A DNA stretch of 64,000 bases from SAR86 cluster bacterium. GTDB taxonomy: Bacteria > Pseudomonadota > Gammaproteobacteria > Magnimaribacterales > Magnimaribacteraceae. The notes under the pieces were generated by a model that was not told where the DNA came from, did not search any database, and saw only the letters and a list, made by a program, of their open reading frames with translations. The position numbers and the translations under genes are program-made. Each line of letters starts with the position of its first letter. The first letter of the stretch is position 1. Positions 1 through 64,000 of the stretch are shown one piece after another. The stretch spans positions 62,001 through 126,000 of the forward strand of contig JAQWNM010000013.1 of NCBI GenBank assembly GCA_029268615.1, in the 5' to 3' direction.

Positions 1-335
1 GATTTACCAAAACCATAAATTAAAGCTACTTCAGCCTGACCTGATTGTATTTTTAACCAGGATTCATAAAGAGCCCAAGCTGCATCCATTTCAACATGAG
101 ATTCTTTAATAGGAGGAACTGCACTTACTGCATTTAAGCCATCCACAAATGCAAACGACACTCCTTGTAAATAGTCACAACTTCCAGAACAAGTAAAATC
201 AATATCAGATTGAGTAATATTTAATTCAGCAAAAGCCTTATGAATAACGGACATAATGAGTTCAACTTCATTCTGGGCTCCTGTATCTCTCATCATAGGA
301 GTCTGTTCGTAACCTATAATTCCAACTTTATGCAT
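1..335 (-). CDS. Thiolase-fold protein (lipid-transfer/SCP-x type), N-terminal part, cut by window edge
   Basis: The minus strand reads from ATG at 335 without a stop to base 1, giving about 111 residues that begin MHKVGIIGYEQTPMMRD. This start resembles thiolase-like lipid-transfer proteins (compare the MTEVAIVGIGIHPFGR start of the gene at 39957). The fragment holds a TCSGSCDYLQG stretch and a region typical of the first thiolase half; the usual active-site Cys region lies beyond the edge. The start overlaps the stop of the upstream DUF35 gene by 8 nt, so the two are translationally coupled. In known systems such as the steroid aldolase Ltp2-ChsH2 or SCP-x thiolases, a thiolase-fold subunit works with a DUF35 partner on CoA thioesters; the same partnership is inferred here. 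Whether this is a thiolase or an aldolase cannot be told from the fragment. Confidence 0.75.
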   Translation of the reverse strand, partial: MHKVGIIGYEQTPMMRDTGAQNEVELIMSVIHKAFAELNITQSDIDFTCSGSCDYLQGVSFAFVDGLNAVSAVPPIKESHVEMDAAWALYESWLKIQSGQAEVALIYGFGK

Positions 336-831
336 TTTTAAATTTATCCCAAAGATTATCTATATCTCGATCTGGTTCTCCTGTTGGTTCAAAATAAATT
401 ATATTTTCCAGGCTAGGTTTCCACTCATTTTTAGGTCTCCATAAAGCTTTTACTCTCATACCTATCGTTACTTGATCATGAGGGATTCCGCTTATAAGAT
501 GCATAAAAGACAAGTCTGCTCCATCCAAGACAATATTAGCGGAAACAAATGGAGGATCTACAGCACCACCTGGAATCGGAATATAATTAATTGTAAAAGA
601 TTCCACCGTACCTGTATGAGCTACTTCAACCTCTTCTTCTGTAGCCACTCCGTCTCTAGGACAAGAGCCTCTTGGCGGAACATAAACCCCTTTACATATG
701 GGGCAACGTTGTCCAACTATTTTACCTTCTAACATTTTTTGTAAGAATAATGTCGTAGCAGCTCCAGCTGTATAGCTATAATTAAAATGAATAGGTGCTT
801 CAAATCCAATTATTTTATTGTCTTCACTCAT
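328..831 (-). CDS. DUF35 OB-fold/zinc-ribbon protein (acyl-CoA-associated)
   Basis: This 167-residue protein has the two-part DUF35 layout: an N-terminal zinc ribbon (residues 43-60, CPICKGVYVPPRGSCPRD) followed by an OB-fold (about 65-150, with the typical LDGADLSFMHLISG strand). Only three of the usual four ribbon cysteines are present (C43, C46, C57); the fourth position is Asp60, so metal binding may be altered. Family members are partners of thiolase-fold proteins and related enzymes acting on CoA esters, as in ChsH2 of steroid side-chain degradation. Its stop overlaps the start of the thiolase fragment at 335, and another DUF35 gene lies 4 nt upstream, so the three form one operon. The family call is firm; the substrate is unknown. 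Confidence 0.85.
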   Translation of the reverse strand: MSEDNKIIGFEAPIHFNYSYTAGAATTLFLQKMLEGKIVGQRCPICKGVYVPPRGSCPRDGVATEEEVEVAHTGTVESFTINYIPIPGGAVDPPFVSANIVLDGADLSFMHLISGIPHDQVTIGMRVKALWRPKNEWKPSLENIIYFEPTGEPDRDIDNLWDKFKNA

Positions 832-835
832 CTAA

Positions 836-1276
836 TTATATTTTTTCAAAATAACAAATATCCTTGATAGATCCCTTTGGAGGAAGTGCCCAGCAAGCCT
901 TAACTCTCATTCCTATTTTCATCTCATCTTCTGAAGAGATTTTAATAGCATGTAAAAAATTAGTGTCAGCGCCGTCTAATAAGATTAATGCCCAGGCAAA
1001 CGATTCCTGTATTGGGTGCTTATCTAGAGGGGAATGAACCCAAGACCAAGATTTTACTGTTCCTATGTTACCTAACTCAACGAATTCAGATAGTTCTTCT
1101 CCTGTATCAGGATCAAATTCTACTGGAGGCATTAGCACTTTACCCTTGCTATTTTTGATGCCCATAATCTGGCAAGATTGAAGACATGTAAGGAAATGCC
1201 CAACTATTGGGCCTGTAGACCTAGTATAAGTAAATCCTAAGTCAAAATTAGCTCTTAAAATATTTTTTTCATTCAT
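836..1276 (-). CDS. DUF35-type OB-fold protein without zinc-ribbon cysteines
   Basis: This 146-residue protein has the DUF35 OB-fold signature (ILLDGADTNFLHAIK near residues 97-111 and the KIGMRVKACW strand near the C terminus) but has lost the ribbon: where C-x2-C pairs are expected it reads CQIMGIKNSKGKVLMPP, with no cysteine pair. It is first in the operon with a second, ribbon-bearing DUF35 protein and a thiolase-fold protein. Two adjacent DUF35 genes recall heteromeric CoA-ester enzymes in which one OB-fold subunit is structural, but that is inference. The gene is divergent from the SDR gene at 1340; the 63-nt gap between them should hold both promoters. Confidence 0.75.
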   Translation of the reverse strand: MNEKNILRANFDLGFTYTRSTGPIVGHFLTCLQSCQIMGIKNSKGKVLMPPVEFDPDTGEELSEFVELGNIGTVKSWSWVHSPLDKHPIQESFAWALILLDGADTNFLHAIKISSEDEMKIGMRVKACWALPPKGSIKDICYFEKI

Positions 1277-1339
1277 AGAATTTAGGTAAAATTAAGAATC
1301 AAGTTATCATTCTAAAAAATATATTGTAAGGAAAATAAA

Positions 1340-2077
1340 ATGAATAAACCACTCGTTGTTATTACTGGAGCAGGATCAGGCATTGGAAGAGCTTGTGCAA
1401 TCAAATTCCAAGAAAATGGATACCAAGTTGCCTGCCTAGATATTGACCTTCAGGAAGCTAAAAATACCCTTAAATTAATTAATAGTGATGGCAGAGCATA
1501 CCAAGTTGACGTAAGTGATTATAAGATAGTAGAGAAAATATCCCAGAATTTAATTTCTAATCTCTGCTCTCCCTGCGCACTAATAAACTGCGCAGGAATT
1601 AGCCCTAACCCTATGCCAACTCATTTATATGACATCGAAGAATGGAAAAGAGTAATTGATATAAATTTAAATGGATCTTTCTATATGATGAAATATCTGA
1701 TACCTGCTCTTCTTGAAAATAGCAATAGTTCTATTGTCAATATTTCTTCAGTCTTAGGAGTCGTTGCAAATGCTACAACCTCTGGTTATGCAGCAAGTAA
1801 ACATGCGATAGTTGGTCTTACTAAAGCGACAGCATTAGATTATGCCCAACAGGGTTTAAGAGTTAATTGCGTAGGTCCAGGTGTTATTGAGACTAATATG
1901 ACTAAAGAAATATTGGCAGATCCTAAGACTAAGGAAATGCTGTCTTCACAAACTCCCATTGGTAGGGTAGCAAAACCTCGCGAAGTAGCTAATCTTATTT
2001 ATTATCTTAGCTCTGAAGATGCTGAATTCATCACAGGTAGTTTTTTTCCAATAGATGGGGGTTACACAACTGCTTAA
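1340..2077 (+). CDS. Short-chain dehydrogenase/reductase (SDR), classical type
   Basis: This 245-residue NAD(P)-dependent oxidoreductase carries the classical SDR features in order: cofactor motif TGAGSGIG at residues 9-16, NCAG at 83-86, catalytic Ser136/137, Tyr150 and Lys154 (GYAASK), and the C-terminal GSFFPIDGGY. Asp35 after the second strand suggests NAD preference, by family rule. An AAGGAAAATAAA segment just before ATG is the likely ribosome-binding site. The gene is divergent from the DUF35 pair and its stop overlaps the stop of the VWA gene by 4 nt (convergent). It fits a 3-hydroxyacyl-CoA or alcohol dehydrogenase role in lipid catabolism, but the substrate cannot be read from sequence. 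Confidence 0.88.
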   Translation: MNKPLVVITGAGSGIGRACAIKFQENGYQVACLDIDLQEAKNTLKLINSDGRAYQVDVSDYKIVEKISQNLISNLCSPCALINCAGISPNPMPTHLYDIEEWKRVIDINLNGSFYMMKYLIPALLENSNSSIVNISSVLGVVANATTSGYAASKHAIVGLTKATALDYAQQGLRVNCVGPGVIETNMTKEILADPKTKEMLSSQTPIGRVAKPREVANLIYYLSSEDAEFITGSFFPIDGGYTTA

Positions 2078-3414
2078 ATTGCGGTCCTCAACAATGTCGA
2101 TATAACTCTTTCTAATTGATCTAAAGTTCCGCATTGCATAACCTTAGTGCAATGAGCAGAATAAGAAGTCATTACTGAATCGCCCGTATCCCACCTATAT
2201 TCTCCTTCTGGATTAAGCCAATAAACTTGCTTAGATCTTTCATATATTAATTTTAGTAAATTTGATTTATCAGGTCCAAAATTATTTCGAGCATCTCCTA
2301 AAATAACAATAGTAGTTTTTCTATCAATATCCTCTAAACATAAACTTACAAAATCAGATAAAGCTTGACCATAATCTGTAGAACCACCCCCATGTCTAGA
2401 TAAAGCATGCTCTATTGCTGGCTCTAACTGCTGTTTTTTAAAGTCTTCAGTTACTTCACCGAGTTCAGATGAAAAAACAAAAGCTCGTATCTTAGATACA
2501 ACCTCCGTAAGACTAAAAAGGAACATAAGCATAAACCTTGCATATGCCCCTACAGAACCACTGACATCACAAATGACATAGATTTTTGGACGGTCTACTT
2601 TTTTATATTTCCAATTAAGTCCAAATAAAATTCCTTGATTTGACCAATTCTCTCTCAATGTTTTCCTGATATCTAGCTTACCCTTTCTATGATTCTTCTT
2701 TCGCCTAGAATGAAGATTTGCTAACTTTTTTGCCATCTTTCTAACTAATGAGTGAACTTCATGCATGTAAGATTTATCTATTTGACCCATATTGAGAGAT
2801 TTAAATATCTTTTCTCTTAAATGCTCTCCAGAAACATCGCCATGTAATAAAAATTGTTTTTCTACATAATCTGAAACTTTTTCTCTCAAGTTAGAAAGAT
2901 TTAAACGAAGTTCTTTTTCTAAAGCTGAAGGCTGTCCATCTTGCCCTACACCCGACATTAACCTGACTTCATCTTCTAAAACAGAAACACCCATATTTTC
3001 AAGTATTCTTCTAGTAAAAACAGCTCTTTGAGTAAAATATTTAATTTCTGAAATATTAGCATCTTCAGCTGCTTCTGCTATAGCTAACATTGTTTCAGCC
3101 TGATCAGATTTTAATAAGAGATTGCCTAAATCTGAATTAACTTCTATTGATTGATTATTTTTTATTTCTGGTAATTCTGATTTAGAATTATCAAGAATCA
3201 TTTCTGAATTAAAAAAATCTTCAAAACATTTATAGAAATCATCTTTTTCTTGAGGAGTTTTTGAAAGAGTTAGAGATAAAGACCTTTTTAAAAGCTCTTT
3301 ATCCTCTAGACCAATATTATTTATAACTTCAATAGCATCTATTGTCTCAGCTGGAGATGCCTGTATGTTAGAATTTCTTAAAACCTTAATAAAGTCTGTT
3401 AAAACTCTATCCAT
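2074..3414 (-). CDS. VWA-domain protein, CoxE-like, partner of MoxR ATPase
   Basis: This 446-residue cytoplasmic protein has a long helical, charged N-terminal part (1-270) and a C-terminal von Willebrand A domain with the metal-site motif DVSGS (D283, S285, S287) and a later GGGSTDYGQAL loop that supplies the conserved Thr. This is the CoxE/DUF58-like layout that works with MoxR AAA+ ATPases to insert cofactors or remodel target proteins. The MoxR gene ends 4 nt upstream, so the pair is surely co-transcribed. No molybdenum hydroxylase (the classical CoxD/E client) is visible in the window, so the client is unknown. Confidence 0.82.
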   Translation of the reverse strand: MDRVLTDFIKVLRNSNIQASPAETIDAIEVINNIGLEDKELLKRSLSLTLSKTPQEKDDFYKCFEDFFNSEMILDNSKSELPEIKNNQSIEVNSDLGNLLLKSDQAETMLAIAEAAEDANISEIKYFTQRAVFTRRILENMGVSVLEDEVRLMSGVGQDGQPSALEKELRLNLSNLREKVSDYVEKQFLLHGDVSGEHLREKIFKSLNMGQIDKSYMHEVHSLVRKMAKKLANLHSRRKKNHRKGKLDIRKTLRENWSNQGILFGLNWKYKKVDRPKIYVICDVSGSVGAYARFMLMFLFSLTEVVSKIRAFVFSSELGEVTEDFKKQQLEPAIEHALSRHGGGSTDYGQALSDFVSLCLEDIDRKTTIVILGDARNNFGPDKSNLLKLIYERSKQVYWLNPEGEYRWDTGDSVMTSYSAHCTKVMQCGTLDQLERVISTLLRTAI

Positions 3415-3418
3415 AAAA

Positions 3419-4351
3419 TTATCGAGCGGTAGACTCTTTAATAAGTCTTGGTATTTCTTTCTGGGAAACCTCTATATCTTGCTGATATTTCAGCAGAACA
3501 TTTAATGTCTCTCGAGCTAAATCTTCATTTAACTCTTCAGCACTTAATAAAATAAGAGTTCTTGCCCAATCTATTGTCTCACTAATAGCAGGAACTTTTT
3601 TTAAATCTAGATCTCTCAAACCTTGCACAAAACTAACTAATTGTTTTTGTATATTTTGATTTAAATCTGGAACTCGAGACTTTACAATTTTTCTTTCTAA
3701 CTTTGCATCAGGAAATGGAATATATAAATGCAAACATCTTCTTTTTAAAGCATCACCAATTTCTCGACTATTATTACTTGTTAAGAAAACTAAAGGTCGC
3801 TGCTCTGCTTTAATAGTTCCCAACTCTGGAATAGAAACTTGAAATTCAGATAATATTTCTAGAAGTAATGCTTCAAATTCTTCGTCTGATTTATCTATCT
3901 CATCTATCAATAGAACTGAACCATCTCTATTTGATAGGGATTGTAATAAAGGTCTTGATTCAAGAAAATCTTCTGAAAAGAAAATATCTTCAAAATCCAT
4001 AAGTTTACTTAATGATTCTTTTAAACCTTTAGCTCCTTTTAATACATCACCCAATTGTTCTTTTAAAATCTGAGTATAAAGAAGTTGTTTTCCGTATCGC
4101 CACTCATACAGCGCTTTAGATTCATCAAGCCCTTCATAACATTGAAGTCTATATAATTCTTTATTAAAAAAAAGAGACGCTGTATTAGCTAATTCCGTCT
4201 TTCCAACTCCAGGAGGGCCTTCTATTAAAATAGGTTTATCTAAAGCTTTTGCTAGATAAACTGCTGTTGCTATTTGGTCGTTACAAATATATTTAAGTTT
4301 TTGAAAGCCTTTTTTAATCTCTGAAATTTCTTCAGAAGGTCCCTTTATCAT
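3419..4351 (-). CDS. MoxR-family AAA+ ATPase (CoxD-like)
   Basis: This 310-residue AAA+ ATPase has Walker A GPPGVGKTE at residues 45-53, Walker B VLLIDEID at 146-153, and a sensor region FLTSNNSREIGDALKRRC typical of MoxR proteins. MoxR ATPases act as chaperones with VWA-domain partners, here the next gene 4 nt downstream. Its ATG overlaps the stop of the alpha/beta hydrolase gene by one base (TAATG), which points to translational coupling in a four-gene operon aminotransferase-hydrolase-MoxR-VWA. The assignment to family is firm; the client protein is unknown. Confidence 0.9.
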   Translation of the reverse strand: MIKGPSEEISEIKKGFQKLKYICNDQIATAVYLAKALDKPILIEGPPGVGKTELANTASLFFNKELYRLQCYEGLDESKALYEWRYGKQLLYTQILKEQLGDVLKGAKGLKESLSKLMDFEDIFFSEDFLESRPLLQSLSNRDGSVLLIDEIDKSDEEFEALLLEILSEFQVSIPELGTIKAEQRPLVFLTSNNSREIGDALKRRCLHLYIPFPDAKLERKIVKSRVPDLNQNIQKQLVSFVQGLRDLDLKKVPAISETIDWARTLILLSAEELNEDLARETLNVLLKYQQDIEVSQKEIPRLIKESTAR

Positions 4352-5214
4352 TATTTATCTCCAAGTAATTTTCTTAGTTCTTTTGCAAAAATAGTAGGCT
4401 CATCCAGGAAAAGATGATGCATAGCACCAGGTATACCAACTTGCCTAGACTTAGGTATTTGACCAACATAAGTCATATATTCTAATATCCCAGCACTTAA
4501 AATTTGGCTCATTAAACCATAAACTATGTAAATTGGGCATTTTAGGTTCATAAAAATATCAGTTAAATCTTCTGCCTCATAAGTACTCATAATCTTGCCA
4601 TCAGATTTTAAAACCCAACCTCCATGCTCTTCTTTATAAGAATGTTCAGCAATGTAATTAAGAATAAAATTATGACGAACAGGCTGAGGGGGCAATAGCC
4701 GAAATGCTTTTATAGCTGAATCATAATCTTTATAGATAAAATCTGCTCTTATCATGCTTCGTCCACTATTTTTAAAAGCATCTAATTTATCAGGAGGTAA
4801 GACAACCATTGAGTCTATTATATAAAGAGAACTAATCAACTCCGGATAAAGACTTGCAGCTTTAACTGATATTGGTCCACTCATGCTATGCGCAACTATT
4901 TTTGCCTCTTTCCAGCCCATGTCTTCAATAACGCTCTTAATTTCTAATGCATATATATCTTGAGAGTAATTACTTCTATGGTCACTATCTCCCATACCTG
5001 ATAAATCCATAGCAACAACAGAATAATCATCTAAAAAACAAGGAGCTATAAAGTCCCACCAGTGCGAATTAGCAGCATATCCATGTATAAATAAAAGGCC
5101 AGGCTTGTTTGGATTTCCCCATTTTTGATAAGATATATTTGCACTATCTACTCTCACGCTATGGCGTGAAGACTTAATAGCAACTAAATCATTGAACCAA
5201 CTAGGAATATCCAT
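4351..5214 (-). CDS. Alpha/beta hydrolase
   Basis: This 287-residue protein has the alpha/beta-hydrolase fold signature: the oxyanion motif HGYAANSHWW (residues 44-53), the nucleophile elbow AHSMSG with Ser110 (the first elbow glycine is Ala108), and a C-terminal GAMHHLFLDEP that carries the catalytic His. It has no signal peptide and should be cytosolic. It could be an esterase, lactonase or C-C bond hydrolase such as those of meta-cleavage pathways; sequence alone does not separate these. It sits 1 nt after the aminotransferase and overlaps the MoxR gene, so all four are one transcript. Confidence 0.85.
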   Translation of the reverse strand: MDIPSWFNDLVAIKSSRHSVRVDSANISYQKWGNPNKPGLLFIHGYAANSHWWDFIAPCFLDDYSVVAMDLSGMGDSDHRSNYSQDIYALEIKSVIEDMGWKEAKIVAHSMSGPISVKAASLYPELISSLYIIDSMVVLPPDKLDAFKNSGRSMIRADFIYKDYDSAIKAFRLLPPQPVRHNFILNYIAEHSYKEEHGGWVLKSDGKIMSTYEAEDLTDIFMNLKCPIYIVYGLMSQILSAGILEYMTYVGQIPKSRQVGIPGAMHHLFLDEPTIFAKELRKLLGDK

Positions 5215-5215
5215 T

Positions 5216-6529
5216 TTATAATTTATTAATTACAGATTTTAAAGTTTCACCTATTTTTAATATTTGCTCCTCTTGGACTATCAGAGCAGGAGAAATAACT
5301 AAATAGTCTGCAGAAGATCTAAGAAGAAGTCCCTGATCATAACATTCTTGAAATACTTTCATCGAAGTTGCATTAGCAGGTCCTTTGTTATCATTAAAAT
5401 GAATTGCTCCCATCAGGCCAATGTTCCTTATGTCTAAAACAGAATCATTAATACCTTTTAGAGAATGAAGAGTATCTTCAAAAAGAGTCTCTAACGATAA
5501 TGCTCTATTGAATAAATCTTCTTCCTCATATACCTCTAATACAGCTAGAGCCGCTGCAGAAGCAACAGGATGCCCAGAATAGGTATAACCGTGGAATAAT
5601 TCTATTGAATCGGGAGAGGCACTCATAAATTCTTGATGAATATCATTCCTGAAAGCTACAGCACTCATGGGTATTACTCCACTGGTAAGTCCTTTGGCCA
5701 TTGTTATTATATCTGGTCTAACTTGAAATCGTTCAGCAGCAAAGGAGTGGCCAAGTCTACCAAAGCCAGTTATTACTTCATCAAATATCAGCAAGATATT
5801 GTATTTGTCACAAATATCTCTTATTTTTTTTAAATAACCTTCCGGCGGAACAATTACCCCACCTGAACCAGTAACTGGCTCAATAATAACCGCTGCTACT
5901 GTAGACGGATCATGAACTAGTAATTTTTCTTCTAGAATATCAGCTAAATGCCCTCCCCATGAAGGCACTCCTTTAGAAAATGCCATATAGGCTGGATTCC
6001 AAGTATGGGGAATAAGATCTACATCTGAGAAAAGAGAGCCAAAAATATCCTTGTTCAAAGGAATGCCTCCAACTGAAGTTCCTCCAAAATTTACTCCATG
6101 ATAACCCTTTTCTCTACCTATGAATTTAGTCCTATTAGGTTCACCTCTAAGAGCATGATAGCCGAGCACAACCTTCATTGCAGTCTCAACAGCTTCCGAT
6201 CCTGAATTTCCAAAAAAAATTCTATCTAAGCCTTCTGGTGTTAAAGACGAAACCTTTTCTGCAAGTTCAAAAATCTTTGGATGAGCCATATTAAAGATAG
6301 TGGAATAATCTAACTTTCCAACTTGTTCTCGAATAGCTGAAACAACCGTAGGATGGCAATGACCTACATTGCAACACCAAAGCCCAGCTACACCATCTAA
6401 AATATTTCTGTCATCATGAGAGGTATAATACATACCAGATGACTCGACAAGTAATCTAGGATTTTCCTTAAATAACTGGTTGGCGGTAAAAGGCATCCAG
6501 TAATTATCTAGGTTAAGAGAATTTTTCAT
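5216..6529 (-). CDS. Class III aminotransferase, omega-amino acid:pyruvate type
   Basis: This 437-residue PLP enzyme closely follows the beta-alanine/omega-amino acid:pyruvate transaminase pattern: an N-terminal YWMPFTANQLF segment, GLWCCNVGH (49-57), GNSGSEAVETA (108-118), Asp250 in LIFDEVITGFGR, and the PLP lysine Lys279 in ITMAKGLTSG. Length matches the family. The reaction is transfer of an omega-amino group to pyruvate. The gene is first in the operon with hydrolase, MoxR and VWA genes and is divergent from a TetR regulator 62 nt away, which may control it. The exact amine donor is not known. Confidence 0.9.
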   Translation of the reverse strand: MKNSLNLDNYWMPFTANQLFKENPRLLVESSGMYYTSHDDRNILDGVAGLWCCNVGHCHPTVVSAIREQVGKLDYSTIFNMAHPKIFELAEKVSSLTPEGLDRIFFGNSGSEAVETAMKVVLGYHALRGEPNRTKFIGREKGYHGVNFGGTSVGGIPLNKDIFGSLFSDVDLIPHTWNPAYMAFSKGVPSWGGHLADILEEKLLVHDPSTVAAVIIEPVTGSGGVIVPPEGYLKKIRDICDKYNILLIFDEVITGFGRLGHSFAAERFQVRPDIITMAKGLTSGVIPMSAVAFRNDIHQEFMSASPDSIELFHGYTYSGHPVASAAALAVLEVYEEEDLFNRALSLETLFEDTLHSLKGINDSVLDIRNIGLMGAIHFNDNKGPANATSMKVFQECYDQGLLLRSSADYLVISPALIVQEEQILKIGETLKSVINKL

Positions 6530-6577
6530 TTTATTAGGTCTAGTTTAAAACAATAAAAAAGTTAGAACTAATTATTC

Positions 6578-6583
6578 TATAAT
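6578..6583 (+). promoter_or_regulatory. Likely -10 box of the tetR gene at 6592
   Basis: TATAAT, a perfect -10 hexamer, lies only 8 nt before the ATG at 6592. A start of transcription at about 6590 would leave almost no leader. No good -35 hexamer is seen at 17-nt spacing (the region is A-rich), so this is a partial promoter call. Confidence 0.4.
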
Positions 6584-6591
6584 AAAATATA

Positions 6592-7185
6592 ATGAATCTT
6601 TTAAAGAAACTTCCAAAGATACCCCAACAAGAGAGAAGTAAAAAAAAACGGGCTTTGATCTTAGAGACATCTAAAAGAATCATAAAAGATCTTGGTCCAG
6701 ATGCGTTAACTTTAAAAAATGTTGCAGAACGAGCAAACTTAAAAAGACCTTCTTTATATAAACTATTTCCTAGTGTTGAATCTATAATATTTTCCCTAAG
6801 CGAACTCTACATTAAAGAACTTCTTAATTTAATTAAAAGTAACTTTAACCAAGTTAAATCCCAAGAACTAGAATACTATCTTAAAATTTTCATAGATGTA
6901 TCATCTATCTTTCTCAATAAACAACGCTACCTATCTTTTCTATTTATTAATCTAAATATGAATTTCCATTCAATTGAGCGGTCATTAAATCATCAAGAAC
7001 ATTTAGCAATTTCCTTTTCCACATTATTAAACGAACAAAATATTAAATTTGATGGGGAAAAAATAATGATTGCTGTGCAAATAATTTTTGCTGTTCTAGG
7101 TCATGGTTTAAGGTCTAAAGGTTTGATTGACTCAAGAACGATAAATGATGCTAAAAGATCTGCATTAGCCGTTATTTCAATTTAA
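6592..7185 (+). CDS. TetR-family transcriptional regulator
   Basis: This 197-residue protein has an N-terminal TetR helix-turn-helix (about residues 20-65; LTLKNVAERANLKRPSLYKLF is the characteristic region) and a helical C-terminal ligand domain. It is divergent from the aminotransferase operon, the usual place for a local repressor of that operon and of itself. The stop overlaps the end of gspN by 9 nt (convergent). No Shine-Dalgarno is visible before the ATG, and a perfect TATAAT lies at 6578-6583, so the mRNA may be leaderless. The ligand is unknown. Confidence 0.87.
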   Translation: MNLLKKLPKIPQQERSKKKRALILETSKRIIKDLGPDALTLKNVAERANLKRPSLYKLFPSVESIIFSLSELYIKELLNLIKSNFNQVKSQELEYYLKIFIDVSSIFLNKQRYLSFLFINLNMNFHSIERSLNHQEHLAISFSTLLNEQNIKFDGEKIMIAVQIIFAVLGHGLRSKGLIDSRTINDAKRSALAVISI

Positions 7186-7908
7186 AAGATCTTTTAAACT
7201 TCCTGAAAATTTAATAGACGGCTCAGAAGAAAAATTAAATTTAGCAAATCTTTGTAATTTAGATACTACTTTACCTGAAGAGACTTCAACGTAATAATCC
7301 AGATGAGTATTTAAGGTAAATTTTCCAAACAATAGGTTTTCTTTTGGTGTAGATCTAAAAGTAGAAGTTAACTCTTTATTCTTGCATTCGATTGAGGCTT
7401 TAAGACCTATTTCTTGATTAAAAAAACCATATACATCTAACAAGTTGCCTGTCATCTTTCCATTGGCATGATTGCAGCCTAACTTATTGAAATTTAAAAT
7501 AGGAAGGTCGATGGATATATTAGATAAAGTTAAAGGGTATTTTGTATTATTTATAAATGCTTTATTTATTTTAATTCTTAAAAATGCTTTTTCTAGAAGA
7601 TAATTTTGAGAATGGTTATAAGCAAATATACCTTTAAAATCATAGTTCTTGTTTTTAGCTATAACACTAAAGCCTAACTTACCTTCAAAAAGAAGTTTAG
7701 GATCATAGATAAGCATAATATTTCCTAGATCGGTATCTAAATATTGAACTCCTTGTAACGATCCACTCCACCACTTTCCATTTTCATTTTCTATATGTAT
7801 ATCTTCATACTTCAATTGAAGAAGGCTACTTAAAGATTTCATAGGAATAAAATAACTTGATGTCATCAAGAAAGTAAGAATCAATAAAATTGCATATCTG
7901 AGTTTCAT
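7177..7908 (-). CDS. gspN: Type II secretion protein N
   Basis: This 243-residue protein has an N-terminal signal anchor (residues 1-24, MKLRYAILLILTFLMTSSYF) and a beta-rich periplasmic part of the T2SN type, including the GKWWSGSLQGV segment usual in GspN. It is last in the gsp operon, 1 nt after gspM. GspN is not essential in all systems; it is an inner-membrane or periplasmic accessory protein. Assignment rests on position, length and the weak but typical sequence pattern. Confidence 0.8.
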   Translation of the reverse strand: MKLRYAILLILTFLMTSSYFIPMKSLSSLLQLKYEDIHIENENGKWWSGSLQGVQYLDTDLGNIMLIYDPKLLFEGKLGFSVIAKNKNYDFKGIFAYNHSQNYLLEKAFLRIKINKAFINNTKYPLTLSNISIDLPILNFNKLGCNHANGKMTGNLLDVYGFFNQEIGLKASIECKNKELTSTFRSTPKENLLFGKFTLNTHLDYYVEVSSGKVVSKLQRFAKFNFSSEPSIKFSGSLKDLLN

Positions 7909-7909
7909 C

Positions 7910-8374
7910 TTACAGTGATAGTACTATCTGCGCCTTTAGTCCAATGTGTTTGCCCCCTGATATGTTACGTCTTAATGAAGCATTAGAAATTGATACCAAG
8001 CCCTGACTTTTTAAATCTCTTAGTAAATTTAATAAATCAATAAAATTCACATTTTTAATAGTAATAGATAAACTTCCTTGTTTAATAGGTTGCAATCTGT
8101 CTATTAGAACCCCGTTTTTACGAGCTATAGTACCTACTTTAGAAGCAAAATTTTCAGCAGTTAGCTCTCCAGATGTACTAATGGGTGATGACTCCATTAC
8201 CTTTTTGATTTTTAAAAAAAGAATTCTTTCATCATTTAAATCTTGAATTGACTTCTCTTTCCAAGAATAAACTCCTTGATAGAGACCTCCTAAGACTAAT
8301 ACTAAAGCCATAAATATAGTAAAAACAACTAAAATTTCTTGATTTCGATCTAATTTATTTCTGTAATATTTCAT
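7910..8374 (-). CDS. gspM: Type II secretion inner-membrane protein M
   Basis: This 154-residue protein has a short cytoplasmic N terminus, one transmembrane helix (about 16-36, ILVVFTIFMALVLVLGGLY) and a small periplasmic ferredoxin-like domain, the GspM layout. GspM binds GspL and helps anchor the secretion ATPase at the inner membrane. Its start overlaps gspL by 4 nt, and gspN follows directly. Confidence 0.85.
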   Translation of the reverse strand: MKYYRNKLDRNQEILVVFTIFMALVLVLGGLYQGVYSWKEKSIQDLNDERILFLKIKKVMESSPISTSGELTAENFASKVGTIARKNGVLIDRLQPIKQGSLSITIKNVNFIDLLNLLRDLKSQGLVSISNASLRRNISGGKHIGLKAQIVLSL

Positions 8375-9546
8375 TTCTGTCTAATTAATATCTCGCTGAT
8401 TACAGAACTTCCTGATCTTCTAGAGGAACCGGTTTCAACTACAAAACCTCGATCAATGAATTCGCGCTTAATTTCCTCTAAATTTTCAAATTCAGGGCTC
8501 TCAATTTCTAGTAAAAATAAATTATTTTCTTTATCGAAATTTATTGAGAAAATAGAAGCATCTAAATTATTAGATAATATTTCTGAAGAAATTAAAAAAG
8601 TATCCATAAACCTTCCTATTCCTTGTTCTTCGATACCCTTTAACTTCTTCTTAATTTGACGTGTAGTATTGCCAGTAAGAGGTTCATTTGGATAAAGCTC
8701 TTGATAAGATTTGATAGACAAATTATTAAAATTGTTAGTTAAAGATTCATTTTTATAAGCTGAGATAGTCATATTTAATATCTGTAAAAGAAAAATACTA
8801 AAAACTGAAAGAATAACTATATACCAACTTTTTATTAGCTTATTCCATGAAACCTTTGGTAGAAAATTGCCTGTCAATAAGTTTAATTCAAAAAAGAAGT
8901 TATCTACATTTAAGTTAATAAAATCTGCCAGATGCTTAATCTGAAAAACTACATCTCCAAAATCTACTTTAGGATTACCATCATGATATACAGACATCTT
9001 AGAAATTCCATACTCAGATAAACCCTCTTGAACAAGAGAAGATATAGTTACTTTATCTGAGCTCCACCTCCATTTATTTCCATAATTAACAAAAGAAGAA
9101 TCCTTATATGAGACTAGAAAACCTTCATTGGTTTTACTAGATATGAAAGATTCTATTGGTATTATAGATTTGGGATGCAAGTAAATGCCTTGCATCAAAG
9201 ATAAACATTTCTCAATGACAGCTTTTGCAGTAATTGAAACTAATAAAAAGCCATCTTCATCTCTTGATGTAAAAGTTAAATGGTAATCACTCATATTACC
9301 TAAAGTTATATCTTCGATTAAATGAGGTATCATTTTATTTAATTGAGATTTATTAACTGGCGGAACTTTTATTCTCTTAAATCTTGTTCCAGAATTAGAA
9401 ATAATCAGATGAATTTTAAATTGGTCATATCCCTGAAAGTTTTCTTCTACAAAAGAAACTCTCTTGTACGAATTGTTTCCATCATCTATTAAGAAATCAA
9501 TGAAATCATGATCATGTGTATCTAAAATGAGAAATAAATTATCCAT
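8371..9546 (-). CDS. gspL: Type II secretion protein L
   Basis: This 391-residue protein has an actin-like cytoplasmic domain (1-230) with the typical segment VNKSQLNKMIPHLIEDITLG, a transmembrane helix (about 240-260, WYIVILSVFSIFLLQIL) and a periplasmic domain. GspL links the GspE ATPase to GspM and the pseudopilus platform. It overlaps gspK by 8 nt and gspM by 4 nt. Length and domain order are normal for the family. Confidence 0.88.
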   Translation of the reverse strand: MDNLFLILDTHDHDFIDFLIDDGNNSYKRVSFVEENFQGYDQFKIHLIISNSGTRFKRIKVPPVNKSQLNKMIPHLIEDITLGNMSDYHLTFTSRDEDGFLLVSITAKAVIEKCLSLMQGIYLHPKSIIPIESFISSKTNEGFLVSYKDSSFVNYGNKWRWSSDKVTISSLVQEGLSEYGISKMSVYHDGNPKVDFGDVVFQIKHLADFINLNVDNFFFELNLLTGNFLPKVSWNKLIKSWYIVILSVFSIFLLQILNMTISAYKNESLTNNFNNLSIKSYQELYPNEPLTGNTTRQIKKKLKGIEEQGIGRFMDTFLISSEILSNNLDASIFSINFDKENNLFLLEIESPEFENLEEIKREFIDRGFVVETGSSRRSGSSVISEILIRQK

Positions 9547-10531
9547 CGTAGACTCCTATATTCCTTGATAAGATGGAAACAAATCCTGAGTCTTCTAGGC
9601 TCATAACGGATTCCATGTAATAAGGATATCCTTGAGCCAGGACCTTAGTTTTTAAAAGATAAAAATATGAATTTACTCTCAATTGCGATCTTACAGATTT
9701 TGATACTATAACGTCTTCAAGTTCTGGGTGCGCCCAAAATTCAGCTATATCTAAAAAACCACCTTCTGGACGATCTCTCAAAATATTTTTTGCACTTGTT
9801 AAAGAAAAATTTTCTCCAAAAAACATTGCTAATAAGGCCGGTTTATCTTCAGGGATGGCATTAATATTTACGCTCGTATTACCTATTAATGGCAAAGAGC
9901 AAAGATAAGGTGATAAATTTTTTACAACTTCCATCGAATAGTTTTTAATGCTGTTTAATTCTAATAATACCGATATAGGTTGATTTCCTGTTCTGTAAGA
10001 GGGGTCTTTCCTAATATAATAATCATCTTCAGCACCTAAAGAATCAGAATAAAAAACGTCACTATCTAGCCAATCCACTAAAGGATATATTAAACCTCCT
10101 ATCTCAAAATCATTAAAACTTAAAACTTTTAATAACCTCTTATAATGATCTACACCACCCTGATTAATAATTGAGTCTCCACTTATTTCGTCTTTTCTAA
10201 TCAGGCTATTCACATTAAAGCATGCATTTAAATCTTTAAGGCTTCCTTCTATTTGGGCCCCTTCCAGGGTAACTTTAATTACAGGTAAATCATTATCTGC
10301 AATAATTTTAGACCTATTTTTTTCTCTTACTCTTTGCTCTAAGAAATTAGAAGCAGTTGATTCAACTCCCACTGCATACCATTGGGCTTGTTGCCTATTT
10401 TTCAGATCATTAGAAAATTTAGATAAATTAATAAGATTATTAGAGGAAAAAACACCTACGGAGGTAATAATAGCAACAACCATTAGAACAAGAATCAAAG
10501 CAGCGCCTCTTTCCTTGACTGAAATAGTCAT
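9539..10531 (-). CDS. gspK: Type II secretion minor pseudopilin K
   Basis: This 330-residue protein begins with a prepilin-type leader cleaved after Gly9 (KERG|AALILVLMVVAI). It lacks Glu at mature position 5, as is characteristic of GspK, the tip pseudopilin. The long globular domain includes the NVNSLI segment and acidic clusters (LVDWLDSD, LGAEDDYY) that in homologues help bind calcium. It overlaps gspJ by 4 nt and gspL by 8 nt. Confidence 0.92.
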   Translation of the reverse strand: MTISVKERGAALILVLMVVAIITSVGVFSSNNLINLSKFSNDLKNRQQAQWYAVGVESTASNFLEQRVREKNRSKIIADNDLPVIKVTLEGAQIEGSLKDLNACFNVNSLIRKDEISGDSIINQGGVDHYKRLLKVLSFNDFEIGGLIYPLVDWLDSDVFYSDSLGAEDDYYIRKDPSYRTGNQPISVLLELNSIKNYSMEVVKNLSPYLCSLPLIGNTSVNINAIPEDKPALLAMFFGENFSLTSAKNILRDRPEGGFLDIAEFWAHPELEDVIVSKSVRSQLRVNSYFYLLKTKVLAQGYPYYMESVMSLEDSGFVSILSRNIGVYDG

Positions 10532-11136
10532 AAAGTTGTATTAGATAAAATAAACAACTTTTTTATGGCCCCTATAGATTGAACTCTAAATATAACTTCA
10601 ACTATCTTAGGAAGTTTATTGTTATCTAAGTCAGTTACATCTGGCCATCGATCGGTCCAAATAGTATCTTTATAAAACCTCACCTCTACTTCTTCAACTT
10701 GAGATAATAAAATCTGGCTATAGACAGGGGTATCCTCTGTTCTATCTGCATAAAAATATTCCTTTCTTTGAATGTTACCATCTATCAAAAAATACTCTAT
10801 CCATCTGACCGCTCCTTTTGTTTTATCTACTGTGAGGGTATTAATACTAAATGATAGGAAAGGTGAATCATCTAATTCACTCTGATTATTACCTTTAAAG
10901 GAATAATCAATATAATCTCCTTTATTGTCTCTGGCCCTTCTATTGATGGACTGTATGAGATCTTGGCTAAGTTGCGTATTTGTTAATTCTAATCTATTGA
11001 TTAATTTAGATCTTTCAGAAACTTCAGCATTATAACTAAGGCTAGTAGAAAGGCCTGAAAATAATAAAACACCTAAAAGACCTAATAATGAGATAGAAAC
11101 TAAAACCTCTACTAAAGTAAAACCTTTTTCTCCCAT
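10528..11136 (-). CDS. gspJ: Type II secretion minor pseudopilin J
   Basis: This 202-residue minor pseudopilin has a leader cleaved after Gly5 (GEKG|FTLVEVLVSISLLG) with Glu at mature position 5 and a beta-rich globular part typical of GspJ (NRLELTNTQLSQDL, later VEVRFY). GspI, J and K form the tip complex that starts pseudopilus assembly. Its ATG shares one base with the gspI stop. Confidence 0.92.
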   Translation of the reverse strand: MGEKGFTLVEVLVSISLLGLLGVLLFSGLSTSLSYNAEVSERSKLINRLELTNTQLSQDLIQSINRRARDNKGDYIDYSFKGNNQSELDDSPFLSFSINTLTVDKTKGAVRWIEYFLIDGNIQRKEYFYADRTEDTPVYSQILLSQVEEVEVRFYKDTIWTDRWPDVTDLDNNKLPKIVEVIFRVQSIGAIKKLFILSNTTL

Positions 11137-11501
11137 TACAAAGTTTTATAGCCTAAAAGGGAGGCAATCTCTTTGCCATCTTGTCTACTAACAGTAATAT
11201 TAATTTGAGCAGCTCTCCCATCTTCAGAAAAATCAATGTCTCTAATCCACGAAAATTCTCTATCTGCCTGCATAGAAGTACCAGATGCATATACTAATCC
11301 GTCCTCTGAAAGCATTGTTTGAATTAAGATATTTTCAGCCACTATCCCTGCTAAATAATCTTCTTCCATAAAACCAGAAAAAATTGCATTGGAAGAAAAT
11401 ATTTTCAATCCAGATATTAAAGCAAAAGATAAGATTCCAAAAGCTACAAGCACTTCAACCAAAGTAAAGCCTTTTTCTAATGGCTTGATCACTTTTACCA
11501 A
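11136..11501 (-). CDS. gspI: Type II secretion minor pseudopilin I
   Basis: This 121-residue protein has a prepilin leader with cleavage after Gly11 (EKG|FTLVEVLVAFGILS), Glu at mature +5, and the length of GspI. The start shown is TTG; GTG at 11492 (codon 4) is an equal option, since gspG ends at 11495. It follows gspG directly with no gspH between them, which is unusual. Confidence 0.9.
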   Translation of the reverse strand: MVKVIKPLEKGFTLVEVLVAFGILSFALISGLKIFSSNAIFSGFMEEDYLAGIVAENILIQTMLSEDGLVYASGTSMQADREFSWIRDIDFSEDGRAAQINITVSRQDGKEIASLLGYKTL

Positions 11502-11926
11502 TTACCTATATCCGAATTATCGCCTTCGCCACCTATATCCCCATCAGCCCCTAAGGAAAAAAGATCATAATCTCCATTTTCTCCTGGAATATTATATTGA
11601 TATGGGTTACCCCAAGGATCATCAGGAAGTCTCTTTATATATCTTCTTGAAGAATTATTTGTTTTATCTTGGCTAGATGAAACCAAGAAACTTAAGCCTT
11701 GATCTTCAGAGGGGTAGGTATATTTTTCCAATTTATACATTTCTAGGGCGTTCTCTAATATTACTATATCTGCTTTAGCTTTCTCTATACGAGCCCTCTC
11801 TTGACTAGGCATAACATTCACAGCAACTAAACTTGTTAAGAGTCCAATAATCATTAGTACAACTAAGATTTCTATTAAACTAAATCCATGTTCAAACTTA
11901 TTTAAGATCTTATATTTTTTTTTCAT
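11495..11926 (-). CDS. gspG: Type II secretion major pseudopilin G
   Basis: This 143-residue major pseudopilin has a leader cleaved after Gly14 (EHG|FSLIEILVVLMIIGLL), Glu at +5, and the GspG core: ALEMYKLEKYTYPSEDQGL, then LPDDPWGNPYQY and the acidic C-terminal DLFSLGADGDIGGEG that in homologues binds calcium. It polymerises into the pseudopilus driven by GspE. It lies 7 nt after gspF. Confidence 0.95.
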   Translation of the reverse strand: MKKKYKILNKFEHGFSLIEILVVLMIIGLLTSLVAVNVMPSQERARIEKAKADIVILENALEMYKLEKYTYPSEDQGLSFLVSSSQDKTNNSSRRYIKRLPDDPWGNPYQYNIPGENGDYDLFSLGADGDIGGEGDNSDIGNW

Positions 11927-11933
11927 AACTTTT

Positions 11934-13142
11934 TTAACTTATTAAAGAAATATTATTCATTTGCATCATAGGTAAAAGGATGGCTGCCACTATTACTGCA
12001 ACTATACCTCCCATGATAACTACAACTAAAGGTTCCAAGAAACTCATCATAAGTTTAGTGGACTGTTCAAACTCTTGATCTAGATATGAAGAAGTTTTTA
12101 CCAACATCTTTTCTAAGTTTCCGCTTCTTTCTCCACTTGCTACCATTTGGATTACTATAGGCGGAACTTCTTTTACTGAAGCAAGAGATGCTGATAAGGA
12201 CTCACCTTCTCCTACCTTTACTAAATTTTTTATTAATTTTGTCTTCAACTCTGAATTTGTTAATGTTTCTGAAGAAATATTTATTGAATGCAATATTGGT
12301 ATATTACTAGATCTTAAAATACTCAAGGAACTAGTAAAACGAGTAAGATTAGAATTGATTATAAAAGTTTTAATTAAAGGTAATCTAAGTAGAATTTTAT
12401 CAAAAAAACTAACAAAGATTTCTTTTCCAAAGTACCTAGTAATAATAACTATAAATATAACAAGAATTACTAAAAGCCAAGGGCCGGTTCCAGTCAAGAA
12501 ACTAGAAAAAGAAATTAATCCTTGGGTTAAAACAGGTAAAGCTTGATCGGTATTAGAGAATTGATCAATTATACTTGGAACTACAAATACGAGTAAAAGA
12601 CCTACTATAATTAAAGCCATAAATATTAGCACCAGAGGATAGATCAATGCAGCTACAATGCTTTGTTGTATTTTATTCCTTTGTTCTAAATAATTCCCAG
12701 TATTCTCTAGTATTTCCTCTAATTCTCCACTTTCTTCTCCTGCGGCAATCAAAGAAACATATAAATTATCAAAAGTCTCCGGGAATTCTTTTAAAGATTG
12801 CTTAAAGCTTACGCCTTCTTTAATTTTTGACGATAAGACTAAAGATAATTCTTTAACCTTCTGATTAGAAGATTGGTCAGCTATTGCCCGCAGGGCTTCA
12901 TCTAATGGAACGCCGCCCGATAATAAAGCTGATAGCTGCCTTGTCATAAGGATTGTATTCTTAAGCCCTATTCCTTTTTTAAATATTTTAAATATAAATC
13001 TATTATTTATTTTTTCCACACTTAAGGGGGAAAGGTTTTTGCTTATTAAATCTCTTCTGACAGCATCAGGATTATCTGAAGACATAATTCCTTTTTTTTG
13101 ATTGCCATCTTGATCTATGGCAACATAATTATATCCGTCCAT
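11934..13142 (-). CDS. gspF: Type II secretion inner-membrane platform protein F
   Basis: This 402-residue protein has the two repeated T2SF domains (about 70-195 and 270-395) with the pattern LSALLSGGVPLDEAL and its second copy SILRSSNIPILHSI. Each ends in membrane helices (YPLVLIFMALIIVGLLLVF, and the C-terminal VVVIMGGIVAVIVAAILLP). GspF is the polytopic base that couples the ATPase to pseudopilin insertion. It begins next to the gspE stop, with no gap. Confidence 0.95.
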   Translation of the reverse strand: MDGYNYVAIDQDGNQKKGIMSSDNPDAVRRDLISKNLSPLSVEKINNRFIFKIFKKGIGLKNTILMTRQLSALLSGGVPLDEALRAIADQSSNQKVKELSLVLSSKIKEGVSFKQSLKEFPETFDNLYVSLIAAGEESGELEEILENTGNYLEQRNKIQQSIVAALIYPLVLIFMALIIVGLLLVFVVPSIIDQFSNTDQALPVLTQGLISFSSFLTGTGPWLLVILVIFIVIITRYFGKEIFVSFFDKILLRLPLIKTFIINSNLTRFTSSLSILRSSNIPILHSINISSETLTNSELKTKLIKNLVKVGEGESLSASLASVKEVPPIVIQMVASGERSGNLEKMLVKTSSYLDQEFEQSTKLMMSFLEPLVVVIMGGIVAVIVAAILLPMMQMNNISLIS

Positions 13143-14618
13143 TTACAACTCTTTAGTTACCCTTAAAACCTCGTCAAGCGAAGTAAGACCTTGCATAACT
13201 AGTTCTAGTCCAGATTCAAACAACCTATTTTCTTCTGAAAAGCTCAATTCAGTTAATTCTTCTTCTGAAGCATTACTATTTATTGCTTCTTTTACCATGT
13301 CATCAATACTAAAGAATTCAAAAAGACCAATTCGACCCAAATAACCAGTTTCATGGCATTCTTCGCAACCAACACTTACATACACTTCAGACGAATCAGG
13401 TAGATGAACATTATCTGATACAGTTTCTTGTTTTTTACATTTAACACACAATCTCCTCACTAGTCGTTGTGCTAAGACTCCTTTTAAAGATGAAGAAAGT
13501 AAATAAGATTCTATTCCCATATCTCTTAAGCGCGTTACTACTCCTACTGAGTCATTCGTATGAACAGTGGATAAAACAAGATGACCTGTAAGACTTGCTT
13601 GAATTGATATTTCTGCAGTCTCTAAATCCCTAATTTCTCCCACCATCACAACATCAGGATCTTGCCTTAGTATAGCCCTTAAACCTCTAGCGAAAGTCAT
13701 GCCTACCTTTGTATTTACTTGAGTTTGCCCAACCCCTTCTAGACCGTATTCAATAGGATCTTCAACAGTCAAAATATTTCTTGTCTTATCATTTAAAATA
13801 TTTAAAGCTGAATAAAGAGTAGTAGTTTTTCCTGATCCAGTTGGGCCACTAACTAAAACAATTCCATTCTGCTTCTTTAGGATTTTCTTAACTTGACTTA
13901 ATGTGTTTGAAGACATACCTAATTGCTCTAACCCTAATTGAGTTTCTGCCTTATCTAAAATTCTTAAGACTAGCCTTTCTCCAAAACTAGAAGGTAAGGT
14001 AGAAACTCTTATATCTATCCATTTTTTTCCTAATTGCAATGACATTCGTCCATCTTGTGGAATCCTTTTTTCAGCAATATCCAGCTGTGACATAACTTTA
14101 ATCCGAGCATTTATCATTGGAGCCATCTTTTCTGAAGGCTTGAGGATCTCTTGCAGTACACCATCTACTCTAAACCTTATTGAAAGATAATTTTCAAAAG
14201 GTTCTATGTGTATATCTGAAGCACTCGCTTTTATTGCCTCGGATAAAATAGCATTAATTAACTTGATAACAGGCGCGTCATTATCTGTATCTAATAAATC
14301 AGATGTCTGAGGTAAGTTCTCAGCTAAAGCAGTTAAATCATAATTATCATCTATATTTTCAGCTAAAGCAGAGGAAGCCGTAGAAGAATTACCATAGATA
14401 TCTGAAATAATTATATCTAATTCTTCTATGCTCACTCTTTCAATAATTAGTGGCCTAGCAAAACAGGAATTTATTTCAGAAAGTGCCTGAAGTGATGTAT
14501 TTTGAGTACATTTAAGCTTCACTTCCGTAGTCAAAACTTTAAAGACAACCACTTGATGATCTTTAGCAAACCTATAAGGTATTTCTGGAGTAGTTGTATC
14601 TAGAGATAATTCATCCAT
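13143..14618 (-). CDS. gspE: Type II secretion ATPase E
   Basis: This 491-residue secretion ATPase has an N-terminal GspL-binding part, an N2E domain (ASASDIHIEP at 131-140), Walker A GPTGSGKTT at 258-266, the Asp and His boxes (TVEDPIEY; LVLSTVHTND), Walker B LRQDPDVVMVGEIRD, and a C-terminal tetracysteine zinc motif (CVKC about residue 400, then CEEC). It powers pseudopilus assembly at the cytoplasmic face. It lies 3 nt after gspD. Confidence 0.96.
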   Translation of the reverse strand: MDELSLDTTTPEIPYRFAKDHQVVVFKVLTTEVKLKCTQNTSLQALSEINSCFARPLIIERVSIEELDIIISDIYGNSSTASSALAENIDDNYDLTALAENLPQTSDLLDTDNDAPVIKLINAILSEAIKASASDIHIEPFENYLSIRFRVDGVLQEILKPSEKMAPMINARIKVMSQLDIAEKRIPQDGRMSLQLGKKWIDIRVSTLPSSFGERLVLRILDKAETQLGLEQLGMSSNTLSQVKKILKKQNGIVLVSGPTGSGKTTTLYSALNILNDKTRNILTVEDPIEYGLEGVGQTQVNTKVGMTFARGLRAILRQDPDVVMVGEIRDLETAEISIQASLTGHLVLSTVHTNDSVGVVTRLRDMGIESYLLSSSLKGVLAQRLVRRLCVKCKKQETVSDNVHLPDSSEVYVSVGCEECHETGYLGRIGLFEFFSIDDMVKEAINSNASEEELTELSFSEENRLFESGLELVMQGLTSLDEVLRVTKEL

Positions 14619-14621
14619 CGG

Positions 14622-16538
14622 CTAATTACTAGGATCTTTTGATTCTATGACTTCTTGCATAATACTTAATTCAGGGGTGATACGCCCTTGTTTCTTTAAA
14701 CTATTTTGAATAGCCTGGAAATAATTATATTTTCTACTACTAACTGCTCTTAATGAAGCAGTATCTCTTATTATCTTTGGCCTCATAAAGACAATTAAAT
14801 TTCTTTTTGATCTTGAAGTTGAACTTGATTTAAATAACCTTCCTATTAATGGAATATCCCCTAGAATTGGTACTTTCTTTTCTGATTCTTGCACATCATC
14901 ATCAATCAATCCCCCTAAAACTATCGTATCACCGTCTTCTACTAAAACTGTTGTTTGAATTTGTCTTTTACTAGTTATTAAGTCAGTTGTAGTTGCGGTT
15001 ATGGGACCCACAACACTTGAAACTTCTTGGTTAATTAACAATTTAACAGCATTTCCTTCGTTAATTTGAGGAGTTACAGTGAGTTTAACTCCCACTTCTT
15101 GTCTTTGAACTGTCCTGAAAGGATTAGAATTATTTGTACTAAGAGTCTCACCAGTTGTGATTGGTATCTCTTGCCCAACTATTATGGATGCTTGCTCATT
15201 ATCCATAGTCATAATAGAAGGTGTGGAGAGGACATTTGAATCTGCATCATTTGTCACAATATTTAATATGGCTGCAAAGCTTTCACTATCATTTTTTACT
15301 CTTGCTATACCAGCAGCCATACCTTCTAAGCCTAATAGAGAGTTAGATGCAGTTGAAGACAGATTCGAAGAAATATTATCATCATTAATTTGAGATCCAG
15401 TAATGGCAATAAGGTCTGGGTTTGGACTACCAAACCTCTGGGCCAGAGCTGGTGAATTTTTACCATCTCCAGAATAAAGCAACTGAACTCCAAGATCTTG
15501 AGCAAGTTTATCAGAAACTTCAATTATCAAAGCTTCTACTAGAACTTGTGCTCGCCTGATATCTAATTGTGAAATTATTGATTCTAAGGTTTTTAGTATC
15601 TCTGGTTGAGCTGATATTACTAATGAATTAGTATCCAGATGAAAGCTAATACTAGCATTAAAACCTTTTAATTCTCCTGAAGATTCTTTTTGACCTTCTA
15701 AATTTTTTGCTACATCCTTAAGGATGCTAGCAACTTCTTCGGCTTGAGCATATTTTAAATATACTACTTTTAAATTGCTAGATTCAAAATCTGACTTGTC
15801 TAGATCTTTTATAACGTCTTTTAATTGATTAACTAAAGCTTTTTGACCCCTAAGTAATAAAGAATTACTTCCATCTACGGCTATAACACTGTATGAATTT
15901 AAGGAGGAAGAATTTGATCCCTGATACATGGAATTAAGTATCCTTGAAATCTCATTTGCAGAAGTATTTTTTAACGGAATTAATTCAAAAAAATCAGCTG
16001 GACTTTTATCTAATTCCTTTAGAAGATTTTTTATTCTAATTAAATTCCCAACATAGTCAGCAATGATCAGGGAATTAGTTGCCTCATAAGCTGCAATATG
16101 ACCTTGTTTATTGATTAAAGGCTTTAATAGAGGAGTTAAATTTTTGGCATTAGCTTGTTTTAAACGTATAACTTCAGTTGTCAGGCTGTCTAAGTCAGGT
16201 CTTCCTGACGAAAAATCTTGCCTCCCACTTGATTCAGGCATAACTTTTACAACTCCACTATTTTCAATAGCTGAATAACCATGGACCTTTAAAACAGATA
16301 AAAATACAGCATAGGCCTCTTGATTATTTAGATCTTGATTTGAGACAACCGTCACCATTCCTTTAATTCTTGGATCTAAAACTATTGTTTTATTAGTAAT
16401 TTTAGCAATATCTGATGCGAAAGCTCGTATATCTGCATCTCTCAGGTTAATTGTAGCTGAAGATAAGATGCTTAATTGTAAAAGAAGAATGAGGCTTAAA
16501 ATACTCCTAATCTTAAGTTGTGAAGTTATGAATCTCAT
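14622..16538 (-). CDS. gspD: Type II secretion outer-membrane secretin D
   Basis: The secretin forms the outer-membrane gate. I take the start as ATG 16538 (638 residues), because it gives a good signal peptide (MRFITSQLKIRSILSLILLL, ending in an SSA-type site) and follows the gspC stop by one base (TGA-C-ATG). A TTG at 16553 would overlap gspC. The protein has N0-N3 domains (NLRDADIRAFASDIAKIT; several LKDLDKS-type repeats) and the C-terminal secretin domain with VGVKLTVTPQIN and VLGGLIDDD. No pilotin gene is seen nearby. Confidence 0.94.
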   Translation of the reverse strand: MRFITSQLKIRSILSLILLLQLSILSSATINLRDADIRAFASDIAKITNKTIVLDPRIKGMVTVVSNQDLNNQEAYAVFLSVLKVHGYSAIENSGVVKVMPESSGRQDFSSGRPDLDSLTTEVIRLKQANAKNLTPLLKPLINKQGHIAAYEATNSLIIADYVGNLIRIKNLLKELDKSPADFFELIPLKNTSANEISRILNSMYQGSNSSSLNSYSVIAVDGSNSLLLRGQKALVNQLKDVIKDLDKSDFESSNLKVVYLKYAQAEEVASILKDVAKNLEGQKESSGELKGFNASISFHLDTNSLVISAQPEILKTLESIISQLDIRRAQVLVEALIIEVSDKLAQDLGVQLLYSGDGKNSPALAQRFGSPNPDLIAITGSQINDDNISSNLSSTASNSLLGLEGMAAGIARVKNDSESFAAILNIVTNDADSNVLSTPSIMTMDNEQASIIVGQEIPITTGETLSTNNSNPFRTVQRQEVGVKLTVTPQINEGNAVKLLINQEVSSVVGPITATTTDLITSKRQIQTTVLVEDGDTIVLGGLIDDDVQESEKKVPILGDIPLIGRLFKSSSTSRSKRNLIVFMRPKIIRDTASLRAVSSRKYNYFQAIQNSLKKQGRITPELSIMQEVIESKDPSN

Positions 16539-16539
16539 G

Positions 16540-17373
16540 TCAATTAAGTTCAACTCGCAAAGACATACTATTCTCTCCTCTTAAGATATCTAGATCTACT
16601 TGATTCGAGAAATTGGACATCTCCACAGTCATAATAGGATCATTTACTGAGATTCCATTAACAGCTATAAGTAGATCTCCAGACTGCAGTCCGCTCTCCT
16701 CAAAAGCTTTTATATTCAGGCCAGGAAATACTTTAAATCCTTTCATAGATCCATTAGAAAAATAAGGTTCGAAAGAAACTACATCCTGTGAAGATATATT
16801 TATTGGCTTAGTTTTAACAAAATTCACTGACTTAGGATTATAAGATGCAATGCTAGAAATTAATGAAGTGTCATTAAAAGCAACACTTTCTCTAACTCCA
16901 TTTCTAGAAATAACTACCTTATGCTTCAAGATAGACTCTAAAATTGTGTCTCTTTCTATCACATCATTGACTGAATAAATTGCTTGTTTGCCCTTATCAA
17001 ACCCTAAAATAGCGGCATCTGCTACCCCTTGATCTGAATATCGAATTCCATAGAGGTGCAAAGGTAACGAAGTTGGCGGAACTTCTTGATCCAGATTTAT
17101 GTTACCTATAATTTTATTTTTTGGTTTAAACGGATCTATCTCTTTACTAAAAAGCACCTCTGTTAGTTCTTCTGAGCCTTCCGGACTAATTGTAAATTTA
17201 ATATCAAAATTTCTATCTATAATTAGATTAAAACCAATATTAAGAAATTGAAGAAGAAGAATAATTATTAAAAAAGGTTTAATAAGATTATTAATCTCTA
17301 ATAGTTTATCTTTTCTGCTATCAAGATAGGCTTTAAAAGAAATAAGATAATAATTATTTTGTAATTTATTCAT
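16540..17373 (-). CDS. gspC: Type II secretion protein C with PDZ domain
   Basis: This 277-residue protein has one N-terminal transmembrane helix (about 31-52, IKPFLIIILLLQFLNIGF), the homology-region domain (LPLHLYGIRYSDQGVADAAIL) and a C-terminal PDZ domain (FPGLNIKAFEESGLQSGDLL). GspC links the inner-membrane platform to the secretin and helps select substrates. It is first in the gsp operon and is divergent from pilD across a 100-nt gap that should hold the operon promoter. Confidence 0.92.
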   Translation of the reverse strand: MNKLQNNYYLISFKAYLDSRKDKLLEINNLIKPFLIIILLLQFLNIGFNLIIDRNFDIKFTISPEGSEELTEVLFSKEIDPFKPKNKIIGNINLDQEVPPTSLPLHLYGIRYSDQGVADAAILGFDKGKQAIYSVNDVIERDTILESILKHKVVISRNGVRESVAFNDTSLISSIASYNPKSVNFVKTKPINISSQDVVSFEPYFSNGSMKGFKVFPGLNIKAFEESGLQSGDLLIAVNGISVNDPIMTVEMSNFSNQVDLDILRGENSMSLRVELN

Positions 17374-17473
17374 GCTCTTAACACATTGACTCTAAAACTA
17401 GTTTAACAACTTTTAGATCACATATTGTATCCTACATGCAAGTAAAGATAACCTTAGTTGTCTTTTAATCAAT

Positions 17474-18286
17474 ATGTACTCTTTTATTATTAACAATAAT
17501 CAAATCGCTATACTGATATTCACTTTCCTGTTGGGGGTAATAATTGGAAGCTTTTTGAATACAGTTATTTATAGATTGCCTATCATGCTGGGTATTATTG
17601 AAAGAGTTGATAAATTTAAAAGGTTTAATATAGGCGAACCAAGATCCCATTGCAGAAACTGCAATAGTATCATCCCTTTTTACTTCAACATTCCTGTTAT
17701 AGGCTATTTTATTTTAAAAGGTAAATGTCACCATTGTAAATCTTTTATATCTTTAGAATATCCAACTCTTGAGATATTAACAGGAGTTACTTTTTTATGG
17801 TTAACTCTACTCTTAGGTTTTTCAAACTTTCTTATTTTTATGTGCTTTCTTTCAAGCACATTAATAGTAATAGCCGTTATTGACTTTAAGCATTTTATAA
17901 TTCCAAATTCCATTACATATACTTTAATTTGCTTAGGATTGTTAATTAATTACTTCTTTGAGATGACAATATTACGATATTCAATATTAGGCTGTGTTGG
18001 AGGGTTCTTACTTTTCATGTTTATAGAAAAAGCTTTCTTCATGATAAAGAAAATAGATGGTTTAGGCAGAGGGGATGCAAAACTTGTTGCAGCTATCGGC
18101 GCCTGGGTGGGTATTAATTACTTACCTTTAGTTATTTTTTTGGCCGCCTTTCTAGGTATCCTGTTCTTTATAATTTTATTAATGATAAACAAAAAAAGTC
18201 TAAATGAAAGTCTAAACATGGAGATACCCTTTGGAACTTTTTTAGCAATCTCTTGTATATTGATTATGCCTTTAACAATTAATTGA
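17474..18286 (+). CDS. pilD: Prepilin leader peptidase/N-methyltransferase
   Basis: This 270-residue polytopic membrane protein has the zinc-binding cysteine pairs C60-x2-C63 and C85-x2-C88, and the two catalytic aspartates of the aspartic prepilin peptidase family: Asp137 in AVIDFKHFIIPN and Asp201 in GRGDAKLVAAIGAW. It cleaves and N-methylates the pseudopilins GspG, I, J and K. Its place beside gspC fits a GspO role. No type IV pilus genes are visible, so it probably serves the secretion system here. Confidence 0.93.
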   Translation: MYSFIINNNQIAILIFTFLLGVIIGSFLNTVIYRLPIMLGIIERVDKFKRFNIGEPRSHCRNCNSIIPFYFNIPVIGYFILKGKCHHCKSFISLEYPTLEILTGVTFLWLTLLLGFSNFLIFMCFLSSTLIVIAVIDFKHFIIPNSITYTLICLGLLINYFFEMTILRYSILGCVGGFLLFMFIEKAFFMIKKIDGLGRGDAKLVAAIGAWVGINYLPLVIFLAAFLGILFFIILLMINKKSLNESLNMEIPFGTFLAISCILIMPLTIN

Positions 18287-18319
18287 ATAAATTATTTTTA
18301 AGAAAAAATTAAATAATAT

Positions 18320-19585
18320 TTATATGAATATCCCCTTAAGGGTAAAGAAAAATAGAATTGATAACCCAGCCCCTACAGGAAGAGTTATAACCCAAGAAAT
18401 AATAATCCTTCCCACAACACCTAAATCAATGGCGGAAAGTCCTCTTGCCAGCCCTACTCCTAATACAGCTCCAACAAGTGTATGAGTTGTAGAAATAGGT
18501 AGACCTGTACCAGATGCTAAAACAACTGTTGTAGCTGCTGCCAATTCAGCTGCAAAACCTCTACTAGGGGTTAACTCAGTTATATTTCGTCCTACAGTCT
18601 CAATTACTTTATAACCTAACATAGCCAAGCCAGCTACAATACCTGAGCCGCCTAATAGTAATATCCACCATGGCAAAAGAGACTTACTGGCAACCTCTCC
18701 TCCAGTTTGAACAATACTGACTACTGCAGCTAAAGGACCTACAGCATTCGCAACATCATTTGAGCCATGGGCAAAGGCCATAGCACAGGCAGTAAAGACC
18801 ATAAGCACGGCAAAAACTCTTTCAACCCCATTGAAAACAACGTCTCCTCTTTGCTGAAAAGTATTATCTACTCCTCGTAAAATTAAAGATCCTAGCAAAG
18901 AAATACCAAGGCCAATAATAATAGAATAAAAAATACTTTCTTCAAAACTCAGACTAAGGCCTACGTGCTTTAAACCTTTTAACAAGGTTACCATCGATAG
19001 AACAAAGCCAACTAAAAATATATAACCTGGAATATATTTTTTAGCATTATCGAAAGGGTTTGAAGTATTAAGAATTAATTTTTGAACACTTCTGAAGATA
19101 ATAAAAGAGATAGTACCTGCCATAATAGGAGAGACTACCCAACTGGATACAATTGAAGTTACTTTAGACCAACTCACTGCGTCTACGCTTATTCCAACTG
19201 CAGCAAATCCAACTATTGCACCTACGATAGAGTGAGTCGTGGAAACTGGCCAACCTTTATATGACGCTACCAATAACCAAGTGCCTGCTGCCAATAAGGA
19301 AGCTAACATTCCATAAACTAACAAATCCGGAGATGCTACGAATAAATTAGGATCTATAATGCCTTTCCTGATAGTTGAAGTTACTTCTCCACCTGCTAAA
19401 TACGCGCCAGCAAATTCAAAAATACATGCTACAAGTATAGCTTGTGAAAGAGTAAGGGCCCTAGCACCTACTGAGGTACCCATTGCATTGGCAACGTCAT
19501 TAGCTCCTATTCCCCAAGCCATGAAAAAGCCAAACATGCATCCGCTAATTAGTAAATAAGGACCATATTGAATAATTACATCCAT
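18320..19585 (-). CDS. PiT-family inorganic phosphate transporter
   Basis: This 421-residue inner-membrane transporter has the duplicated PiT signature GANDVANAMGTSVGARAL (near residue 27) and GSNDVANAVGPL (near residue 273), with about ten hydrophobic segments. PiT proteins take up phosphate as metal-phosphate with protons or sodium. It lies 16 nt after a DUF47/PhoU-like gene, the standard PiT partner, so the two form one operon. Confidence 0.94.
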   Translation of the reverse strand: MDVIIQYGPYLLISGCMFGFFMAWGIGANDVANAMGTSVGARALTLSQAILVACIFEFAGAYLAGGEVTSTIRKGIIDPNLFVASPDLLVYGMLASLLAAGTWLLVASYKGWPVSTTHSIVGAIVGFAAVGISVDAVSWSKVTSIVSSWVVSPIMAGTISFIIFRSVQKLILNTSNPFDNAKKYIPGYIFLVGFVLSMVTLLKGLKHVGLSLSFEESIFYSIIIGLGISLLGSLILRGVDNTFQQRGDVVFNGVERVFAVLMVFTACAMAFAHGSNDVANAVGPLAAVVSIVQTGGEVASKSLLPWWILLLGGSGIVAGLAMLGYKVIETVGRNITELTPSRGFAAELAAATTVVLASGTGLPISTTHTLVGAVLGVGLARGLSAIDLGVVGRIIISWVITLPVGAGLSILFFFTLKGIFI

Positions 19586-19601
19586 AGCTTACTCTTCCTC
19601 T

Positions 19602-20279
19602 TTATCTAGATGATATTAATGATATTCTATGACCAACTTGCTCAGATCTATCTGAAATTTCTCCAATCTTATTAATAATGTTATAAAGAAACATGACATT
19701 AATAGGCGGAAGATCCTTTTCTATCGTAAATAGTTCAGCCCTTAGAGTTACCTCAGATTGATCATTTTGACCTTCTAATCCATCGAGTTGATTAAGAAGA
19801 TCTTGCATCTTTTCAGCAGCATTACCTCCAAATGAAAATTGAAAAAGCTCTCCAAGTTGATTAATAGCATCAAAAGCAGCGTTAGCAATATTTGAAGCTT
19901 CAGAAGCAAATAGTAAAAAACTAGAACAAATTTCAGAAGGTATTTCCATTCTTCGTCCAAGCATAAGACCAGAAATATCCTTAACAGTATTTGGTATATC
20001 ATCAGCTAACTTAATTAAATCTAAAATATCTTCTCTGGGGACAGCTAAGAATAGGCTTTTAGGAAGAAGTTCTCTAGTTTTTGCTTTTAATGCATCAGCT
20101 TCATTTTCTAGATCTGATATAGTCTTTCTTGCTAGAATCGCCTTATCCCAATCAGATAAAGATACAGCATCTAGAAAACTTAATAATGCATTTACACATA
20201 ATCTAGATTTTTCCATATGTTGCTGTATTGGACCAAATGGAGATTTTCTAATTAAATCTGGGAATCCTGTAGATTTCAT
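19602..20279 (-). CDS. DUF47/PhoU-like protein (TIGR00153), PiT partner
   Basis: This 225-residue, largely helical cytoplasmic protein starts with SPFGPIQQHMEK, which is typical of the TIGR00153 DUF47 group, and is related to PhoU. These proteins are nearly always encoded beside PiT transporters and are thought to modulate them. It is first in the two-gene PiT operon. A Pho-box-like direct repeat lies about 80 nt upstream. Confidence 0.9.
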   Translation of the reverse strand: MKSTGFPDLIRKSPFGPIQQHMEKSRLCVNALLSFLDAVSLSDWDKAILARKTISDLENEADALKAKTRELLPKSLFLAVPREDILDLIKLADDIPNTVKDISGLMLGRRMEIPSEICSSFLLFASEASNIANAAFDAINQLGELFQFSFGGNAAEKMQDLLNQLDGLEGQNDQSEVTLRAELFTIEKDLPPINVMFLYNIINKIGEISDRSEQVGHRISLISSR

Positions 20280-20360
20280 ATTTATACCTATATCAAATTT
20301 AAAAATTTTAACTCAATGATTTCTAATTTATTAATAATATTTTTATTTTATTTACTTAGT

Positions 20361-20378
20361 TATACAAGATAGTTACAA
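20361..20378 (-). promoter_or_regulatory. Pho-box-like direct repeat upstream of DUF47-PiT
   Basis: The minus strand reads TTGTAAC-TATC-TTGTATA, two TTGTA-type 7-mers with the 11-nt period that PhoB sites show. The match to the E. coli consensus is poor beyond the TGT cores. Its position, about 80 nt before the DUF47 start, is suitable. The call is tentative. Confidence 0.25.
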
Positions 20379-20446
20379 ATACAAAATGATTAAGTTAACT
20401 TACTATATAAAAAAATAAAAAATGAGTTTATTCATTTAGTAATTTT

Positions 20447-21379
20447 TTAAAATTTATACTCAAAACCTACCGCTCCAACTTCCTGTTGTTTTAACCTTGT
20501 ATCTAAAGAAAGATCAGTAAAGAAGAATAAAACTTTGAATTTAGCACTTAATTTATAATCATAACCTATAGAAGCCTGTTTACCAGATTGCAACTTCATA
20601 TCAGACTCTGCAATTTGGAGTTTAAAGATTCCTTTATTTCCTATTTTTTGTGACAAGCTTACAACATAACCATCTTCTTTTTCTCCTGTATTGATCTTTT
20701 CTGTGTCTTGATAAATAAAACCTATTTGCGTCCTATTAAAAGGCATCTTTAAAGAAAGACGAATACTGTCATATCCCTTTATTTCTGAATCAACTGATAG
20801 AGCAGCATAAAATGATTTTGTCTTATAGTTTACTGAGATAGATCTAGAACCAAATATACTATTGTCTCCTAATCCTTTTTCCCCTTTTATGGCATTAAAT
20901 GTTGCAGAAATAATGTCTCCAAACAATGGAGTTCTATATCCTATAAAATCACTCATCCTATTCTCTCCTTGTAAGATATTTCTAATATCCCCAGCTGCTA
21001 AATCATTAAATAGATCTATTTTAGCTCCTGATTCTTTAAAAGCAGTGTCATGCGTGCCTATAAAAAAAGTACCATAAGAACCTTTTATTCCTACAAAACT
21101 ATTCCTTTGTTTGAATGTTCTTTGTTTTTTTTCATCAGCAGTCCCATCTACTGGATCAACTTCATATTCAGCCTGATAAATAGCTTCTATGTCTTCTCCA
21201 ATTCCCATATTACCCTTCATGCCTAAACGTGATGCATTGCTTACCATATCTATTTTAGAGCCAGATTCCTTGTTTTGAGATTCAACTGTTATCCAAAGTT
21301 TTCCATACACCTTAGGTTCAGAGCTTAGAGACATCCCTAAACAAATCAATACAAGTAATGCAAAACCTTTAATTACCAT
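20447..21379 (-). CDS. Gram-negative general porin (beta-barrel)
   Basis: This 310-residue protein has a signal peptide (MVIKGFALLVLICLGMSLSS), then KVYGKLWITVE, the usual first strand of OmpC-like porins. Alternating strands and the RNSFVGIKGSYGTFFIG segment are typical, and it ends in aromatic Phe (GFEYKF), the outer-membrane insertion signal. It probably forms a trimeric channel. Its place between phosphate genes hints at anion uptake, as in PhoE or OprP, but this is inference. The gene start overlaps the end of a response-regulator remnant. Confidence 0.88.
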   Translation of the reverse strand: MVIKGFALLVLICLGMSLSSEPKVYGKLWITVESQNKESGSKIDMVSNASRLGMKGNMGIGEDIEAIYQAEYEVDPVDGTADEKKQRTFKQRNSFVGIKGSYGTFFIGTHDTAFKESGAKIDLFNDLAAGDIRNILQGENRMSDFIGYRTPLFGDIISATFNAIKGEKGLGDNSIFGSRSISVNYKTKSFYAALSVDSEIKGYDSIRLSLKMPFNRTQIGFIYQDTEKINTGEKEDGYVVSLSQKIGNKGIFKLQIAESDMKLQSGKQASIGYDYKLSAKFKVLFFFTDLSLDTRLKQQEVGAVGFEYKF

Positions 21380-21458
21380 TTTGCCCTATTCTAAAAATAT
21401 ACCTAAGTTTAGGAATTAGCTCTTTTTCGTCTTCTATAATAAGAATATGTTCTGTCAT
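21369..21458 (-). pseudogene. Remnant of a response-regulator gene start (PhoB/OmpR-like receiver)
   Basis: A 29-codon frame starts at ATG 21458 and reads MTEHILIIEDEKELIPKL and on to a stop at 21369. The ILIIEDE strand with the following amphipathic helix is the first strand and acidic pocket of a response-regulator receiver domain, as at the start of PhoB; nothing of the rest (phospho-Asp, Lys, DNA-binding domain) follows. It begins inside the last codons of the PPK2 remnant in another frame. I infer a deletion that left the first 30 codons of a regulator. It may be non-functional. A chance match is possible given the shortness. Confidence 0.5.
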
Positions 21459-21646
21459 TTAATTGTATTAATAATCCCTGTTTTACCTGCAGCATCTCGT
21501 CCTTCAAAAACTATAGCAATTCTCTTTTTATTCTTAATAACCCATTCTTGAAATTTTAGAAACTCTATTTGCAATCTTCTGATTTCCTCAGTATAAAATC
21601 CATCACTAATTCCTTCATACTGATTTAGATCAAAAAAGTTCATCAA
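21455..21646 (-). pseudogene. ppk2: Truncated polyphosphate kinase 2 (PPK2) N terminus
   Basis: The 63-codon frame matches only the start of PPK2: YTEEIRRLQIEFLKFQEWV, then the Walker A region IAIVFEGRDAAGKTG followed by IINTIK and a stop. Full PPK2 proteins have about 230-300 residues, so the Walker B, lid and nucleotide-binding parts are missing. No continuation is seen in another frame downstream; instead a response-regulator start follows. It is therefore a deletion remnant rather than a frameshift. It lies 6 nt after the cytidylyltransferase-like gene. Confidence 0.82.
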
Positions 21647-21652
21647 AAGGAA

Positions 21653-22075
21653 TTATTTTTTTATCTTAAATTGATTAAGTGCAACCCTTTCTCTAAGCTC
21701 TGAGCTCGAAAAGTCATGAGGCCTTTTATTGAAATAACATTTATCTAAATATTCATCTCTTCCAGTAAAATATTTATCCTTGTATTCATCACCTAAAATC
21801 CTGACATCCCATTCTATTGATTTTGAAATCTCTATCAGATCGGCTTCGGTATCATAAATAATTACTTCATCAACATATTTACATGCTTCTACTTGTATTT
21901 GGCGTTCCAAGATAGATTGAACAGGTGAATTTTTTTCTTCTCTATCTAAACTTGGATCTGTCTGCACACAGACTATGAGATAATCACAAACTGATTTAGC
22001 TTCCTCCATCATCAAAACATGTCCTGCGTGAAATAAATCAAAAGCTCCAAAAGTTATTCCTTTCTTCATATTCAA
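21653..22075 (-). CDS. Cytidylyltransferase-like nucleotidyltransferase (TagD/glycerol-3-phosphate type)
   Basis: This 140-residue protein has the nucleotidyltransferase start GITFGAFDLFHAGHVLMM with the HxGH-type motif (residues 16-19), a central RILGDEYKDKYFTG segment and the C-terminal FSSSELRERV that corresponds to the ISTT-type motif. Such enzymes join CTP to glycerol phosphate or similar alcohol phosphates. It has no surrounding polysaccharide genes; it is followed by the PPK2 remnant. Confidence 0.82.
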   Translation of the reverse strand: MNMKKGITFGAFDLFHAGHVLMMEEAKSVCDYLIVCVQTDPSLDREEKNSPVQSILERQIQVEACKYVDEVIIYDTEADLIEISKSIEWDVRILGDEYKDKYFTGRDEYLDKCYFNKRPHDFSSSELRERVALNQFKIKK

Positions 22076-22102
22076 TATTTTATAACGGAATCTACTAATT
22101 TA

Positions 22103-23299
22103 TTATTCTTTTATTGAATTAACAATGAGACCTAAGAATTCCCTATTATCCCATGAATCAGGGGCTTGGGTGACTTGAATATTGATACCAGATCTGATGC
22201 TATCCTCTCCGTATCTTTGATATTCACTATTTCTAACCACCACAAGGTCTAATTCCTTGGATACCCATATATCATTTGAATGTAAACCTAGGGCTCCTAT
22301 GAATCCTATATCAGGAAAAACCCACCAATGAAGGCCATAGTCATTTAAACCTTGAGCTAGTTTTGTAGATTCATTTACCCACAACTTGCTAACAATTGAA
22401 TCTAATCTTTCTTGTTGCCCTTCTTGCCAATTTCCTTCGCGAGCATATAAAAGTCCAAATCTAGCAAAATCTCTAGACGTAGTATCTATGCAGCAATAAG
22501 TCATTGTATGTCCAGCTTTATCAGACCACCAATCAGCAGTCATTCCTATTTTTGAAAATAATTCTCTTTCGCCATATTCCTGTGCAGATAATCCAGTTGC
22601 TGTTTCTATAATTCCTGAAAGTATCATGGAGTCTTCATTGGAATAAGAAAAAATTACACCTGACTCACCAGCACTTCTATCTAAACTATATGCCAGTTGA
22701 TCATCAGCATCCCCATATATTGATATTCCATTTCTGCTAGATAGGCCAGAACGCATCTCCAAAAGATCACGTATAGAGATTAATGGCATAAGATTTCTTA
22801 GATTACAATTCCACTCAGTTAAATATTCACAGGCCTTATCATCAACAGAGTTAATCAACTTCTGATCAATAGCGATTCCTATTAAAGCACTGGAAATACT
22901 TTTAGCACTTGACCAACTTGTAGCAATTGTTTCTTTGTCCTCTACATCTTTATATTGCTCTCCAACTATCACTCCATGTCTTATAATTACTACACCTTGA
23001 GTGTTTCTTTTTGGTTCAAATGCATAATCTAATGCTAACTGTAACTTAGCTTGATCCATATTCACTTCTTCCGGATCAACTTCATTCCACGTAGACCCTG
23101 GCCAAGTTTCAGTAGTAGGCTGAGATACATTTGGTCCTGATTGTTGAATAGTTGAGTTTGTTGATATAACTGATATTTCTGAAGAAGATTCTCCTCCACC
23201 ACCTCCACAAGAAATAAAACTAAATCCTATAAAAAGAAGTACTACTTTTGGTCTTAGTTTTATCAAAGATAAATAATATTTGAAATAACATACTTTCAT
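22103..23299 (-). CDS. Serine hydrolase, class C beta-lactamase family, probable lipoprotein
   Basis: This 398-residue protein has an N-terminal hydrophobic signal ending in FSFISC (lipid Cys31) with a glycine-serine linker, then a beta-lactamase/esterase domain. The catalytic SxxK is Ser131-Lys134 (SSAK) and the second motif is Tyr220-Ser-Asn222 (SYSN). Members include esterases, D-aminopeptidases and PBP-like hydrolases; resistance is not implied. It is probably anchored to the periplasmic side of a membrane. It is divergent from the TauD-like gene across 53 nt. Confidence 0.87.
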   Translation of the reverse strand: MKVCYFKYYLSLIKLRPKVVLLFIGFSFISCGGGGGESSSEISVISTNSTIQQSGPNVSQPTTETWPGSTWNEVDPEEVNMDQAKLQLALDYAFEPKRNTQGVVIIRHGVIVGEQYKDVEDKETIATSWSSAKSISSALIGIAIDQKLINSVDDKACEYLTEWNCNLRNLMPLISIRDLLEMRSGLSSRNGISIYGDADDQLAYSLDRSAGESGVIFSYSNEDSMILSGIIETATGLSAQEYGERELFSKIGMTADWWSDKAGHTMTYCCIDTTSRDFARFGLLYAREGNWQEGQQERLDSIVSKLWVNESTKLAQGLNDYGLHWWVFPDIGFIGALGLHSNDIWVSKELDLVVVRNSEYQRYGEDSIRSGINIQVTQAPDSWDNREFLGLIVNSIKE

Positions 23300-23352
23300 T
23301 ATTAGGTAATATTGTGGTCAAATAATATTTATTCTAAAGAAAATTTAAAAGT

Positions 23353-24180
23353 ATGGTAAAAATTATTAAAGAACCTTCTCCATTAGGAGCAACTATAAAA
23401 GATATAGATCTTTCAAAAGAAATTCCACCTGAAGACCAAACAGTTATTAAAGAAGCTCTAGCAAGATACCAAGTCTTATTCTTTAGAGACCAAGATATCA
23501 CCCCTAAACAACACAAAGATTTTGCCAATATCTTTGGTGCCCTTCAATCTCACCCTGTATACCCTACCATTGAAGGGTTTCCAGAAATCACTATTTTAGA
23601 AAATGATAAGCTCAGACCTTCTAAGATTGAAGAGTGGCATACAGATATGACATTTAAATCAATCCCTCCATTAGGGAGTATTCTTATAGGAAAAATTATC
23701 CCAAAATTAGGTGGAGATACTTTATTTGCTAGTCTCTCAGCAGCATATAATGATTTACCAGATACGCTAAAAGAAAGGCTAGATAAATTAACTGCGACAC
23801 ATAGCTTTGCCTACGGTTTTAAAGAGAGCTTGGAAGAAGCTAAAGGTAAGAAAAAACTTGAAAAAGCAGTAAAAAATAATCCTCCTGTGATACATCCAGT
23901 GATAAGAACACATCCCGAAACTGGTAATAAATTGATATTTGTAAACTCTTTATTTACTGAAAAAATTAATGGTGTAACAACTGAAGAATCCAATGAACTC
24001 TTAGAATTTCTCTGTAATCATATTAAAAAAGAAGAGTACGTTTGCAGATTTAAATGGAAGAATAATTCAATAGCATTCTGGGATAATAGATCCGTTATTC
24101 ACAAACCAGAGAATGACTACTGGCCGCAATTAAGACGCATGGAAAGAATTACCATTGATGACATTTCTTCTCCTAAATAG
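23353..24180 (+). CDS. TauD/TfdA-family Fe(II)/2-oxoglutarate dioxygenase
   Basis: This 275-residue enzyme has the iron-binding triad His96-x-Asp98 (EEWHTDMTF) and His250 (RSVIHKPENDYW), plus the 2-oxoglutarate-binding Arg261 or Arg262 (QLRRMERITI). Length and layout match TauD/TfdA proteins, which hydroxylate sulfonates, aryloxyacetates or similar acids. No sulfonate transporter is nearby, so the substrate is open. It converges on the thioredoxin gene with a gap of 8 nt. Confidence 0.92.
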   Translation: MVKIIKEPSPLGATIKDIDLSKEIPPEDQTVIKEALARYQVLFFRDQDITPKQHKDFANIFGALQSHPVYPTIEGFPEITILENDKLRPSKIEEWHTDMTFKSIPPLGSILIGKIIPKLGGDTLFASLSAAYNDLPDTLKERLDKLTATHSFAYGFKESLEEAKGKKKLEKAVKNNPPVIHPVIRTHPETGNKLIFVNSLFTEKINGVTTEESNELLEFLCNHIKKEEYVCRFKWKNNSIAFWDNRSVIHKPENDYWPQLRRMERITIDDISSPK

Positions 24181-24188
24181 GGGAAATG

Positions 24189-24692
24189 TTATTTCCTTAG
24201 AACATAAGATTGAAAATATTCAAAAATTTCCTGTGATTTATTCTGTCTTGCAGATCTCCATTTATCTGTTGAGTCTAAATTGAGGATATTATCTTTCTCT
24301 CCAAAAATTACTACTCTTGGTATACCTTCTTGTCTTGGAATGCCTAATAACTCTAATAGATTCATATTTATGTCATACTTCCCAACATCTATATGAATTA
24401 GTGAAAAATTATCCTCAATAAAAGATTGAACAGTTGGGAGGCTCAATGTTCCTTGAAGGATTCTACAATCAGGGCACCAATTAGCCCCGAAAATAATGAT
24501 AGACTGATTGCCAATTCTACTTTGATTAATAAAATCAAGGACTTGTGTTTCCTTAATTTCCCGTCGCTCGTATGGCAAAGGTAAAGGGTTTACTAAAACT
24601 TCATGATCTGGAATATTTAATATATCTGAAGCCATAATATATTGACCTCCTAGATAAAGTAACAAGCTAATTGAGATATAAAATTTATTCAT
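24189..24692 (-). CDS. Secreted thioredoxin-like protein
   Basis: This 167-residue protein has a signal peptide (MNKFYISISLLLYLGGQYIMA) and a thioredoxin fold with active site WCPDC (in FGANWCPDCRIL, about residues 66-77). The CPDC active site and export suggest a periplasmic thiol reductase. It is last in the AlkB operon, 6 nt after a small membrane protein gene, so it may protect or mature a component of that system. That link is inference from position. Confidence 0.85.
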   Translation of the reverse strand: MNKFYISISLLLYLGGQYIMASDILNIPDHEVLVNPLPLPYERREIKETQVLDFINQSRIGNQSIIIFGANWCPDCRILQGTLSLPTVQSFIEDNFSLIHIDVGKYDINMNLLELLGIPRQEGIPRVVIFGEKDNILNLDSTDKWRSARQNKSQEIFEYFQSYVLRK

Positions 24693-24698
24693 CTATCT

Positions 24699-24905
24699 TT
24701 ATCCAATAAACCACTTATATGGTTCTTTTCCTGCTATCTTAAAATATATCAACATATTTACCATATGTGTGAGCAACAATATGGCTCCTATCAATACTGC
24801 TATAAATACATTCTGATAATACAAATGGGCTCCTAATAAATACAATATATAAATAATACTCAAAGTCCAAATAGACATTAATAATATCGATTTTAAATTT
24901 TTCAT
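24699..24905 (-). CDS. Small two-helix membrane protein in AlkB operon
   Basis: A 68-residue protein starts at ATG 24905, chosen because GAGG lies 6-7 nt before it; a longer start at 24920 would overlap the ferredoxin stop. It has two hydrophobic helices (about residues 4-25 and 32-52) and a basic C terminus ending YKWFIG. I do not recognise the family. Its place between the ferredoxin and thioredoxin genes makes it a possible membrane partner of the hydroxylase. Confidence 0.7.
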   Translation of the reverse strand: MKNLKSILLMSIWTLSIIYILYLLGAHLYYQNVFIAVLIGAILLLTHMVNMLIYFKIAGKEPYKWFIG

Positions 24906-24916
24906 TTTTTCCTCTT

Positions 24917-25225
24917 TCATTTTAATAAAGCTACTTTAATTTGGATATCTGACTTTAGTGTTGTCTGGCAAGCTAAGCTAATACCACCCTCTATTTCTTC
25001 TAAACCTAAGACATAACTGAAATCAAGTTCCTTTTTTATACTTCCTTTAATAAGTTGATATTTACAAGTACCACAGCTTCCAACTTTACATTTATAGGGC
25101 CAATTAATGCCCCTTGACAAAGCTGTAGCTAATAAATTCTCTCCATAACTTACTTGAAATTTGATATCTGATTCTAAAAGCTCAACACTAAAATTTCTGT
25201 CTTTCTTTTTAAATATACTAAACAC
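24917..25225 (-). CDS. 2Fe-2S ferredoxin, plant/xylene-monooxygenase type
   Basis: This 102-residue protein has the cluster-binding cysteines Cys46, Cys51, Cys54 (CKVGSCGTC) and Cys86 (LACQT), the spacing of plant-type and oxygenase-associated ferredoxins. It lies 6 nt after the AlkB-like gene and probably passes electrons to it. Classical AlkB uses rubredoxin, whereas XylM uses a reductase with this kind of ferredoxin domain. No FAD/NADH reductase domain is fused to it or seen nearby. Confidence 0.9.
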   Translation of the reverse strand: MFSIFKKKDRNFSVELLESDIKFQVSYGENLLATALSRGINWPYKCKVGSCGTCKYQLIKGSIKKELDFSYVLGLEEIEGGISLACQTTLKSDIQIKVALLK

Positions 25226-25231
25226 AATAAC

Positions 25232-26368
25232 TTAAGGTTTTACTGGTACTTTAGGAAACAAACTTGCTATATGTCTCTCGTCTTCTGTAGCATAATTTTT
25301 ATCCCAATCATCTAGATGCTTTTGAACAAATTTTCTAAATAAACTAGGTATTAATGTAAGAATAAATAGAGAAAAATACCCTATTCCATAATTAGGCCCC
25401 TTGACATCATCAAGTTCCCAAAAATAAGTTTCTCCTCTGACATGGTGATCGCATTGCCTTCCAATTTCTATAAAAAACCAACTTGTAAATACGTTATCAT
25501 TATCCCAGGAATGCCTGTGCTCAACAGGCCCTTCTTTTCTAATCAATCCATAATGGCCCATAAAATTTAGAGCTTCAAGTAAGAAATTGGAGATAGCCCA
25601 AACTATCAAAAGCGATAAAACTCCAACTGCGCCTCCAGACCACACAAAAAGAAATATGCTAGGGAGACTATAAAGATAGCCTATGATCCACCTATTATCA
25701 AAACTCATAAGTGATTTATTTTGTCTTTTTAATCTTTTATGTTCTAAATCATAAGAGAACTTAGATTGGCCCATATGAGAAAGCCAAGCATGTTCATAAA
25801 CATTTCTACCTCGAGGCGCTGTTGCAGGATCATCCTCATGACCAAGATCAAGATGGTGATTATAAACATGAGCATATGTAAAATGGGATGCACCACTCAA
25901 GGCCATAATTAGTCTTGAAGTAAGAAAACCTTCCTTCTTATTATGAGAAAGTTCATGACCATAAATAATTCCTAGGCCTGCCCATAATCCTGTTGATAAA
26001 ATAGCTCCAACTAAATTAAATCCAGATATCCCAGCCTGATAAACAATTCCTAGATAAATTGCACTATCTACTGGAACTGCAGAAGTGTAGTGAAATAACC
26101 TCCAAGCTAGGACTATCTGTAACAAAATAAAAATAGGCAACATAAGATACATGACAAGATATTGAAATATTTTTATTCCATATGAATTTCCATCTCTATC
26201 AAAATCAGCTTTAAGATGGATATCTTTAGTTAGAGTATCAATGATAGTATTAATTCCAAAAAGTAAGACCCCTAACCAAGAAAATACACTCCCTAAGAAA
26301 ATACTATAAATAGTTACTAAAGACATTACAGGCACCAGTAAATAACGTACATTTACAAAGAATTTCAT
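25232..26368 (-). CDS. alkB: AlkB/XylM-like membrane diiron hydroxylase
   Basis: This 378-residue integral membrane protein carries the eight-histidine diiron motifs of alkane hydroxylases: HELSH at 138-142, HVYNHH at 167-172 with His177, NFMGHYGL, EHRHSW, and RQCDHHVRGE. Several hydrophobic segments precede and follow. The family hydroxylates alkanes, fatty acids or aromatic methyl groups with O2. The motif spacing supports AlkB rather than a fatty acid desaturase. It is first in an operon with a ferredoxin, a small membrane protein and a thioredoxin. The substrate is not known. Confidence 0.88.
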   Translation of the reverse strand: MKFFVNVRYLLVPVMSLVTIYSIFLGSVFSWLGVLLFGINTIIDTLTKDIHLKADFDRDGNSYGIKIFQYLVMYLMLPIFILLQIVLAWRLFHYTSAVPVDSAIYLGIVYQAGISGFNLVGAILSTGLWAGLGIIYGHELSHNKKEGFLTSRLIMALSGASHFTYAHVYNHHLDLGHEDDPATAPRGRNVYEHAWLSHMGQSKFSYDLEHKRLKRQNKSLMSFDNRWIIGYLYSLPSIFLFVWSGGAVGVLSLLIVWAISNFLLEALNFMGHYGLIRKEGPVEHRHSWDNDNVFTSWFFIEIGRQCDHHVRGETYFWELDDVKGPNYGIGYFSLFILTLIPSLFRKFVQKHLDDWDKNYATEDERHIASLFPKVPVKP

Positions 26369-26430
26369 AATTGAACCTCAAGTTAAATTAAATCCTGGGA
26401 GTATTTAATTCCGTTTTAGCTCTTTATTTT

Positions 26431-26461
26431 AAATCGCGGCAATAGGATCAAATCACGATTT
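26431..26461. promoter_or_regulatory. Inverted repeat at the alkB promoter
   Basis: AAATCGCG at 26431-26438 and CACGATTT at 26454-26461 are inverted arms (7 of 8 pairs) with a 15-nt spacer. On the minus strand it begins 6 nt after the predicted -10 box of alkB, so it would cover the transcription start. It is a candidate repressor operator; no regulator gene is adjacent. Confidence 0.4.
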
Positions 26462-26466
26462 TTGAA

Positions 26467-26495
26467 ATAATATAACAACTTAAAATTCTATTCAA
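26467..26495 (-). promoter_or_regulatory. Predicted sigma-70 promoter of the alkB operon
   Basis: On the minus strand TTGAAT (26495-26490) and TATTAT (26472-26467) are separated by exactly 17 nt. Transcription would start near 26460 and give a leader of about 90 nt before the ATG at 26368. Confidence 0.5.
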
Positions 26496-26526
26496 GTAAT
26501 TTAAAATGCGATCAATGATATAAATT

Positions 26527-27252
26527 CTAAGCTTGGGCTTTCAGATAGAATTCTACCCATCTATTAACAAGCAGAAGATCATCTTGTTGATATTCTTTGA
26601 TGCTGTTTAATGCTTCTTTATATATTTTGTCTCCTAAAATTTCTTTTCTCATTTTATAAACACTAGCTGCGTATTCATGAGAAAATTCTGGATGCCCCTG
26701 ATGAGAGAAAATAGTTTCACCAACTTTATAGATAGCAAAAGGAACTTGTTTATTTCCAGCTACTACTTCGGCACCTATTGGGAGCTTAGTAACTTGATCT
26801 TGATGACTATGTAATAACGAAACTGAATTAATGACTTTTGCTCCCCATCTTTCAGGCTCTTTAAGAACAACTTTTTGCATTCCAACAGTCCAGCCTTTAG
26901 ATGACTTTTCTGTTTTTCCGCCTAAGGATTCTGCAATCATCTGATGCCCAAAACAGACACCAACTAAGGGTTTATTTTTAATAGCTAGTTCTTTTACATA
27001 ATTAAACAGTTGATGAATCCATTCTTCATTATCATAGACACTATTTCTGCTCCCGGTAATGAGATAACCATCGCATTCATCAATATTTATTGGAAATTTA
27101 TTTTGATAAACATCATAAAAAAATAAATCTATATTTTGATCTATCTTTTTAAACAAATTTCGGTACCAATACGCTTGATCCCCAAATTGAATTTTTAGTT
27201 TATCGGGGACACTATCGGCAACTAGTACTCCTATAGTTAACTTTTTTGTCAT
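26527..27252 (-). CDS. Class I glutamine amidotransferase-like protein
   Basis: This 241-residue protein has the class I GATase triad: nucleophile Cys100 in GVCFGHQMIAESLGG, and His187 with Glu189 in FSHQGHPEFS. Stand-alone proteins of this type include gamma-glutamyl hydrolases of amine catabolism (PuuD-like) and GMP-synthase-like amidotransferases. No synthetase partner is adjacent. The gene abuts the divergent enoyl-CoA hydratase region. Confidence 0.85.
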   Translation of the reverse strand: MTKKLTIGVLVADSVPDKLKIQFGDQAYWYRNLFKKIDQNIDLFFYDVYQNKFPINIDECDGYLITGSRNSVYDNEEWIHQLFNYVKELAIKNKPLVGVCFGHQMIAESLGGKTEKSSKGWTVGMQKVVLKEPERWGAKVINSVSLLHSHQDQVTKLPIGAEVVAGNKQVPFAIYKVGETIFSHQGHPEFSHEYAASVYKMRKEILGDKIYKEALNSIKEYQQDDLLLVNRWVEFYLKAQA

Positions 27253-27328
27253 TATGCATTATATTCTATACCTTCAATATGAGAGATTAAGAAATATTTC
27301 CTTCACCATTAAAATTTTAGGAGAAATA

Positions 27329-28114
27329 ATGAGAACAGATTACGAATTTTTAACAACATCAATAGAAGGCCATGTGTTGACAGTTACAATTAATAGGCCA
27401 GAAGTTATGAATGCCTTGCACCCACCTTCGCAACAGGAATTCCATGAAGTTTGGAATGAATTTCATGCTGATGAGAATTTATGGGTTGGTATTATTACAG
27501 GTTCAGGTGAAAGAGCTTTTTCTGCTGGTAATGATCTAAAATATCAGGCTGCCGGCGGTGGCATGGCAGCTATACCTGAAAGTGGATTTGCAGGATTAAC
27601 TAGTCGTTTTAACTTGACGAAGCCAGTCATAGCTGCCGTGAATGGAGTAGCTATGGGCGGCGGTATGGAAATTGCACTTGCTTGTGATTTAATAATTGCA
27701 TCAGAAAATGCTAGATTTGCTTTACCGGAGCCTAAAGTAGGTTTAGCTGCTCTTGCAGGAGGGATGCAAAGACTTCCAAGACAAATCGGAATGAAAAATG
27801 CAATGGGAATGATGTTAACTGGTAGACATGTAGAAGCTGCTGAAGCCAAAGAATTAGGGATAGTAAATCAAGTTGTCCCTTTAGAACAATTGATAGTTAC
27901 GGCAAATGATTGGGCTAAACAAATTGAAGCTTGCTCACCCATGTCTATAAGAGCTACTAAACAAGTGGCCTATGATAGCCTTTCTGAAGCGAGTTTAGAG
28001 AAATCTATGACTAGCCAATACCCAGCAGTAGCAGACTTATTTAAAAGTGAAGATTTTATAGAAGGTCCTGTGGCTTTTGCTGAAAAAAGACCGCCTAATT
28101 GGAAAGGAAAATAA
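27329..28114 (+). CDS. Enoyl-CoA hydratase/isomerase (crotonase family)
   Basis: I take the start as ATG 27329 (261 residues), since TTAGGAGAAATA lies just before it and the crotonase domain starts at once; an upstream ATG at 27254 adds 25 atypical residues. The protein has the oxyanion-hole motifs ERAFSAGNDLKYQ and VNGVAMGGGMEIALACD. The catalytic glutamate region reads LPEPKVGLAALAGGMQRLPR, with Glu in the usual place. It hydrates 2-enoyl-CoA or a related CoA ester. It is a single gene ending in a strong terminator. Confidence 0.9.
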   Translation: MRTDYEFLTTSIEGHVLTVTINRPEVMNALHPPSQQEFHEVWNEFHADENLWVGIITGSGERAFSAGNDLKYQAAGGGMAAIPESGFAGLTSRFNLTKPVIAAVNGVAMGGGMEIALACDLIIASENARFALPEPKVGLAALAGGMQRLPRQIGMKNAMGMMLTGRHVEAAEAKELGIVNQVVPLEQLIVTANDWAKQIEACSPMSIRATKQVAYDSLSEASLEKSMTSQYPAVADLFKSEDFIEGPVAFAEKRPPNWKGK

Positions 28115-28120
28115 CTCAAT

Positions 28121-28153
28121 AAAAAAAGATGCACTAATAAAGCATCTTTTTTT
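28121..28153. terminator. Bidirectional rho-independent terminator
   Basis: A perfect 12-bp stem, AAAAAAAGATGC and GCATCTTTTTTT, encloses a 9-nt loop. The A-tract and T-tract make it work in both directions, between the convergent enoyl-CoA hydratase and DUF3604 genes. The last bases overlap the DUF3604 stop codon. Confidence 0.9.
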
Positions 28154-30401
28154 ATAAATCATCATAGTCTATAAATATAGGTGAAGACCATGCTCTCTCT
28201 TCACCTCTAGATAGACAGTCATCTTCTTTGGGTGTATTTAAAACACTTCCACTGCAAATATTTACTTGAATACATTCACCTAAACTATTGTATTCACATC
28301 TTAAATTTCTTGAATTTATAATCATGTTTGATTCCTCTACGGCTCTAACATAATAAACAGTGTCTCTTTTATCTTTGTCAAAATCTAGATCTGAAAAAGA
28401 AGCAATACATCCTAATTCTGATGGGTTACAGTCAATTATCTTCCAAGGATCTTCTATTAACTTACCCTTACCAATTTCTATTTTCTCTCCTTCTAAGATC
28501 TGAGGCCTGATTCTTACAACCTCTAATCTAGTTATTTTATGCCTTATATTACTTGGGTTGTAGCATTCCCCTTTGCATAAGGACTCCAGCCTATCTGGAT
28601 CTAGAGCATTTATAGAATAATCAGGACATCCAGGTTTTTGTTTAAAAGAACCCATAGCTCTTATTAAAAAACGTGGGATTTGATTCATTTTTATCTCAGA
28701 ACCCATGGCGACTGGATCTCCAGAAGGAGAGTTAATCAGATCGAACCAAAGAAGTATTCTAGGTCCGCTTGTCGCGTAAACTTCTTTTCTTTTTATACCT
28801 CTCCAGATACTATCTCTTGTCCTTCCTTCTGAATGTACGGCCATTAATCCTCCTGTTTGAAAAAAAGATGAAATTCTTTCAACTTCTATGAGGCCAGTAC
28901 CCCTTGGCACATTATCTAAAGTATATAATTTTGTAGTCGACGAACTTACGGGAGGATCATTATCAGGAACTCCAAGAATATATGCTCCTATATCTGCTGG
29001 CCCGACTGCTTCTGTCATGCCTTTTCTAGCAAATTCTTTATATCCTGTTCCAGGTCTTGCTGTATGAGAATCACTTGAACCTATGAAACCAAACTTGAAT
29101 CTATCTGTATATTCATCTTTATCAAAATTTCTTAAAGCCAGCATATATTGGGCAGAACCTTTTGGTCTGTAATTAAAAGATGGTAAGAAACAATCTTTAC
29201 ATTGGTTAGCATCTAACCATTCAGATGGCTTTTCTCCTGGTATAGTAAAATGCCCGCCTATGCCAGCATTCACATAATCTTGTCTAGCTTTTTTAACTCT
29301 TTGGGCACAAGTATTTGAAGGCAAATTTTCTGATAAGCAGCGCATTTGAATAATCTCACCGGCTCGCCAACAGCCTGGTAAATAATCTGAAGTTTTATTT
29401 GGACAAGTTTTTTTGCCTGATGCACTTATATTAAAATGATTCCAGTTTCTAAATTCTTCTGAATTTCCATGGCCGGAATAAACCTCTACTAAAATCTGCA
29501 TAAAAGGATCTTGTTGATCATCGTTTAACTGAGATTTCCAATCTGAATCTTCAGGAGTATAATTACCCCAAGTTGTCCCGTGGGGTATTACAATGGCTTC
29601 GTGACCCCAATCATTAAGCTTATCAAAAAGTTCTCCAGGCGATGAAGCTGTTTCCTTGCAATTTAATGGCAATTCTCTAACTGCTATATCTTTAGAACAT
29701 CTTGGACCATTTCTTTCTTTTATAAAACGCATTAAATCATGAACTCTCGTATCAAAGGGCCTGGTTGCTGATAAAATAGTTTTACCAACTTTATCCATTT
29801 CTAAGAGTCCTGGTAAACCTTCAGAACCAATTGGTCGACTAGGGATATTTTCATCCTCTAAGTCCTTAAAAATTACATTCTTGTGTCCATAATGTGGTAA
29901 ATCATATCCACCCACATTACTCCATTCCCAGCCTAAAAAAGCAACTACATCTGGCACTCCTGACATTTCTGCTACTTTATTACAAGTCCTCACACTACTT
30001 ATAATTTCATTCCAAGCATTGGTATTAAGATCTTCTGCATGATCAGTATTTGCCCAAAAATCTATAGAAGAACAAAATCTTGCAAAATCACATGCATCAG
30101 CTGGAGGATGCGTACCTTCACCAGATAGCATAGGTAGACTCATTAAAAAAGCATCGCCAGAGTAAGTGGTATGTACGTGAAAATCTCCAAATAAGATTTG
30201 CTTATTACTACTCAAGTTTAATTCTTGTGAAGCTTGTATTTGATTAATAGTTTTACTTTCTGTAAAGAAAGAAGGTAAATTAACTTCAGTTATTACCCCA
30301 GAAGATTCATATTTTCCTAGTATTCCATTTGATATTAAAAAAATATAAACAAAAAAAATTGATATGCATAGCCCAAAGGTAAGTAAAACTTTTTTTATCA
30401 T
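28152..30401 (-). CDS. DUF3604 protein (PHP-like metal hydrolase fold), exported
   Basis: This 749-residue protein has an N-terminal hydrophobic signal or anchor (residues 4-26) and then the DUF3604 start LFGDFHVHTTYSGDAF (His75 and His77), a DHAE motif, HGTTWGN, SSDSHTARPGTG and the C-terminal KRKEVYATSGPRI block. The HxH and other His/Asp motifs resemble PHP-type metallohydrolases, so a phosphoesterase or amidohydrolase activity is plausible but unproven. Its paralogue lies at 59129. Its promoter lies in the 89-nt gap it shares with the divergent SDR gene at 30491. Family function is not known. Confidence 0.88.
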   Translation of the reverse strand: MIKKVLLTFGLCISIFFVYIFLISNGILGKYESSGVITEVNLPSFFTESKTINQIQASQELNLSSNKQILFGDFHVHTTYSGDAFLMSLPMLSGEGTHPPADACDFARFCSSIDFWANTDHAEDLNTNAWNEIISSVRTCNKVAEMSGVPDVVAFLGWEWSNVGGYDLPHYGHKNVIFKDLEDENIPSRPIGSEGLPGLLEMDKVGKTILSATRPFDTRVHDLMRFIKERNGPRCSKDIAVRELPLNCKETASSPGELFDKLNDWGHEAIVIPHGTTWGNYTPEDSDWKSQLNDDQQDPFMQILVEVYSGHGNSEEFRNWNHFNISASGKKTCPNKTSDYLPGCWRAGEIIQMRCLSENLPSNTCAQRVKKARQDYVNAGIGGHFTIPGEKPSEWLDANQCKDCFLPSFNYRPKGSAQYMLALRNFDKDEYTDRFKFGFIGSSDSHTARPGTGYKEFARKGMTEAVGPADIGAYILGVPDNDPPVSSSTTKLYTLDNVPRGTGLIEVERISSFFQTGGLMAVHSEGRTRDSIWRGIKRKEVYATSGPRILLWFDLINSPSGDPVAMGSEIKMNQIPRFLIRAMGSFKQKPGCPDYSINALDPDRLESLCKGECYNPSNIRHKITRLEVVRIRPQILEGEKIEIGKGKLIEDPWKIIDCNPSELGCIASFSDLDFDKDKRDTVYYVRAVEESNMIINSRNLRCEYNSLGECIQVNICSGSVLNTPKEDDCLSRGEERAWSSPIFIDYDDL

Positions 30402-30424
30402 AGAATTATAAAAATATCATATCA

Positions 30425-30468
30425 AAGTAAGTCTGTTGATGTTTGTAATTATATCGGTAGACTTATTT
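30425..30468. repeat. Inverted repeat in the promoter region of the acyl-CoA operon
   Basis: AAGTAAGTCT (30425-30434) and AGACTTATTT (30459-30468) pair at 9 of 10 positions across 24 nt. It lies before the SDR start at 30491 and could be a split operator or a leader stem. There is no clear -10/-35 to choose between these. Confidence 0.3.
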
Positions 30469-30490
30469 TTACTAAAAAGGAGATTTTAAA

Positions 30491-31255
30491 ATGTTTGATT
30501 TATCAGGTAAGACAGCAATTATAACTGGATCCTCTAAAGGAATTGGAAGATCTATTGCTTTTGCTATGGCCGAACAAGGAGCTCAAGTAGTTGTCTCGAG
30601 TAGAAAAGCTGATGCTTGTAAAATAGTTGCAGATGAAATAAATGAAAAATACAAAGAAGAAAAAGGAGGAGCAATTGTAATTCCTTGTAATATATCTGAC
30701 ACTGCTGCGTTACAAATGCTAGTTGATGAAACAAAAGCTAAACTTGGAAAAATAGATATCCTAGTTTGTAATGCTGCAACAAACCCACACTTTGGGTCTA
30801 TCAAGGATATACCTGAAGAAGCTATAGATAAAGTTATGGATAATAATATAAAATCCAATATCTTACTTTGTCAGATGGTAATTCCAGAGATGGTTGAACG
30901 AAAAGAAGGAAGTATTACTATGATTTCTTCCATTGGAGGTATTAAAGCTAGTACTGTTATAGGAGCATATAATGTCACTAAGGCTGCAGATATAATGCTT
31001 GTAAAAAACTTAGCTGCTGAGTTTGGCCAACACAATGTGAGAACAAATGCTATTGCCCCAGGCCTTTTTAGAACTGATTTTGCTAAAGCTCTTTGGGAAA
31101 ATCCAGATATCTTAAAAGCCTCAACTGCTAGATGTCCCATGAAGCGGATAGGAGAACCAGATGAAATAGCAGGGGCAGCTGTTTTTCTAGCCTCTAAAGC
31201 GGCAAGTTTTGTAAATGGTCACACGTTAGTTGTCGATGGGGGGAGCATAATATAA
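30491..31255 (+). CDS. SDR-family oxidoreductase
   Basis: This 254-residue classical SDR has the cofactor motif TGSSKGIG (residues 12-19), CNAA at the NAG position, catalytic Ser (ISSIGG), Tyr-x3-Lys (YNVTK) and the C-terminal GHTLVVDGGS. The KAALVTG-like start and IAPGLFRTDFAKALW are close to 3-oxoacyl-ACP or 3-hydroxyacyl-CoA dehydrogenase types. AAAAAGGAGATT gives a strong ribosome-binding site. It opens an operon with enoyl-CoA hydratase, acyl-CoA synthetase, a second SDR and an unknown protein. Confidence 0.9.
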   Translation: MFDLSGKTAIITGSSKGIGRSIAFAMAEQGAQVVVSSRKADACKIVADEINEKYKEEKGGAIVIPCNISDTAALQMLVDETKAKLGKIDILVCNAATNPHFGSIKDIPEEAIDKVMDNNIKSNILLCQMVIPEMVERKEGSITMISSIGGIKASTVIGAYNVTKAADIMLVKNLAAEFGQHNVRTNAIAPGLFRTDFAKALWENPDILKASTARCPMKRIGEPDEIAGAAVFLASKAASFVNGHTLVVDGGSII

Positions 31256-31270
31256 TGGGGAGTTTAGGAT

Positions 31271-32089
31271 ATGAGTGATGAAGTAATTTTATATGAAGTT
31301 TCTGAAGGTATTGCAAAAGTAACCTTAAATAGGCCTGATAGGTTAAATGCAGTAACTCAGGAGATGACAGGGAAATTAAAACAAAGTCTAGATGATGCAT
31401 GTAAAGATCCAATGGTTAAAGTTATTATCCTAACGGGAGCAGGAAGAGGATTTTGTGCTGGTGCAGATATGCAAGGTTTATCTGATGTAACTAAAGGTGG
31501 GAGTAGGACTACTTTCACTCCCGAGGAAAGAGACTACGAATCCAACGGGTTGTCTAATTGGGAAGGTACTTATAATTATTTTCCTTCACTTCCCAAGCCA
31601 ATCATTGCAGCAATAAATGGACCAGCTGCTGGCGTAGGTTTTGTGATGTCCCTTTTCTGTGATATTAGATTTGCTAAAAAAAGTGCAGTCTTCTCGAGTG
31701 CTTTTGCTAAACGTGGATTAATTGCTGAATATGGCTCCGCTTGGATACTGCCTAGATTGGTAGGTCTAGCTCATGCTAATGATATATTGTTTTCATCCAG
31801 AAAGTTTGATGCCATTGAAGCTGAAAGGATGGGTCTAGTGAACAGAGCAATTAATGATGAGTTATTTGAAGAGGAAGTTTTACAATATGCTAAAGATCTT
31901 TCTAAATTAGTATCTCCTAGATCCCTTAGGGTTATGAAAACACAAATATATAGCTCTCAAACAGAAGATATTGAAGTGAGTCTTGCGAGTGCTGTAGAAG
32001 AAATGAGACTGAGCTTTGACAGCGATGATTTCAAAGAAGGCGTTGCTCATTACATTGAAAAAAGAGATCCTAAATTCACTGGAAAATAA
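31271..32089 (+). CDS. Enoyl-CoA hydratase/isomerase (crotonase family)
   Basis: This 272-residue crotonase has the oxyanion motifs GRGFCAGADMQGL and INGPAAGVGFVMSLFCD, and the segment FAKRGLIAEYGSAWILPRLVG, where catalytic residues sit differently from classical ECH (Glu then Tyr-Gly). It ends in HYIEKRDPKFTGK, typical of the family. It acts on a CoA thioester made by the acyl-CoA synthetase 2 nt downstream. Confidence 0.9.
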   Translation: MSDEVILYEVSEGIAKVTLNRPDRLNAVTQEMTGKLKQSLDDACKDPMVKVIILTGAGRGFCAGADMQGLSDVTKGGSRTTFTPEERDYESNGLSNWEGTYNYFPSLPKPIIAAINGPAAGVGFVMSLFCDIRFAKKSAVFSSAFAKRGLIAEYGSAWILPRLVGLAHANDILFSSRKFDAIEAERMGLVNRAINDELFEEEVLQYAKDLSKLVSPRSLRVMKTQIYSSQTEDIEVSLASAVEEMRLSFDSDDFKEGVAHYIEKRDPKFTGK

Positions 32090-32091
32090 AT

Positions 32092-33795
32092 ATGCCTGAT
32101 TTAAATAAACCTCAAGTTAGAGAAGAATTGGTAAAAGAAATGACCAGTGAAGGTCTATTTCAACTAGAAAAAGTAAACATAAGGAATAATGAATATTTTG
32201 TTTATGCTAATGCTCCAAAAACTTTAAGAGAATATTTTGATTTTGGATTAGTACATGGAGAATGGGAATTCTTAATATATCAAAATGAAAGATATACCTT
32301 TAATGAAATTTATAAACTTTCAGCTGGAATGGCTCATAAGCTTTCTAAAGATTTTGGAGTAAAAAAAGGAGATAGTGTTGCCTTTTCAATGCGCAATTAC
32401 CCTGAATGGATTATCACTTATATAGCTGCGACCTGCATAGGAGCGATAGCTGTTCCTTTGAATTCCTGGTGGAAAAGAGATGAACTTGAGTATGGGATTA
32501 CTCACAGTGAATCAAAAATATTTATTGGAGACAAAGAGCGTCTAAAAGAAATAGAAGGGCTAATTCCGGAAGTATCTAGAATCGCAGTAAGGACCGAAGG
32601 GTATTTGCCTGATAATTCTTTAGCTTTTGAAAATATTATAAAACCAGAAGATTCTTTTCCAGAAGTGGAGATTGAACCTGAGGATAATGCGAGCATTATG
32701 TATACTTCAGGAAGCACAGGCTATCCAAAAGGAGTTCTTTCCTCTCATAGAAGTATCATCATGGCTCCTGTTACTTGGATAATGTTAGGAATGTTGGCAT
32801 CAAAAGTAGATGCTGGGGCTGGCCCTTCAATGCCAGAAAATCCATCTACTTTAGCTGCCGTTCCTCTTTTTCATGTTACAGGTTCACACTCTATTTTCTT
32901 GATGTCTCTATTGATTAAGCGAAAAATAGTCTTAATGTACAAATGGGATCCGGTTAGTGCTCTAGATATTATAGAAAAAGAAAAAATTACAATGTTTAAT
33001 GGTGTACCAACAATGACTCATGAAATTCTTCAAGCTTCTAAATTATATCCAGAAAAAGATCTTTCAAGTCTAAAAGATTTAGGTGCAGGAGGAGCTCCTA
33101 GACCTCCTGAACAACTAGCACAGCATAAGAAAGAATTTCCTGACAAAAATGCTCTAATTGGATATGGGTTAACCGAAACTAATGCTGGAGGAACTAATGC
33201 CGGCGGTCAATTTCTTCTTAACAAACCTTCTACTGCTGGATTTCCAATGCCTCTAATAACAGAAATTAGAATTGTAGACGAGCAAAATAATGTTCTTAAT
33301 GCTGAAGAGGAAGGAGAGATTGAAATAAAAACAGCATCTAACTTTACTTGTTACTGGAAAAATAAAGAAGCAACAGATGAAGTCTTAAGCAAGGAAGGTT
33401 GGTTTAAATCTGGTGACATAGGATATCTTGATGATGAAGGATTTCTTTTTATAAAAGACAGAAAAAAAGATATCGTAATTCGTGGCGGAGAAAATATAGC
33501 CTGTTTAGAGGTAGAGGCAGTCATGCATGAAAATGCCTATGTTAGAGAAGTATCTGTTTTTGGTGTTCCAGATGACAGATTAGGAGAAAAGTTAGTAGCT
33601 AGGGTCACGGTAAGTGATCTTGAAAAGATAAATGAATTAGACTTGCAAAATTTCTTACAGGGTAAAATTGCATCTTTTAAAGTACCAGAGATTATATGGC
33701 TACAAATAGATTCTTTACCTAAGATCGCATCAGGTAAAACTGCAAAAAAAGAAATGAGGGAAGATGCAATAATAGAACTAGGTTTAAGTAAATAA
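32092..33795 (+). CDS. Acyl-CoA synthetase (AMP-forming, ANL superfamily)
   Basis: This 567-residue enzyme has the ANL motifs in order: the P-loop-like TSGSTGYPKGV (about 204-214), the YGLTETN motif, the hinge region FKSGDIGYLDDEGFLFIKDR, the VIRGGENIACLEVE segment and the catalytic lysine in PKIASGKTAKKEM. It activates a carboxylic acid to a CoA thioester through an acyl-AMP. It sits between an enoyl-CoA hydratase and an SDR, so it should start the degradation route coded by this operon. Chain length or ring substrate cannot be told. Confidence 0.94.
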   Translation: MPDLNKPQVREELVKEMTSEGLFQLEKVNIRNNEYFVYANAPKTLREYFDFGLVHGEWEFLIYQNERYTFNEIYKLSAGMAHKLSKDFGVKKGDSVAFSMRNYPEWIITYIAATCIGAIAVPLNSWWKRDELEYGITHSESKIFIGDKERLKEIEGLIPEVSRIAVRTEGYLPDNSLAFENIIKPEDSFPEVEIEPEDNASIMYTSGSTGYPKGVLSSHRSIIMAPVTWIMLGMLASKVDAGAGPSMPENPSTLAAVPLFHVTGSHSIFLMSLLIKRKIVLMYKWDPVSALDIIEKEKITMFNGVPTMTHEILQASKLYPEKDLSSLKDLGAGGAPRPPEQLAQHKKEFPDKNALIGYGLTETNAGGTNAGGQFLLNKPSTAGFPMPLITEIRIVDEQNNVLNAEEEGEIEIKTASNFTCYWKNKEATDEVLSKEGWFKSGDIGYLDDEGFLFIKDRKKDIVIRGGENIACLEVEAVMHENAYVREVSVFGVPDDRLGEKLVARVTVSDLEKINELDLQNFLQGKIASFKVPEIIWLQIDSLPKIASGKTAKKEMREDAIIELGLSK

Positions 33796-33799
33796 GATT

Positions 33800-34576
33800 A
33801 TGCAAATCAAAGGAAAACGAGTTGTTGTGACAGGAGCTGCTAGCGGTATAGGTAAAGCTTTATGCGAAACTTTTAAAGAAGCAGGAGTAAATGAGATTAT
33901 ATCTGTAGATCTAAACAAAGATGTTGAAGAAACAAGTAATATTGTAGGAGGAATCTCTATAATTGCAGATGTCAGCAAAGAATCTGATATTTTAAATATT
34001 ATTGATGCATCTCAGGACTACTGCGGAGGAATAGATATATTTTGTTCCAATGCCGGCATCATGGGAACTCCAGGTTTTTTTGAAGCTGAGATTGATGATT
34101 GGCAAAATATATGGGAAGTAAATGTTTTATCCCATATATTAGCTGCCAAGCATGTGTTGCCACAAATGCTAGATAGGGGCGAAGGATATCTAATGAATAC
34201 TGCTTCAGCTGCAGGCCTGCTTACTCAAATAGGTGCAGCAGGATATAGTGTAACTAAAGCTTCTGCAGTTAGTTTTGCTCAGTGGATAAAAATTACTTAT
34301 GGCTCTAAAGGTATAGGTGTATCTTGTTTGTGCCCTCAAGCTGTGAGAACAGCTATGACAGGAGGAGGTCCTGGCGTGGCTGGAGTAGATGGCATGATGG
34401 AACCTAAAGAAGTTGCATTATGTGTTATGGATTCTATAGAAAATGAACGATTCTTAGTCACCCCCCATAAAGAGGTACTTGAATACATAAAAAGAAAAGG
34501 TGCTGATCCTGATAGATGGATTAAAGGAATGCAGAGATTACAAGAAAGATTTGAAGACTGGACGCCAGACAATTAG
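33800..34576 (+). CDS. SDR-family oxidoreductase
   Basis: This 258-residue SDR has the cofactor motif TGAASGIG (residues 10-17), SNAG, catalytic Ser (NTASAAG), Tyr-x3-Lys (YSVTK) and an extended C terminus without the usual DGG ending (VLEYIKRKGADPDRWIKGM). This C terminus resembles long SDRs found with lipid catabolic genes. It is 4 nt after the acyl-CoA synthetase and 3 nt before the unknown 241-residue protein. Confidence 0.88.
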   Translation: MQIKGKRVVVTGAASGIGKALCETFKEAGVNEIISVDLNKDVEETSNIVGGISIIADVSKESDILNIIDASQDYCGGIDIFCSNAGIMGTPGFFEAEIDDWQNIWEVNVLSHILAAKHVLPQMLDRGEGYLMNTASAAGLLTQIGAAGYSVTKASAVSFAQWIKITYGSKGIGVSCLCPQAVRTAMTGGGPGVAGVDGMMEPKEVALCVMDSIENERFLVTPHKEVLEYIKRKGADPDRWIKGMQRLQERFEDWTPDN

Positions 34577-34579
34577 TCA

Positions 34580-35305
34580 ATGCCCATTAAAGATTGGTTT
34601 AAAAAAAATAAGCTTAGCAATAATTCAATTTACTCTTTGGGAGAAGAATTAGCGGAAAATTTTTTAGAGAAAAATTTACAAAACTTTTCAAAGCATGTTG
34701 ATGAACAAACACTTAAAGTAATCTGGCTTCAAATGGAAGAAATGATAACTTCTATTGCTTCCCAAGAAGACTCTCTTGCTCAAATTTCTGCGCTAAGGAG
34801 ACATATTAGTGAGACAACAAATATCAGAGCCGAACATGAGATACTTCTTTTAAATAAAAATAATGATTCTAATAATTGGATCAATGAAGAAGGTATTTCA
34901 GGAGAATTATACGAACACCTTAAGCAAATATGTATAACAAATAGATTGTTAGGTGAATCCTTTGAAGAAAATAATTCATCTGAGCAAGTATCATCATTAG
35001 TCAGCCTTGGGATGTATACAGCTTCCTGGTACAATGAAGTTTTGAACGGCCTAAGAACCCCTTTGAAAGACTATGAAGTCACAAATGATTGGTACAACTC
35101 CTTCTTATGCTCACGCCTGATAGTTCAAGAAGATAGCTACAGAAAGAGCATCAACATCAATCCCTTGATAAAAGAAAAAAAAATAATTGATGCTTACAGC
35201 TCATTCAATAAATATGTTTTAGACTGTCATTCAGATCCATTTCATGCATGGAAATTGGAATACTCAGAACTTATAAGTAGCGGTCATATAAGTTTACCTA
35301 AATAA
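34580..35305 (+). CDS. Unknown soluble helical protein in acyl-CoA operon
   Basis: I do not recognise this 241-residue protein. It is acidic, has no signal or membrane helix, and is predicted mostly helical by eye (LEKNLQNFSKHVDEQTLKVI, LYEHLKQICITNRL). A conserved-looking SWYNEVLNGLRTPL stretch lies near residues 153-166. It is last in the five-gene operon and 3 nt from the preceding SDR, so it should act with the CoA-ester enzymes. It could be a phasin-like or subunit protein, but nothing in the sequence proves this. Confidence 0.7.
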   Translation: MPIKDWFKKNKLSNNSIYSLGEELAENFLEKNLQNFSKHVDEQTLKVIWLQMEEMITSIASQEDSLAQISALRRHISETTNIRAEHEILLLNKNNDSNNWINEEGISGELYEHLKQICITNRLLGESFEENNSSEQVSSLVSLGMYTASWYNEVLNGLRTPLKDYEVTNDWYNSFLCSRLIVQEDSYRKSININPLIKEKKIIDAYSSFNKYVLDCHSDPFHAWKLEYSELISSGHISLPK

Positions 35306-35322
35306 AAAGGACAAAAATTCTA

Positions 35323-35339
35323 TAAAGTTTTTAACTTTA
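35323..35339. terminator. Weak terminator-like hairpin
   Basis: TAAAGTT and AACTTTA form a 7-bp stem with a 3-nt loop between two convergent operons. It is AT-only apart from one pair in each arm, and the T-tract is poor, so the call is weak. Confidence 0.3.
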
Positions 35340-35356
35340 AAAAGAATGAATAAGGA

Positions 35357-35995
35357 TCAAGCATCTAAGGATAGTCTCTCTTTTATTTCAATAGCCTTTT
35401 GTCCATATAAATCCAAAGTATATTCTAGATGCTTATAAACTGTTATCTCAACTTCTAATCTATCTTTACCTCTATAAACTTCATCTATGCCTCCAAGAAT
35501 AGCCCAAATCATCACACGATATTTAGTATCAAAATATCTTAAATAGTCACCATAAACCATGTTATTTTTTTGAATGATATCTCCAACGTCTCTATAAACA
35601 TGCTCTGCATTAGCATTTGATATGACATCTACTAAATGTGATGGATTAGTTAAAAGCCACGGAGTAGCTGGATTATCTATAAGATTCCGAAACATTACCT
35701 GGAAGCTTTTCATGATTACATAAAGCTTATCTTCTTCATCTTTAAAATAATCACGTAATTGAATACTTAGTTCTGATACCGAACCTTCAAGAGCCGCTAT
35801 AAATATATCTTCAGGCGACTTAAAATAATGGTAAAAAGTACCATAACCAACATTAGCATCTTCCGCTAATTTACTAACTGTCATACCTTCCCTGCCATGA
35901 GTATTTAAGTGTTCTATAGCTGCATTTACCAATTTATCTCTTGTTGATAAAGGCTTCAATTTAATTACTTTTTTATTTATTTTTTTTATAGTCAT
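35357..35995 (-). CDS. TetR-family transcriptional regulator
   Basis: I take ATG 35995 as the start (212 residues), one base after the stop of the VOC gene (TGA-C-ATG); an upstream frame start at 36019 overlaps that gene. The N-terminal HTH (about residues 20-65: NTHGREGMTVSKLAEDANVG and YHYFKSPEDIF) is typical of TetR. The gene ends the FAH-VOC-TetR operon and so is likely to repress its own operon, perhaps at the TTGTNACAA pair at 37915-37934. Confidence 0.88.
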   Translation of the reverse strand: MTIKKINKKVIKLKPLSTRDKLVNAAIEHLNTHGREGMTVSKLAEDANVGYGTFYHYFKSPEDIFIAALEGSVSELSIQLRDYFKDEEDKLYVIMKSFQVMFRNLIDNPATPWLLTNPSHLVDVISNANAEHVYRDVGDIIQKNNMVYGDYLRYFDTKYRVMIWAILGGIDEVYRGKDRLEVEITVYKHLEYTLDLYGQKAIEIKERLSLDA

Positions 35996-35996
35996 G

Positions 35997-36968
35997 TCAG
36001 ACCCCCTCTTCATTACCAAAAGTTGCAGTTATATCAGGCCCCCACTGCATACCAGCTGCTTCTGCTATTGAAGAAATACCTGCCTCAATAGTGTTATCAT
36101 AAACATCTGAATCAGTCATATGTTCATGTACATGGCCAAACGGTGACCTCCAGTAATCAAAAATTTGACTACCCAGATAATGCCTTCCTATTCCCCATTC
36201 ATGTTTATAATTATTCTGTTTTAAGTTCTCATGCCCAAGAAAAATATCATCTATATCAATAACCTCATAAGATAGATGATTTAAACCGCTAAGAAGACCC
36301 GATGTAAGATTTGAAGAAATAAAAAGAGAATGATGATCTGTAGGCTCTTCTCCTAAGTCACACCTACAAAACATGGCTCCATAAAAACCTTCTTCTATTT
36401 CAATCTTATCAGAAATTAAAATACCAAAATGATGGTTATACCAATTAAAACTTTTTGTTACGTCAGATATATTTATACCTATATGGCCTAGTTTCTTTAT
36501 TTTTGAAGGAATTAACTTTCCAACGCGTTTTGTTTGATTAAATCTTCTATGGTTCTCTTTTTTAATTCCTCCAATATTATCCCCTGCAGACAAAAACTGA
36601 TCTATATCCGGCTGACGGTTTTTAATTCCAAATACAACTTCGATTCTTATATTATCAGGATCAGTTGTCCACACCATTTTCCCACCACCCGGAGACTTTA
36701 AATCCTCTATACCTGAAAAATTATCTAATTCACTTAATGTCTGAAGGTCTTCTTCTGATTGAGCATAAAAAGCTAAACCAATAAATTTCTTATCTCCTTT
36801 GCGAGTTAAATGAAGGAATTGTTGATCTCCTGCTCCTCTCATATAAAGAAAATTATCTTCAAGTAAAACTTTCTTCATTCCAAAATCTACTAAAAATTTT
36901 TCCTGTAAATCTAGATCTGGAACTTGCAAGATGGGATACGCTACATCTCTAATTTTAATAATTGACAT
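35997..36968 (-). CDS. VOC-superfamily protein, type I extradiol dioxygenase-like
   Basis: This 323-residue protein has two vicinal-oxygen-chelate modules. The second holds GHIGINISDVTKSFNWYN with a metal-type His, DHHSLFIS, LNHLSYEV and the C-terminal SPFGHVHEH, the pattern of ring-cleaving extradiol dioxygenases such as 2,3-dihydroxybiphenyl or catechol types. It follows an FAH-type hydrolase, the usual next step after meta-cleavage. The metal and substrate are inferred from family only. Confidence 0.82.
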   Translation of the reverse strand: MSIIKIRDVAYPILQVPDLDLQEKFLVDFGMKKVLLEDNFLYMRGAGDQQFLHLTRKGDKKFIGLAFYAQSEEDLQTLSELDNFSGIEDLKSPGGGKMVWTTDPDNIRIEVVFGIKNRQPDIDQFLSAGDNIGGIKKENHRRFNQTKRVGKLIPSKIKKLGHIGINISDVTKSFNWYNHHFGILISDKIEIEEGFYGAMFCRCDLGEEPTDHHSLFISSNLTSGLLSGLNHLSYEVIDIDDIFLGHENLKQNNYKHEWGIGRHYLGSQIFDYWRSPFGHVHEHMTDSDVYDNTIEAGISSIAEAAGMQWGPDITATFGNEEGV

Positions 36969-36980
36969 TGTCTCTTAATA

Positions 36981-37874
36981 CTAATAAATAATTGTTGAAC
37001 TTGGCTCATCTATAACTTCATTTTCTATAAATCCTAATTCAGATATTGAAATCTTGATGACATCACCTTTTTTTAAAAATTTACCTTCTGGCCCTCCTAC
37101 ACCACTTGGTGTGCCAGTTAGAATTAAATCTCCAGGTTCTAAAGTAAAAGCAGTGGATATATGCTCTATAAGATTAAAGCAATTAAATAATAAATATTTG
37201 GTATTTGAATCTTGTCTAACCTCTCCATTTACAGAAGTAATAATACTTAAGTTATGAGGATCAGAGATTTCATCAGAGGTAACTATTGCTGGACCAAAAG
37301 GGCAATGAGTATCAAAAGATTTTCCAATAGTAAAAGTTGGGACTCTAAGTTGCCAATCTCTAACACTTAAATCATTTGCTACACAATATCCAGCAATGAC
37401 ATCAGTCGCATTTTCTTTAGGGACATGTCGACACTTCTTACTAATAACCATAGCTAACTCACCTTCGTAATCAAGCATCTTAGATACCTTGGGATCATGT
37501 ACTTCATCGTATGGTCCAGTTGCAGAAAGCGACTGTTTATTAAAAATCATTGGCACTTCAGGAGTTGCCATCTCTCTTCCTGATGCCTGAACTTCTTCTA
37601 TGTGATCTTTGTAATTTAAGCCTACAGCAATTATTTTAGGAGGTCTAAGGATAGGCGCCTTTAAAATAACTTCATCTAAAGACACTAGTTCTTTTGGATT
37701 AGCACATAGCTCCTGACTTTTTTTTATTAAATCATCTCCTCCTTCTATGAATTCAAGCATGTTATTTGGAAGAGTACTATTTTGTGAAAAAGGAATTATA
37801 CTCCCTTCAAATAACGACCCTATTCCAGTAAAATTCTTGTGTGTATAGGTGACTAATTTCATAAGTTTCGACAT
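36981..37874 (-). CDS. Fumarylacetoacetate hydrolase-family protein
   Basis: This 297-residue protein has the FAH core: KIIAVGLNYKDHIEE (80-94), the metal ligands Glu137 and Glu139 in DYEGELAMVI, Asp168 in CVANDLSVRDW, and TGTPSGVG. Such enzymes hydrolyse or isomerise dicarbonyl and enol products of aromatic ring cleavage. It heads the operon with the extradiol-like VOC protein and TetR. It is divergent from the SDR at 38080 across 205 nt. Confidence 0.9.
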   Translation of the reverse strand: MSKLMKLVTYTHKNFTGIGSLFEGSIIPFSQNSTLPNNMLEFIEGGDDLIKKSQELCANPKELVSLDEVILKAPILRPPKIIAVGLNYKDHIEEVQASGREMATPEVPMIFNKQSLSATGPYDEVHDPKVSKMLDYEGELAMVISKKCRHVPKENATDVIAGYCVANDLSVRDWQLRVPTFTIGKSFDTHCPFGPAIVTSDEISDPHNLSIITSVNGEVRQDSNTKYLLFNCFNLIEHISTAFTLEPGDLILTGTPSGVGGPEGKFLKKGDVIKISISELGFIENEVIDEPSSTIIY

Positions 37875-37914
37875 TATGTCATTAAATTTAGATAAAATGT
37901 TAACTAATAAATTG

Positions 37915-37934
37915 TTGTAACAAACTTGTCACAA
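37915..37934. promoter_or_regulatory. Tandem operator-like site (two TTGTNACAA boxes)
   Basis: TTGTAACAA (37915-37923) and TTGTCACAA (37926-37934) are two 9-mers with inverted arms TTGT and ACAA, with a centre-to-centre distance of 11 nt, about one helix turn. They lie between the FAH operon (start 37874) and the SDR gene (start 38080), 41 nt before the FAH start. Single copies of TTGTCACAA also occur by chance inside coding sequence (near 5811 and 15251), so only the tandem form is meaningful. Confidence 0.45.
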
Positions 37935-38079
37935 TCTTTTAAATAAGAATGAAAGCATTAACTCTCTGGCACATTAATATATTTACTTATTCTTCCCTAG
38001 GTTGAAATATTTAGAGAAAATGGTAAAAAGGAAAAAAGAAAAAATAATTAATAGTTTTTAATGAAATAAGGAAATAAGA

Positions 38080-38847
38080 ATGGCCTCATCTAAAAATAAA
38101 GTAGCAATAATAACTGGGGGCAGTCGTGGAGTAGGAGCAGCAACTGCTAAATTACTAGCAACAAAAGGATGGAATATTGTTGTAACTTGCACATCTTCTA
38201 TTGATGAAGCAGAAGGAGTGATAAATGAGTGTAAATCAATAGGAGTAGATGGATTAGCAATATCTGCAAATGTCTCTGATGAAAGTGCGTGCCAAGAAAC
38301 TATAAATAAAACTTTAAATAAATGGGAAAGGATTGATTGCTTAGTGAATAATGCTGGTACTACTAAATTTGCTCACCATGCTGACTTAGATGCTCTTACT
38401 GCTGAAGATTTTCAGTATATTTATTCTGTAAATGTTATTGGCCCTTTCCAGATGGTAAAGCACGCAAAAAAGGCCTTATTAGAGAGTAAAGATGCAAGCA
38501 TAGTGAATGTTTCTTCCATAGCTGGAGTGAAAGGAGTAGGTAGCTCACTTGCATACGCTACTTCAAAAGGAGCTTTAAATACGATGACTCTTTCTATGGC
38601 TAGAAATCTTGGGCCTATAAGAGTAAATGCGGTGTGCCCAGGGTTCATTCAAGGAGAATGGTTAAAAAATGGATTAGGCGAAGAAATATATAATGCAGCC
38701 ATGAAGAATTTTGAAACAACTACTCCTTTAAAGCTAACTTGCACCCCAGAAGATGTTGCAATAGCAATAGATTCTTTCATTAATGGTTCCAAAGTAGTTA
38801 CTGGTGAAACACTTATCTTAGATGGAGGATGGCATTTAGCTACCTAA
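38080..38847 (+). CDS. SDR-family oxidoreductase
   Basis: This 255-residue SDR has TGGSRGVG (residues 12-19), NNAG, catalytic Ser (NVSSIAG), Tyr-x3-Lys (YATSK) and C-terminal GETLILDGGW. The NNAGTTKFAHH segment is common in 3-oxoacyl-ACP reductase-like members. It is divergent from the FAH operon and overlaps the start of the GST-like gene by 19 nt in another frame, so both are co-transcribed. Confidence 0.9.
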   Translation: MASSKNKVAIITGGSRGVGAATAKLLATKGWNIVVTCTSSIDEAEGVINECKSIGVDGLAISANVSDESACQETINKTLNKWERIDCLVNNAGTTKFAHHADLDALTAEDFQYIYSVNVIGPFQMVKHAKKALLESKDASIVNVSSIAGVKGVGSSLAYATSKGALNTMTLSMARNLGPIRVNAVCPGFIQGEWLKNGLGEEIYNAAMKNFETTTPLKLTCTPEDVAIAIDSFINGSKVVTGETLILDGGWHLAT

Positions 38848-39869
38848 ATGTGAATATAATCTCTTTGCTCTTAATGATTCTTTTATTTTTACCATTTCTA
38901 TGGTTTATTTATGAAAAATCTAACAGAAAGACTTTTAAAACTTGCCCAGGAATAGGAAGTGATATTGTAGAAATAACAAACCAGGAATGGGTCCTTTACC
39001 ACAATAACTTTTCTTTATGCTCTCGTAAAATAAGAATTGCTTTGGCTGAATATAACATTAGCTATCAATCTAAGCATATCAATTTAATTGAAACCGGAAA
39101 TTATGAAACTCTTTCAAGAAAATTCTTGAAAATAAATCCGCAAGGTACTGTTCCTGTTTTATTGCATTTTGGAAGACCAGTTTATGAATCTCATGAACAA
39201 CTATTATATTTAGCGGAAAACTTAAAGACTGGTGGAAAATTAATGCCTACCGGCGATAAAGATCTAAGTGATATGAAATACTGGATAAACAAAGGATCTC
39301 TTAAAGGTAAGCCAGATGAAAATTTATTAGAATATGCGGGAAACTGTGTTGCCCTCCTTACTCCCCCTTTATTTACCTGCATGATAAGTTACGTCCCACT
39401 TAAAAAAATTATAATAGGTCTTTTATTTCATCCCATAAAACAAAGAGCCATAATATTTCTAGTAATGAAAGCCTTAGGTGTAAAATTATTTCAAGAGAAA
39501 AGTACCCTTGAAACAGTGATCATTAAATCATTTGAAATTATGAATAGACATTTAAATGATTTAGAAATTCTTTTAGCTAACCATCAAGGGGAATGGATAA
39601 TCGCAGATCAATATACTTTAGCAGACGTAATCTGGATAACTATCCTCCACAGACTTGAAGAACTTAAACTACTTCATTTGTTAACCAACAAAAAGAAAAA
39701 TGTTGTTAATTATTATAATAGAGCAAAAAAAAGGCTTAGCTTTAATGAAGCTTTAATTAATCATTCACACCCAATATTAGAAAAAGGCTTGAAGGATCTT
39801 GATGCAGAAATTACAGGAGGAAATCAAATTTCTTCTATGCACGAAAAACTTAAAGAAATAAATGTATAG
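38829..39869 (+). CDS. Membrane-anchored glutathione S-transferase-like protein
   Basis: This 346-residue protein begins with a hydrophobic helix (residues 10-28, IISLLLMILLFLPFLWFIY) followed by a GST thioredoxin-fold domain: WVLYHNNFSLCSRKIRIALAE, NPQGTVPVLLHFG with cis-Pro, and SHEQLLYLAE. A helical C-terminal domain contains YTLADVIWITI. The SLCSRK stretch puts Ser or Cys at the catalytic place. A membrane anchor is unusual for a cytosolic GST. The start shown overlaps the SDR stop; a later start cannot be excluded. Confidence 0.8.
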   Translation: MAFSYLNVNIISLLLMILLFLPFLWFIYEKSNRKTFKTCPGIGSDIVEITNQEWVLYHNNFSLCSRKIRIALAEYNISYQSKHINLIETGNYETLSRKFLKINPQGTVPVLLHFGRPVYESHEQLLYLAENLKTGGKLMPTGDKDLSDMKYWINKGSLKGKPDENLLEYAGNCVALLTPPLFTCMISYVPLKKIIIGLLFHPIKQRAIIFLVMKALGVKLFQEKSTLETVIIKSFEIMNRHLNDLEILLANHQGEWIIADQYTLADVIWITILHRLEELKLLHLLTNKKKNVVNYYNRAKKRLSFNEALINHSHPILEKGLKDLDAEITGGNQISSMHEKLKEINV

Positions 39870-39956
39870 AGACTACAAACTTCTGATCATTAAATCAGGG
39901 CCTATTGGTAAGTTGGCTGCATCACCCTTTAGATCATTATGGATTGATATAAATAT

Positions 39957-41087
39957 CTATCTTTGGATAATCGTTACCGCACTTAATCCTGGTGCACCGT
40001 AAACATGAGTATACCCTGTCTTTAGGTCTCCTGAAGCTTGTCTTTTACCTCCATCACCCCGAAGTTGTGTGCACACTTCATGCACTTGTCTTAACCCTGA
40101 AGCTCCTATAGGTTCTCCATTTGCTATACAACCTCCATCAGTATTTACTGGAAATTTACCATTAATCTGAGTTGCTCCAGTTTGTATCAATTCCTCTTGA
40201 TCTCCATCTTTACAGAAGCCGTTCTCGGACATATGCATAATTTCTGCACCTGCCTCTGTATCTTGAAGTTGAGCTACATCAATATCATCTGGGCCTAAAC
40301 CAGCCATTTCAAATGCAGCCTTTGATGCATCTACAGTTGGACTCTCTGCTTGCTCTACTGCTTGTCCTTGGGTAAAAACTTCAAATGATCCATACCTCCT
40401 TGTTCTCATAACTGCCGCTTTGAGGTACAAAGGTTTATTGGTATATTTTTCAGCCATATCAGCTCTACAAAGTATTATTGCTGCCCCTCCTTCAGCTGGT
40501 GAACAAAATTGGTACTTTCTTAGTGGATGACTCAATACTGGTGAATCTTTTATCTCTTGATAACTAAGGGGTTTCTTTCTCCAAGCTGTCGGTGATAAAG
40601 ATCCATTCTTAAAACTTTTTTCAGCTACTTTTATCAGTGTGTCATCAGTTATCCCAAAATCTGACATATATTTCTGGATTTTCATACCAAAAAATTGAGT
40701 AGTTAGAGCTAAACCTGACTGACCATACCAATCTGGAGAGTCAACCCTAAAAGCTCCACGTTCATGTTTGTCAAAACCTACAGCTACTCCTACATCGAAT
40801 GCTCCTGACTTAATTGCCATATAAGCAGATTGGAGTGCGCTTCCTCCTGTTGCACAACCATTAGCTACATTGATGAACTGTAAGCCTGTTAAGCCCATTT
40901 TACTGACCATGCTATCAGCAGAACCTGCAGCAGCACTTCCTCCATAAGCAAACTGTAAATCACTCCAATCAATTCCAGCATCCTCTAATGCTTCTCTTAC
41001 AGCAAATATACCCTGCTCTTGTCCACTAACCCCTTCAGTTCTTCCAAAAGGATGGATTCCTATTCCAACTATCGCTACTTCTGTCAT
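39957..41087 (-). CDS. Thiolase-fold protein, lipid-transfer/SCP-x or aldolase type
   Basis: This 376-residue thiolase-like protein has a start MTEVAIVGIGIHPFGR, an active-site-type NVANGCATGG with Cys78, and GGCIANGEPIGASG near the C terminus. It lacks the full pair of thiolase cysteines in classical order, as do SCP-x and Ltp2-type enzymes that cleave steroid or branched acyl side chains. A DUF35 protein is coded 3 nt upstream, the usual heteromer partner. It closes the Rieske cluster. Confidence 0.88.
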   Translation of the reverse strand: MTEVAIVGIGIHPFGRTEGVSGQEQGIFAVREALEDAGIDWSDLQFAYGGSAAAGSADSMVSKMGLTGLQFINVANGCATGGSALQSAYMAIKSGAFDVGVAVGFDKHERGAFRVDSPDWYGQSGLALTTQFFGMKIQKYMSDFGITDDTLIKVAEKSFKNGSLSPTAWRKKPLSYQEIKDSPVLSHPLRKYQFCSPAEGGAAIILCRADMAEKYTNKPLYLKAAVMRTRRYGSFEVFTQGQAVEQAESPTVDASKAAFEMAGLGPDDIDVAQLQDTEAGAEIMHMSENGFCKDGDQEELIQTGATQINGKFPVNTDGGCIANGEPIGASGLRQVHEVCTQLRGDGGKRQASGDLKTGYTHVYGAPGLSAVTIIQR

Positions 41088-41090
41088 CTT

Positions 41091-41528
41091 TTAATCTCCT
41101 GTTATAGGTGAGAATGCATATATCATTATGTCATTGCCATCCTTATCTTCAATAAATTTCTCGATTACTAATTCCATCTCCATGCCAATTGAAAGTTTTT
41201 CAGGATTATTTTCAGTTAATCTACTCTCAACCCTCACCTGACCCTCTAATTCAACATAACCTACTCCATAAGGGATAAAAGATTCTGGTGTTTCTACTTT
41301 CCCATATGGGGGAGATTTAGGAGGAAACCCTTGAATCGTCCAACTCCATAAAGTACCTCTAGTCTTTAAAGGTATTAATTTCATTTCCACACCACAACAT
41401 CTTGGACATCCATTTTGTATAGGAAAAGTTATTGCACCACAGTTTATGCACTCAGACCCTTTTAAATGGGGTTTATCAGACGGCCAATCAAAAAGTTTAG
41501 TATCAATTGAAGTTCCTGAATTTTTCAT
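41091..41528 (-). CDS. DUF35 OB-fold/zinc-ribbon protein, thiolase partner
   Basis: This 145-residue protein has a complete ribbon (Cys27, Cys30, Cys41, Cys44 in CINCGAITFPIQNGCPRC) and an OB-fold (GTLWSWTIQGFPPKSPPYG, then VGYVELEGQVRVESRL). It is ChsH2/DUF35-like and should bind the adjacent thiolase-fold protein. Unlike the DUF35 protein at 328, all four ribbon cysteines are kept. Confidence 0.9.
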   Translation of the reverse strand: MKNSGTSIDTKLFDWPSDKPHLKGSECINCGAITFPIQNGCPRCCGVEMKLIPLKTRGTLWSWTIQGFPPKSPPYGKVETPESFIPYGVGYVELEGQVRVESRLTENNPEKLSIGMEMELVIEKFIEDKDGNDIMIYAFSPITGD

Positions 41529-41539
41529 ATCATTAATAG

Positions 41540-41926
41540 TTAATTATAAAAAGGTTTGCACTCATTGGCTAGAAAGTAACTTGGTATATCTGAACCTTCT
41601 ACATTGCCCCATATCCGGCAATATTTAAGTCCATCCATTCTTTCTTCAAATTCAATATCTGTTACTTTTAATTTTGTAAAATGTTGATTAGTCCCAGCCT
41701 GCAGGACTTCAAATAAACCGCCTATAAAAACTTTATTAGAAGGAATCTTCATTCCATAATACATTTTCATTTTATCATCAGATATTTCCATAAAATCTGC
41801 AGATCCGGACCAAGTAGCTCCATCTATATCAGAATATTCTGAACAGCTACTAAATATAAAACTTATCATTACAGCTAGTAATCTAATCTTTATCTTTAGA
41901 AGTGCGATAATCTCCAAACTCTTCAT
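41540..41926 (-). CDS. Small probable lipoprotein of unknown function
   Basis: This frame of 128 residues has a basic then hydrophobic segment ending in FSSC (KIRLLAVMISFIFSSC), a lipobox-like signal, followed by a beta-rich domain (WSGSADFMEISDDKM). The long start at 41926 overlaps the enoyl-CoA hydratase by 44 nt; a start nearer 41869 gives too short a signal, so the true start is unsure. I do not recognise the family. It sits inside the Rieske cluster and could be a periplasmic substrate-binding accessory. Confidence 0.6.
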   Translation of the reverse strand: MKSLEIIALLKIKIRLLAVMISFIFSSCSEYSDIDGATWSGSADFMEISDDKMKMYYGMKIPSNKVFIGGLFEVLQAGTNQHFTKLKVTDIEFEERMDGLKYCRIWGNVEGSDIPSYFLANECKPFYN

Positions 41927-42719
41927 CTCTACTAGTTAATGCCTTTGTTATACCTTCAGACAATTCTTTTAAATGCTCTCTTGTTGCCTTGGTATGCATA
42001 GCAAGCGCTTGCATTTCTGTACCTTGTCTTATACCAGTCCTCAATCCCATTATTTCCATTTGTCTGTGAACTGCTCTTTTATTAATAGCTTGAATATCAG
42101 GTGGGACTCTGGCTACTTTTTCTGCAATCTTTAATACTTCCTCGGATAAATCAGTCTCTGCAAAATACTTATTTGCAAAACCCATTTCAACAGCTTCTTT
42201 ACCAGAAATAGAGTCTCCTGTTAACATCATTTCCATAGCATTTCTAAGACCTACTATCCAAGGAAAAAACTGATTGTCTGGGGGACTTATAGCTCTGACC
42301 ACTGGATAGCCAATTTTGGCATCTTCTGAAGTATAAATTAAGTCACATGATGTAGCTAACTCTGTTCCTCCAGCTAAACAATAACCATGAACTTGAGCTA
42401 TAACGGGAGTAGATAAATCCCAAATCTTAAACGCACCCTCCACTACATGCCTAGGCCAAAAGCCGTCAGTTGTACTAGTATGATAAGGCAATTCATTTGC
42501 TACATTAAAACCAAGATCATACCCAGCACTAAAGCAACTTCCTGACCCGCCTAAAATGATAACCCTTATATCTTTATCTTGATCTGACTCTTCTAACGCT
42601 TGAAATAATTCCTTCCTTAAGGGATTAAACATTGCATTTCGTTTTTCTGGTCTATTTAATAAAATCCTCCGAACATTTTTAGCGGGTTCATCAATTAATA
42701 GATAATTAAAATCATTCAT
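41883..42719 (-). CDS. Enoyl-CoA hydratase/isomerase (crotonase family)
   Basis: This 278-residue crotonase has GSGSCFSAGYDLGF and VHGYCLAGGTELATSCD, the two oxyanion-hole regions, and IGYPVVRAISPPDNQFFPWIVG in the catalytic region. The Glu residues of classical hydratases are not both present there, so an isomerase or lyase activity is possible. It lies 6 nt after the Rieske ferredoxin gene. Confidence 0.88.
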   Translation of the reverse strand: MNDFNYLLIDEPAKNVRRILLNRPEKRNAMFNPLRKELFQALEESDQDKDIRVIILGGSGSCFSAGYDLGFNVANELPYHTSTTDGFWPRHVVEGAFKIWDLSTPVIAQVHGYCLAGGTELATSCDLIYTSEDAKIGYPVVRAISPPDNQFFPWIVGLRNAMEMMLTGDSISGKEAVEMGFANKYFAETDLSEEVLKIAEKVARVPPDIQAINKRAVHRQMEIMGLRTGIRQGTEMQALAMHTKATREHLKELSEGITKALTSRDEEFGDYRTSKDKD

Positions 42720-42725
42720 ATCAAA

Positions 42726-43106
42726 TTAACTCTTAGGCTTAGGGGGAACAAAACCTGGACCCCAAGCGGGGGCTATTTTTAATTCTTTTATCGGTTTATC
42801 TATTAAGATACTTGTCCCTTCTATTTTTAAATCAAATGTTTTTATTTTAATTGATGCTGGTCTGCCTTTCGCTTCGCCAGTTCTAAGATCAAAAAGAGCA
42901 CCATGTACGGGACAACTTATTAGATTACCTTGGATTCTTCCACCCTCTAAAGGTAAGTTGGCATGACTGCAATTGTCTTCTACAGCAAATACACCTTGTG
43001 TTGTATTACAAATCAAAACTTGCACTTCATTCACTTCCATAGAAACAGATTGCCCTATTTCAATGTCTGTTAGGTCTGCTACTGGTATGAAATCCTTTTC
43101 TGTCAC
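42726..43106 (-). CDS. Rieske-type 2Fe-2S ferredoxin
   Basis: This 126-residue protein has Cys46-x-His48 (NCSHANLPLEGG) and Cys65-x2-His68 (SCPVHGALFD), the Rieske ligands, with the usual spacing of oxygenase ferredoxins. It is coded 14 nt after the oxygenase alpha subunit and should feed it electrons. No ferredoxin reductase is seen nearby. Confidence 0.92.
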   Translation of the reverse strand: MTEKDFIPVADLTDIEIGQSVSMEVNEVQVLICNTTQGVFAVEDNCSHANLPLEGGRIQGNLISCPVHGALFDLRTGEAKGRPASIKIKTFDLKIEGTSILIDKPIKELKIAPAWGPGFVPPKPKS

Positions 43107-43120
43107 AACCTTTTAAAAAA

Positions 43121-44470
43121 CTATTTCTTTTGTAAAAATTCATGAGTTCCATCAATGTATCTATCAATAGACTCGTGGTGGTACCTTATACGCCTTTCTT
43201 GATTAGGCATATAATCCCCCTTGAAGCCTCTAGATGCCAGTCCCTGCTGTTGACTCTCCCAAACCCCTACATCTTGATCAATACCAGGCCCTGCCGACAC
43301 TTCTCCAAATTTTCCAACAATATGATCGACTGGAGTACTTTTACTTTTATACTCTTCCATAGTAAATGAGTAATACTCTTCTTGAGCATCTGGGAACCAA
43401 GTAAAGTACCACATATCAAAATAACACTTGTTTGGATCTGTTGCATGAGGTGTCCCTCTTAAGAAGATATTTCCGTCAGGTTTCATACTAAAATAAACAT
43501 TTGGAAAAAAACCGTAATGATAATTATCCGTTAATTGATCATCATTAAATTTAGAAAAATCATACCCTTTTGACTCGGCTAACTTTCTTTTTTGCTTCTG
43601 AAGGTCTACTCTGAAATCTTCGAACCTTCCTCGATAATCTTCAACATTAAGTTCCCACATTTCTGCATCATGTTTAATGTACTCGATAATCATATCTTCT
43701 TCATCAAGAGCTCTAGGAGTTGGAACAGAACCAGGCATCAACATTCTAACATTGCTATTAGGATATAAATCGAACTGACAAGACTGATAGCGTTCATCTA
43801 AAAAATATTTTAATTGAGGATGAACATCTGGAATATGGTAAGACTCATTAAAGTTATCTTGAACAGTTTTCCAATTAAAATCACCCTCAATAGTTATCCA
43901 ATCAGTTCTCATCATGTTATCTAAAGGATAAACACTTAGGTGTTCATTGTGAGGAGCTAAAAAATCATCCAAGGAATTACAAGCTTCATCCATGTTGAAC
44001 CAAATAAAGCCTCCCCATAAATCACAAGGTATCTCTGCAAGTCTTAACTTTCCGCACGGACTACCTTGAAGAAAATCTTCTTCATCTCTGACGTGTATTA
44101 ATTCTCCATCTAAAGCATATTTCCATCCATGATAACCGCATGAAAATGAGTCTGAATTTCCTCTTTCAGCTTGAACGAGTCTATTTGCTCTATGCTGACA
44201 AACATTATAAAAAGCTCTAATCTTTTGATCCTGACCTTTAGTCATTAGGATAGACTCTCTTCCATAATTATAAGTAATATAATCACCAACATTAGGCAGC
44301 TCTTGAACGGTGCCTCCTATTTGCCAAACCTTTGTCCACATATGCTCCCATTCAAGTTCCATGAATTCAACTGACGTATACCGTTCACCAAGAATAGGTT
44401 TATCACCTAACTTTGGCTCTGGTGCCTTAGAAGTATCTGTAAAGTAGTTATCTTTTGGATTGATAGCCAT
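43121..44470 (-). CDS. Aromatic-ring-hydroxylating dioxygenase, alpha subunit
   Basis: This 449-residue Rieske non-heme iron oxygenase has the cluster ligands Cys91-x-His93 (NVCQHRAN) and Cys111-x2-His114 (SCGYHGWKY), and the mononuclear iron motif with Asp205, His212 and His217 (DNFNESYHIPDVHPQ). The family adds O2 to rings or hydroxylates or demethylates substrates such as steroids (KshA-like) and quaternary amines. No beta subunit gene is present, which fits alpha-only types. It is in a cluster with SDRs, a crotonase and a thiolase. Confidence 0.93.
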   Translation of the reverse strand: MAINPKDNYFTDTSKAPEPKLGDKPILGERYTSVEFMELEWEHMWTKVWQIGGTVQELPNVGDYITYNYGRESILMTKGQDQKIRAFYNVCQHRANRLVQAERGNSDSFSCGYHGWKYALDGELIHVRDEEDFLQGSPCGKLRLAEIPCDLWGGFIWFNMDEACNSLDDFLAPHNEHLSVYPLDNMMRTDWITIEGDFNWKTVQDNFNESYHIPDVHPQLKYFLDERYQSCQFDLYPNSNVRMLMPGSVPTPRALDEEDMIIEYIKHDAEMWELNVEDYRGRFEDFRVDLQKQKRKLAESKGYDFSKFNDDQLTDNYHYGFFPNVYFSMKPDGNIFLRGTPHATDPNKCYFDMWYFTWFPDAQEEYYSFTMEEYKSKSTPVDHIVGKFGEVSAGPGIDQDVGVWESQQQGLASRGFKGDYMPNQERRIRYHHESIDRYIDGTHEFLQKK

Positions 44471-44473
44471 ATT

Positions 44474-45241
44474 TTATTCCCCCATTAATTCTTCTGTTGT
44501 TGGTAACCTTCGTAGATGACTTCCTCCGCTCACTCTAATATTATCGCCAGTACTTATACAATTATCACTAGCTAACCAGAGTGCTGCATGGCAAACATCA
44601 TCTAATGTTGGCATTCTACCAACTGGAATCTCTTTTATAAAGGCATCTATCATCGTAGGTATAGAAAAAAGACCATCAGTCATCTCTGTATCTACGAGTC
44701 CAGGCGACAAACTATTAACTCTGATGCCTAAAGGGCCATATTCGTAAGCAGCTATTTGTACTATTTTATCTGCGCCAGCTTTAGCTCCGGCATATCCTCC
44801 TAAGCCAGCACTTGTTAGCTCAACAGTCAATGATGACAAAGTAATAATAGATCCGCCATCTTTCATGGCAGCTGCACATTTTTGGATGAATAACGTAGGA
44901 CTTATAAAATGCAGGTCTGAATACAACTGAAGATAATCCCTTGTCATGTCAGCTATAGTTACTGGATCATAAATTCCTACAGAATTAACTGCAATATCTA
45001 ATTTACCATGCTTTTCTATAACTTGATCTACAAGAGAAGAAATTTCTTGATCATTACTTATATCTGCCTTGACAGCTAGGCAATCTAATTCTACTGAAAG
45101 CTTATCAAGGGCCTCTTGCCTCCTTCCACTTATAACTACAATTGCACCTTCATCTGCGTATTTTCTAGCAATAGCCGACCCAATTCCAGGATCCGAAGTT
45201 GCTCCTATAATTAAAGCAACCTTTCCTTTCAAAGTTTGCAT
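44474..45241 (-). CDS. SDR-family oxidoreductase
   Basis: This 255-residue SDR has a cofactor motif of the type GATSDPGIGSA (residues 13-23, with a DP insertion), NSVG at the NAG position, catalytic Ser (ITLSSLTVE), Tyr-x3-Lys (YAGAK) and DNIRVSGGSH at the end. GAAGGAGAAAAT before the ATG is a clear ribosome-binding site. It is 3 nt before the Rieske oxygenase gene, so it may oxidise the dihydrodiol product; this is inference. Confidence 0.88.
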   Translation of the reverse strand: MQTLKGKVALIIGATSDPGIGSAIARKYADEGAIVVISGRRQEALDKLSVELDCLAVKADISNDQEISSLVDQVIEKHGKLDIAVNSVGIYDPVTIADMTRDYLQLYSDLHFISPTLFIQKCAAAMKDGGSIITLSSLTVELTSAGLGGYAGAKAGADKIVQIAAYEYGPLGIRVNSLSPGLVDTEMTDGLFSIPTMIDAFIKEIPVGRMPTLDDVCHAALWLASDNCISTGDNIRVSGGSHLRRLPTTEELMGE

Positions 45242-45299
45242 ATTTTCTCCTTCGTATAATGATATATTATCTAAAAAAACTAACTGTAATATTTGGTTT

Positions 45300-46070
45300 T
45301 TAACTAGGTACAGCCCCAGTTGTTATTGTCATTGAATTATCTACAACCATTGTAGTCCCAGATACGAACTTAGATTCATCTGATGCAAGATAAAGAGCCA
45401 TATAACCTATATCATCAGCTTTTCCTGATGGTGAAGAGGCTTCATTACCTGATATAAGTCCAGCTTCGAGCATTTGCTCTCCAAAATTCTGCACCATAGG
45501 AGTATCCATACCAGAAGGTGCAATGCAATTAGCCCGAATATTATGTTTTTCTTGTGCACAATGAACAGCTGTAGCCCTTGTCAATCCGGTAATCGCTGCT
45601 TTAGCTGCGCAATAAGCTACTACATATCTTTCACCCTGGATTGCTGCAATTGAAGCCATATTAATTATAGAACCACTTCCAGATTCAATCATATGTGGAA
45701 TGGCATATTTACTTCCAAAAAAAACACTATCTACATGAACTGACATAATTAAACGATATTCATCAGTTGATTGAGTCTCTATATTTCCAGGAATAACTAT
45801 CCCGGCATTATTTACTAAAATATTTAATTTCCCAAAATGTTGAACGGTTTGTTCTAAAACTTCCTTCCATCTATCTTCATCTCTGACATCTTGTTCTAAA
45901 AATAAAGCTGAATCTTTACCTAACTCATCTGCTAGATTTTTTCCTTGCTCAAAGTCTATATCTGTTAATACTACTTTTGCGCCCTCTTTAACAAATAACC
46001 TTGCATCAGATTCACCTAAACCCTTAGCAGCTCCTGTAATAAGAGCTACTTTCCCTTCTAATCTGGCCAT
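45300..46070 (-). CDS. SDR-family oxidoreductase
   Basis: The start at ATG 46070 (256 residues) is chosen because GGAGGG lies 5-10 nt upstream and MARLEGKVALITGA is the normal SDR start; an ATG at 46127 would add an odd hydrophobic tail. It has TGAAKGLG, NNAG, NMASIAA, Tyr-x3-Lys (YCAAK) and a C-terminal GTTMVVDN. It lies 25 nt after the DUF3237 gene, in the Rieske cluster. Confidence 0.9.
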   Translation of the reverse strand: MARLEGKVALITGAAKGLGESDARLFVKEGAKVVLTDIDFEQGKNLADELGKDSALFLEQDVRDEDRWKEVLEQTVQHFGKLNILVNNAGIVIPGNIETQSTDEYRLIMSVHVDSVFFGSKYAIPHMIESGSGSIINMASIAAIQGERYVVAYCAAKAAITGLTRATAVHCAQEKHNIRANCIAPSGMDTPMVQNFGEQMLEAGLISGNEASSPSGKADDIGYMALYLASDESKFVSGTTMVVDNSMTITTGAVPS

Positions 46071-46095
46071 AAAATCCCTCCAATAAAAAAATAAA

Positions 46096-46593
46096 TTATT
46101 TAATATGATACATATTGTAAGCAACACCTGCTGGAAGCATCCTGCCTACCCCAACTACAATTATGTCATTTAACCATGAATATCTTGGGTCTGCTGTTTC
46201 AAAATTAGGTGCAACTCTAAAATAATATTCGCTAGGATCCCTAGTCGAGTCGTCTACAGGATCTTGGCCGGGCGGAGTTTCAGGAGTGATAATACGACCC
46301 GTATAATACAAATATAATTTAGCTCCATCATCCGTCTCCCAAACAGCTCTAACATCTGCGATACGAGCATTAGGTCTATTAGGATCCATACGAATCCAAT
46401 CACCTCCACCTGGAAGAACCTTGCCCTTCAGTTTAGGGCCTTCAAACTCACCTTCACTAATATAAGCTATAAGTCTATTATTCCAAGGCGCTGGACCAAT
46501 AGGTCCAGGTGTTGTTACCGGATCAACATTTATAACAGCCGTACATAATAATTCATAATTCAAATCTAACCCTTCAAAAATACTTTTATTCAT
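46096..46593 (-). CDS. DUF3237 protein
   Basis: This 165-residue protein matches DUF3237: an N-terminal YELLCTAVINVD, then LIAYISEGEFEGPKLKGKVL and GGGDWIRMDPNRP and ADVRAVWETDDGA, with a late VGVGRM motif. The family is a beta-barrel often found with degradation genes; its activity is not known. It is the first gene of the Rieske cluster and is preceded by 59 nt holding its promoter. Confidence 0.85.
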   Translation of the reverse strand: MNKSIFEGLDLNYELLCTAVINVDPVTTPGPIGPAPWNNRLIAYISEGEFEGPKLKGKVLPGGGDWIRMDPNRPNARIADVRAVWETDDGAKLYLYYTGRIITPETPPGQDPVDDSTRDPSEYYFRVAPNFETADPRYSWLNDIIVVGVGRMLPAGVAYNMYHIK

Positions 46594-46652
46594 TTTTTCT
46601 CCATTGAATTAAAACAGAATACATCTAATAAATTTATAAGTTAAGAGCAAAA

Positions 46653-47915
46653 CTAAATTTTAATAGCTTTTGATATCTTATAGCCTGTTAAGGAAATTAA
46701 AAAAGCTAAAGGCAAAGCTGCCCAAGTCACGGATAAAATCAAGACACCTGATAAAGTAAGTCCCTTTACAAACCAGCCTCCAATTACATCTCCAGAACGG
46801 GCAATTAATGTATCTAACATTACAGTTGATTTATACCTATCTTGTTTTTGCAAAGCAGTATATATAGTTTCTCTTGCTGGTTTATTGAAACCATACTCAA
46901 ATACTCTTATGAGAATTGTTAAAACTAAAACAGAAGTAATATTGGGAAATAATCCATAACCTAAGAAGATAATTATAAAGATTAATCCATAAACAACTAA
47001 AACTGGCATCAAACCTATATATCTCAATACTTTGGAAGTAAGGAAAAGTTGTACTAATAACGTCAAAGGAGTTACCCATTGTTCAATACGAGCAAAAAAA
47101 GCTGTTCGCTCACATGTATCAGAAGACCAATTTTCTACTATTCCTAGTGATATCATCCATGCAACTGTCATTAATCCTGTCCACAATATTATATAAAAAC
47201 CTAGATATCTAATTATGGGCTCATTAATTAAGTTTTTAAAAGCATCTAAAAATGAACCTCCAATTTTTATTTGATCATTTATTTCACTCTCTTCTTTTGA
47301 GGAATTAAATTGATAAGAAAAGAATATAGCTATCAATAAAAAGATAGCTGAGAAAATAATTAATAAAAAAGGACCCCAATCTGATATGGAGCTTGATCCG
47401 CAAATATTGGTTGAAAAATATCTAGCAATTGAAGACCCGAAGAAAGCTCCCAAAGAACCGCCTGCGCTTATAATACCAAATAATCTTTTTGCCTCTTCAT
47501 TTCGAAAAAAATTAATTATAACAACCCAAAATACAGACACTATAAAAAAGCTATATATCTGGCACCAAACATAAAATGCCCTGCCAACCCAAATTCTTGA
47601 ATTATCATCATTGACAGACCATAAAAACAAAAAAATAAACAGGTTTAGTATAAAAAAACCATAACAGTAAGGAATTATTAGAGAAATTTTAATTCTTGAG
47701 GTCATAAATGAGTAAAGCAAGTTTGCAATAACCATCACGACCATTACGGTAGTTAGCAACCAGGGCAAGTTTGAAATGCCACTCTGAAGAGCCATTTCAT
47801 TTCTGACTGGCCTCAAGACATACCAAGAAGCCAAAACAAAAAAGAAAAAAATAAATGCTTTAACAAGTGGGTAAATTTCTTGGCTATTAATACCTAAAAA
47901 TAAATTTTTATTCAT
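46653..47915 (-). CDS. MFS-like transporter, ATP/ADP (NTP/NDP) translocase type
   Basis: This 420-residue protein has about 11-12 membrane helices. Its pattern YVLRPVRNEMALQSG near the start, FWVVIINFFRNEEAKRLFGI, and SAGGSLGAFFGS matches the group of Tlc-like nucleotide translocases and related MFS proteins of free-living bacteria. True Tlc proteins exchange ATP and ADP in intracellular bacteria, but free-living members may carry other nucleotides or salvage. The substrate is not proven. It stands alone, 62 nt from the divergent TIGR02206 gene. Confidence 0.75.
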   Translation of the reverse strand: MNKNLFLGINSQEIYPLVKAFIFFFFVLASWYVLRPVRNEMALQSGISNLPWLLTTVMVVMVIANLLYSFMTSRIKISLIIPYCYGFFILNLFIFLFLWSVNDDNSRIWVGRAFYVWCQIYSFFIVSVFWVVIINFFRNEEAKRLFGIISAGGSLGAFFGSSIARYFSTNICGSSSISDWGPFLLIIFSAIFLLIAIFFSYQFNSSKEESEINDQIKIGGSFLDAFKNLINEPIIRYLGFYIILWTGLMTVAWMISLGIVENWSSDTCERTAFFARIEQWVTPLTLLVQLFLTSKVLRYIGLMPVLVVYGLIFIIIFLGYGLFPNITSVLVLTILIRVFEYGFNKPARETIYTALQKQDRYKSTVMLDTLIARSGDVIGGWFVKGLTLSGVLILSVTWAALPLAFLISLTGYKISKAIKI

Positions 47916-47977
47916 CCATGCTATTTTAATTACAATGCATATAATAAAGTTATTTATAATAATAAAAAAATTATTTC

Positions 47978-48688
47978 ATGGCATATCAACCCTTTATATT
48001 ATTCGGCACAGGCCACCTGCTTACACTTTTAATGATATTTATTTTATCTGTATTTCTTCCTTTATATTTAAAGGAATCTAGCCTTATAATTAAGAATAAT
48101 TTTGGATATATCTTATCTGTAATTATGGTCATCGACCAATTACTTAAACCCTTCTATCTTCACTTCTATTTTGATTACCCTTTTATGCAAGTTCTACCAA
48201 TGCATATGTGCCACCTCACTACCTTTAGTATTGCTATTTTTTTAATCTTTAGGATCAGAATTTTTTATGATATTGCTTTCTTTTGGGCAGCTGCCGGAGG
48301 AACAATGGCTCTAATTACTCCAGATGTAAAATTAGCTTTTCCTCATCCTCTTTTTATTTCTTTCTTTTGGGGTCATGGAGCTATTTTAATAGCGATAGGG
48401 TTTGCCAGCATATCTTTAAAGAATAGGCCAACCATAGATTCTGTAAAAAAATGTATCTTGGTTTCACTGGGCGTTATGACCTTTATGCTCTTAGTAAATA
48501 AGGTCTTAGGTCCGCCCGCAAATTATTGGTACCTAGGAACAAGGCCTGATGCCGTCACAATAATGAATCTATTGCCTTCACCACCCATGCATATTCCATT
48601 TTTGATAGGTATTGGATTAATTTGCTTTGCAATAATTTATTTACCTTTTTGGATTTATGATAAACGTCTAAAGATGCTGAATAATTAA
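47978..48688 (+). CDS. TIGR02206-family integral membrane protein
   Basis: This 236-residue protein has about seven membrane helices and the family start YQPFILFGTGHLLTLLMIF, with HMCHLTTFSIAIF and PPANYWYLGTRPDA. The family (YwaF-like) has no known function. Its 3' end overlaps the VOC gene by 21 nt, convergent. Confidence 0.85.
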   Translation: MAYQPFILFGTGHLLTLLMIFILSVFLPLYLKESSLIIKNNFGYILSVIMVIDQLLKPFYLHFYFDYPFMQVLPMHMCHLTTFSIAIFLIFRIRIFYDIAFFWAAAGGTMALITPDVKLAFPHPLFISFFWGHGAILIAIGFASISLKNRPTIDSVKKCILVSLGVMTFMLLVNKVLGPPANYWYLGTRPDAVTIMNLLPSPPMHIPFLIGIGLICFAIIYLPFWIYDKRLKMLNN

Positions 48689-49507
48689 AGTCGGAATAAC
48701 TGATTTTGTCGATTCTAATGAGCAAACTAAAGTATTAGCTTTTCTGCCAGGTCTTACTTCACTGACTTTAATATCACAGCCCATCAAACGATTATAAGTT
48801 TCCTCTATATTATCTACACACCAAGCTAGACCCCAGAGATTATCATCCTGTATTTTAGAATCTGGCCTTCCAATAACCTCTATGGTTGTTTGATTCAGTC
48901 TAAAAAATAGCATTCTGCCTCCCCAATCCTTTACTTTCTGATCTAAAGCAAGTCGAATACCATAAATATCTCTGTACAACTTAATTGCATTTTCAGGATC
49001 AGCCGTCTCTATAACTAAATGATCTAATCTCTTAATGTTGCTAGGATGACCCTTTTTGTTCTGCAACATTTTTTTTGAAGTATGCTTTATTAATATAGTA
49101 AAAATACCTTTAGTTAACTCTTGATCTAGTATTAGACTTTCCCAAGTTCTTATTCTTTTTAAATCACTACTTACACCTTCTCCATTTATAGATTTATTTA
49201 TTTTTATTCCTTTTTCTTTTAAAATAGATTTTGCCTCTTGTATACCAGAAACTTCAAGTGCTATACCAGCCAAGCCTTCCCCATGATTTTTAATGTGATT
49301 GTCTACAAAAGCCCCGCCCAATCCATCACCAGATTTACTGAGAAGCTCTAAATACATATTTTCAAATACAAAAAGTACATTTTTAGTTCCAAGGCCAGCA
49401 TGAGAGCCTTCCCAAGTTGAAGGAAATCCAAATAAATTAGAGTAAAATTCTGTAGATTTTGAAAGGTCTTTTACTGCTATTATTATATGATCTAAAGATT
49501 TCAGCAT
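48668..49507 (-). CDS. VOC-superfamily protein with two glyoxalase-like domains
   Basis: This 279-residue protein has two VOC modules, the first LDHIIIAVKDLSKSTEFYSNLF (residues 5-26) and the second LDHLVIETADPENAIKLYRD. The first resembles the glyoxalase-like PF13468-type pattern. It may be a dioxygenase, epimerase or hydratase. It is last in the operon starting with nitronate monooxygenase. Confidence 0.8.
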   Translation of the reverse strand: MLKSLDHIIIAVKDLSKSTEFYSNLFGFPSTWEGSHAGLGTKNVLFVFENMYLELLSKSGDGLGGAFVDNHIKNHGEGLAGIALEVSGIQEAKSILKEKGIKINKSINGEGVSSDLKRIRTWESLILDQELTKGIFTILIKHTSKKMLQNKKGHPSNIKRLDHLVIETADPENAIKLYRDIYGIRLALDQKVKDWGGRMLFFRLNQTTIEVIGRPDSKIQDDNLWGLAWCVDNIEETYNRLMGCDIKVSEVRPGRKANTLVCSLESTKSVIPTLIIQHL

Positions 49508-49514
49508 GAAAAAC

Positions 49515-50522
49515 CTAGTCTGCTAATGCATGGAATTCCTTGACTCTAGTATCTGATTTTTGATTTTCTTGTAATAAATTTTCAAAGTTTTTAATACTGA
49601 TAATTTTACTTTCTTCTATATTCGTTTTTCCATGCCAAGCTACCATTTTTTTCCACACTGGATCAATAAATAAGGACCCTTTTATCTCTAGATTATTATG
49701 AGTTTTAAAGGTGAAAGCCCTTAGCTCTGAAATAATTGCAGTAAGATATGCTACATGAATAGCTTCATCCTTTTGAATTCTTGAGATCATTTCAGAAGCT
49801 AAATCTGCATTGACCCTATTATTTTTAAAAACATCCGGAGAACTTGCTAATTCCATAGTGTATGAGAAAAAACTTTCTGCCCGGATTTCTATCATGAGCA
49901 CATTCATTAAAAGAGAAATTATGCCCTCATATTCATTAGGAATTTGAAGCATCTCCCACGAATCTTGAGGTCTAGCCAACGATTCTGGAATTGCAGGCTC
50001 TGGGAAAGCATTCTTACCAAAAAGTAGATCTCTCGCTGCAAACCACATCTGATCATGAGCACCCTTTTCACTGTCAGGATCTCCACCTTCATCAAACCCA
50101 TGAGCTTTAAATAAACCTGAATTCATATGTCCAGTAGCAGTTTCAGAAATATCTTCTACTATTATTTTTTGAAAATCAGGAGCAGTAATTTCAGCAAGAG
50201 CTTGACCCCTTGCTTCAATAACTCCAGTTACAGTTAAACTATCCCAAAGAAACTGCCCAAAAGATAAATTTAAAAGATATTTTGCTTGAGAAATATTTGG
50301 ATAATTTCCATATTTAAGAAGATCAGTAGAGCCATCAATAAGCTCATAGCCTTGCTCTAAAAGATTAGATTTCCATGACTTGACAGCCTCCCAGCGTTTT
50401 AGTGTTCTTGGAGAAATATAGTTACCATTTTTATCCAGTCCTCCATGCAAAATATACCCTGCCATTTCATTAGGAGAAGCATATTCATGCTCACTCATGA
50501 TTTCATCTAACTTATATATCAT
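49515..50522 (-). CDS. Ferritin-like (candidate diiron) protein of unknown function
   Basis: I do not recognise the family of this 335-residue soluble protein. By eye it is helical and has carboxylate/His patterns of ferritin-like diiron proteins: Glu103 (VIEARGQ), Glu127 and His132 (ETATGH), Glu212 and Glu216 (EIRAES), and a clear Glu253-x2-His256 (KDEAIH). One full ExxH with an upstream Glu is good evidence, but the first half has E-x4-H rather than ExxH. It overlaps the small membrane gene by 4 nt and lies in the nitronate monooxygenase operon, so an N-oxygenase or C-H hydroxylase role is possible. Confidence 0.55.
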   Translation of the reverse strand: MIYKLDEIMSEHEYASPNEMAGYILHGGLDKNGNYISPRTLKRWEAVKSWKSNLLEQGYELIDGSTDLLKYGNYPNISQAKYLLNLSFGQFLWDSLTVTGVIEARGQALAEITAPDFQKIIVEDISETATGHMNSGLFKAHGFDEGGDPDSEKGAHDQMWFAARDLLFGKNAFPEPAIPESLARPQDSWEMLQIPNEYEGIISLLMNVLMIEIRAESFFSYTMELASSPDVFKNNRVNADLASEMISRIQKDEAIHVAYLTAIISELRAFTFKTHNNLEIKGSLFIDPVWKKMVAWHGKTNIEESKIISIKNFENLLQENQKSDTRVKEFHALAD

Positions 50523-50764
50523 ATCTTTTTTCTTATTAATTTATTCTTGAATTTTTGATAATACTCTTTTAGTTTAGCTACTATTTCAGGACCAAGTAAA
50601 ACCAATCCTACATACCATGCTACTGCACTTGCCCCATAAAGGATAGCAGCATAAGATGCCATTTCTTTAACTTCTATCTCCATAAATGGAACATAAAAAA
50701 GGATAATATAAGGCGGGACAGAAATAATTAATAAACCATAGCCAATTATTTTTCTTAAATTCAT
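50519..50764 (-). CDS. Small two-helix membrane protein, transporter-suffix-like
   Basis: This 81-residue protein has two hydrophobic helices (about 7-27 and 38-58) and a basic C-terminal tail (KEYYQKFKNKLIRKK). The pattern GYGLLIISVPPYIILFYVPF and WYVGLVLLGPEIVAKLKEYY resembles the short transporter-suffix domain family. It lies 1 nt after the SnoaL gene and overlaps the ferritin-like gene. Function is not known. Confidence 0.7.
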   Translation of the reverse strand: MNLRKIIGYGLLIISVPPYIILFYVPFMEIEVKEMASYAAILYGASAVAWYVGLVLLGPEIVAKLKEYYQKFKNKLIRKKI

Positions 50765-50765
50765 A

Positions 50766-51185
50766 TTACTTTGAAAAGAAGATCTTTAATTTTTTCTTAA
50801 TAATCTTCCAAGCGCCATTTTCTAAAACTAAATGATCCTGATATTTACCCCAAACTTGCGTCGGATCTGCACTAATATCATTGCTCATCTGCATTGCAGC
50901 AAGATAACTTGTTACATAAGCATTATTTTCACTTATCTTTATTTGTAAATTTGTTAAAGAGTGTTGCGCATCTCCTACAGGCTGGAGACTTTCAGCAAGA
51001 AACGATTTAATTTCCTTCAACCCATTGCACTCATAACCATCAGGGTCTCCATAAATTGCTATAGCTGATTCGTAAAAAACGCTATCTAATAGAAGCCAAT
51101 CTTTTTCATCGCACGCCTTGGCATAGTTATATAATGTGTTAGTTATATCCCTTTCTGACAATAATAAATCTATTCCTTTAGACAT
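50766..51185 (-). CDS. SnoaL/NTF2-like protein
   Basis: This 139-residue protein has the SnoaL-like fold signs: an initial ERDITNTLYNYAKACDEKDW and LLDSVFYESAIAIY, then a beta-sheet part with HSLTNLQIKI and the C-terminal VWGKYQDHLVLENGAWKIIKKK. Members are isomerases, dehydratases or small hydroxylase partners. It overlaps the nitronate monooxygenase stop by 8 nt. Confidence 0.85.
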   Translation of the reverse strand: MSKGIDLLLSERDITNTLYNYAKACDEKDWLLLDSVFYESAIAIYGDPDGYECNGLKEIKSFLAESLQPVGDAQHSLTNLQIKISENNAYVTSYLAAMQMSNDISADPTQVWGKYQDHLVLENGAWKIIKKKLKIFFSK

Positions 51186-52305
51186 CGGGCATTAAATTAT
51201 TAACTATTTCTAAGGCATCAATATATTCATTAACCATCCTAGAAATAACCGCCTTGGAAGTCTCAACCTCATTAATTTGGCCAACGACTTGTCCAATTGC
51301 ATTAAAAGATACTTCTTGAGCATTACCTTTAGATGCATATTGATGAGTTCGTCTCATTGCATCTGCTGTCAATAAACCTTGAAGAGGCATTCCAAGAGGT
51401 TCAGGAGTATTATCCTGATCCCAAGCTTCGGTCCAAGAATTTTTAAGCATTCTCGCCGGCTTTCCTGTCCAGGAACGAGACCTCACAGTATCTGAACTAT
51501 CAGCATCAAAGTATGACTGTTTTTGTTCTGGTTGGGCAAATGCCTCCTCTACTGCCAACCATAATGACCCTGTCCATACTCCTGCAGCCCCCATAGACAT
51601 AGCTGCTAACATTTGCTTTCCATTAGCTATACCTCCAGCTGCTAAAACTGGAATAGGATCTACTACTTCGATTATCTGTGGCCATAAAACCATACTACCT
51701 ATCTCTCCCGTATGGCCCCCTCCTTCATACCCTTGAGCAATTACAACATCTATACCAGCTTCTTTATGTGCTAATGCTTGCTTAGGTTTTCCACATAAGG
51801 CTCCAACCAATCTGCCACTTGACTTGATAAGATCAATTACTTCTTTAGGTGGAGTTCCTAATGCATTAGCTATCATGTTACAATTAGGTCTTTTTAAAGC
51901 TTCTTCAACAAGTGGCATTGCAGTTGCTAGCGTCCAACCAAACAAACCCATTTTTTCTTCTTTATTTGGCCAAGGTGGAACTCCATTATCTACTAATAGT
52001 TTTTCAGTAAATTGTTTATGCTCTTCAGGGATCATAGAATTCATTTGCTTTTCTAACACATCCGAATCCATTTCATCCATCCCTTCATATTTTTGAGGGA
52101 TTACGACATCAACTCCATAAGGTTTATCACCTATTTTAGAGTCTATCCAATCAAGTTCTTTTTTTAACTCTTCAGCCGAAAAACCTACTGCGCCTAAAAC
52201 TCCAAAGCCTCCTGCTTTACTAACAGCTACCACCACATCCCTACAATGCGTAAAAGCAAAAATAGGATATTCAATACCAAGGTCGGAACAAATTTTTGTT
52301 TTCAT
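51178..52305 (-). CDS. Nitronate monooxygenase-family flavoprotein
   Basis: This 375-residue TIM-barrel flavoprotein has the NMO/2-nitropropane dioxygenase pattern: IEYPIFAFTHCRD, GGFGVLGA, IAQGYEGGGHTGEIGSM with the catalytic-type His, PVLAAGGIANG and GAAGVWTGSLWL for FMN binding. The start is ATG 52305, with no upstream choice nearby. It oxidises nitronates or works as an enoyl reductase-like enzyme. It heads the operon with SnoaL, small membrane, ferritin-like and VOC genes. Confidence 0.88.
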   Translation of the reverse strand: MKTKICSDLGIEYPIFAFTHCRDVVVAVSKAGGFGVLGAVGFSAEELKKELDWIDSKIGDKPYGVDVVIPQKYEGMDEMDSDVLEKQMNSMIPEEHKQFTEKLLVDNGVPPWPNKEEKMGLFGWTLATAMPLVEEALKRPNCNMIANALGTPPKEVIDLIKSSGRLVGALCGKPKQALAHKEAGIDVVIAQGYEGGGHTGEIGSMVLWPQIIEVVDPIPVLAAGGIANGKQMLAAMSMGAAGVWTGSLWLAVEEAFAQPEQKQSYFDADSSDTVRSRSWTGKPARMLKNSWTEAWDQDNTPEPLGMPLQGLLTADAMRRTHQYASKGNAQEVSFNAIGQVVGQINEVETSKAVISRMVNEYIDALEIVNNLMPDV

Positions 52306-52400
52306 TCTAGCTCGCTCAAAAATTTTATAATAACACTTCCTAGACTTTAAATAATAGTGTGTAATGTTAAAAGATTAAACCTATAGGAGAAGTTATCATT

Positions 52401-53093
52401 ATGAACAAAATAAATATTATACTAGTATCAATATTTTTGACGCTTTCACCTACAACATATTCTGAGATACTAGAAGTTTTTACCTGGAAAAGCTCTCCTG
52501 GTAAAATCCCAACCTTAATACAGCACATGAGAGATTCAGCTGTTATACACAAAAACTTAGGAGCAGAAGTACATGCATACCAACTTGGTGTAGGATCTCC
52601 AAATCAAGCATTTGACTATGTATTAAGATGGGATGATTTAGAAAGTTGGGCTGCAACCAAAGAAGCTCAAGGAACTAATAAGGAAATGATAAATTTTTGG
52701 AAGAAAGTTGGAGCAAGACCTTCAGGAGAATTAATTGCAAGTCTTGAAGGCATAAATTTAGATAATACAGTTAAAGCCAATAGTTTTGATGACTACCCTA
52801 TTTATAGAGTATTCATATGGAATCCAGCACCTGGAAAAATGGCAGAAGTCTTAAATAATTTTGCTAAAGCCAAGAAAATTCATGAATCTCTTGGAGCTAA
52901 AATTGATTCTTATAGAGAGGGCATTGGAGGAACAGGTAATCTGCATTACCTTATGAGTTTTAAAAGTTGGGCTGATATGGCTAAGTTTAGTAATGAACTT
53001 GATCAAAATAAAGAATGGATTGAATTTCAGCTATCTACAGATCCAAATAGCTCTACCCTTGTTAAATCATTCCAAGGGTTCCAACTTTTCTAA
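52401..53093 (+). CDS. Exported protein with two NIPSNAP/ABM-like repeats
   Basis: This 230-residue protein has a signal peptide (MNKINIILVSIFLTLSPTTYS) and two tandem copies of a dimeric alpha-beta-barrel domain. The first is EILEVFTWKSSPGKIPTLI and the second YRVFIWNPAPGKMAEVL; both continue into a Leu-Gly-Ala-turn (HKNLGAEV and HESLGAKI). Such NIPSNAP or ABM domains bind small ligands. A periplasmic place is predicted. A terminator follows. Confidence 0.8.
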   Translation: MNKINIILVSIFLTLSPTTYSEILEVFTWKSSPGKIPTLIQHMRDSAVIHKNLGAEVHAYQLGVGSPNQAFDYVLRWDDLESWAATKEAQGTNKEMINFWKKVGARPSGELIASLEGINLDNTVKANSFDDYPIYRVFIWNPAPGKMAEVLNNFAKAKKIHESLGAKIDSYREGIGGTGNLHYLMSFKSWADMAKFSNELDQNKEWIEFQLSTDPNSSTLVKSFQGFQLF

Positions 53094-53107
53094 ATTAATA
53101 ACAAAAC

Positions 53108-53132
53108 ATAAAGGGTCTTTGAGGCCCTTTAT
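53108..53132 (+). terminator. Likely terminator of the gene at 52401
   Basis: ATAAAGGGTC and GGCCCTTTAT form a 10-bp stem with one G-U pair and a 5-nt loop (53118-53122), 15 nt after the stop. The T-tract after it is poor, so the strength is uncertain. Confidence 0.55.
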
Positions 53133-53164
53133 AATTGACAGGATGGATCTTTAATATAAGTTTA

Positions 53165-55270
53165 ATGTTTATGAATAAGTTAATAATAACCTTTACCTTT
53201 ATTGGTCTTCTTTTAGGCTGTAGTGAGAATAAAAATATGAATCCTTTTTTAAAAGAATACTCTACCCCTTATAAAATTCCTCCCTTCCAAGATATAAAGT
53301 CAAAACATTATATGCCAGCGTTTCTTGCAGGAATGAAAGAGCATCTAATTGAAATAGATGGAATAGTAAAAGATACAAATGAACCAACTTTTGAAAATAC
53401 AATTGTAGAACTTGAAAGGACAGGTAAGACCTTAGACAAAGTATCAAATGTTTTTTTTAATCTATTAAGTTCTAATACAAATGATGAAATGGATGATATT
53501 GCTAAAGAAATAAGCCCATTACTTTCAGCTCACGGGGATAAGATTTCTTTAAATAAAAATCTATTTAAAAAAGTAAAAAGTGTTTATCAAAAAAAATCTA
53601 CTTTAAATCTAAATACAGAGCAACAAAGATTAGTGGACGAAACGTATAAAAAATTTATTAGATCAGGAGTGCAGTTAAATACTGACTCCATGGATAAACT
53701 GACAGAAATAAATCAGCAATTATCCTCTTTGTCTCTCCAATTTGATCAAAACCTACTTAAAGAGACCAACGAAGGTTATAACTTAGTTATTGAAGATGAA
53801 AGCATGCTAGAGGGGCTGCCAAAAGATGTAATTAATCAGGCCCAAAAATTAGCTGAAAGTAGTGGCTCTAAAGGTAAATGGATTTTTAAACCCACCAGGG
53901 TCAGTATGTATCCTTTCTTAACCTACTCAACTAAAAGAGATTTAAGAGAAAAGCTGTATAAATCATATATTAAAAGAGGGGATAATGATAATGGAAAAGA
54001 TAATAAGAATTTAGCAATACAGATGGCTGACCTTAGAACCCAAAAAGCAAATTTATTAGGTTATAAAACCCATGCAGATTTTATTCTTGAAAATACCATG
54101 GCGAAAAATACTCAGCAAGTTAAAAATCTTTTAGATCAAGTTTGGGTACCTGGCCTAGAAAGAGCTAAGAGTGAAGCTAAGGAAATGCAAAATCTTATTC
54201 AAGAAGAAGGTAAGAATTTTAAATTGGCTGCATGGGATTGGTGGCATTATTCAGAAAAAATACGCCAACTCAAGTATGACTTTTCAGAGGAGGAGATAAA
54301 GCCCTATTTTAGCGAAAACAAAGTGCTACAAGGAGCTTTTGATGTTGCTACTAAATTATTTGAAATTAATTTTACGGAAAGATTTGATTTGCCTAAATAC
54401 AGAGAAAATATAAGAACATTTGAAGTTAAGAACTTATCTGGTGAGGTCATAGGTATTTTTTACACAGATTATACGGTAAGATCAAACAAAGGTGGCGGAG
54501 CTTGGATGAACACCTTTAGAAGTCAAAGTAAATTTGACGGAAAGCAGATACCCTTGGTTATGAATACTTGTAACTTCCCTCCTCCTAATGAAGATGGAGT
54601 AAGCTTGCTGTCCTTTGAGCAAGTAACAACTTTGTTTCATGAATTTGGTCATGCACTTCACGGTTTACTTTCAGATGCTACATATCCAAGCCTATCAGGC
54701 ACTAGAGTTACCCGTGATTATGTAGAATTTCCCTCTCAAATGATGGAAAATTGGGCCGGAGAGCCAGAAGTTATTGCTTCTTTTGCAAAACATTATCAAA
54801 CTGATGAGCCCATTCCTGAAGAACTACTTAAAAAAATTACTAAAGCATCAAAATTTAATCAGGGCTTTTCAACGACTGAGTATGTTGCAGCTGCATATCT
54901 TGATATGGCATGGCATACTCAAGATCAAAAAATAGAAGATGCAAATATTTTTGAAAAAAACACTCTAGACTCCCTCGGTCTTATCCCTGAGATAAATAGT
55001 AGATATCGAAGTACTTACTTTGCCCATATTTTTGCAGGTGGATACTCTATGGGATATTACAGTTATCTTTGGACAGAAGTATTAGAAGCTGATGCATTTC
55101 AACCCTTTCGTGAAAAGGGAATATTTGATAAGGAAACGGCCAATAAATTAAAAAAATATGTTTATTCTGCAGGTAATACTGATGACTTAATGACTCAATA
55201 TAAACGTTATAGAGGAGCTGAACCTAAAATTGAACCCCTACTGAAAAAGAGAGGGTTAGATGAGTTTTGA
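53165..55270 (+). CDS. M3-family metallopeptidase (peptidyl-dipeptidase Dcp-like), lipoprotein
   Basis: I take ATG 53165 as start (701 residues; ATG 53171 is an equal choice); the frame opens further upstream only at a TTG. The signal ends in LLLGC, a lipobox (Cys at about residue 19), so it is a lipoprotein. The large catalytic domain has the zinc motif HEFGHALH near residue 492 and EFPSQMMENW, typical of M3. It is a dipeptidase or oligopeptidase in the periplasm. It is followed by a DUF3445 gene overlapping by 4 nt. Confidence 0.9.
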   Translation: MFMNKLIITFTFIGLLLGCSENKNMNPFLKEYSTPYKIPPFQDIKSKHYMPAFLAGMKEHLIEIDGIVKDTNEPTFENTIVELERTGKTLDKVSNVFFNLLSSNTNDEMDDIAKEISPLLSAHGDKISLNKNLFKKVKSVYQKKSTLNLNTEQQRLVDETYKKFIRSGVQLNTDSMDKLTEINQQLSSLSLQFDQNLLKETNEGYNLVIEDESMLEGLPKDVINQAQKLAESSGSKGKWIFKPTRVSMYPFLTYSTKRDLREKLYKSYIKRGDNDNGKDNKNLAIQMADLRTQKANLLGYKTHADFILENTMAKNTQQVKNLLDQVWVPGLERAKSEAKEMQNLIQEEGKNFKLAAWDWWHYSEKIRQLKYDFSEEEIKPYFSENKVLQGAFDVATKLFEINFTERFDLPKYRENIRTFEVKNLSGEVIGIFYTDYTVRSNKGGGAWMNTFRSQSKFDGKQIPLVMNTCNFPPPNEDGVSLLSFEQVTTLFHEFGHALHGLLSDATYPSLSGTRVTRDYVEFPSQMMENWAGEPEVIASFAKHYQTDEPIPEELLKKITKASKFNQGFSTTEYVAAAYLDMAWHTQDQKIEDANIFEKNTLDSLGLIPEINSRYRSTYFAHIFAGGYSMGYYSYLWTEVLEADAFQPFREKGIFDKETANKLKKYVYSAGNTDDLMTQYKRYRGAEPKIEPLLKKRGLDEF

Positions 55271-56142
55271 AAAAAAAACCTATTCATATTCCTTATAAGA
55301 ATGGAAAAGGAGGCATTAAGATAGGACTTGAAACTATAGCTAGTTCTAAATGGCTAGAAATAGACAGCTTTTTTGCCAAGGAGATAAACAATAAAAAATC
55401 ACTTTTTATTGACAACCATACTCAAGTTTACCAAGACACTCCGGAGTCAATAGATTCTCAAAAAGAAGTACTAAAATTAATAACTCAAAATCTATCTACC
55501 TACCATCCTGATCATTATCAAAAAGCAAAAAAAAATATATTTTTCCAGGAGAACTTAACACCACTGGAATCCGCTGCACTCTTAGTACAAGAAGATCTAT
55601 TAATTATGAGTCGTCAAGACAAAGAATATTTTCTAAGTGCCGCCTCTTTATGTTCACCTTCTAATTGGTCGCTGACAGAAAAATTTAATAAGTCCTTAAT
55701 GGATGTACATGATGATGTGCCAACTTACTCAAATCTTATAGGTGATAAGGTAAACCATATTTTTATTAACTTGCCAAATCAGAAAATCTTTCAAAGATTT
55801 AATTGGTCAATATATGAGAGTCCTGATCTTTATCAACCTGCCATAAACAAAAGATCCATTAAAAGAGCAAAAGATATTAACAACTATAATGCGGGGGAAA
55901 AATTATTTATTAGAGTAGAAAGGCAAACCATTAGGAGGTTAGCCATAACTAAATCTATCTTATTTACCGTAAAAGTGCATATAACCCCTCTAGAAGATAT
56001 AAAAAATGATATAAATTTATTAAAAGACCTCAATAAAGGCATAAATAATTTAGGGCAATCTTTAAAAAAATATAAATCAATAGATCAAATTGAAGAACCG
56101 CTAACAGGTTGGTTGAAAGAAGCTATAAGGCATCTCTCTTAG
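55267..56142 (+). CDS. DUF3445 heme-dependent oxidative N-demethylase-like protein
   Basis: This 291-residue protein shows the DUF3445 pattern: CSPSNWSLTEKFNKSLMDVH with HDDVP (heme His place) and the C-terminal RVERQTIRRLAITKSILFTV. Known members carry out oxidative N-demethylation of dimethylamine-type compounds. The start is a TTG at 55267 that overlaps the M3 peptidase stop by 4 nt, so translation is coupled. Confidence 0.85.
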   Translation: MKKKPIHIPYKNGKGGIKIGLETIASSKWLEIDSFFAKEINNKKSLFIDNHTQVYQDTPESIDSQKEVLKLITQNLSTYHPDHYQKAKKNIFFQENLTPLESAALLVQEDLLIMSRQDKEYFLSAASLCSPSNWSLTEKFNKSLMDVHDDVPTYSNLIGDKVNHIFINLPNQKIFQRFNWSIYESPDLYQPAINKRSIKRAKDINNYNAGEKLFIRVERQTIRRLAITKSILFTVKVHITPLEDIKNDINLLKDLNKGINNLGQSLKKYKSIDQIEEPLTGWLKEAIRHLS

Positions 56143-56201
56143 ATATTCATTGTTCATAAAAGAATAAATAATTATTATATAGAGTAGTAATTTTTAAAAT
56201 A

Positions 56202-57230
56202 ATGACAAAAAAATATAAGCTCTTTGGAGGAGAAATATCTCCATATTCAGTAAAAATCCGTTCTTACTTTAGATATAAAGAAATACCTTATTCATGGATA
56301 ATCAGAGGTCCCTCTAATGAAAAAGTATTTCAAAAATACTCTAAATTACCAATAATACCTTTAGTTATTTCTCCGAATAAAGAAGGCATTCAAGATTCAA
56401 CAGTAATTATGGATAAATTAGAACAATTACACACAAATAAATCCATAGTTCCAGATGATCCTAGTATAGCTTTTATATCTTTTCTATTAGAAGAATATGC
56501 TGATGAATGGGGAAATAAGCATATGTTTCAGTACAGATGGAAAGCTGAAATAGATCAAAACTCTGCGAGCGCTAGAATTGCAGAGATGAACTTACCTTCT
56601 TATATAAAATATATACCAATCATAAACACAATCATAAAGTATAGAATTTCTAATTTAATTAAGAACAGGATGAGTAAAAGACTTTGGGTAATTGGTTCGA
56701 ATAAATCCACAGAAAATCAGATTTCGGAGTCATTCATGAATCTATTGTCTCTAATGCAAAAACATCTTAAAGATAGACCTTTTATATTCGGAAAAAAACC
56801 AAGTTATGCTGATTTTGGTTTATGGGGACAAATTTATAATGCTTGGACTGACCCAACTCCTAGAACCATAATTGAACATAAATATTCCGGTTTATTACCA
56901 TGGATTCAGAGAATGTTAAACCCTAAAGAGGAAGGTCCGTATGAATCATGGGACTTACTTTCACCAACTCTAATGCCAATCCTTAAAGAGGAAATTGCTA
57001 ATACCTTTTTACCATGGACAGAAGCAATTACTGCAGGCATAAGATCAAATAAAAAAGAAATTTCTATAAAATTAAATGGAACGAAATTTATGCATAGTTT
57101 AGGAGGACCTCAAAAATATCATGTAAAATCTCTAGCCGCGCTTAAGCATAGATACATGATTCTAGAAGATAAAACATCACTAGATAAAATCCTGGTCGAT
57201 GCCGGAATAAAAGAATTCTTTGATTTATAA
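56202..57230 (+). CDS. Glutathione S-transferase-family protein
   Basis: This 342-residue protein has a thioredoxin-like N terminus (YKLFGGEISPYSVKIRSYFR) with SPYS in the place of the active Cys/Ser, a cis-Pro region (KLPIIPLVIS) and a long helical part with PSYADFGLWGQIYNAW. It has an extra C-terminal domain (about residues 250-342) beyond usual GST length. The neighbour upstream is DUF3445 with a 59-nt gap, so it may be a separate unit. Confidence 0.82.
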   Translation: MTKKYKLFGGEISPYSVKIRSYFRYKEIPYSWIIRGPSNEKVFQKYSKLPIIPLVISPNKEGIQDSTVIMDKLEQLHTNKSIVPDDPSIAFISFLLEEYADEWGNKHMFQYRWKAEIDQNSASARIAEMNLPSYIKYIPIINTIIKYRISNLIKNRMSKRLWVIGSNKSTENQISESFMNLLSLMQKHLKDRPFIFGKKPSYADFGLWGQIYNAWTDPTPRTIIEHKYSGLLPWIQRMLNPKEEGPYESWDLLSPTLMPILKEEIANTFLPWTEAITAGIRSNKKEISIKLNGTKFMHSLGGPQKYHVKSLAALKHRYMILEDKTSLDKILVDAGIKEFFDL

Positions 57231-57340
57231 ATATTAAAACTAGGATTAAAGAACTATTCTTTAGAAACTTTTACTAAAAAAAAGCTTTATAAATTTTACT
57301 GAATATTAACTCTAAGTGGAAAGAAGAGATCTAAATAGAA

Positions 57341-58294
57341 TCAATTTAAAATACTTAAGATTCTTTCTATCAGCCAAAAGGAACCTACTCCACCTATGAA
57401 ATAAGATGAAAATTTATGTACAAATTCTTCTATATTTAAATATTTAAAGGCAATGATACTAATTCCAAAGACAGCTAGAATCAATAATTGACCAACCTCT
57501 ATTCCTAAATTAAAGAATAGAAGTGAAAATGCTAAATTCTCATTTGCTATTCCAATCTCTGTTAAGGCACCTGCAAAACCAAAGCCATGTAATAGTCCAA
57601 AACCAAATGCAAAAAACCAAGGAGTTGTCTTAAATAAGGTCTTTTCATCAATCTCTAGGGCCAAATAAATTAAAGTCAAAGCTATCAAGGATTCAGTCAC
57701 TAATTGGGGAAGACTAAAAATACCAAGAACTGATACTGCTAAAGTAATGCTATGAGCAACTGTAAATGCAGTAATTGTTTTTATAAGTGTGCCCAAACCT
57801 AGAATTATAAAAAGTAAACCAAAGATAAAAAGAATATGATCAAAGCCGCTTAATAAATGCTCTATTCCTAGACGGAAATAACTTGTAGGATAAATACTTA
57901 TTTCTGAGGGAATAATGATACTTGAGTCATTCACAGTAACTAAACCTTGAAACGAGCTTTTATCTAAATAATTAATAGCAACTAAAGCATCTGTGGTTCT
58001 AGATAAACCTTTTATAGATATTGACTGTCCTTGCATTGAACTATCACAATCCAAAACCATCTCATTTACTAGATATTTCCCATTAAGTTTTGGAAGACCA
58101 TCATTGAACTTTTTACAATTTGAAAATGTTACCTCAGGTTCAATATTATTATTTTTTAAAGGATACATCCATGTGGCTTTGTACTTGCCAACTGACAATT
58201 CCTCGACAATTAATCGAGCTGGATTCATTTCATGAGAAAGTATATTTAAGCTGATTGCAGAAAGAAATAAATAGAGGATTAATCTAGATATCAT
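57341..58294 (-). CDS. HupE/UreJ-like membrane protein with periplasmic domain
   Basis: This 317-residue protein has a signal peptide (about residues 1-20), a periplasmic beta-rich domain (about 21-125) and a C-terminal HupE/UreJ-type membrane domain of about six helices with HLLSGFDHILFIFGLLFI, AHSITLAVSVLG and FGLLHGFGFAGAL. HupE-family proteins carry nickel; many HupE_UreJ_2 members are of unknown role. It is last of three genes with PPIase and DUF3604, 6 nt after the PPIase. Confidence 0.87.
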   Translation of the reverse strand: MISRLILYLFLSAISLNILSHEMNPARLIVEELSVGKYKATWMYPLKNNNIEPEVTFSNCKKFNDGLPKLNGKYLVNEMVLDCDSSMQGQSISIKGLSRTTDALVAINYLDKSSFQGLVTVNDSSIIIPSEISIYPTSYFRLGIEHLLSGFDHILFIFGLLFIILGLGTLIKTITAFTVAHSITLAVSVLGIFSLPQLVTESLIALTLIYLALEIDEKTLFKTTPWFFAFGFGLLHGFGFAGALTEIGIANENLAFSLLFFNLGIEVGQLLILAVFGISIIAFKYLNIEEFVHKFSSYFIGGVGSFWLIERILSILN

Positions 58295-58300
58295 AAATAT

Positions 58301-59092
58301 CTATCCTGACTGAATTTCTACAGAATATTCTTTACGTAAGCCTTTTAAGAAATGTTCCATCTCGATAGATTTTAGTTTAAATTGAAGATCTTCTCTTACC
58401 CTAGCCTCTACTTCGTTAAGATTAGGAAATTTAGCTGGAACGCTATCCCTTATATTGACTATATGACTTCCATAGATTGAACTAATAGGCCCTACCCAAA
58501 GATTTGTCTCTAACTTCTTCAATGAATTTAAAAAAGCTTGACCGAAAGATCTTTCTATTTCTATGGGTGTCTTCATAACAAAATTTTTACCTAATAAAAA
58601 TGGATCTCCATTTATATTTTTTGAGTTTTTAGATAGGTTCATTAATGCTTTTTCTGCCCTCTTTAAACCATCCTTATCTTGGTTAAAATAAATGTGAGTG
58701 AAACTAAACTTCCTCGGAATTAAATATTTATCTCTATTTTGAATGAAAAATTTTTCTAGCTCTTCCTTTGAAGGTTCTCTGACCTGAAACTCTTGTTGTA
58801 GAAAACTTATTTTTTGCGCTAGCCTCCTTTTAATAATTATATCCCCCTTATCTAAGCCCAGTTTAATAGCTTCTCTGTATAAAATTTCTTCATCAACTAA
58901 CTGCTTGATAATACCTTCTACTTCCTCTTCATTTGGAGGTCTTCCTACCTGAGATGCCCAAGATTCTTTTAAAGAACTTAATTCTTCTTCTTGCACTAAA
59001 ATTAAATTATTGACTATTGAAGGGCCATAAATTGAATTTAAGAGATATATTAGAACTCCAAGACTAATAAAAATACTTAACTTCTTAGTCAT
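58301..59092 (-). CDS. Membrane-anchored parvulin-type peptidyl-prolyl isomerase-like protein
   Basis: This 263-residue protein has an N-terminal anchor (residues 5-22), then a SurA-like helical part with PPNEEEVEGIIKQLVDEEIL, and a parvulin-like domain (FSFTHIYFNQDKDG and WVGPISSIYGSHIVNI). It resembles PpiC/PrsA folding helpers in the periplasm. It lies 36 nt after the DUF3604 gene and may fold or help that protein; inference from position. Confidence 0.85.
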   Translation of the reverse strand: MTKKLSIFISLGVLIYLLNSIYGPSIVNNLILVQEEELSSLKESWASQVGRPPNEEEVEGIIKQLVDEEILYREAIKLGLDKGDIIIKRRLAQKISFLQQEFQVREPSKEELEKFFIQNRDKYLIPRKFSFTHIYFNQDKDGLKRAEKALMNLSKNSKNINGDPFLLGKNFVMKTPIEIERSFGQAFLNSLKKLETNLWVGPISSIYGSHIVNIRDSVPAKFPNLNEVEARVREDLQFKLKSIEMEHFLKGLRKEYSVEIQSG

Positions 59093-59128
59093 CTTAAATA
59101 TAAAGTTTTAAAATTTATATTTGGGATC

Positions 59129-61285
59129 CTAATTAATCTGCATATAGTCAGTTTCTTTTTGAGATTCAGGTGTATACCAAATAGGCGAGGACCAAGCTCT
59201 TTCCTGGATTGTGCTTGGTAAGTCAGGTCTAGGGATATTTCCAGTATTAATGGCATCCCAAGTAGACCACCTACAAGTTGGATTCTCTAAGACTCTTACA
59301 TAGTAAAAAGATTTAAGATTAGAATTAAAATCTGGATCTACCCATATAGTCTTAAGCTCTGATGATCCTACTCCGTTGGTTATGGAACAATTAATTATAT
59401 CCACTCTTGCACCATTATCAGGGCATCTATTACTTATAGGATCTACAGACAAACCATCTGAACAGGCTACATCATAAATCTTTTCATTGGGCCGTCCTGT
59501 GATTTCATCTACCCAACCTTTAATAACCTGAACTCTCTGCAAAGGAGCGCCATCACTATCACGCATAGCCCAAATCAGGAATTGTGGAGATTTATCTGAA
59601 GTTGAAATTATTTCTCCTCCCATAGGTACGCCATTTAAATATGCTTTTTTTACCATGTCTGGTTGAGATAACACAGAATCATTTAAACCTTCAGTTGCAA
59701 AAAACCTTAATTTAATTCTTGTACCTGAAGTTGCGTAAGTTTCTTTTCTTCTAAAGGCGCTAAAAATAGATTCACGGGTATTTTCCTCAGCCCAGACAAC
59801 TGCCAAACCAGAAGCGCTCCACTGTTTGAAAGTGCCATCATTATAATAATTATCACCAATCTTTTTTACAGTAATTAGTCGAGCATTAACGCTTACATCA
59901 TCTGCATCTAATGCTAGACTTTGTCCATCTCCTAAGGCTGCATTTACAGCTTGATCAGCTTCATCCTGAAGACCTAATGCGTCTATTGCAAATTGTTCTA
60001 AAGGGGCTGAACCCCTTAAACTAGGGGTTCCATCTAGAATACCTACTTTTGAAAAGAAGTTTGATTCGTCATCGGAAATTGCCCCTGTATGAGTATCACT
60101 TGCACCCACCAAGCCAAATTTATAAGGATTTCCTCTTTTCTCTTCCTGTAATCCAAGCCCATCTAGGTATGCTGACCTAACATAACCGCCATAGGGTTTA
60201 CTGTATTGTGCACTTCCAACTCGCATATCCATTATTTCAAAATCTGCCCATTCATCATTTGGAGATAACAAAGGGTGAGTATCCGAAGTTCCCTTAACTT
60301 GAGTTACTTCAACTAAAGGCTCATTTCTCATTCTGAGTTGAGCATAACTTTTACCCATGGGAAATCCATCCCAAGTTTCAGATTCAAACATCTGGCCATT
60401 TGAACCATTTGAATTATGAGGAATTGCTATTGTATCAACTCCTTGTTCCCTTAAATTATCCATCCACTCCCAAAGATCTTCCGGGTTTAAAGATTTTAAT
60501 CGAGTAAAGGGTTCAGCTGTTATTTTATCTCCGCTATAAATTACATTACGATGCAGATTTCCCTGCTCAAATGGTCCTGAGCCATTAGGATTTAGTAAGC
60601 TCCTATTCTCAGCAGAAAAAGTTGATGATGAAGTATATTCATATGCTATAAAAGAAGTGAAATTTCCTGGATCATTATGCCTCTGAGCACTCTCTATTAC
60701 ATCCTTCCAAGCCGATCTATGTATATCAACATCATAAATAGAAATTGCTCGAGCCTGGTCGCCCGTGAATAAAGCCTTTAGTGCACCCCAAAAACTTATA
60801 CCTGTAGCTAGATTTCTTATGTAATAACCAAATAACGCCCCTCTATCTGCTATAGAATCTACTGTGCGATTCTCTTCTCTATTTAAGTCATGAAAAGGTT
60901 TAGTAGCATCTCCATAAGAAGGATCAGACCAACCTTCTACATTTCCTAATAAGAAACCATGATCAGTCACAGCATAAAAATCTAAAGGTTTTCTTAATTG
61001 AAGGTCGTAACCAAGTGGATGCTTTATAGATTCACCTTTAGCATATCTGTATGCATCATCAGGAGTAGCTGTTGTTCCAAAAATAAAAGCGTCAAAAGAA
61101 TGCTTTGTATGGACGTGAAGATCTCCAAAATAAACATTACGCTCTTCGTTATAATCTGCAGATTTAGTAAATTTCTGTTCCTGAGTGTCTTCCGAAGAAT
61201 AGTCAATAATATTATCTCCTGAGTTACAACCAGATAGAATCACTAGAAAAAGAAGACTTAAAAAAAGCTTAAAAGTATAGTTCAT
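59129..61285 (-). CDS. DUF3604 protein, lipoprotein
   Basis: This 718-residue protein has a lipoprotein signal (MNYTFKLFLSLLFLVILSGC, lipid Cys20) and the DUF3604 motifs: YFGDLHVHTKHSFDAF (His57, His59), TDHGFL, IPHNSNGSNG, GASDTHTGA and RRKETYATSGTRI. It is a paralogue of the protein at 28152 but has a different membrane anchor. The family is a predicted PHP-like metallohydrolase without known substrate. It heads an operon with PPIase and HupE/UreJ. Confidence 0.9.
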   Translation of the reverse strand: MNYTFKLFLSLLFLVILSGCNSGDNIIDYSSEDTQEQKFTKSADYNEERNVYFGDLHVHTKHSFDAFIFGTTATPDDAYRYAKGESIKHPLGYDLQLRKPLDFYAVTDHGFLLGNVEGWSDPSYGDATKPFHDLNREENRTVDSIADRGALFGYYIRNLATGISFWGALKALFTGDQARAISIYDVDIHRSAWKDVIESAQRHNDPGNFTSFIAYEYTSSSTFSAENRSLLNPNGSGPFEQGNLHRNVIYSGDKITAEPFTRLKSLNPEDLWEWMDNLREQGVDTIAIPHNSNGSNGQMFESETWDGFPMGKSYAQLRMRNEPLVEVTQVKGTSDTHPLLSPNDEWADFEIMDMRVGSAQYSKPYGGYVRSAYLDGLGLQEEKRGNPYKFGLVGASDTHTGAISDDESNFFSKVGILDGTPSLRGSAPLEQFAIDALGLQDEADQAVNAALGDGQSLALDADDVSVNARLITVKKIGDNYYNDGTFKQWSASGLAVVWAEENTRESIFSAFRRKETYATSGTRIKLRFFATEGLNDSVLSQPDMVKKAYLNGVPMGGEIISTSDKSPQFLIWAMRDSDGAPLQRVQVIKGWVDEITGRPNEKIYDVACSDGLSVDPISNRCPDNGARVDIINCSITNGVGSSELKTIWVDPDFNSNLKSFYYVRVLENPTCRWSTWDAINTGNIPRPDLPSTIQERAWSSPIWYTPESQKETDYMQIN

Positions 61286-61375
61286 TTAATTTATTCTCCA
61301 TAAATTAATGTTAATAGTTTATGAAGCTTACTTTAACTTAAAAAAATTATGTTTTACAGACTGATAAATAAATTA

Positions 61376-61404
61376 TTGATTTAAATAATAAACTACTGTA
61401 TAAA
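61376..61404 (+). promoter_or_regulatory. Predicted sigma-70 promoter of the small SOS-like gene
   Basis: TTGATT (61376-61381) and TATAAA (61399-61404) are separated by exactly 17 nt. Transcription would start near 61411-61412, almost at the ATG (61413), so the mRNA would be leaderless. The -10 box lies within the LexA-type site. Confidence 0.6.
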
Positions 61405-61413
61405 TATACAGTA
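61394..61413. promoter_or_regulatory. LexA (SOS) box
   Basis: TACTGTATAAATATACAGTA matches the E. coli SOS box consensus at 19 of 20 bases, with the essential CTG-N10-CAG core. It covers the predicted -10 and transcription start of the gene at 61413 and ends on its ATG, an ideal place for repression. Confidence 0.85.
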
Positions 61414-61598
61414 TGAACGATGTACTAAAAAATAATAAACCTTCTGGTATGCCAATGGCATGGAGATTAGAATTAGAACTTAAAAATACAACTCAAAGCG
61501 GGGAGTGGATAGATAGACTGATTACTTCTATTTACTTAGCTATTACAGGTTCTATTGTCTCCATATTTATTGCTCTATCTCTAGGGTTAAGCATTTAA
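61413..61598 (+). CDS. Small membrane protein under a LexA box (candidate SOS effector)
   Basis: This 61-residue protein has a polar N-terminal half (MNDVLKNNKPSGMPMAWRLE) and a hydrophobic C-terminal helix (about residues 35-61: LITSIYLAITGSIVSIFIAL). I do not recognise the family. The LexA box and promoter sit right on the start, with no Shine-Dalgarno, so leaderless translation from the first ATG is likely; ATGs at codons 13 and 15 also lack ribosome-binding sites. By analogy with small SOS-induced membrane proteins (SidA, TisB, YneA), it could stop division or act on the membrane after DNA damage. This is inference. Confidence 0.7.
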   Translation: MNDVLKNNKPSGMPMAWRLELELKNTTQSGEWIDRLITSIYLAITGSIVSIFIALSLGLSI

Positions 61599-61636
61599 GT
61601 AAAATTCTTTAATCATACTGAAAAGTCTTTTTTTTT

Positions 61637-61662
61637 GGTAATATAACGACGTTTATATTACC
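61637..61662. promoter_or_regulatory. Perfect inverted repeat before acyl-CoA dehydrogenase operon
   Basis: GGTAATATAA (61637-61646) and TTATATTACC (61653-61662) are perfect 10-bp inverted arms with a 6-nt centre. The site is 17 nt before the ATG at 61680 and preceded, not followed, by a T-run, so it is an operator candidate (TetR-type size) and not a plus-strand terminator. Confidence 0.55.
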
Positions 61663-61679
61663 CAGATAAGGACAAAAGC

Positions 61680-62867
61680 ATGGATTTAGAATACGGGCCG
61701 GAATACGACGATTTCAGAAATGAAGTTACATCTTTTATCAAAGATAATGAAAATGTAAAAATTGTAGGGCCGGTAAGAAGCGAAAGTAGAGTTGCTTGGC
61801 AACAAAAATTAATTGATAACGGCTATTTTGCCAGATCCATACCTAAAGAATATGGAGGGTATGGAGGTGATATGGATATCATCAAGCTCAGAATTATTGC
61901 AGAAGAGTTTGCTAAATCACCCATCCCAAAACCTATGGGCGGCCAAGGAATTCAAATGCTAGTTCCAACTATATTGGAACTTGGGACAGAAGAACAAAAA
62001 CAAGCCTATGTTCGCCCTACCCTAAGGGGAGACATGATTTGGTGCCAAGGCTATTCAGAGCCAAATTCTGGAAGTGATTTAGCCAGCCTCCAGACTAAAG
62101 GAGAGCTTGATGGTTCTGAATGGGTTATAAACGGGCAAAAAATATGGACTAGCACGGCTCATCTTTCACAAATGTGTTTTATTCTTGTTAGAACTGAACC
62201 TGATGCACCTAAACATCAGGGCATTAGTTACCTTCTGATGCCAATGGACACTCCTGGCATAGACAGAAGGCCAATTAAGCAGATGACTGGTGACTCTGAC
62301 TTTAATGAATTGTTCCTCACAGATGTGCGCATCCCTGCAGCTAATATAATTGGTAAAAGAGGAGAAGGTTGGAAAGTTGCAAATGCAACTCTAGGACATG
62401 AAAGAGGTTCTTTGGCAGATCCTAACGCCACAATGAACAGATTCAATTCTTTAGTCAATTTAATGAAAGGTGAAACAGTTGACGGAGAAAGAATAATAGA
62501 TAAACCAGTCTTTAGAGACAGACTTTTAAAAATTCAAGGTAGGATTGTTGCTCAACAATCTAATTCATTAAGGATATTGTCCAGTCAAATTAATAAAGGC
62601 CAGGATACAAGTATGGCTAGATTCATAACAAAACTTCAAGGTACTGAGCTTAGACATGATCTAGAAGGTCTAGCTATTGATGCAATGGGAGAAATTGGCA
62701 CACTTTATGAAGATAGCCCCCATCTTAGAGATAAGGGAGCTTGGCAAATGTCATATATGTATTTCCTTGGTTTAATCATAGGCGGAGGAACAAGTCAGAT
62801 TCAGAAGAATATTATAAGTGAACGTGGCTTAGGAATGCCTAAAGAACCAAAAGTGCAAGGAGCATAG
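61680..62867 (+). CDS. Acyl-CoA dehydrogenase
   Basis: This 395-residue flavoenzyme has the acyl-CoA dehydrogenase signatures: CQGYSEPNSGSDLASLQT, WVINGQKIWTSTAHLS, and the C-terminal GGTSQIQKNIISERGLG motif. It oxidises an acyl-CoA to the 2-enoyl-CoA. AAGGAC is the ribosome-binding site. The next gene starts one base after its stop, a pair layout seen for heteromeric dehydrogenases of steroid side chains (ChsE4-ChsE5 type). Confidence 0.94.
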   Translation: MDLEYGPEYDDFRNEVTSFIKDNENVKIVGPVRSESRVAWQQKLIDNGYFARSIPKEYGGYGGDMDIIKLRIIAEEFAKSPIPKPMGGQGIQMLVPTILELGTEEQKQAYVRPTLRGDMIWCQGYSEPNSGSDLASLQTKGELDGSEWVINGQKIWTSTAHLSQMCFILVRTEPDAPKHQGISYLLMPMDTPGIDRRPIKQMTGDSDFNELFLTDVRIPAANIIGKRGEGWKVANATLGHERGSLADPNATMNRFNSLVNLMKGETVDGERIIDKPVFRDRLLKIQGRIVAQQSNSLRILSSQINKGQDTSMARFITKLQGTELRHDLEGLAIDAMGEIGTLYEDSPHLRDKGAWQMSYMYFLGLIIGGGTSQIQKNIISERGLGMPKEPKVQGA

Positions 62868-62868
62868 T

Positions 62869-63981
62869 ATGTATTTTGGATTATCAGAAGAACAAAAAAG
62901 CTTAGAAGAAAGCATTACAAAATACTTAGAAGCTAGCGCCCCTCTGGAAACAATCAAAGCTATAGTAGATGGGGACGCGGAAAAGGCAAAAACTATTCAT
63001 CAAGGATTGGTGGACTTAGGCATTAGCGGATTAATGGTACCTGAACTATATGGTGGGCTCGAGTTAGACACTCTCTTTGCAGCCGTTGTTTCTGGGGCTC
63101 TAGGAGCTGGGACGGCACCTAGTCCTTTCATAGGTGCGTATGTTATGGCTCCACTTGCATTATCCTTAGCAGGAAAAGATGATCAAAAAGATAATTGGTT
63201 GCCTAAAATTGCTGGAGGAGATGCTGTTATTGGCATAGGATTATCAGAGTATGTAGGTGCAAGAGAAGATGCAGGTGTTAATTTCTCTGAAGGTAAGATT
63301 TCAGGAAGATCACTTTTTGTTATAGACGGAAAAAATGCAGATGCATACATACTGGCTAATAAATCTGGTCAGCTTTTTTTAGTTGACGCAAATACAAAAG
63401 GTATCGAAGTTACTAACCTTACAACAGTTGATAAAACCAGAGATTCTATTGAGCTTATTCTAAAAGATGTAAATGCTGAATTATTACCTGGTTCTGAAAA
63501 GGATCTTAGTACTACAAATAAAATGGTTGATACAGGTAGACTAATGCTTTCTGCTGATACGGTTGGAGCTTCTCAGATAATGCTTGATAAATCTGTAGCT
63601 TACTCTTTAGAAAGGAAACAATTTGGTAGAGCTATTGGATCTTTCCAAGCGGTGAAACATATGTGCGCTGAAATGACTGCAGAGTTAGAGCCTTGTCATT
63701 CTATGGTTTGGCATGCAGCACATTGTCAAGACAACATCGAAGAAGAAGCAAGAGAAATGGCTTGTCATCTAAAAGCCCATGTAGCAGAAGTAGGACAACA
63801 AGTATCTAAAACTTCTATTGAAGTCCATGGAGGTATGGGATTTACTGATGAAATGGGATTGCATTATTGGTTTAAGCGCATTGGGTTAAATAGACAGCTT
63901 TTAGGATCTCCTGAACTAGTAAGAGAAGAAGTTGCAAAGCTCCAAGGATTCGATCAAATACTGATAAAAAAAGATAACTAA
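62869..63981 (+). CDS. Acyl-CoA dehydrogenase, second subunit type
   Basis: This 370-residue acyl-CoA dehydrogenase-like protein is less typical in its middle part (GIGLSEYVGAREDAG in place of the usual SEPxxGSD motif) but has RKQFGRAIGSFQAVKHMCAEM and the C-terminal EVHGGMGFTDEMGLHYWFKR. Such shorter, divergent partners form alpha2-beta2 enzymes in which each subunit gives part of the FAD site. It starts 1 nt after the first dehydrogenase gene. Confidence 0.92.
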   Translation: MYFGLSEEQKSLEESITKYLEASAPLETIKAIVDGDAEKAKTIHQGLVDLGISGLMVPELYGGLELDTLFAAVVSGALGAGTAPSPFIGAYVMAPLALSLAGKDDQKDNWLPKIAGGDAVIGIGLSEYVGAREDAGVNFSEGKISGRSLFVIDGKNADAYILANKSGQLFLVDANTKGIEVTNLTTVDKTRDSIELILKDVNAELLPGSEKDLSTTNKMVDTGRLMLSADTVGASQIMLDKSVAYSLERKQFGRAIGSFQAVKHMCAEMTAELEPCHSMVWHAAHCQDNIEEEAREMACHLKAHVAEVGQQVSKTSIEVHGGMGFTDEMGLHYWFKRIGLNRQLLGSPELVREEVAKLQGFDQILIKKDN

Positions 63982-63986
63982 AAAGT

Positions 63987-64000
63987 ATGCGTCTGATCAC
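63987..64000 (+). CDS. Possible start of the next operon gene, cut by window edge
   Basis: ATG at 63987 follows the dehydrogenase stop by 5 nt, the spacing usual in this genome, and opens a frame MRLI to the edge. Four codons are too few for a family call. Confidence 0.3.

Follow-up and report, generated by a model that had tools for sequence, protein, structure and literature searches.

XylMA is a classical ferredoxin-fed system, and front-end fatty acid desaturases use cytochrome b5 as electron donor. In the alkane monooxygenase AlkB, the first iron is held by H137, H141, H167, H172, and H314 and the second iron by H171, H272, H311, H315, and E271, and six arginines, including R284 and R287, point towards rubredoxin (PMC10113152). 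The nine histidines have been called invariant and indispensable in AlkB (PMC10110569). A glutamine for the first histidine of the third box (QxxHH) is known in front-end desaturases (PMC4404247, PMC6130074). Besides, a class with ferredoxin, ferredoxin reductase, and AlkB in one chain (ferr_ferrR_AlkB) is already published (PMC8918992), and a ferredoxin-fed AlkB relative as such is not new.

Here we analysed a locus on contig 13 of a SAR86 genome (G000; 1.77 Mb, 18 contigs). We call the window the whole stretch of 64,000 nucleotides that contains it. By homology, the window system would work like XylMA or the fused AlkB, yet it belongs to neither class.

The fused class (PMC8918992), like the window, combines an AlkB-type hydroxylase with the same kind of plant-type [2Fe-2S] ferredoxin. 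It also has a short R277-H286 loop (window numbering), as in the window family. The Polaromonas pPNAP01 protein, filed as ferr_ferrR_AlkB by its domains, shows 34% identity over 68% of the window hydroxylase, but this fused protein of 752 aa has its own reductase and retains all nine histidines and the glutamate. The window has separate genes instead of three domains in one chain, and the reductase domain is absent.

XylMA (pWW0) also couples a membrane hydroxylase to the ferredoxin domain of XylA and has the short loop. However, its reductase is fused to the ferredoxin, it belongs to an aromatic catabolic operon, and the annotated pWW0 region contains no two-helix gene. XylM shares 27.5% identity with the window hydroxylase and retains the third-box histidine of the eight-His motif, which is a glutamine in the window. 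A XylA-type ferredoxin-reductase partner is absent from the window, whereas relatives at 50-58% identity have the fused form.

AlkB with rubredoxin (structures 8f6t and 8sbb) shares with the window hydroxylase the fold, eight of the nine ligand histidines, and an intact first-iron site, whereas in the window H311 is replaced by Gln and E271 by Gly, the rubredoxin-facing loop is missing, and a ferredoxin takes the place of rubredoxin. Front-end desaturases are working membrane enzymes with Gln for the first third-box His, as in the window, but they form a different branch of the superfamily. In titles and the starts of abstracts, which is as far as the literature search went for most papers, the hydroxylase-ferredoxin-two-helix cassette was not found described.

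Gene content of the locus

The first-pass annotation read the locus as genes for an AlkB-like hydroxylase, a 2Fe-2S ferredoxin, a small membrane protein, and an exported thioredoxin, and the four open reading frames were confirmed in this order, all on the minus strand (Table 1). Co-transcription of all four in the source genome is plausible because of their spacing: gaps of 6 bases lie between hydroxylase and ferredoxin and between two-helix protein and thioredoxin, and the ferredoxin and two-helix genes overlap by 4 bases. The overlap is zero if the two-helix protein starts at 24905, the position matching the start of its homologues.

The hydroxylase belongs to the FA_desaturase superfamily (PF00487, 83.8 bits, cut-off 29.7). 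The ferredoxin matched Fer2 (51.7 bits, cut-off 21), and the thioredoxin, with a hydrophobic N-terminus and the motif ANWCPDC, matched Thioredoxin_7 (30.5 bits, cut-off 27). No Pfam or NCBIfam family scored above cut-off for the two-helix protein.

When searched for insertion marks, the window contained no tRNA and only weak repeats, and GC around the genes is about that of the surroundings. A promoter scan scored below shuffled sequence. A TauD-like dioxygenase gene lies convergent with the thioredoxin gene. In the source genome, several flavoprotein monooxygenase-like proteins (L108, L110, L111, and L112, read from their sequences) suggest broad oxidative catabolism.

Table 1. Coordinates of the window genes and of features observed in related loci
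Feature	Sequence	Position	Strand	Basis
AlkB-fold membrane hydroxylase, 378 aa	window	25232..26368	-	Pfam PF00487; 8f6t/8sbb by sequence and predicted fold; ligand map
Plant-type [2Fe-2S] ferredoxin, 102 aa, GTG start	window	24917..25225	-	Fer2; alignment; tree
Two-helix membrane protein, 73 aa (68 aa if start 24905)	window	24699..24920	-	26-row alignment; two hydrophobic stretches; co-occurrence
Exported thioredoxin-like protein, CPDC, 167 aa	window	24189..24692	-	Thioredoxin_7; hydrophobic N-terminus
TauD-like dioxygenase	window	23353-24180	+	303 bits, just below the NCBIfam taurine dioxygenase cut-off of 313
Truncated globin	L049	7250-7612		PF01152
Truncated globin	L049	10054-10647		PF01152
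Hydroxylase/GlnE-like fusion frame	L055	9430-11880		
Hydroxylase/GlnE-like fusion frame	L057	10157-12655		PF03710, E 2.9e-9 (Pfam scan of L057)
Hydroxylase/GlnE-like fusion frame	L052	10979-13120		
MetY	L030	4103-5431	-	TIGR01326 above cut-off
MetY	L033	4532-5839	+	TIGR01326 above cut-off
MerR regulator	L083	4714-5688	-	
MerR regulator	L066	4811-5782	-	

Distribution of the three genes

When 84,980 species genomes were scanned for the hydroxylase, 110 relatives were confirmed, and 80 loci were kept; these represent fewer than 80 genomes, as several genomes gave two loci. We refer to the 33 loci with at least 69% identity to the window hydroxylase (L011-L043) as close loci. Within the order, the hydroxylase was found in 10 of 203 genomes, the source genome included, and the other copies showed 73-80% identity.

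The ferredoxin and two-helix genes adjoin the hydroxylase in 32 of the 33 close loci. The exception is L028/L008, where the hydroxylase has neither gene and the contig continues past it; this genome (77% complete) showed no more than an Isc-like ferredoxin and a Fer2 frame of 412 aa. L036 retains the three genes in the order two-helix, hydroxylase, ferredoxin. The hosts of the close loci are labelled as SAR86, OCS116/Hyphomicrobiales, MED-G09, HTCC2207, Porticoccaceae, Woeseiaceae, Halieaceae, Kangiella, and Acidimicrobiales, although MAG labels may err. They span two phyla and have few neighbours in common beyond the three genes, which look like a laterally spread functional cassette.

Among more distant relatives, L044 and L045 (59-60% identity) carry the hydroxylase, a truncated globin, the ferredoxin, and the two-helix protein. 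Several loci at 50-58% identity combine the hydroxylase with a globin or a small 4Fe-4S protein, a GST, a ferredoxin-FAD-NAD reductase of 356-363 aa, and the two-helix protein, and four of this group (L058, L060, L141, and L142) add a FadL/TodX outer-membrane protein gene. Many loci at 50-56% have neither a ferredoxin nor a two-helix gene beside the hydroxylase.

In L049, two truncated globins lie in hydroxylase operons, one with an apparent export signal; such globins possibly serve O2 supply or NO protection. Three loci from Porisulfidus-type and related MAGs present an odd fusion, in which a single frame holds both an AlkB-like hydroxylase domain and a nucleotidyltransferase region resembling GlnE.

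The two-helix protein

The two-helix protein has two hydrophobic stretches, and the alignment of its family (26 rows) ends in a conserved P-[YFW]-x-W. Judged from charge, both ends are probably cytoplasmic. The profile of these rows, run on 369 genomes of the class, found the protein in 12 genomes, at 17 places. A hydroxylase search on a comparable class sample, equal in size, gave matches in 44 genomes; 13 of them were counted as carrying a family hydroxylase (at least 47% identity to the window protein), and the other 31 match at 36% or less.

Each of the 12 two-helix genomes also belongs to the 13 with a family hydroxylase, and none of the 31 genomes with only other AlkB-like proteins has the protein. 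The thirteenth (G447) has a locus with hydroxylase, globin, and ferredoxin-reductase, without a two-helix gene. Fisher's test, which here ignores kinship, gave p = 1.2e-21 over the 369 genomes and 6e-10 within the 44. The two-helix gene adjoins a ferredoxin or ferredoxin-reductase gene at 12 places (own included) and a hydroxylase gene at 5, which covers all 17. Moreover, it is retained in distant relatives where a XylA-like ferredoxin-reductase stands in for the bare ferredoxin. This distribution marks the two-helix protein as the predicted dedicated partner of this hydroxylase family; the first-pass annotation overlooked how tightly the two go together.

Fold, phylogeny, and iron site of the hydroxylase

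The nearest solved relatives by sequence are AlkB structures (8sbb, E 6e-27; 8f6t, E 1.6e-22), in agreement with the initial reading as AlkB-like. The predicted model (pLDDT 79, pTM 0.84; pLDDT below 50 around the third His box) displays the AlkB fold when compared with 8f6t (Z 28.2, rmsd 3.4, 334 aligned) and 8sbb (Z 25.1, rmsd 3.7, 337 aligned), and is barely similar to stearoyl-CoA desaturase (4zyo, Z 3.0).

In a 61-row tree, the family (100/99), AlkB (99/99), XylM (100/100), and a ferredoxin-reductase-linked pair (100/100) form separate groups, and the family, XylM, and the pair sit on a common branch (99/97). The AlkB rows lie on one side of a branch without the family, both in this tree (99/99) and in a thinned 33-row tree (100/100); the XylM rows are set apart in both trees as well (100/100). 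AU tests on the thinned tree rejected neither the family with AlkB (p-AU 0.095) nor the family with the ferredoxin-reductase-linked pair (p 0.134). We dropped a firm sister group for the family because these tests leave the branching order of the four groups unsettled. Thus, by these trees the window family is placed outside the rubredoxin-AlkB clade, and sisterhood with XylM is not established.

The first-iron ligands are all retained in the 81 family sequences. At the H311 position, all 81 have Gln, whereas His is found in XylM (5/5), AlkB (9/9), and the ferredoxin-reductase-linked proteins (2/2). An added sample gave the same picture: of its 12 family loci, 11 extend over the site and all of these have Gln, and each of the 17 loci from outside the family has His. 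The E271 position is Gly throughout the window's clade (34/34) and Glu in the rest of the family (47/47); in XylM the glutamate is replaced too, by Gln (5/5). The window hydroxylase therefore departs from the AlkB set of nine His and one Glu at two places, Gln305 for the second-iron His and Gly271 for the second-iron Glu.

By homology, the second-iron site is altered, a change that the first-pass annotation had missed. Loss of function does not follow from the glutamine because of its precedent in front-end desaturases. Since the first-iron ligands are intact and the second-iron site is altered, we infer that the hydroxylase probably remains a di-iron enzyme, its second iron being weaker or tuned in another way.

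Ferredoxin and electron supply

Residues C46, C51, C54, and C86 of the ferredoxin are invariant in 24 rows, as in plant-type [2Fe-2S] ferredoxins. Starting with its first residues (MFxxFKK), it can be aligned to the ferredoxin domain of the fused reductases in clade-2 operons. It matches the N-terminal ferredoxin domains of L049, L054, L059, and L064, and its domain also aligns with that of XylA. In operons of the 50-58% relatives, XylA-like reductases adjoin the same two-helix protein. The cassette ferredoxin is the ferredoxin domain only, and the four genes of the locus contain no reductase domain. Alignment and tree thus support a XylA-like ferredoxin without a fused reductase, as first suggested. 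In L153, a bare ferredoxin lies beside a two-helix gene, and the same genome has the fused form elsewhere. A single loss of the reductase domain was dropped as an explanation because losses cannot be counted on a ferredoxin tree as weak as this one (10 of 32 branches starred).

Three further Fer2 proteins are encoded in the source genome: NqrF and two whose genes lie next to Isc-type genes. A rubredoxin and a ferredoxin reductase had been proposed as search targets, and only the first was found: two rubredoxin genes, neither near the cassette nor near an AlkB-like gene. A dedicated reductase in the source genome was rejected, as the sole NAD_binding_1 match is NqrF by sequence and neighbours. 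Candidate reductases are a C7 protein (Pyr_redox_2 and Reductase_C) and a C13 protein (a second Pyr_redox_2).

Proposed function and alternatives

We consider it likely that the three genes form a horizontally mobile cassette, encoding a membrane non-haem iron hydroxylase that depends on the ferredoxin, has the two-helix protein as its dedicated subunit, and carries an altered second-iron site. This reading draws on gene content, conservation, co-occurrence, similarity of the model fold, and ligand changes by homology. The hydroxylase would bind a hydrophobic substrate in the membrane and activate O2 at a cytoplasmic iron site. In the electron path that we infer, the cassette's own [2Fe-2S] ferredoxin would deliver the electrons. 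As the reductase domain that is fused to this ferredoxin in relatives is absent here, a host NAD(P)H reductase would re-reduce the ferredoxin in trans. As dedicated membrane subunit, the two-helix protein would probably steady the hydroxylase or dock the ferredoxin. The substrate would most likely be a small or medium hydrocarbon or other hydrophobic compound; a hydrophobic hydrocarbon is probable for this putative hydroxylase.

Several observations stand against this reading: the rubredoxin genes and the lack of a dedicated ferredoxin reductase in the source genome, the AlkB grouping that the AU test did not reject, the hydroxylase of L028/L008 without its two partners, G447 without the two-helix protein, and the low pLDDT around the third His box. 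Genes for alcohol or aldehyde dehydrogenases are not linked to the cassette either, and a gene of sulphur metabolism beside it in two lineages (MetY, below) hints at a different substrate.

A non-catabolic enzyme that modifies the cell's own lipids (a hydroxylase or desaturase of fatty acyl chains, carotenoids, or other membrane lipids) seems unlikely to us, although part of the evidence suits it. Among the neighbours of the close loci, no catabolic gene is linked to the cassette. We dropped the prediction of a substrate from neighbours, as the close clade shares few of them. In 17 loci (cluster c3, among them L083 and L066), distant single-gene hydroxylase relatives have a divergent MerR regulator beside them, whose B12-binding part is weak. 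The MerR/B12 type of regulator is known from light or carotenoid control. The QxxHH third box of front-end desaturases (PMC4404247, PMC6130074) also fits a lipid enzyme. On the other side, the FadL/TodX transporters in relatives' loci favour a hydrocarbon substrate, and the fold is that of AlkB and barely that of stearoyl-CoA desaturase. MetY in two lineages and the MerR/B12-type regulators point away from a hydrocarbon.

A bolder and rather doubtful reading is a separate class of membrane oxygenases whose second iron would no longer be bound in the AlkB manner; two of the five second-iron ligands are gone from the marine bacteria of the window's clade. The O2 chemistry would depend on one tightly held iron and on a second metal that is labile or of another kind. 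The two-helix protein would be an obligate subunit, completing or guarding the site, and the class would have spread laterally among streamlined marine bacteria of two phyla.

An ordinary alkane monooxygenase fed by host rubredoxin, with the ferredoxin serving something else, is improbable. The source genome does have two rubredoxin genes and a Reductase_C flavoprotein, the fold is that of AlkB, and the AU test leaves room for an AlkB grouping. However, neither rubredoxin gene is near an AlkB-like gene, the ferredoxin accompanies the hydroxylase in 32 of 33 loci, and AlkB forms a separate supported clade. Moreover, by alignment, the R277-H286 stretch, where R284 and R287 lie, has 16 residues in 9 of 9 AlkB rows (5 with an annotated rubredoxin alongside) and 10-11 residues in all 34 close rows, 47 other family rows, 5 XylM rows, and 2 ferredoxin-reductase-linked rows. 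The family, XylM, and the ferredoxin-reductase-fused AlkB are thus without the loop bearing two of the six rubredoxin-facing arginines, and all 81 family sequences carry Phe or Trp at the place of R148. The loop is long in 7 and short in 10 of 17 additional proteins from outside the family; in a crude motif scan, rubredoxin motifs appeared only near long forms (3/7) and ferredoxin motifs only near short forms (4/10, with L181 doubtful). The missing loop and the exclusion of the family from the AlkB clade in both trees support the initial suggestion of a hydroxylase distinct from rubredoxin-dependent AlkB.

The MetY gene (O-acetylhomoserine sulfhydrylase) lies next upstream of the cassette in Acidimicrobiales, with a full gene in five loci, and divergent beside it in two Kangiella loci (L030 and L033; also L026, L032, L034, L039, and L041). 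The hydroxylase tree does not place these two lineages as sisters. The adjacency is a possible hint at a sulphur substrate, or chance, since MetY is common. We judge it very unlikely that the enzyme oxidises a small methylated compound of sulphur, of the dimethyl sulphide type, and releases methanethiol for MetY: only 7 of 33 loci have the gene, and the third Kangiella locus (L043) has different neighbours.

Finally, the view of the first-pass annotation that all four genes form one unit holds for hydroxylase, ferredoxin, and two-helix protein, and scarcely any credence is left for a functional unit that includes the thioredoxin, despite the common strand and six-base gap, because no counterpart occurs among the open reading frames of the 80 loci (best E 3.1) and relatives in 7 of 34 other genomes of the source organism's family (six at 55-60% identity, one at 25%) lie amid different neighbours in genomes that all lack the hydroxylase (0/7). 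By this pattern the thioredoxin is a presumed passenger outside the hydroxylase system.

Relevance for the hydroxylase family

One survey reported alkB/M, in places xylM, in a SAR86 genome (PMC8166890), which may be another gene than the one described here. Marine surveys probably include such genes under alkB or xylM. If the ferredoxin use, the unstudied subunit, and the altered iron site are true, the resulting counts lump together enzymes that differ in their partners and perhaps also in their substrates. The length of the R277-H286 loop may be a simple sequence mark of rubredoxin versus ferredoxin dependence. Moreover, the Gln and Gly replacements would provide a natural experiment on the role of each iron in AlkB chemistry.
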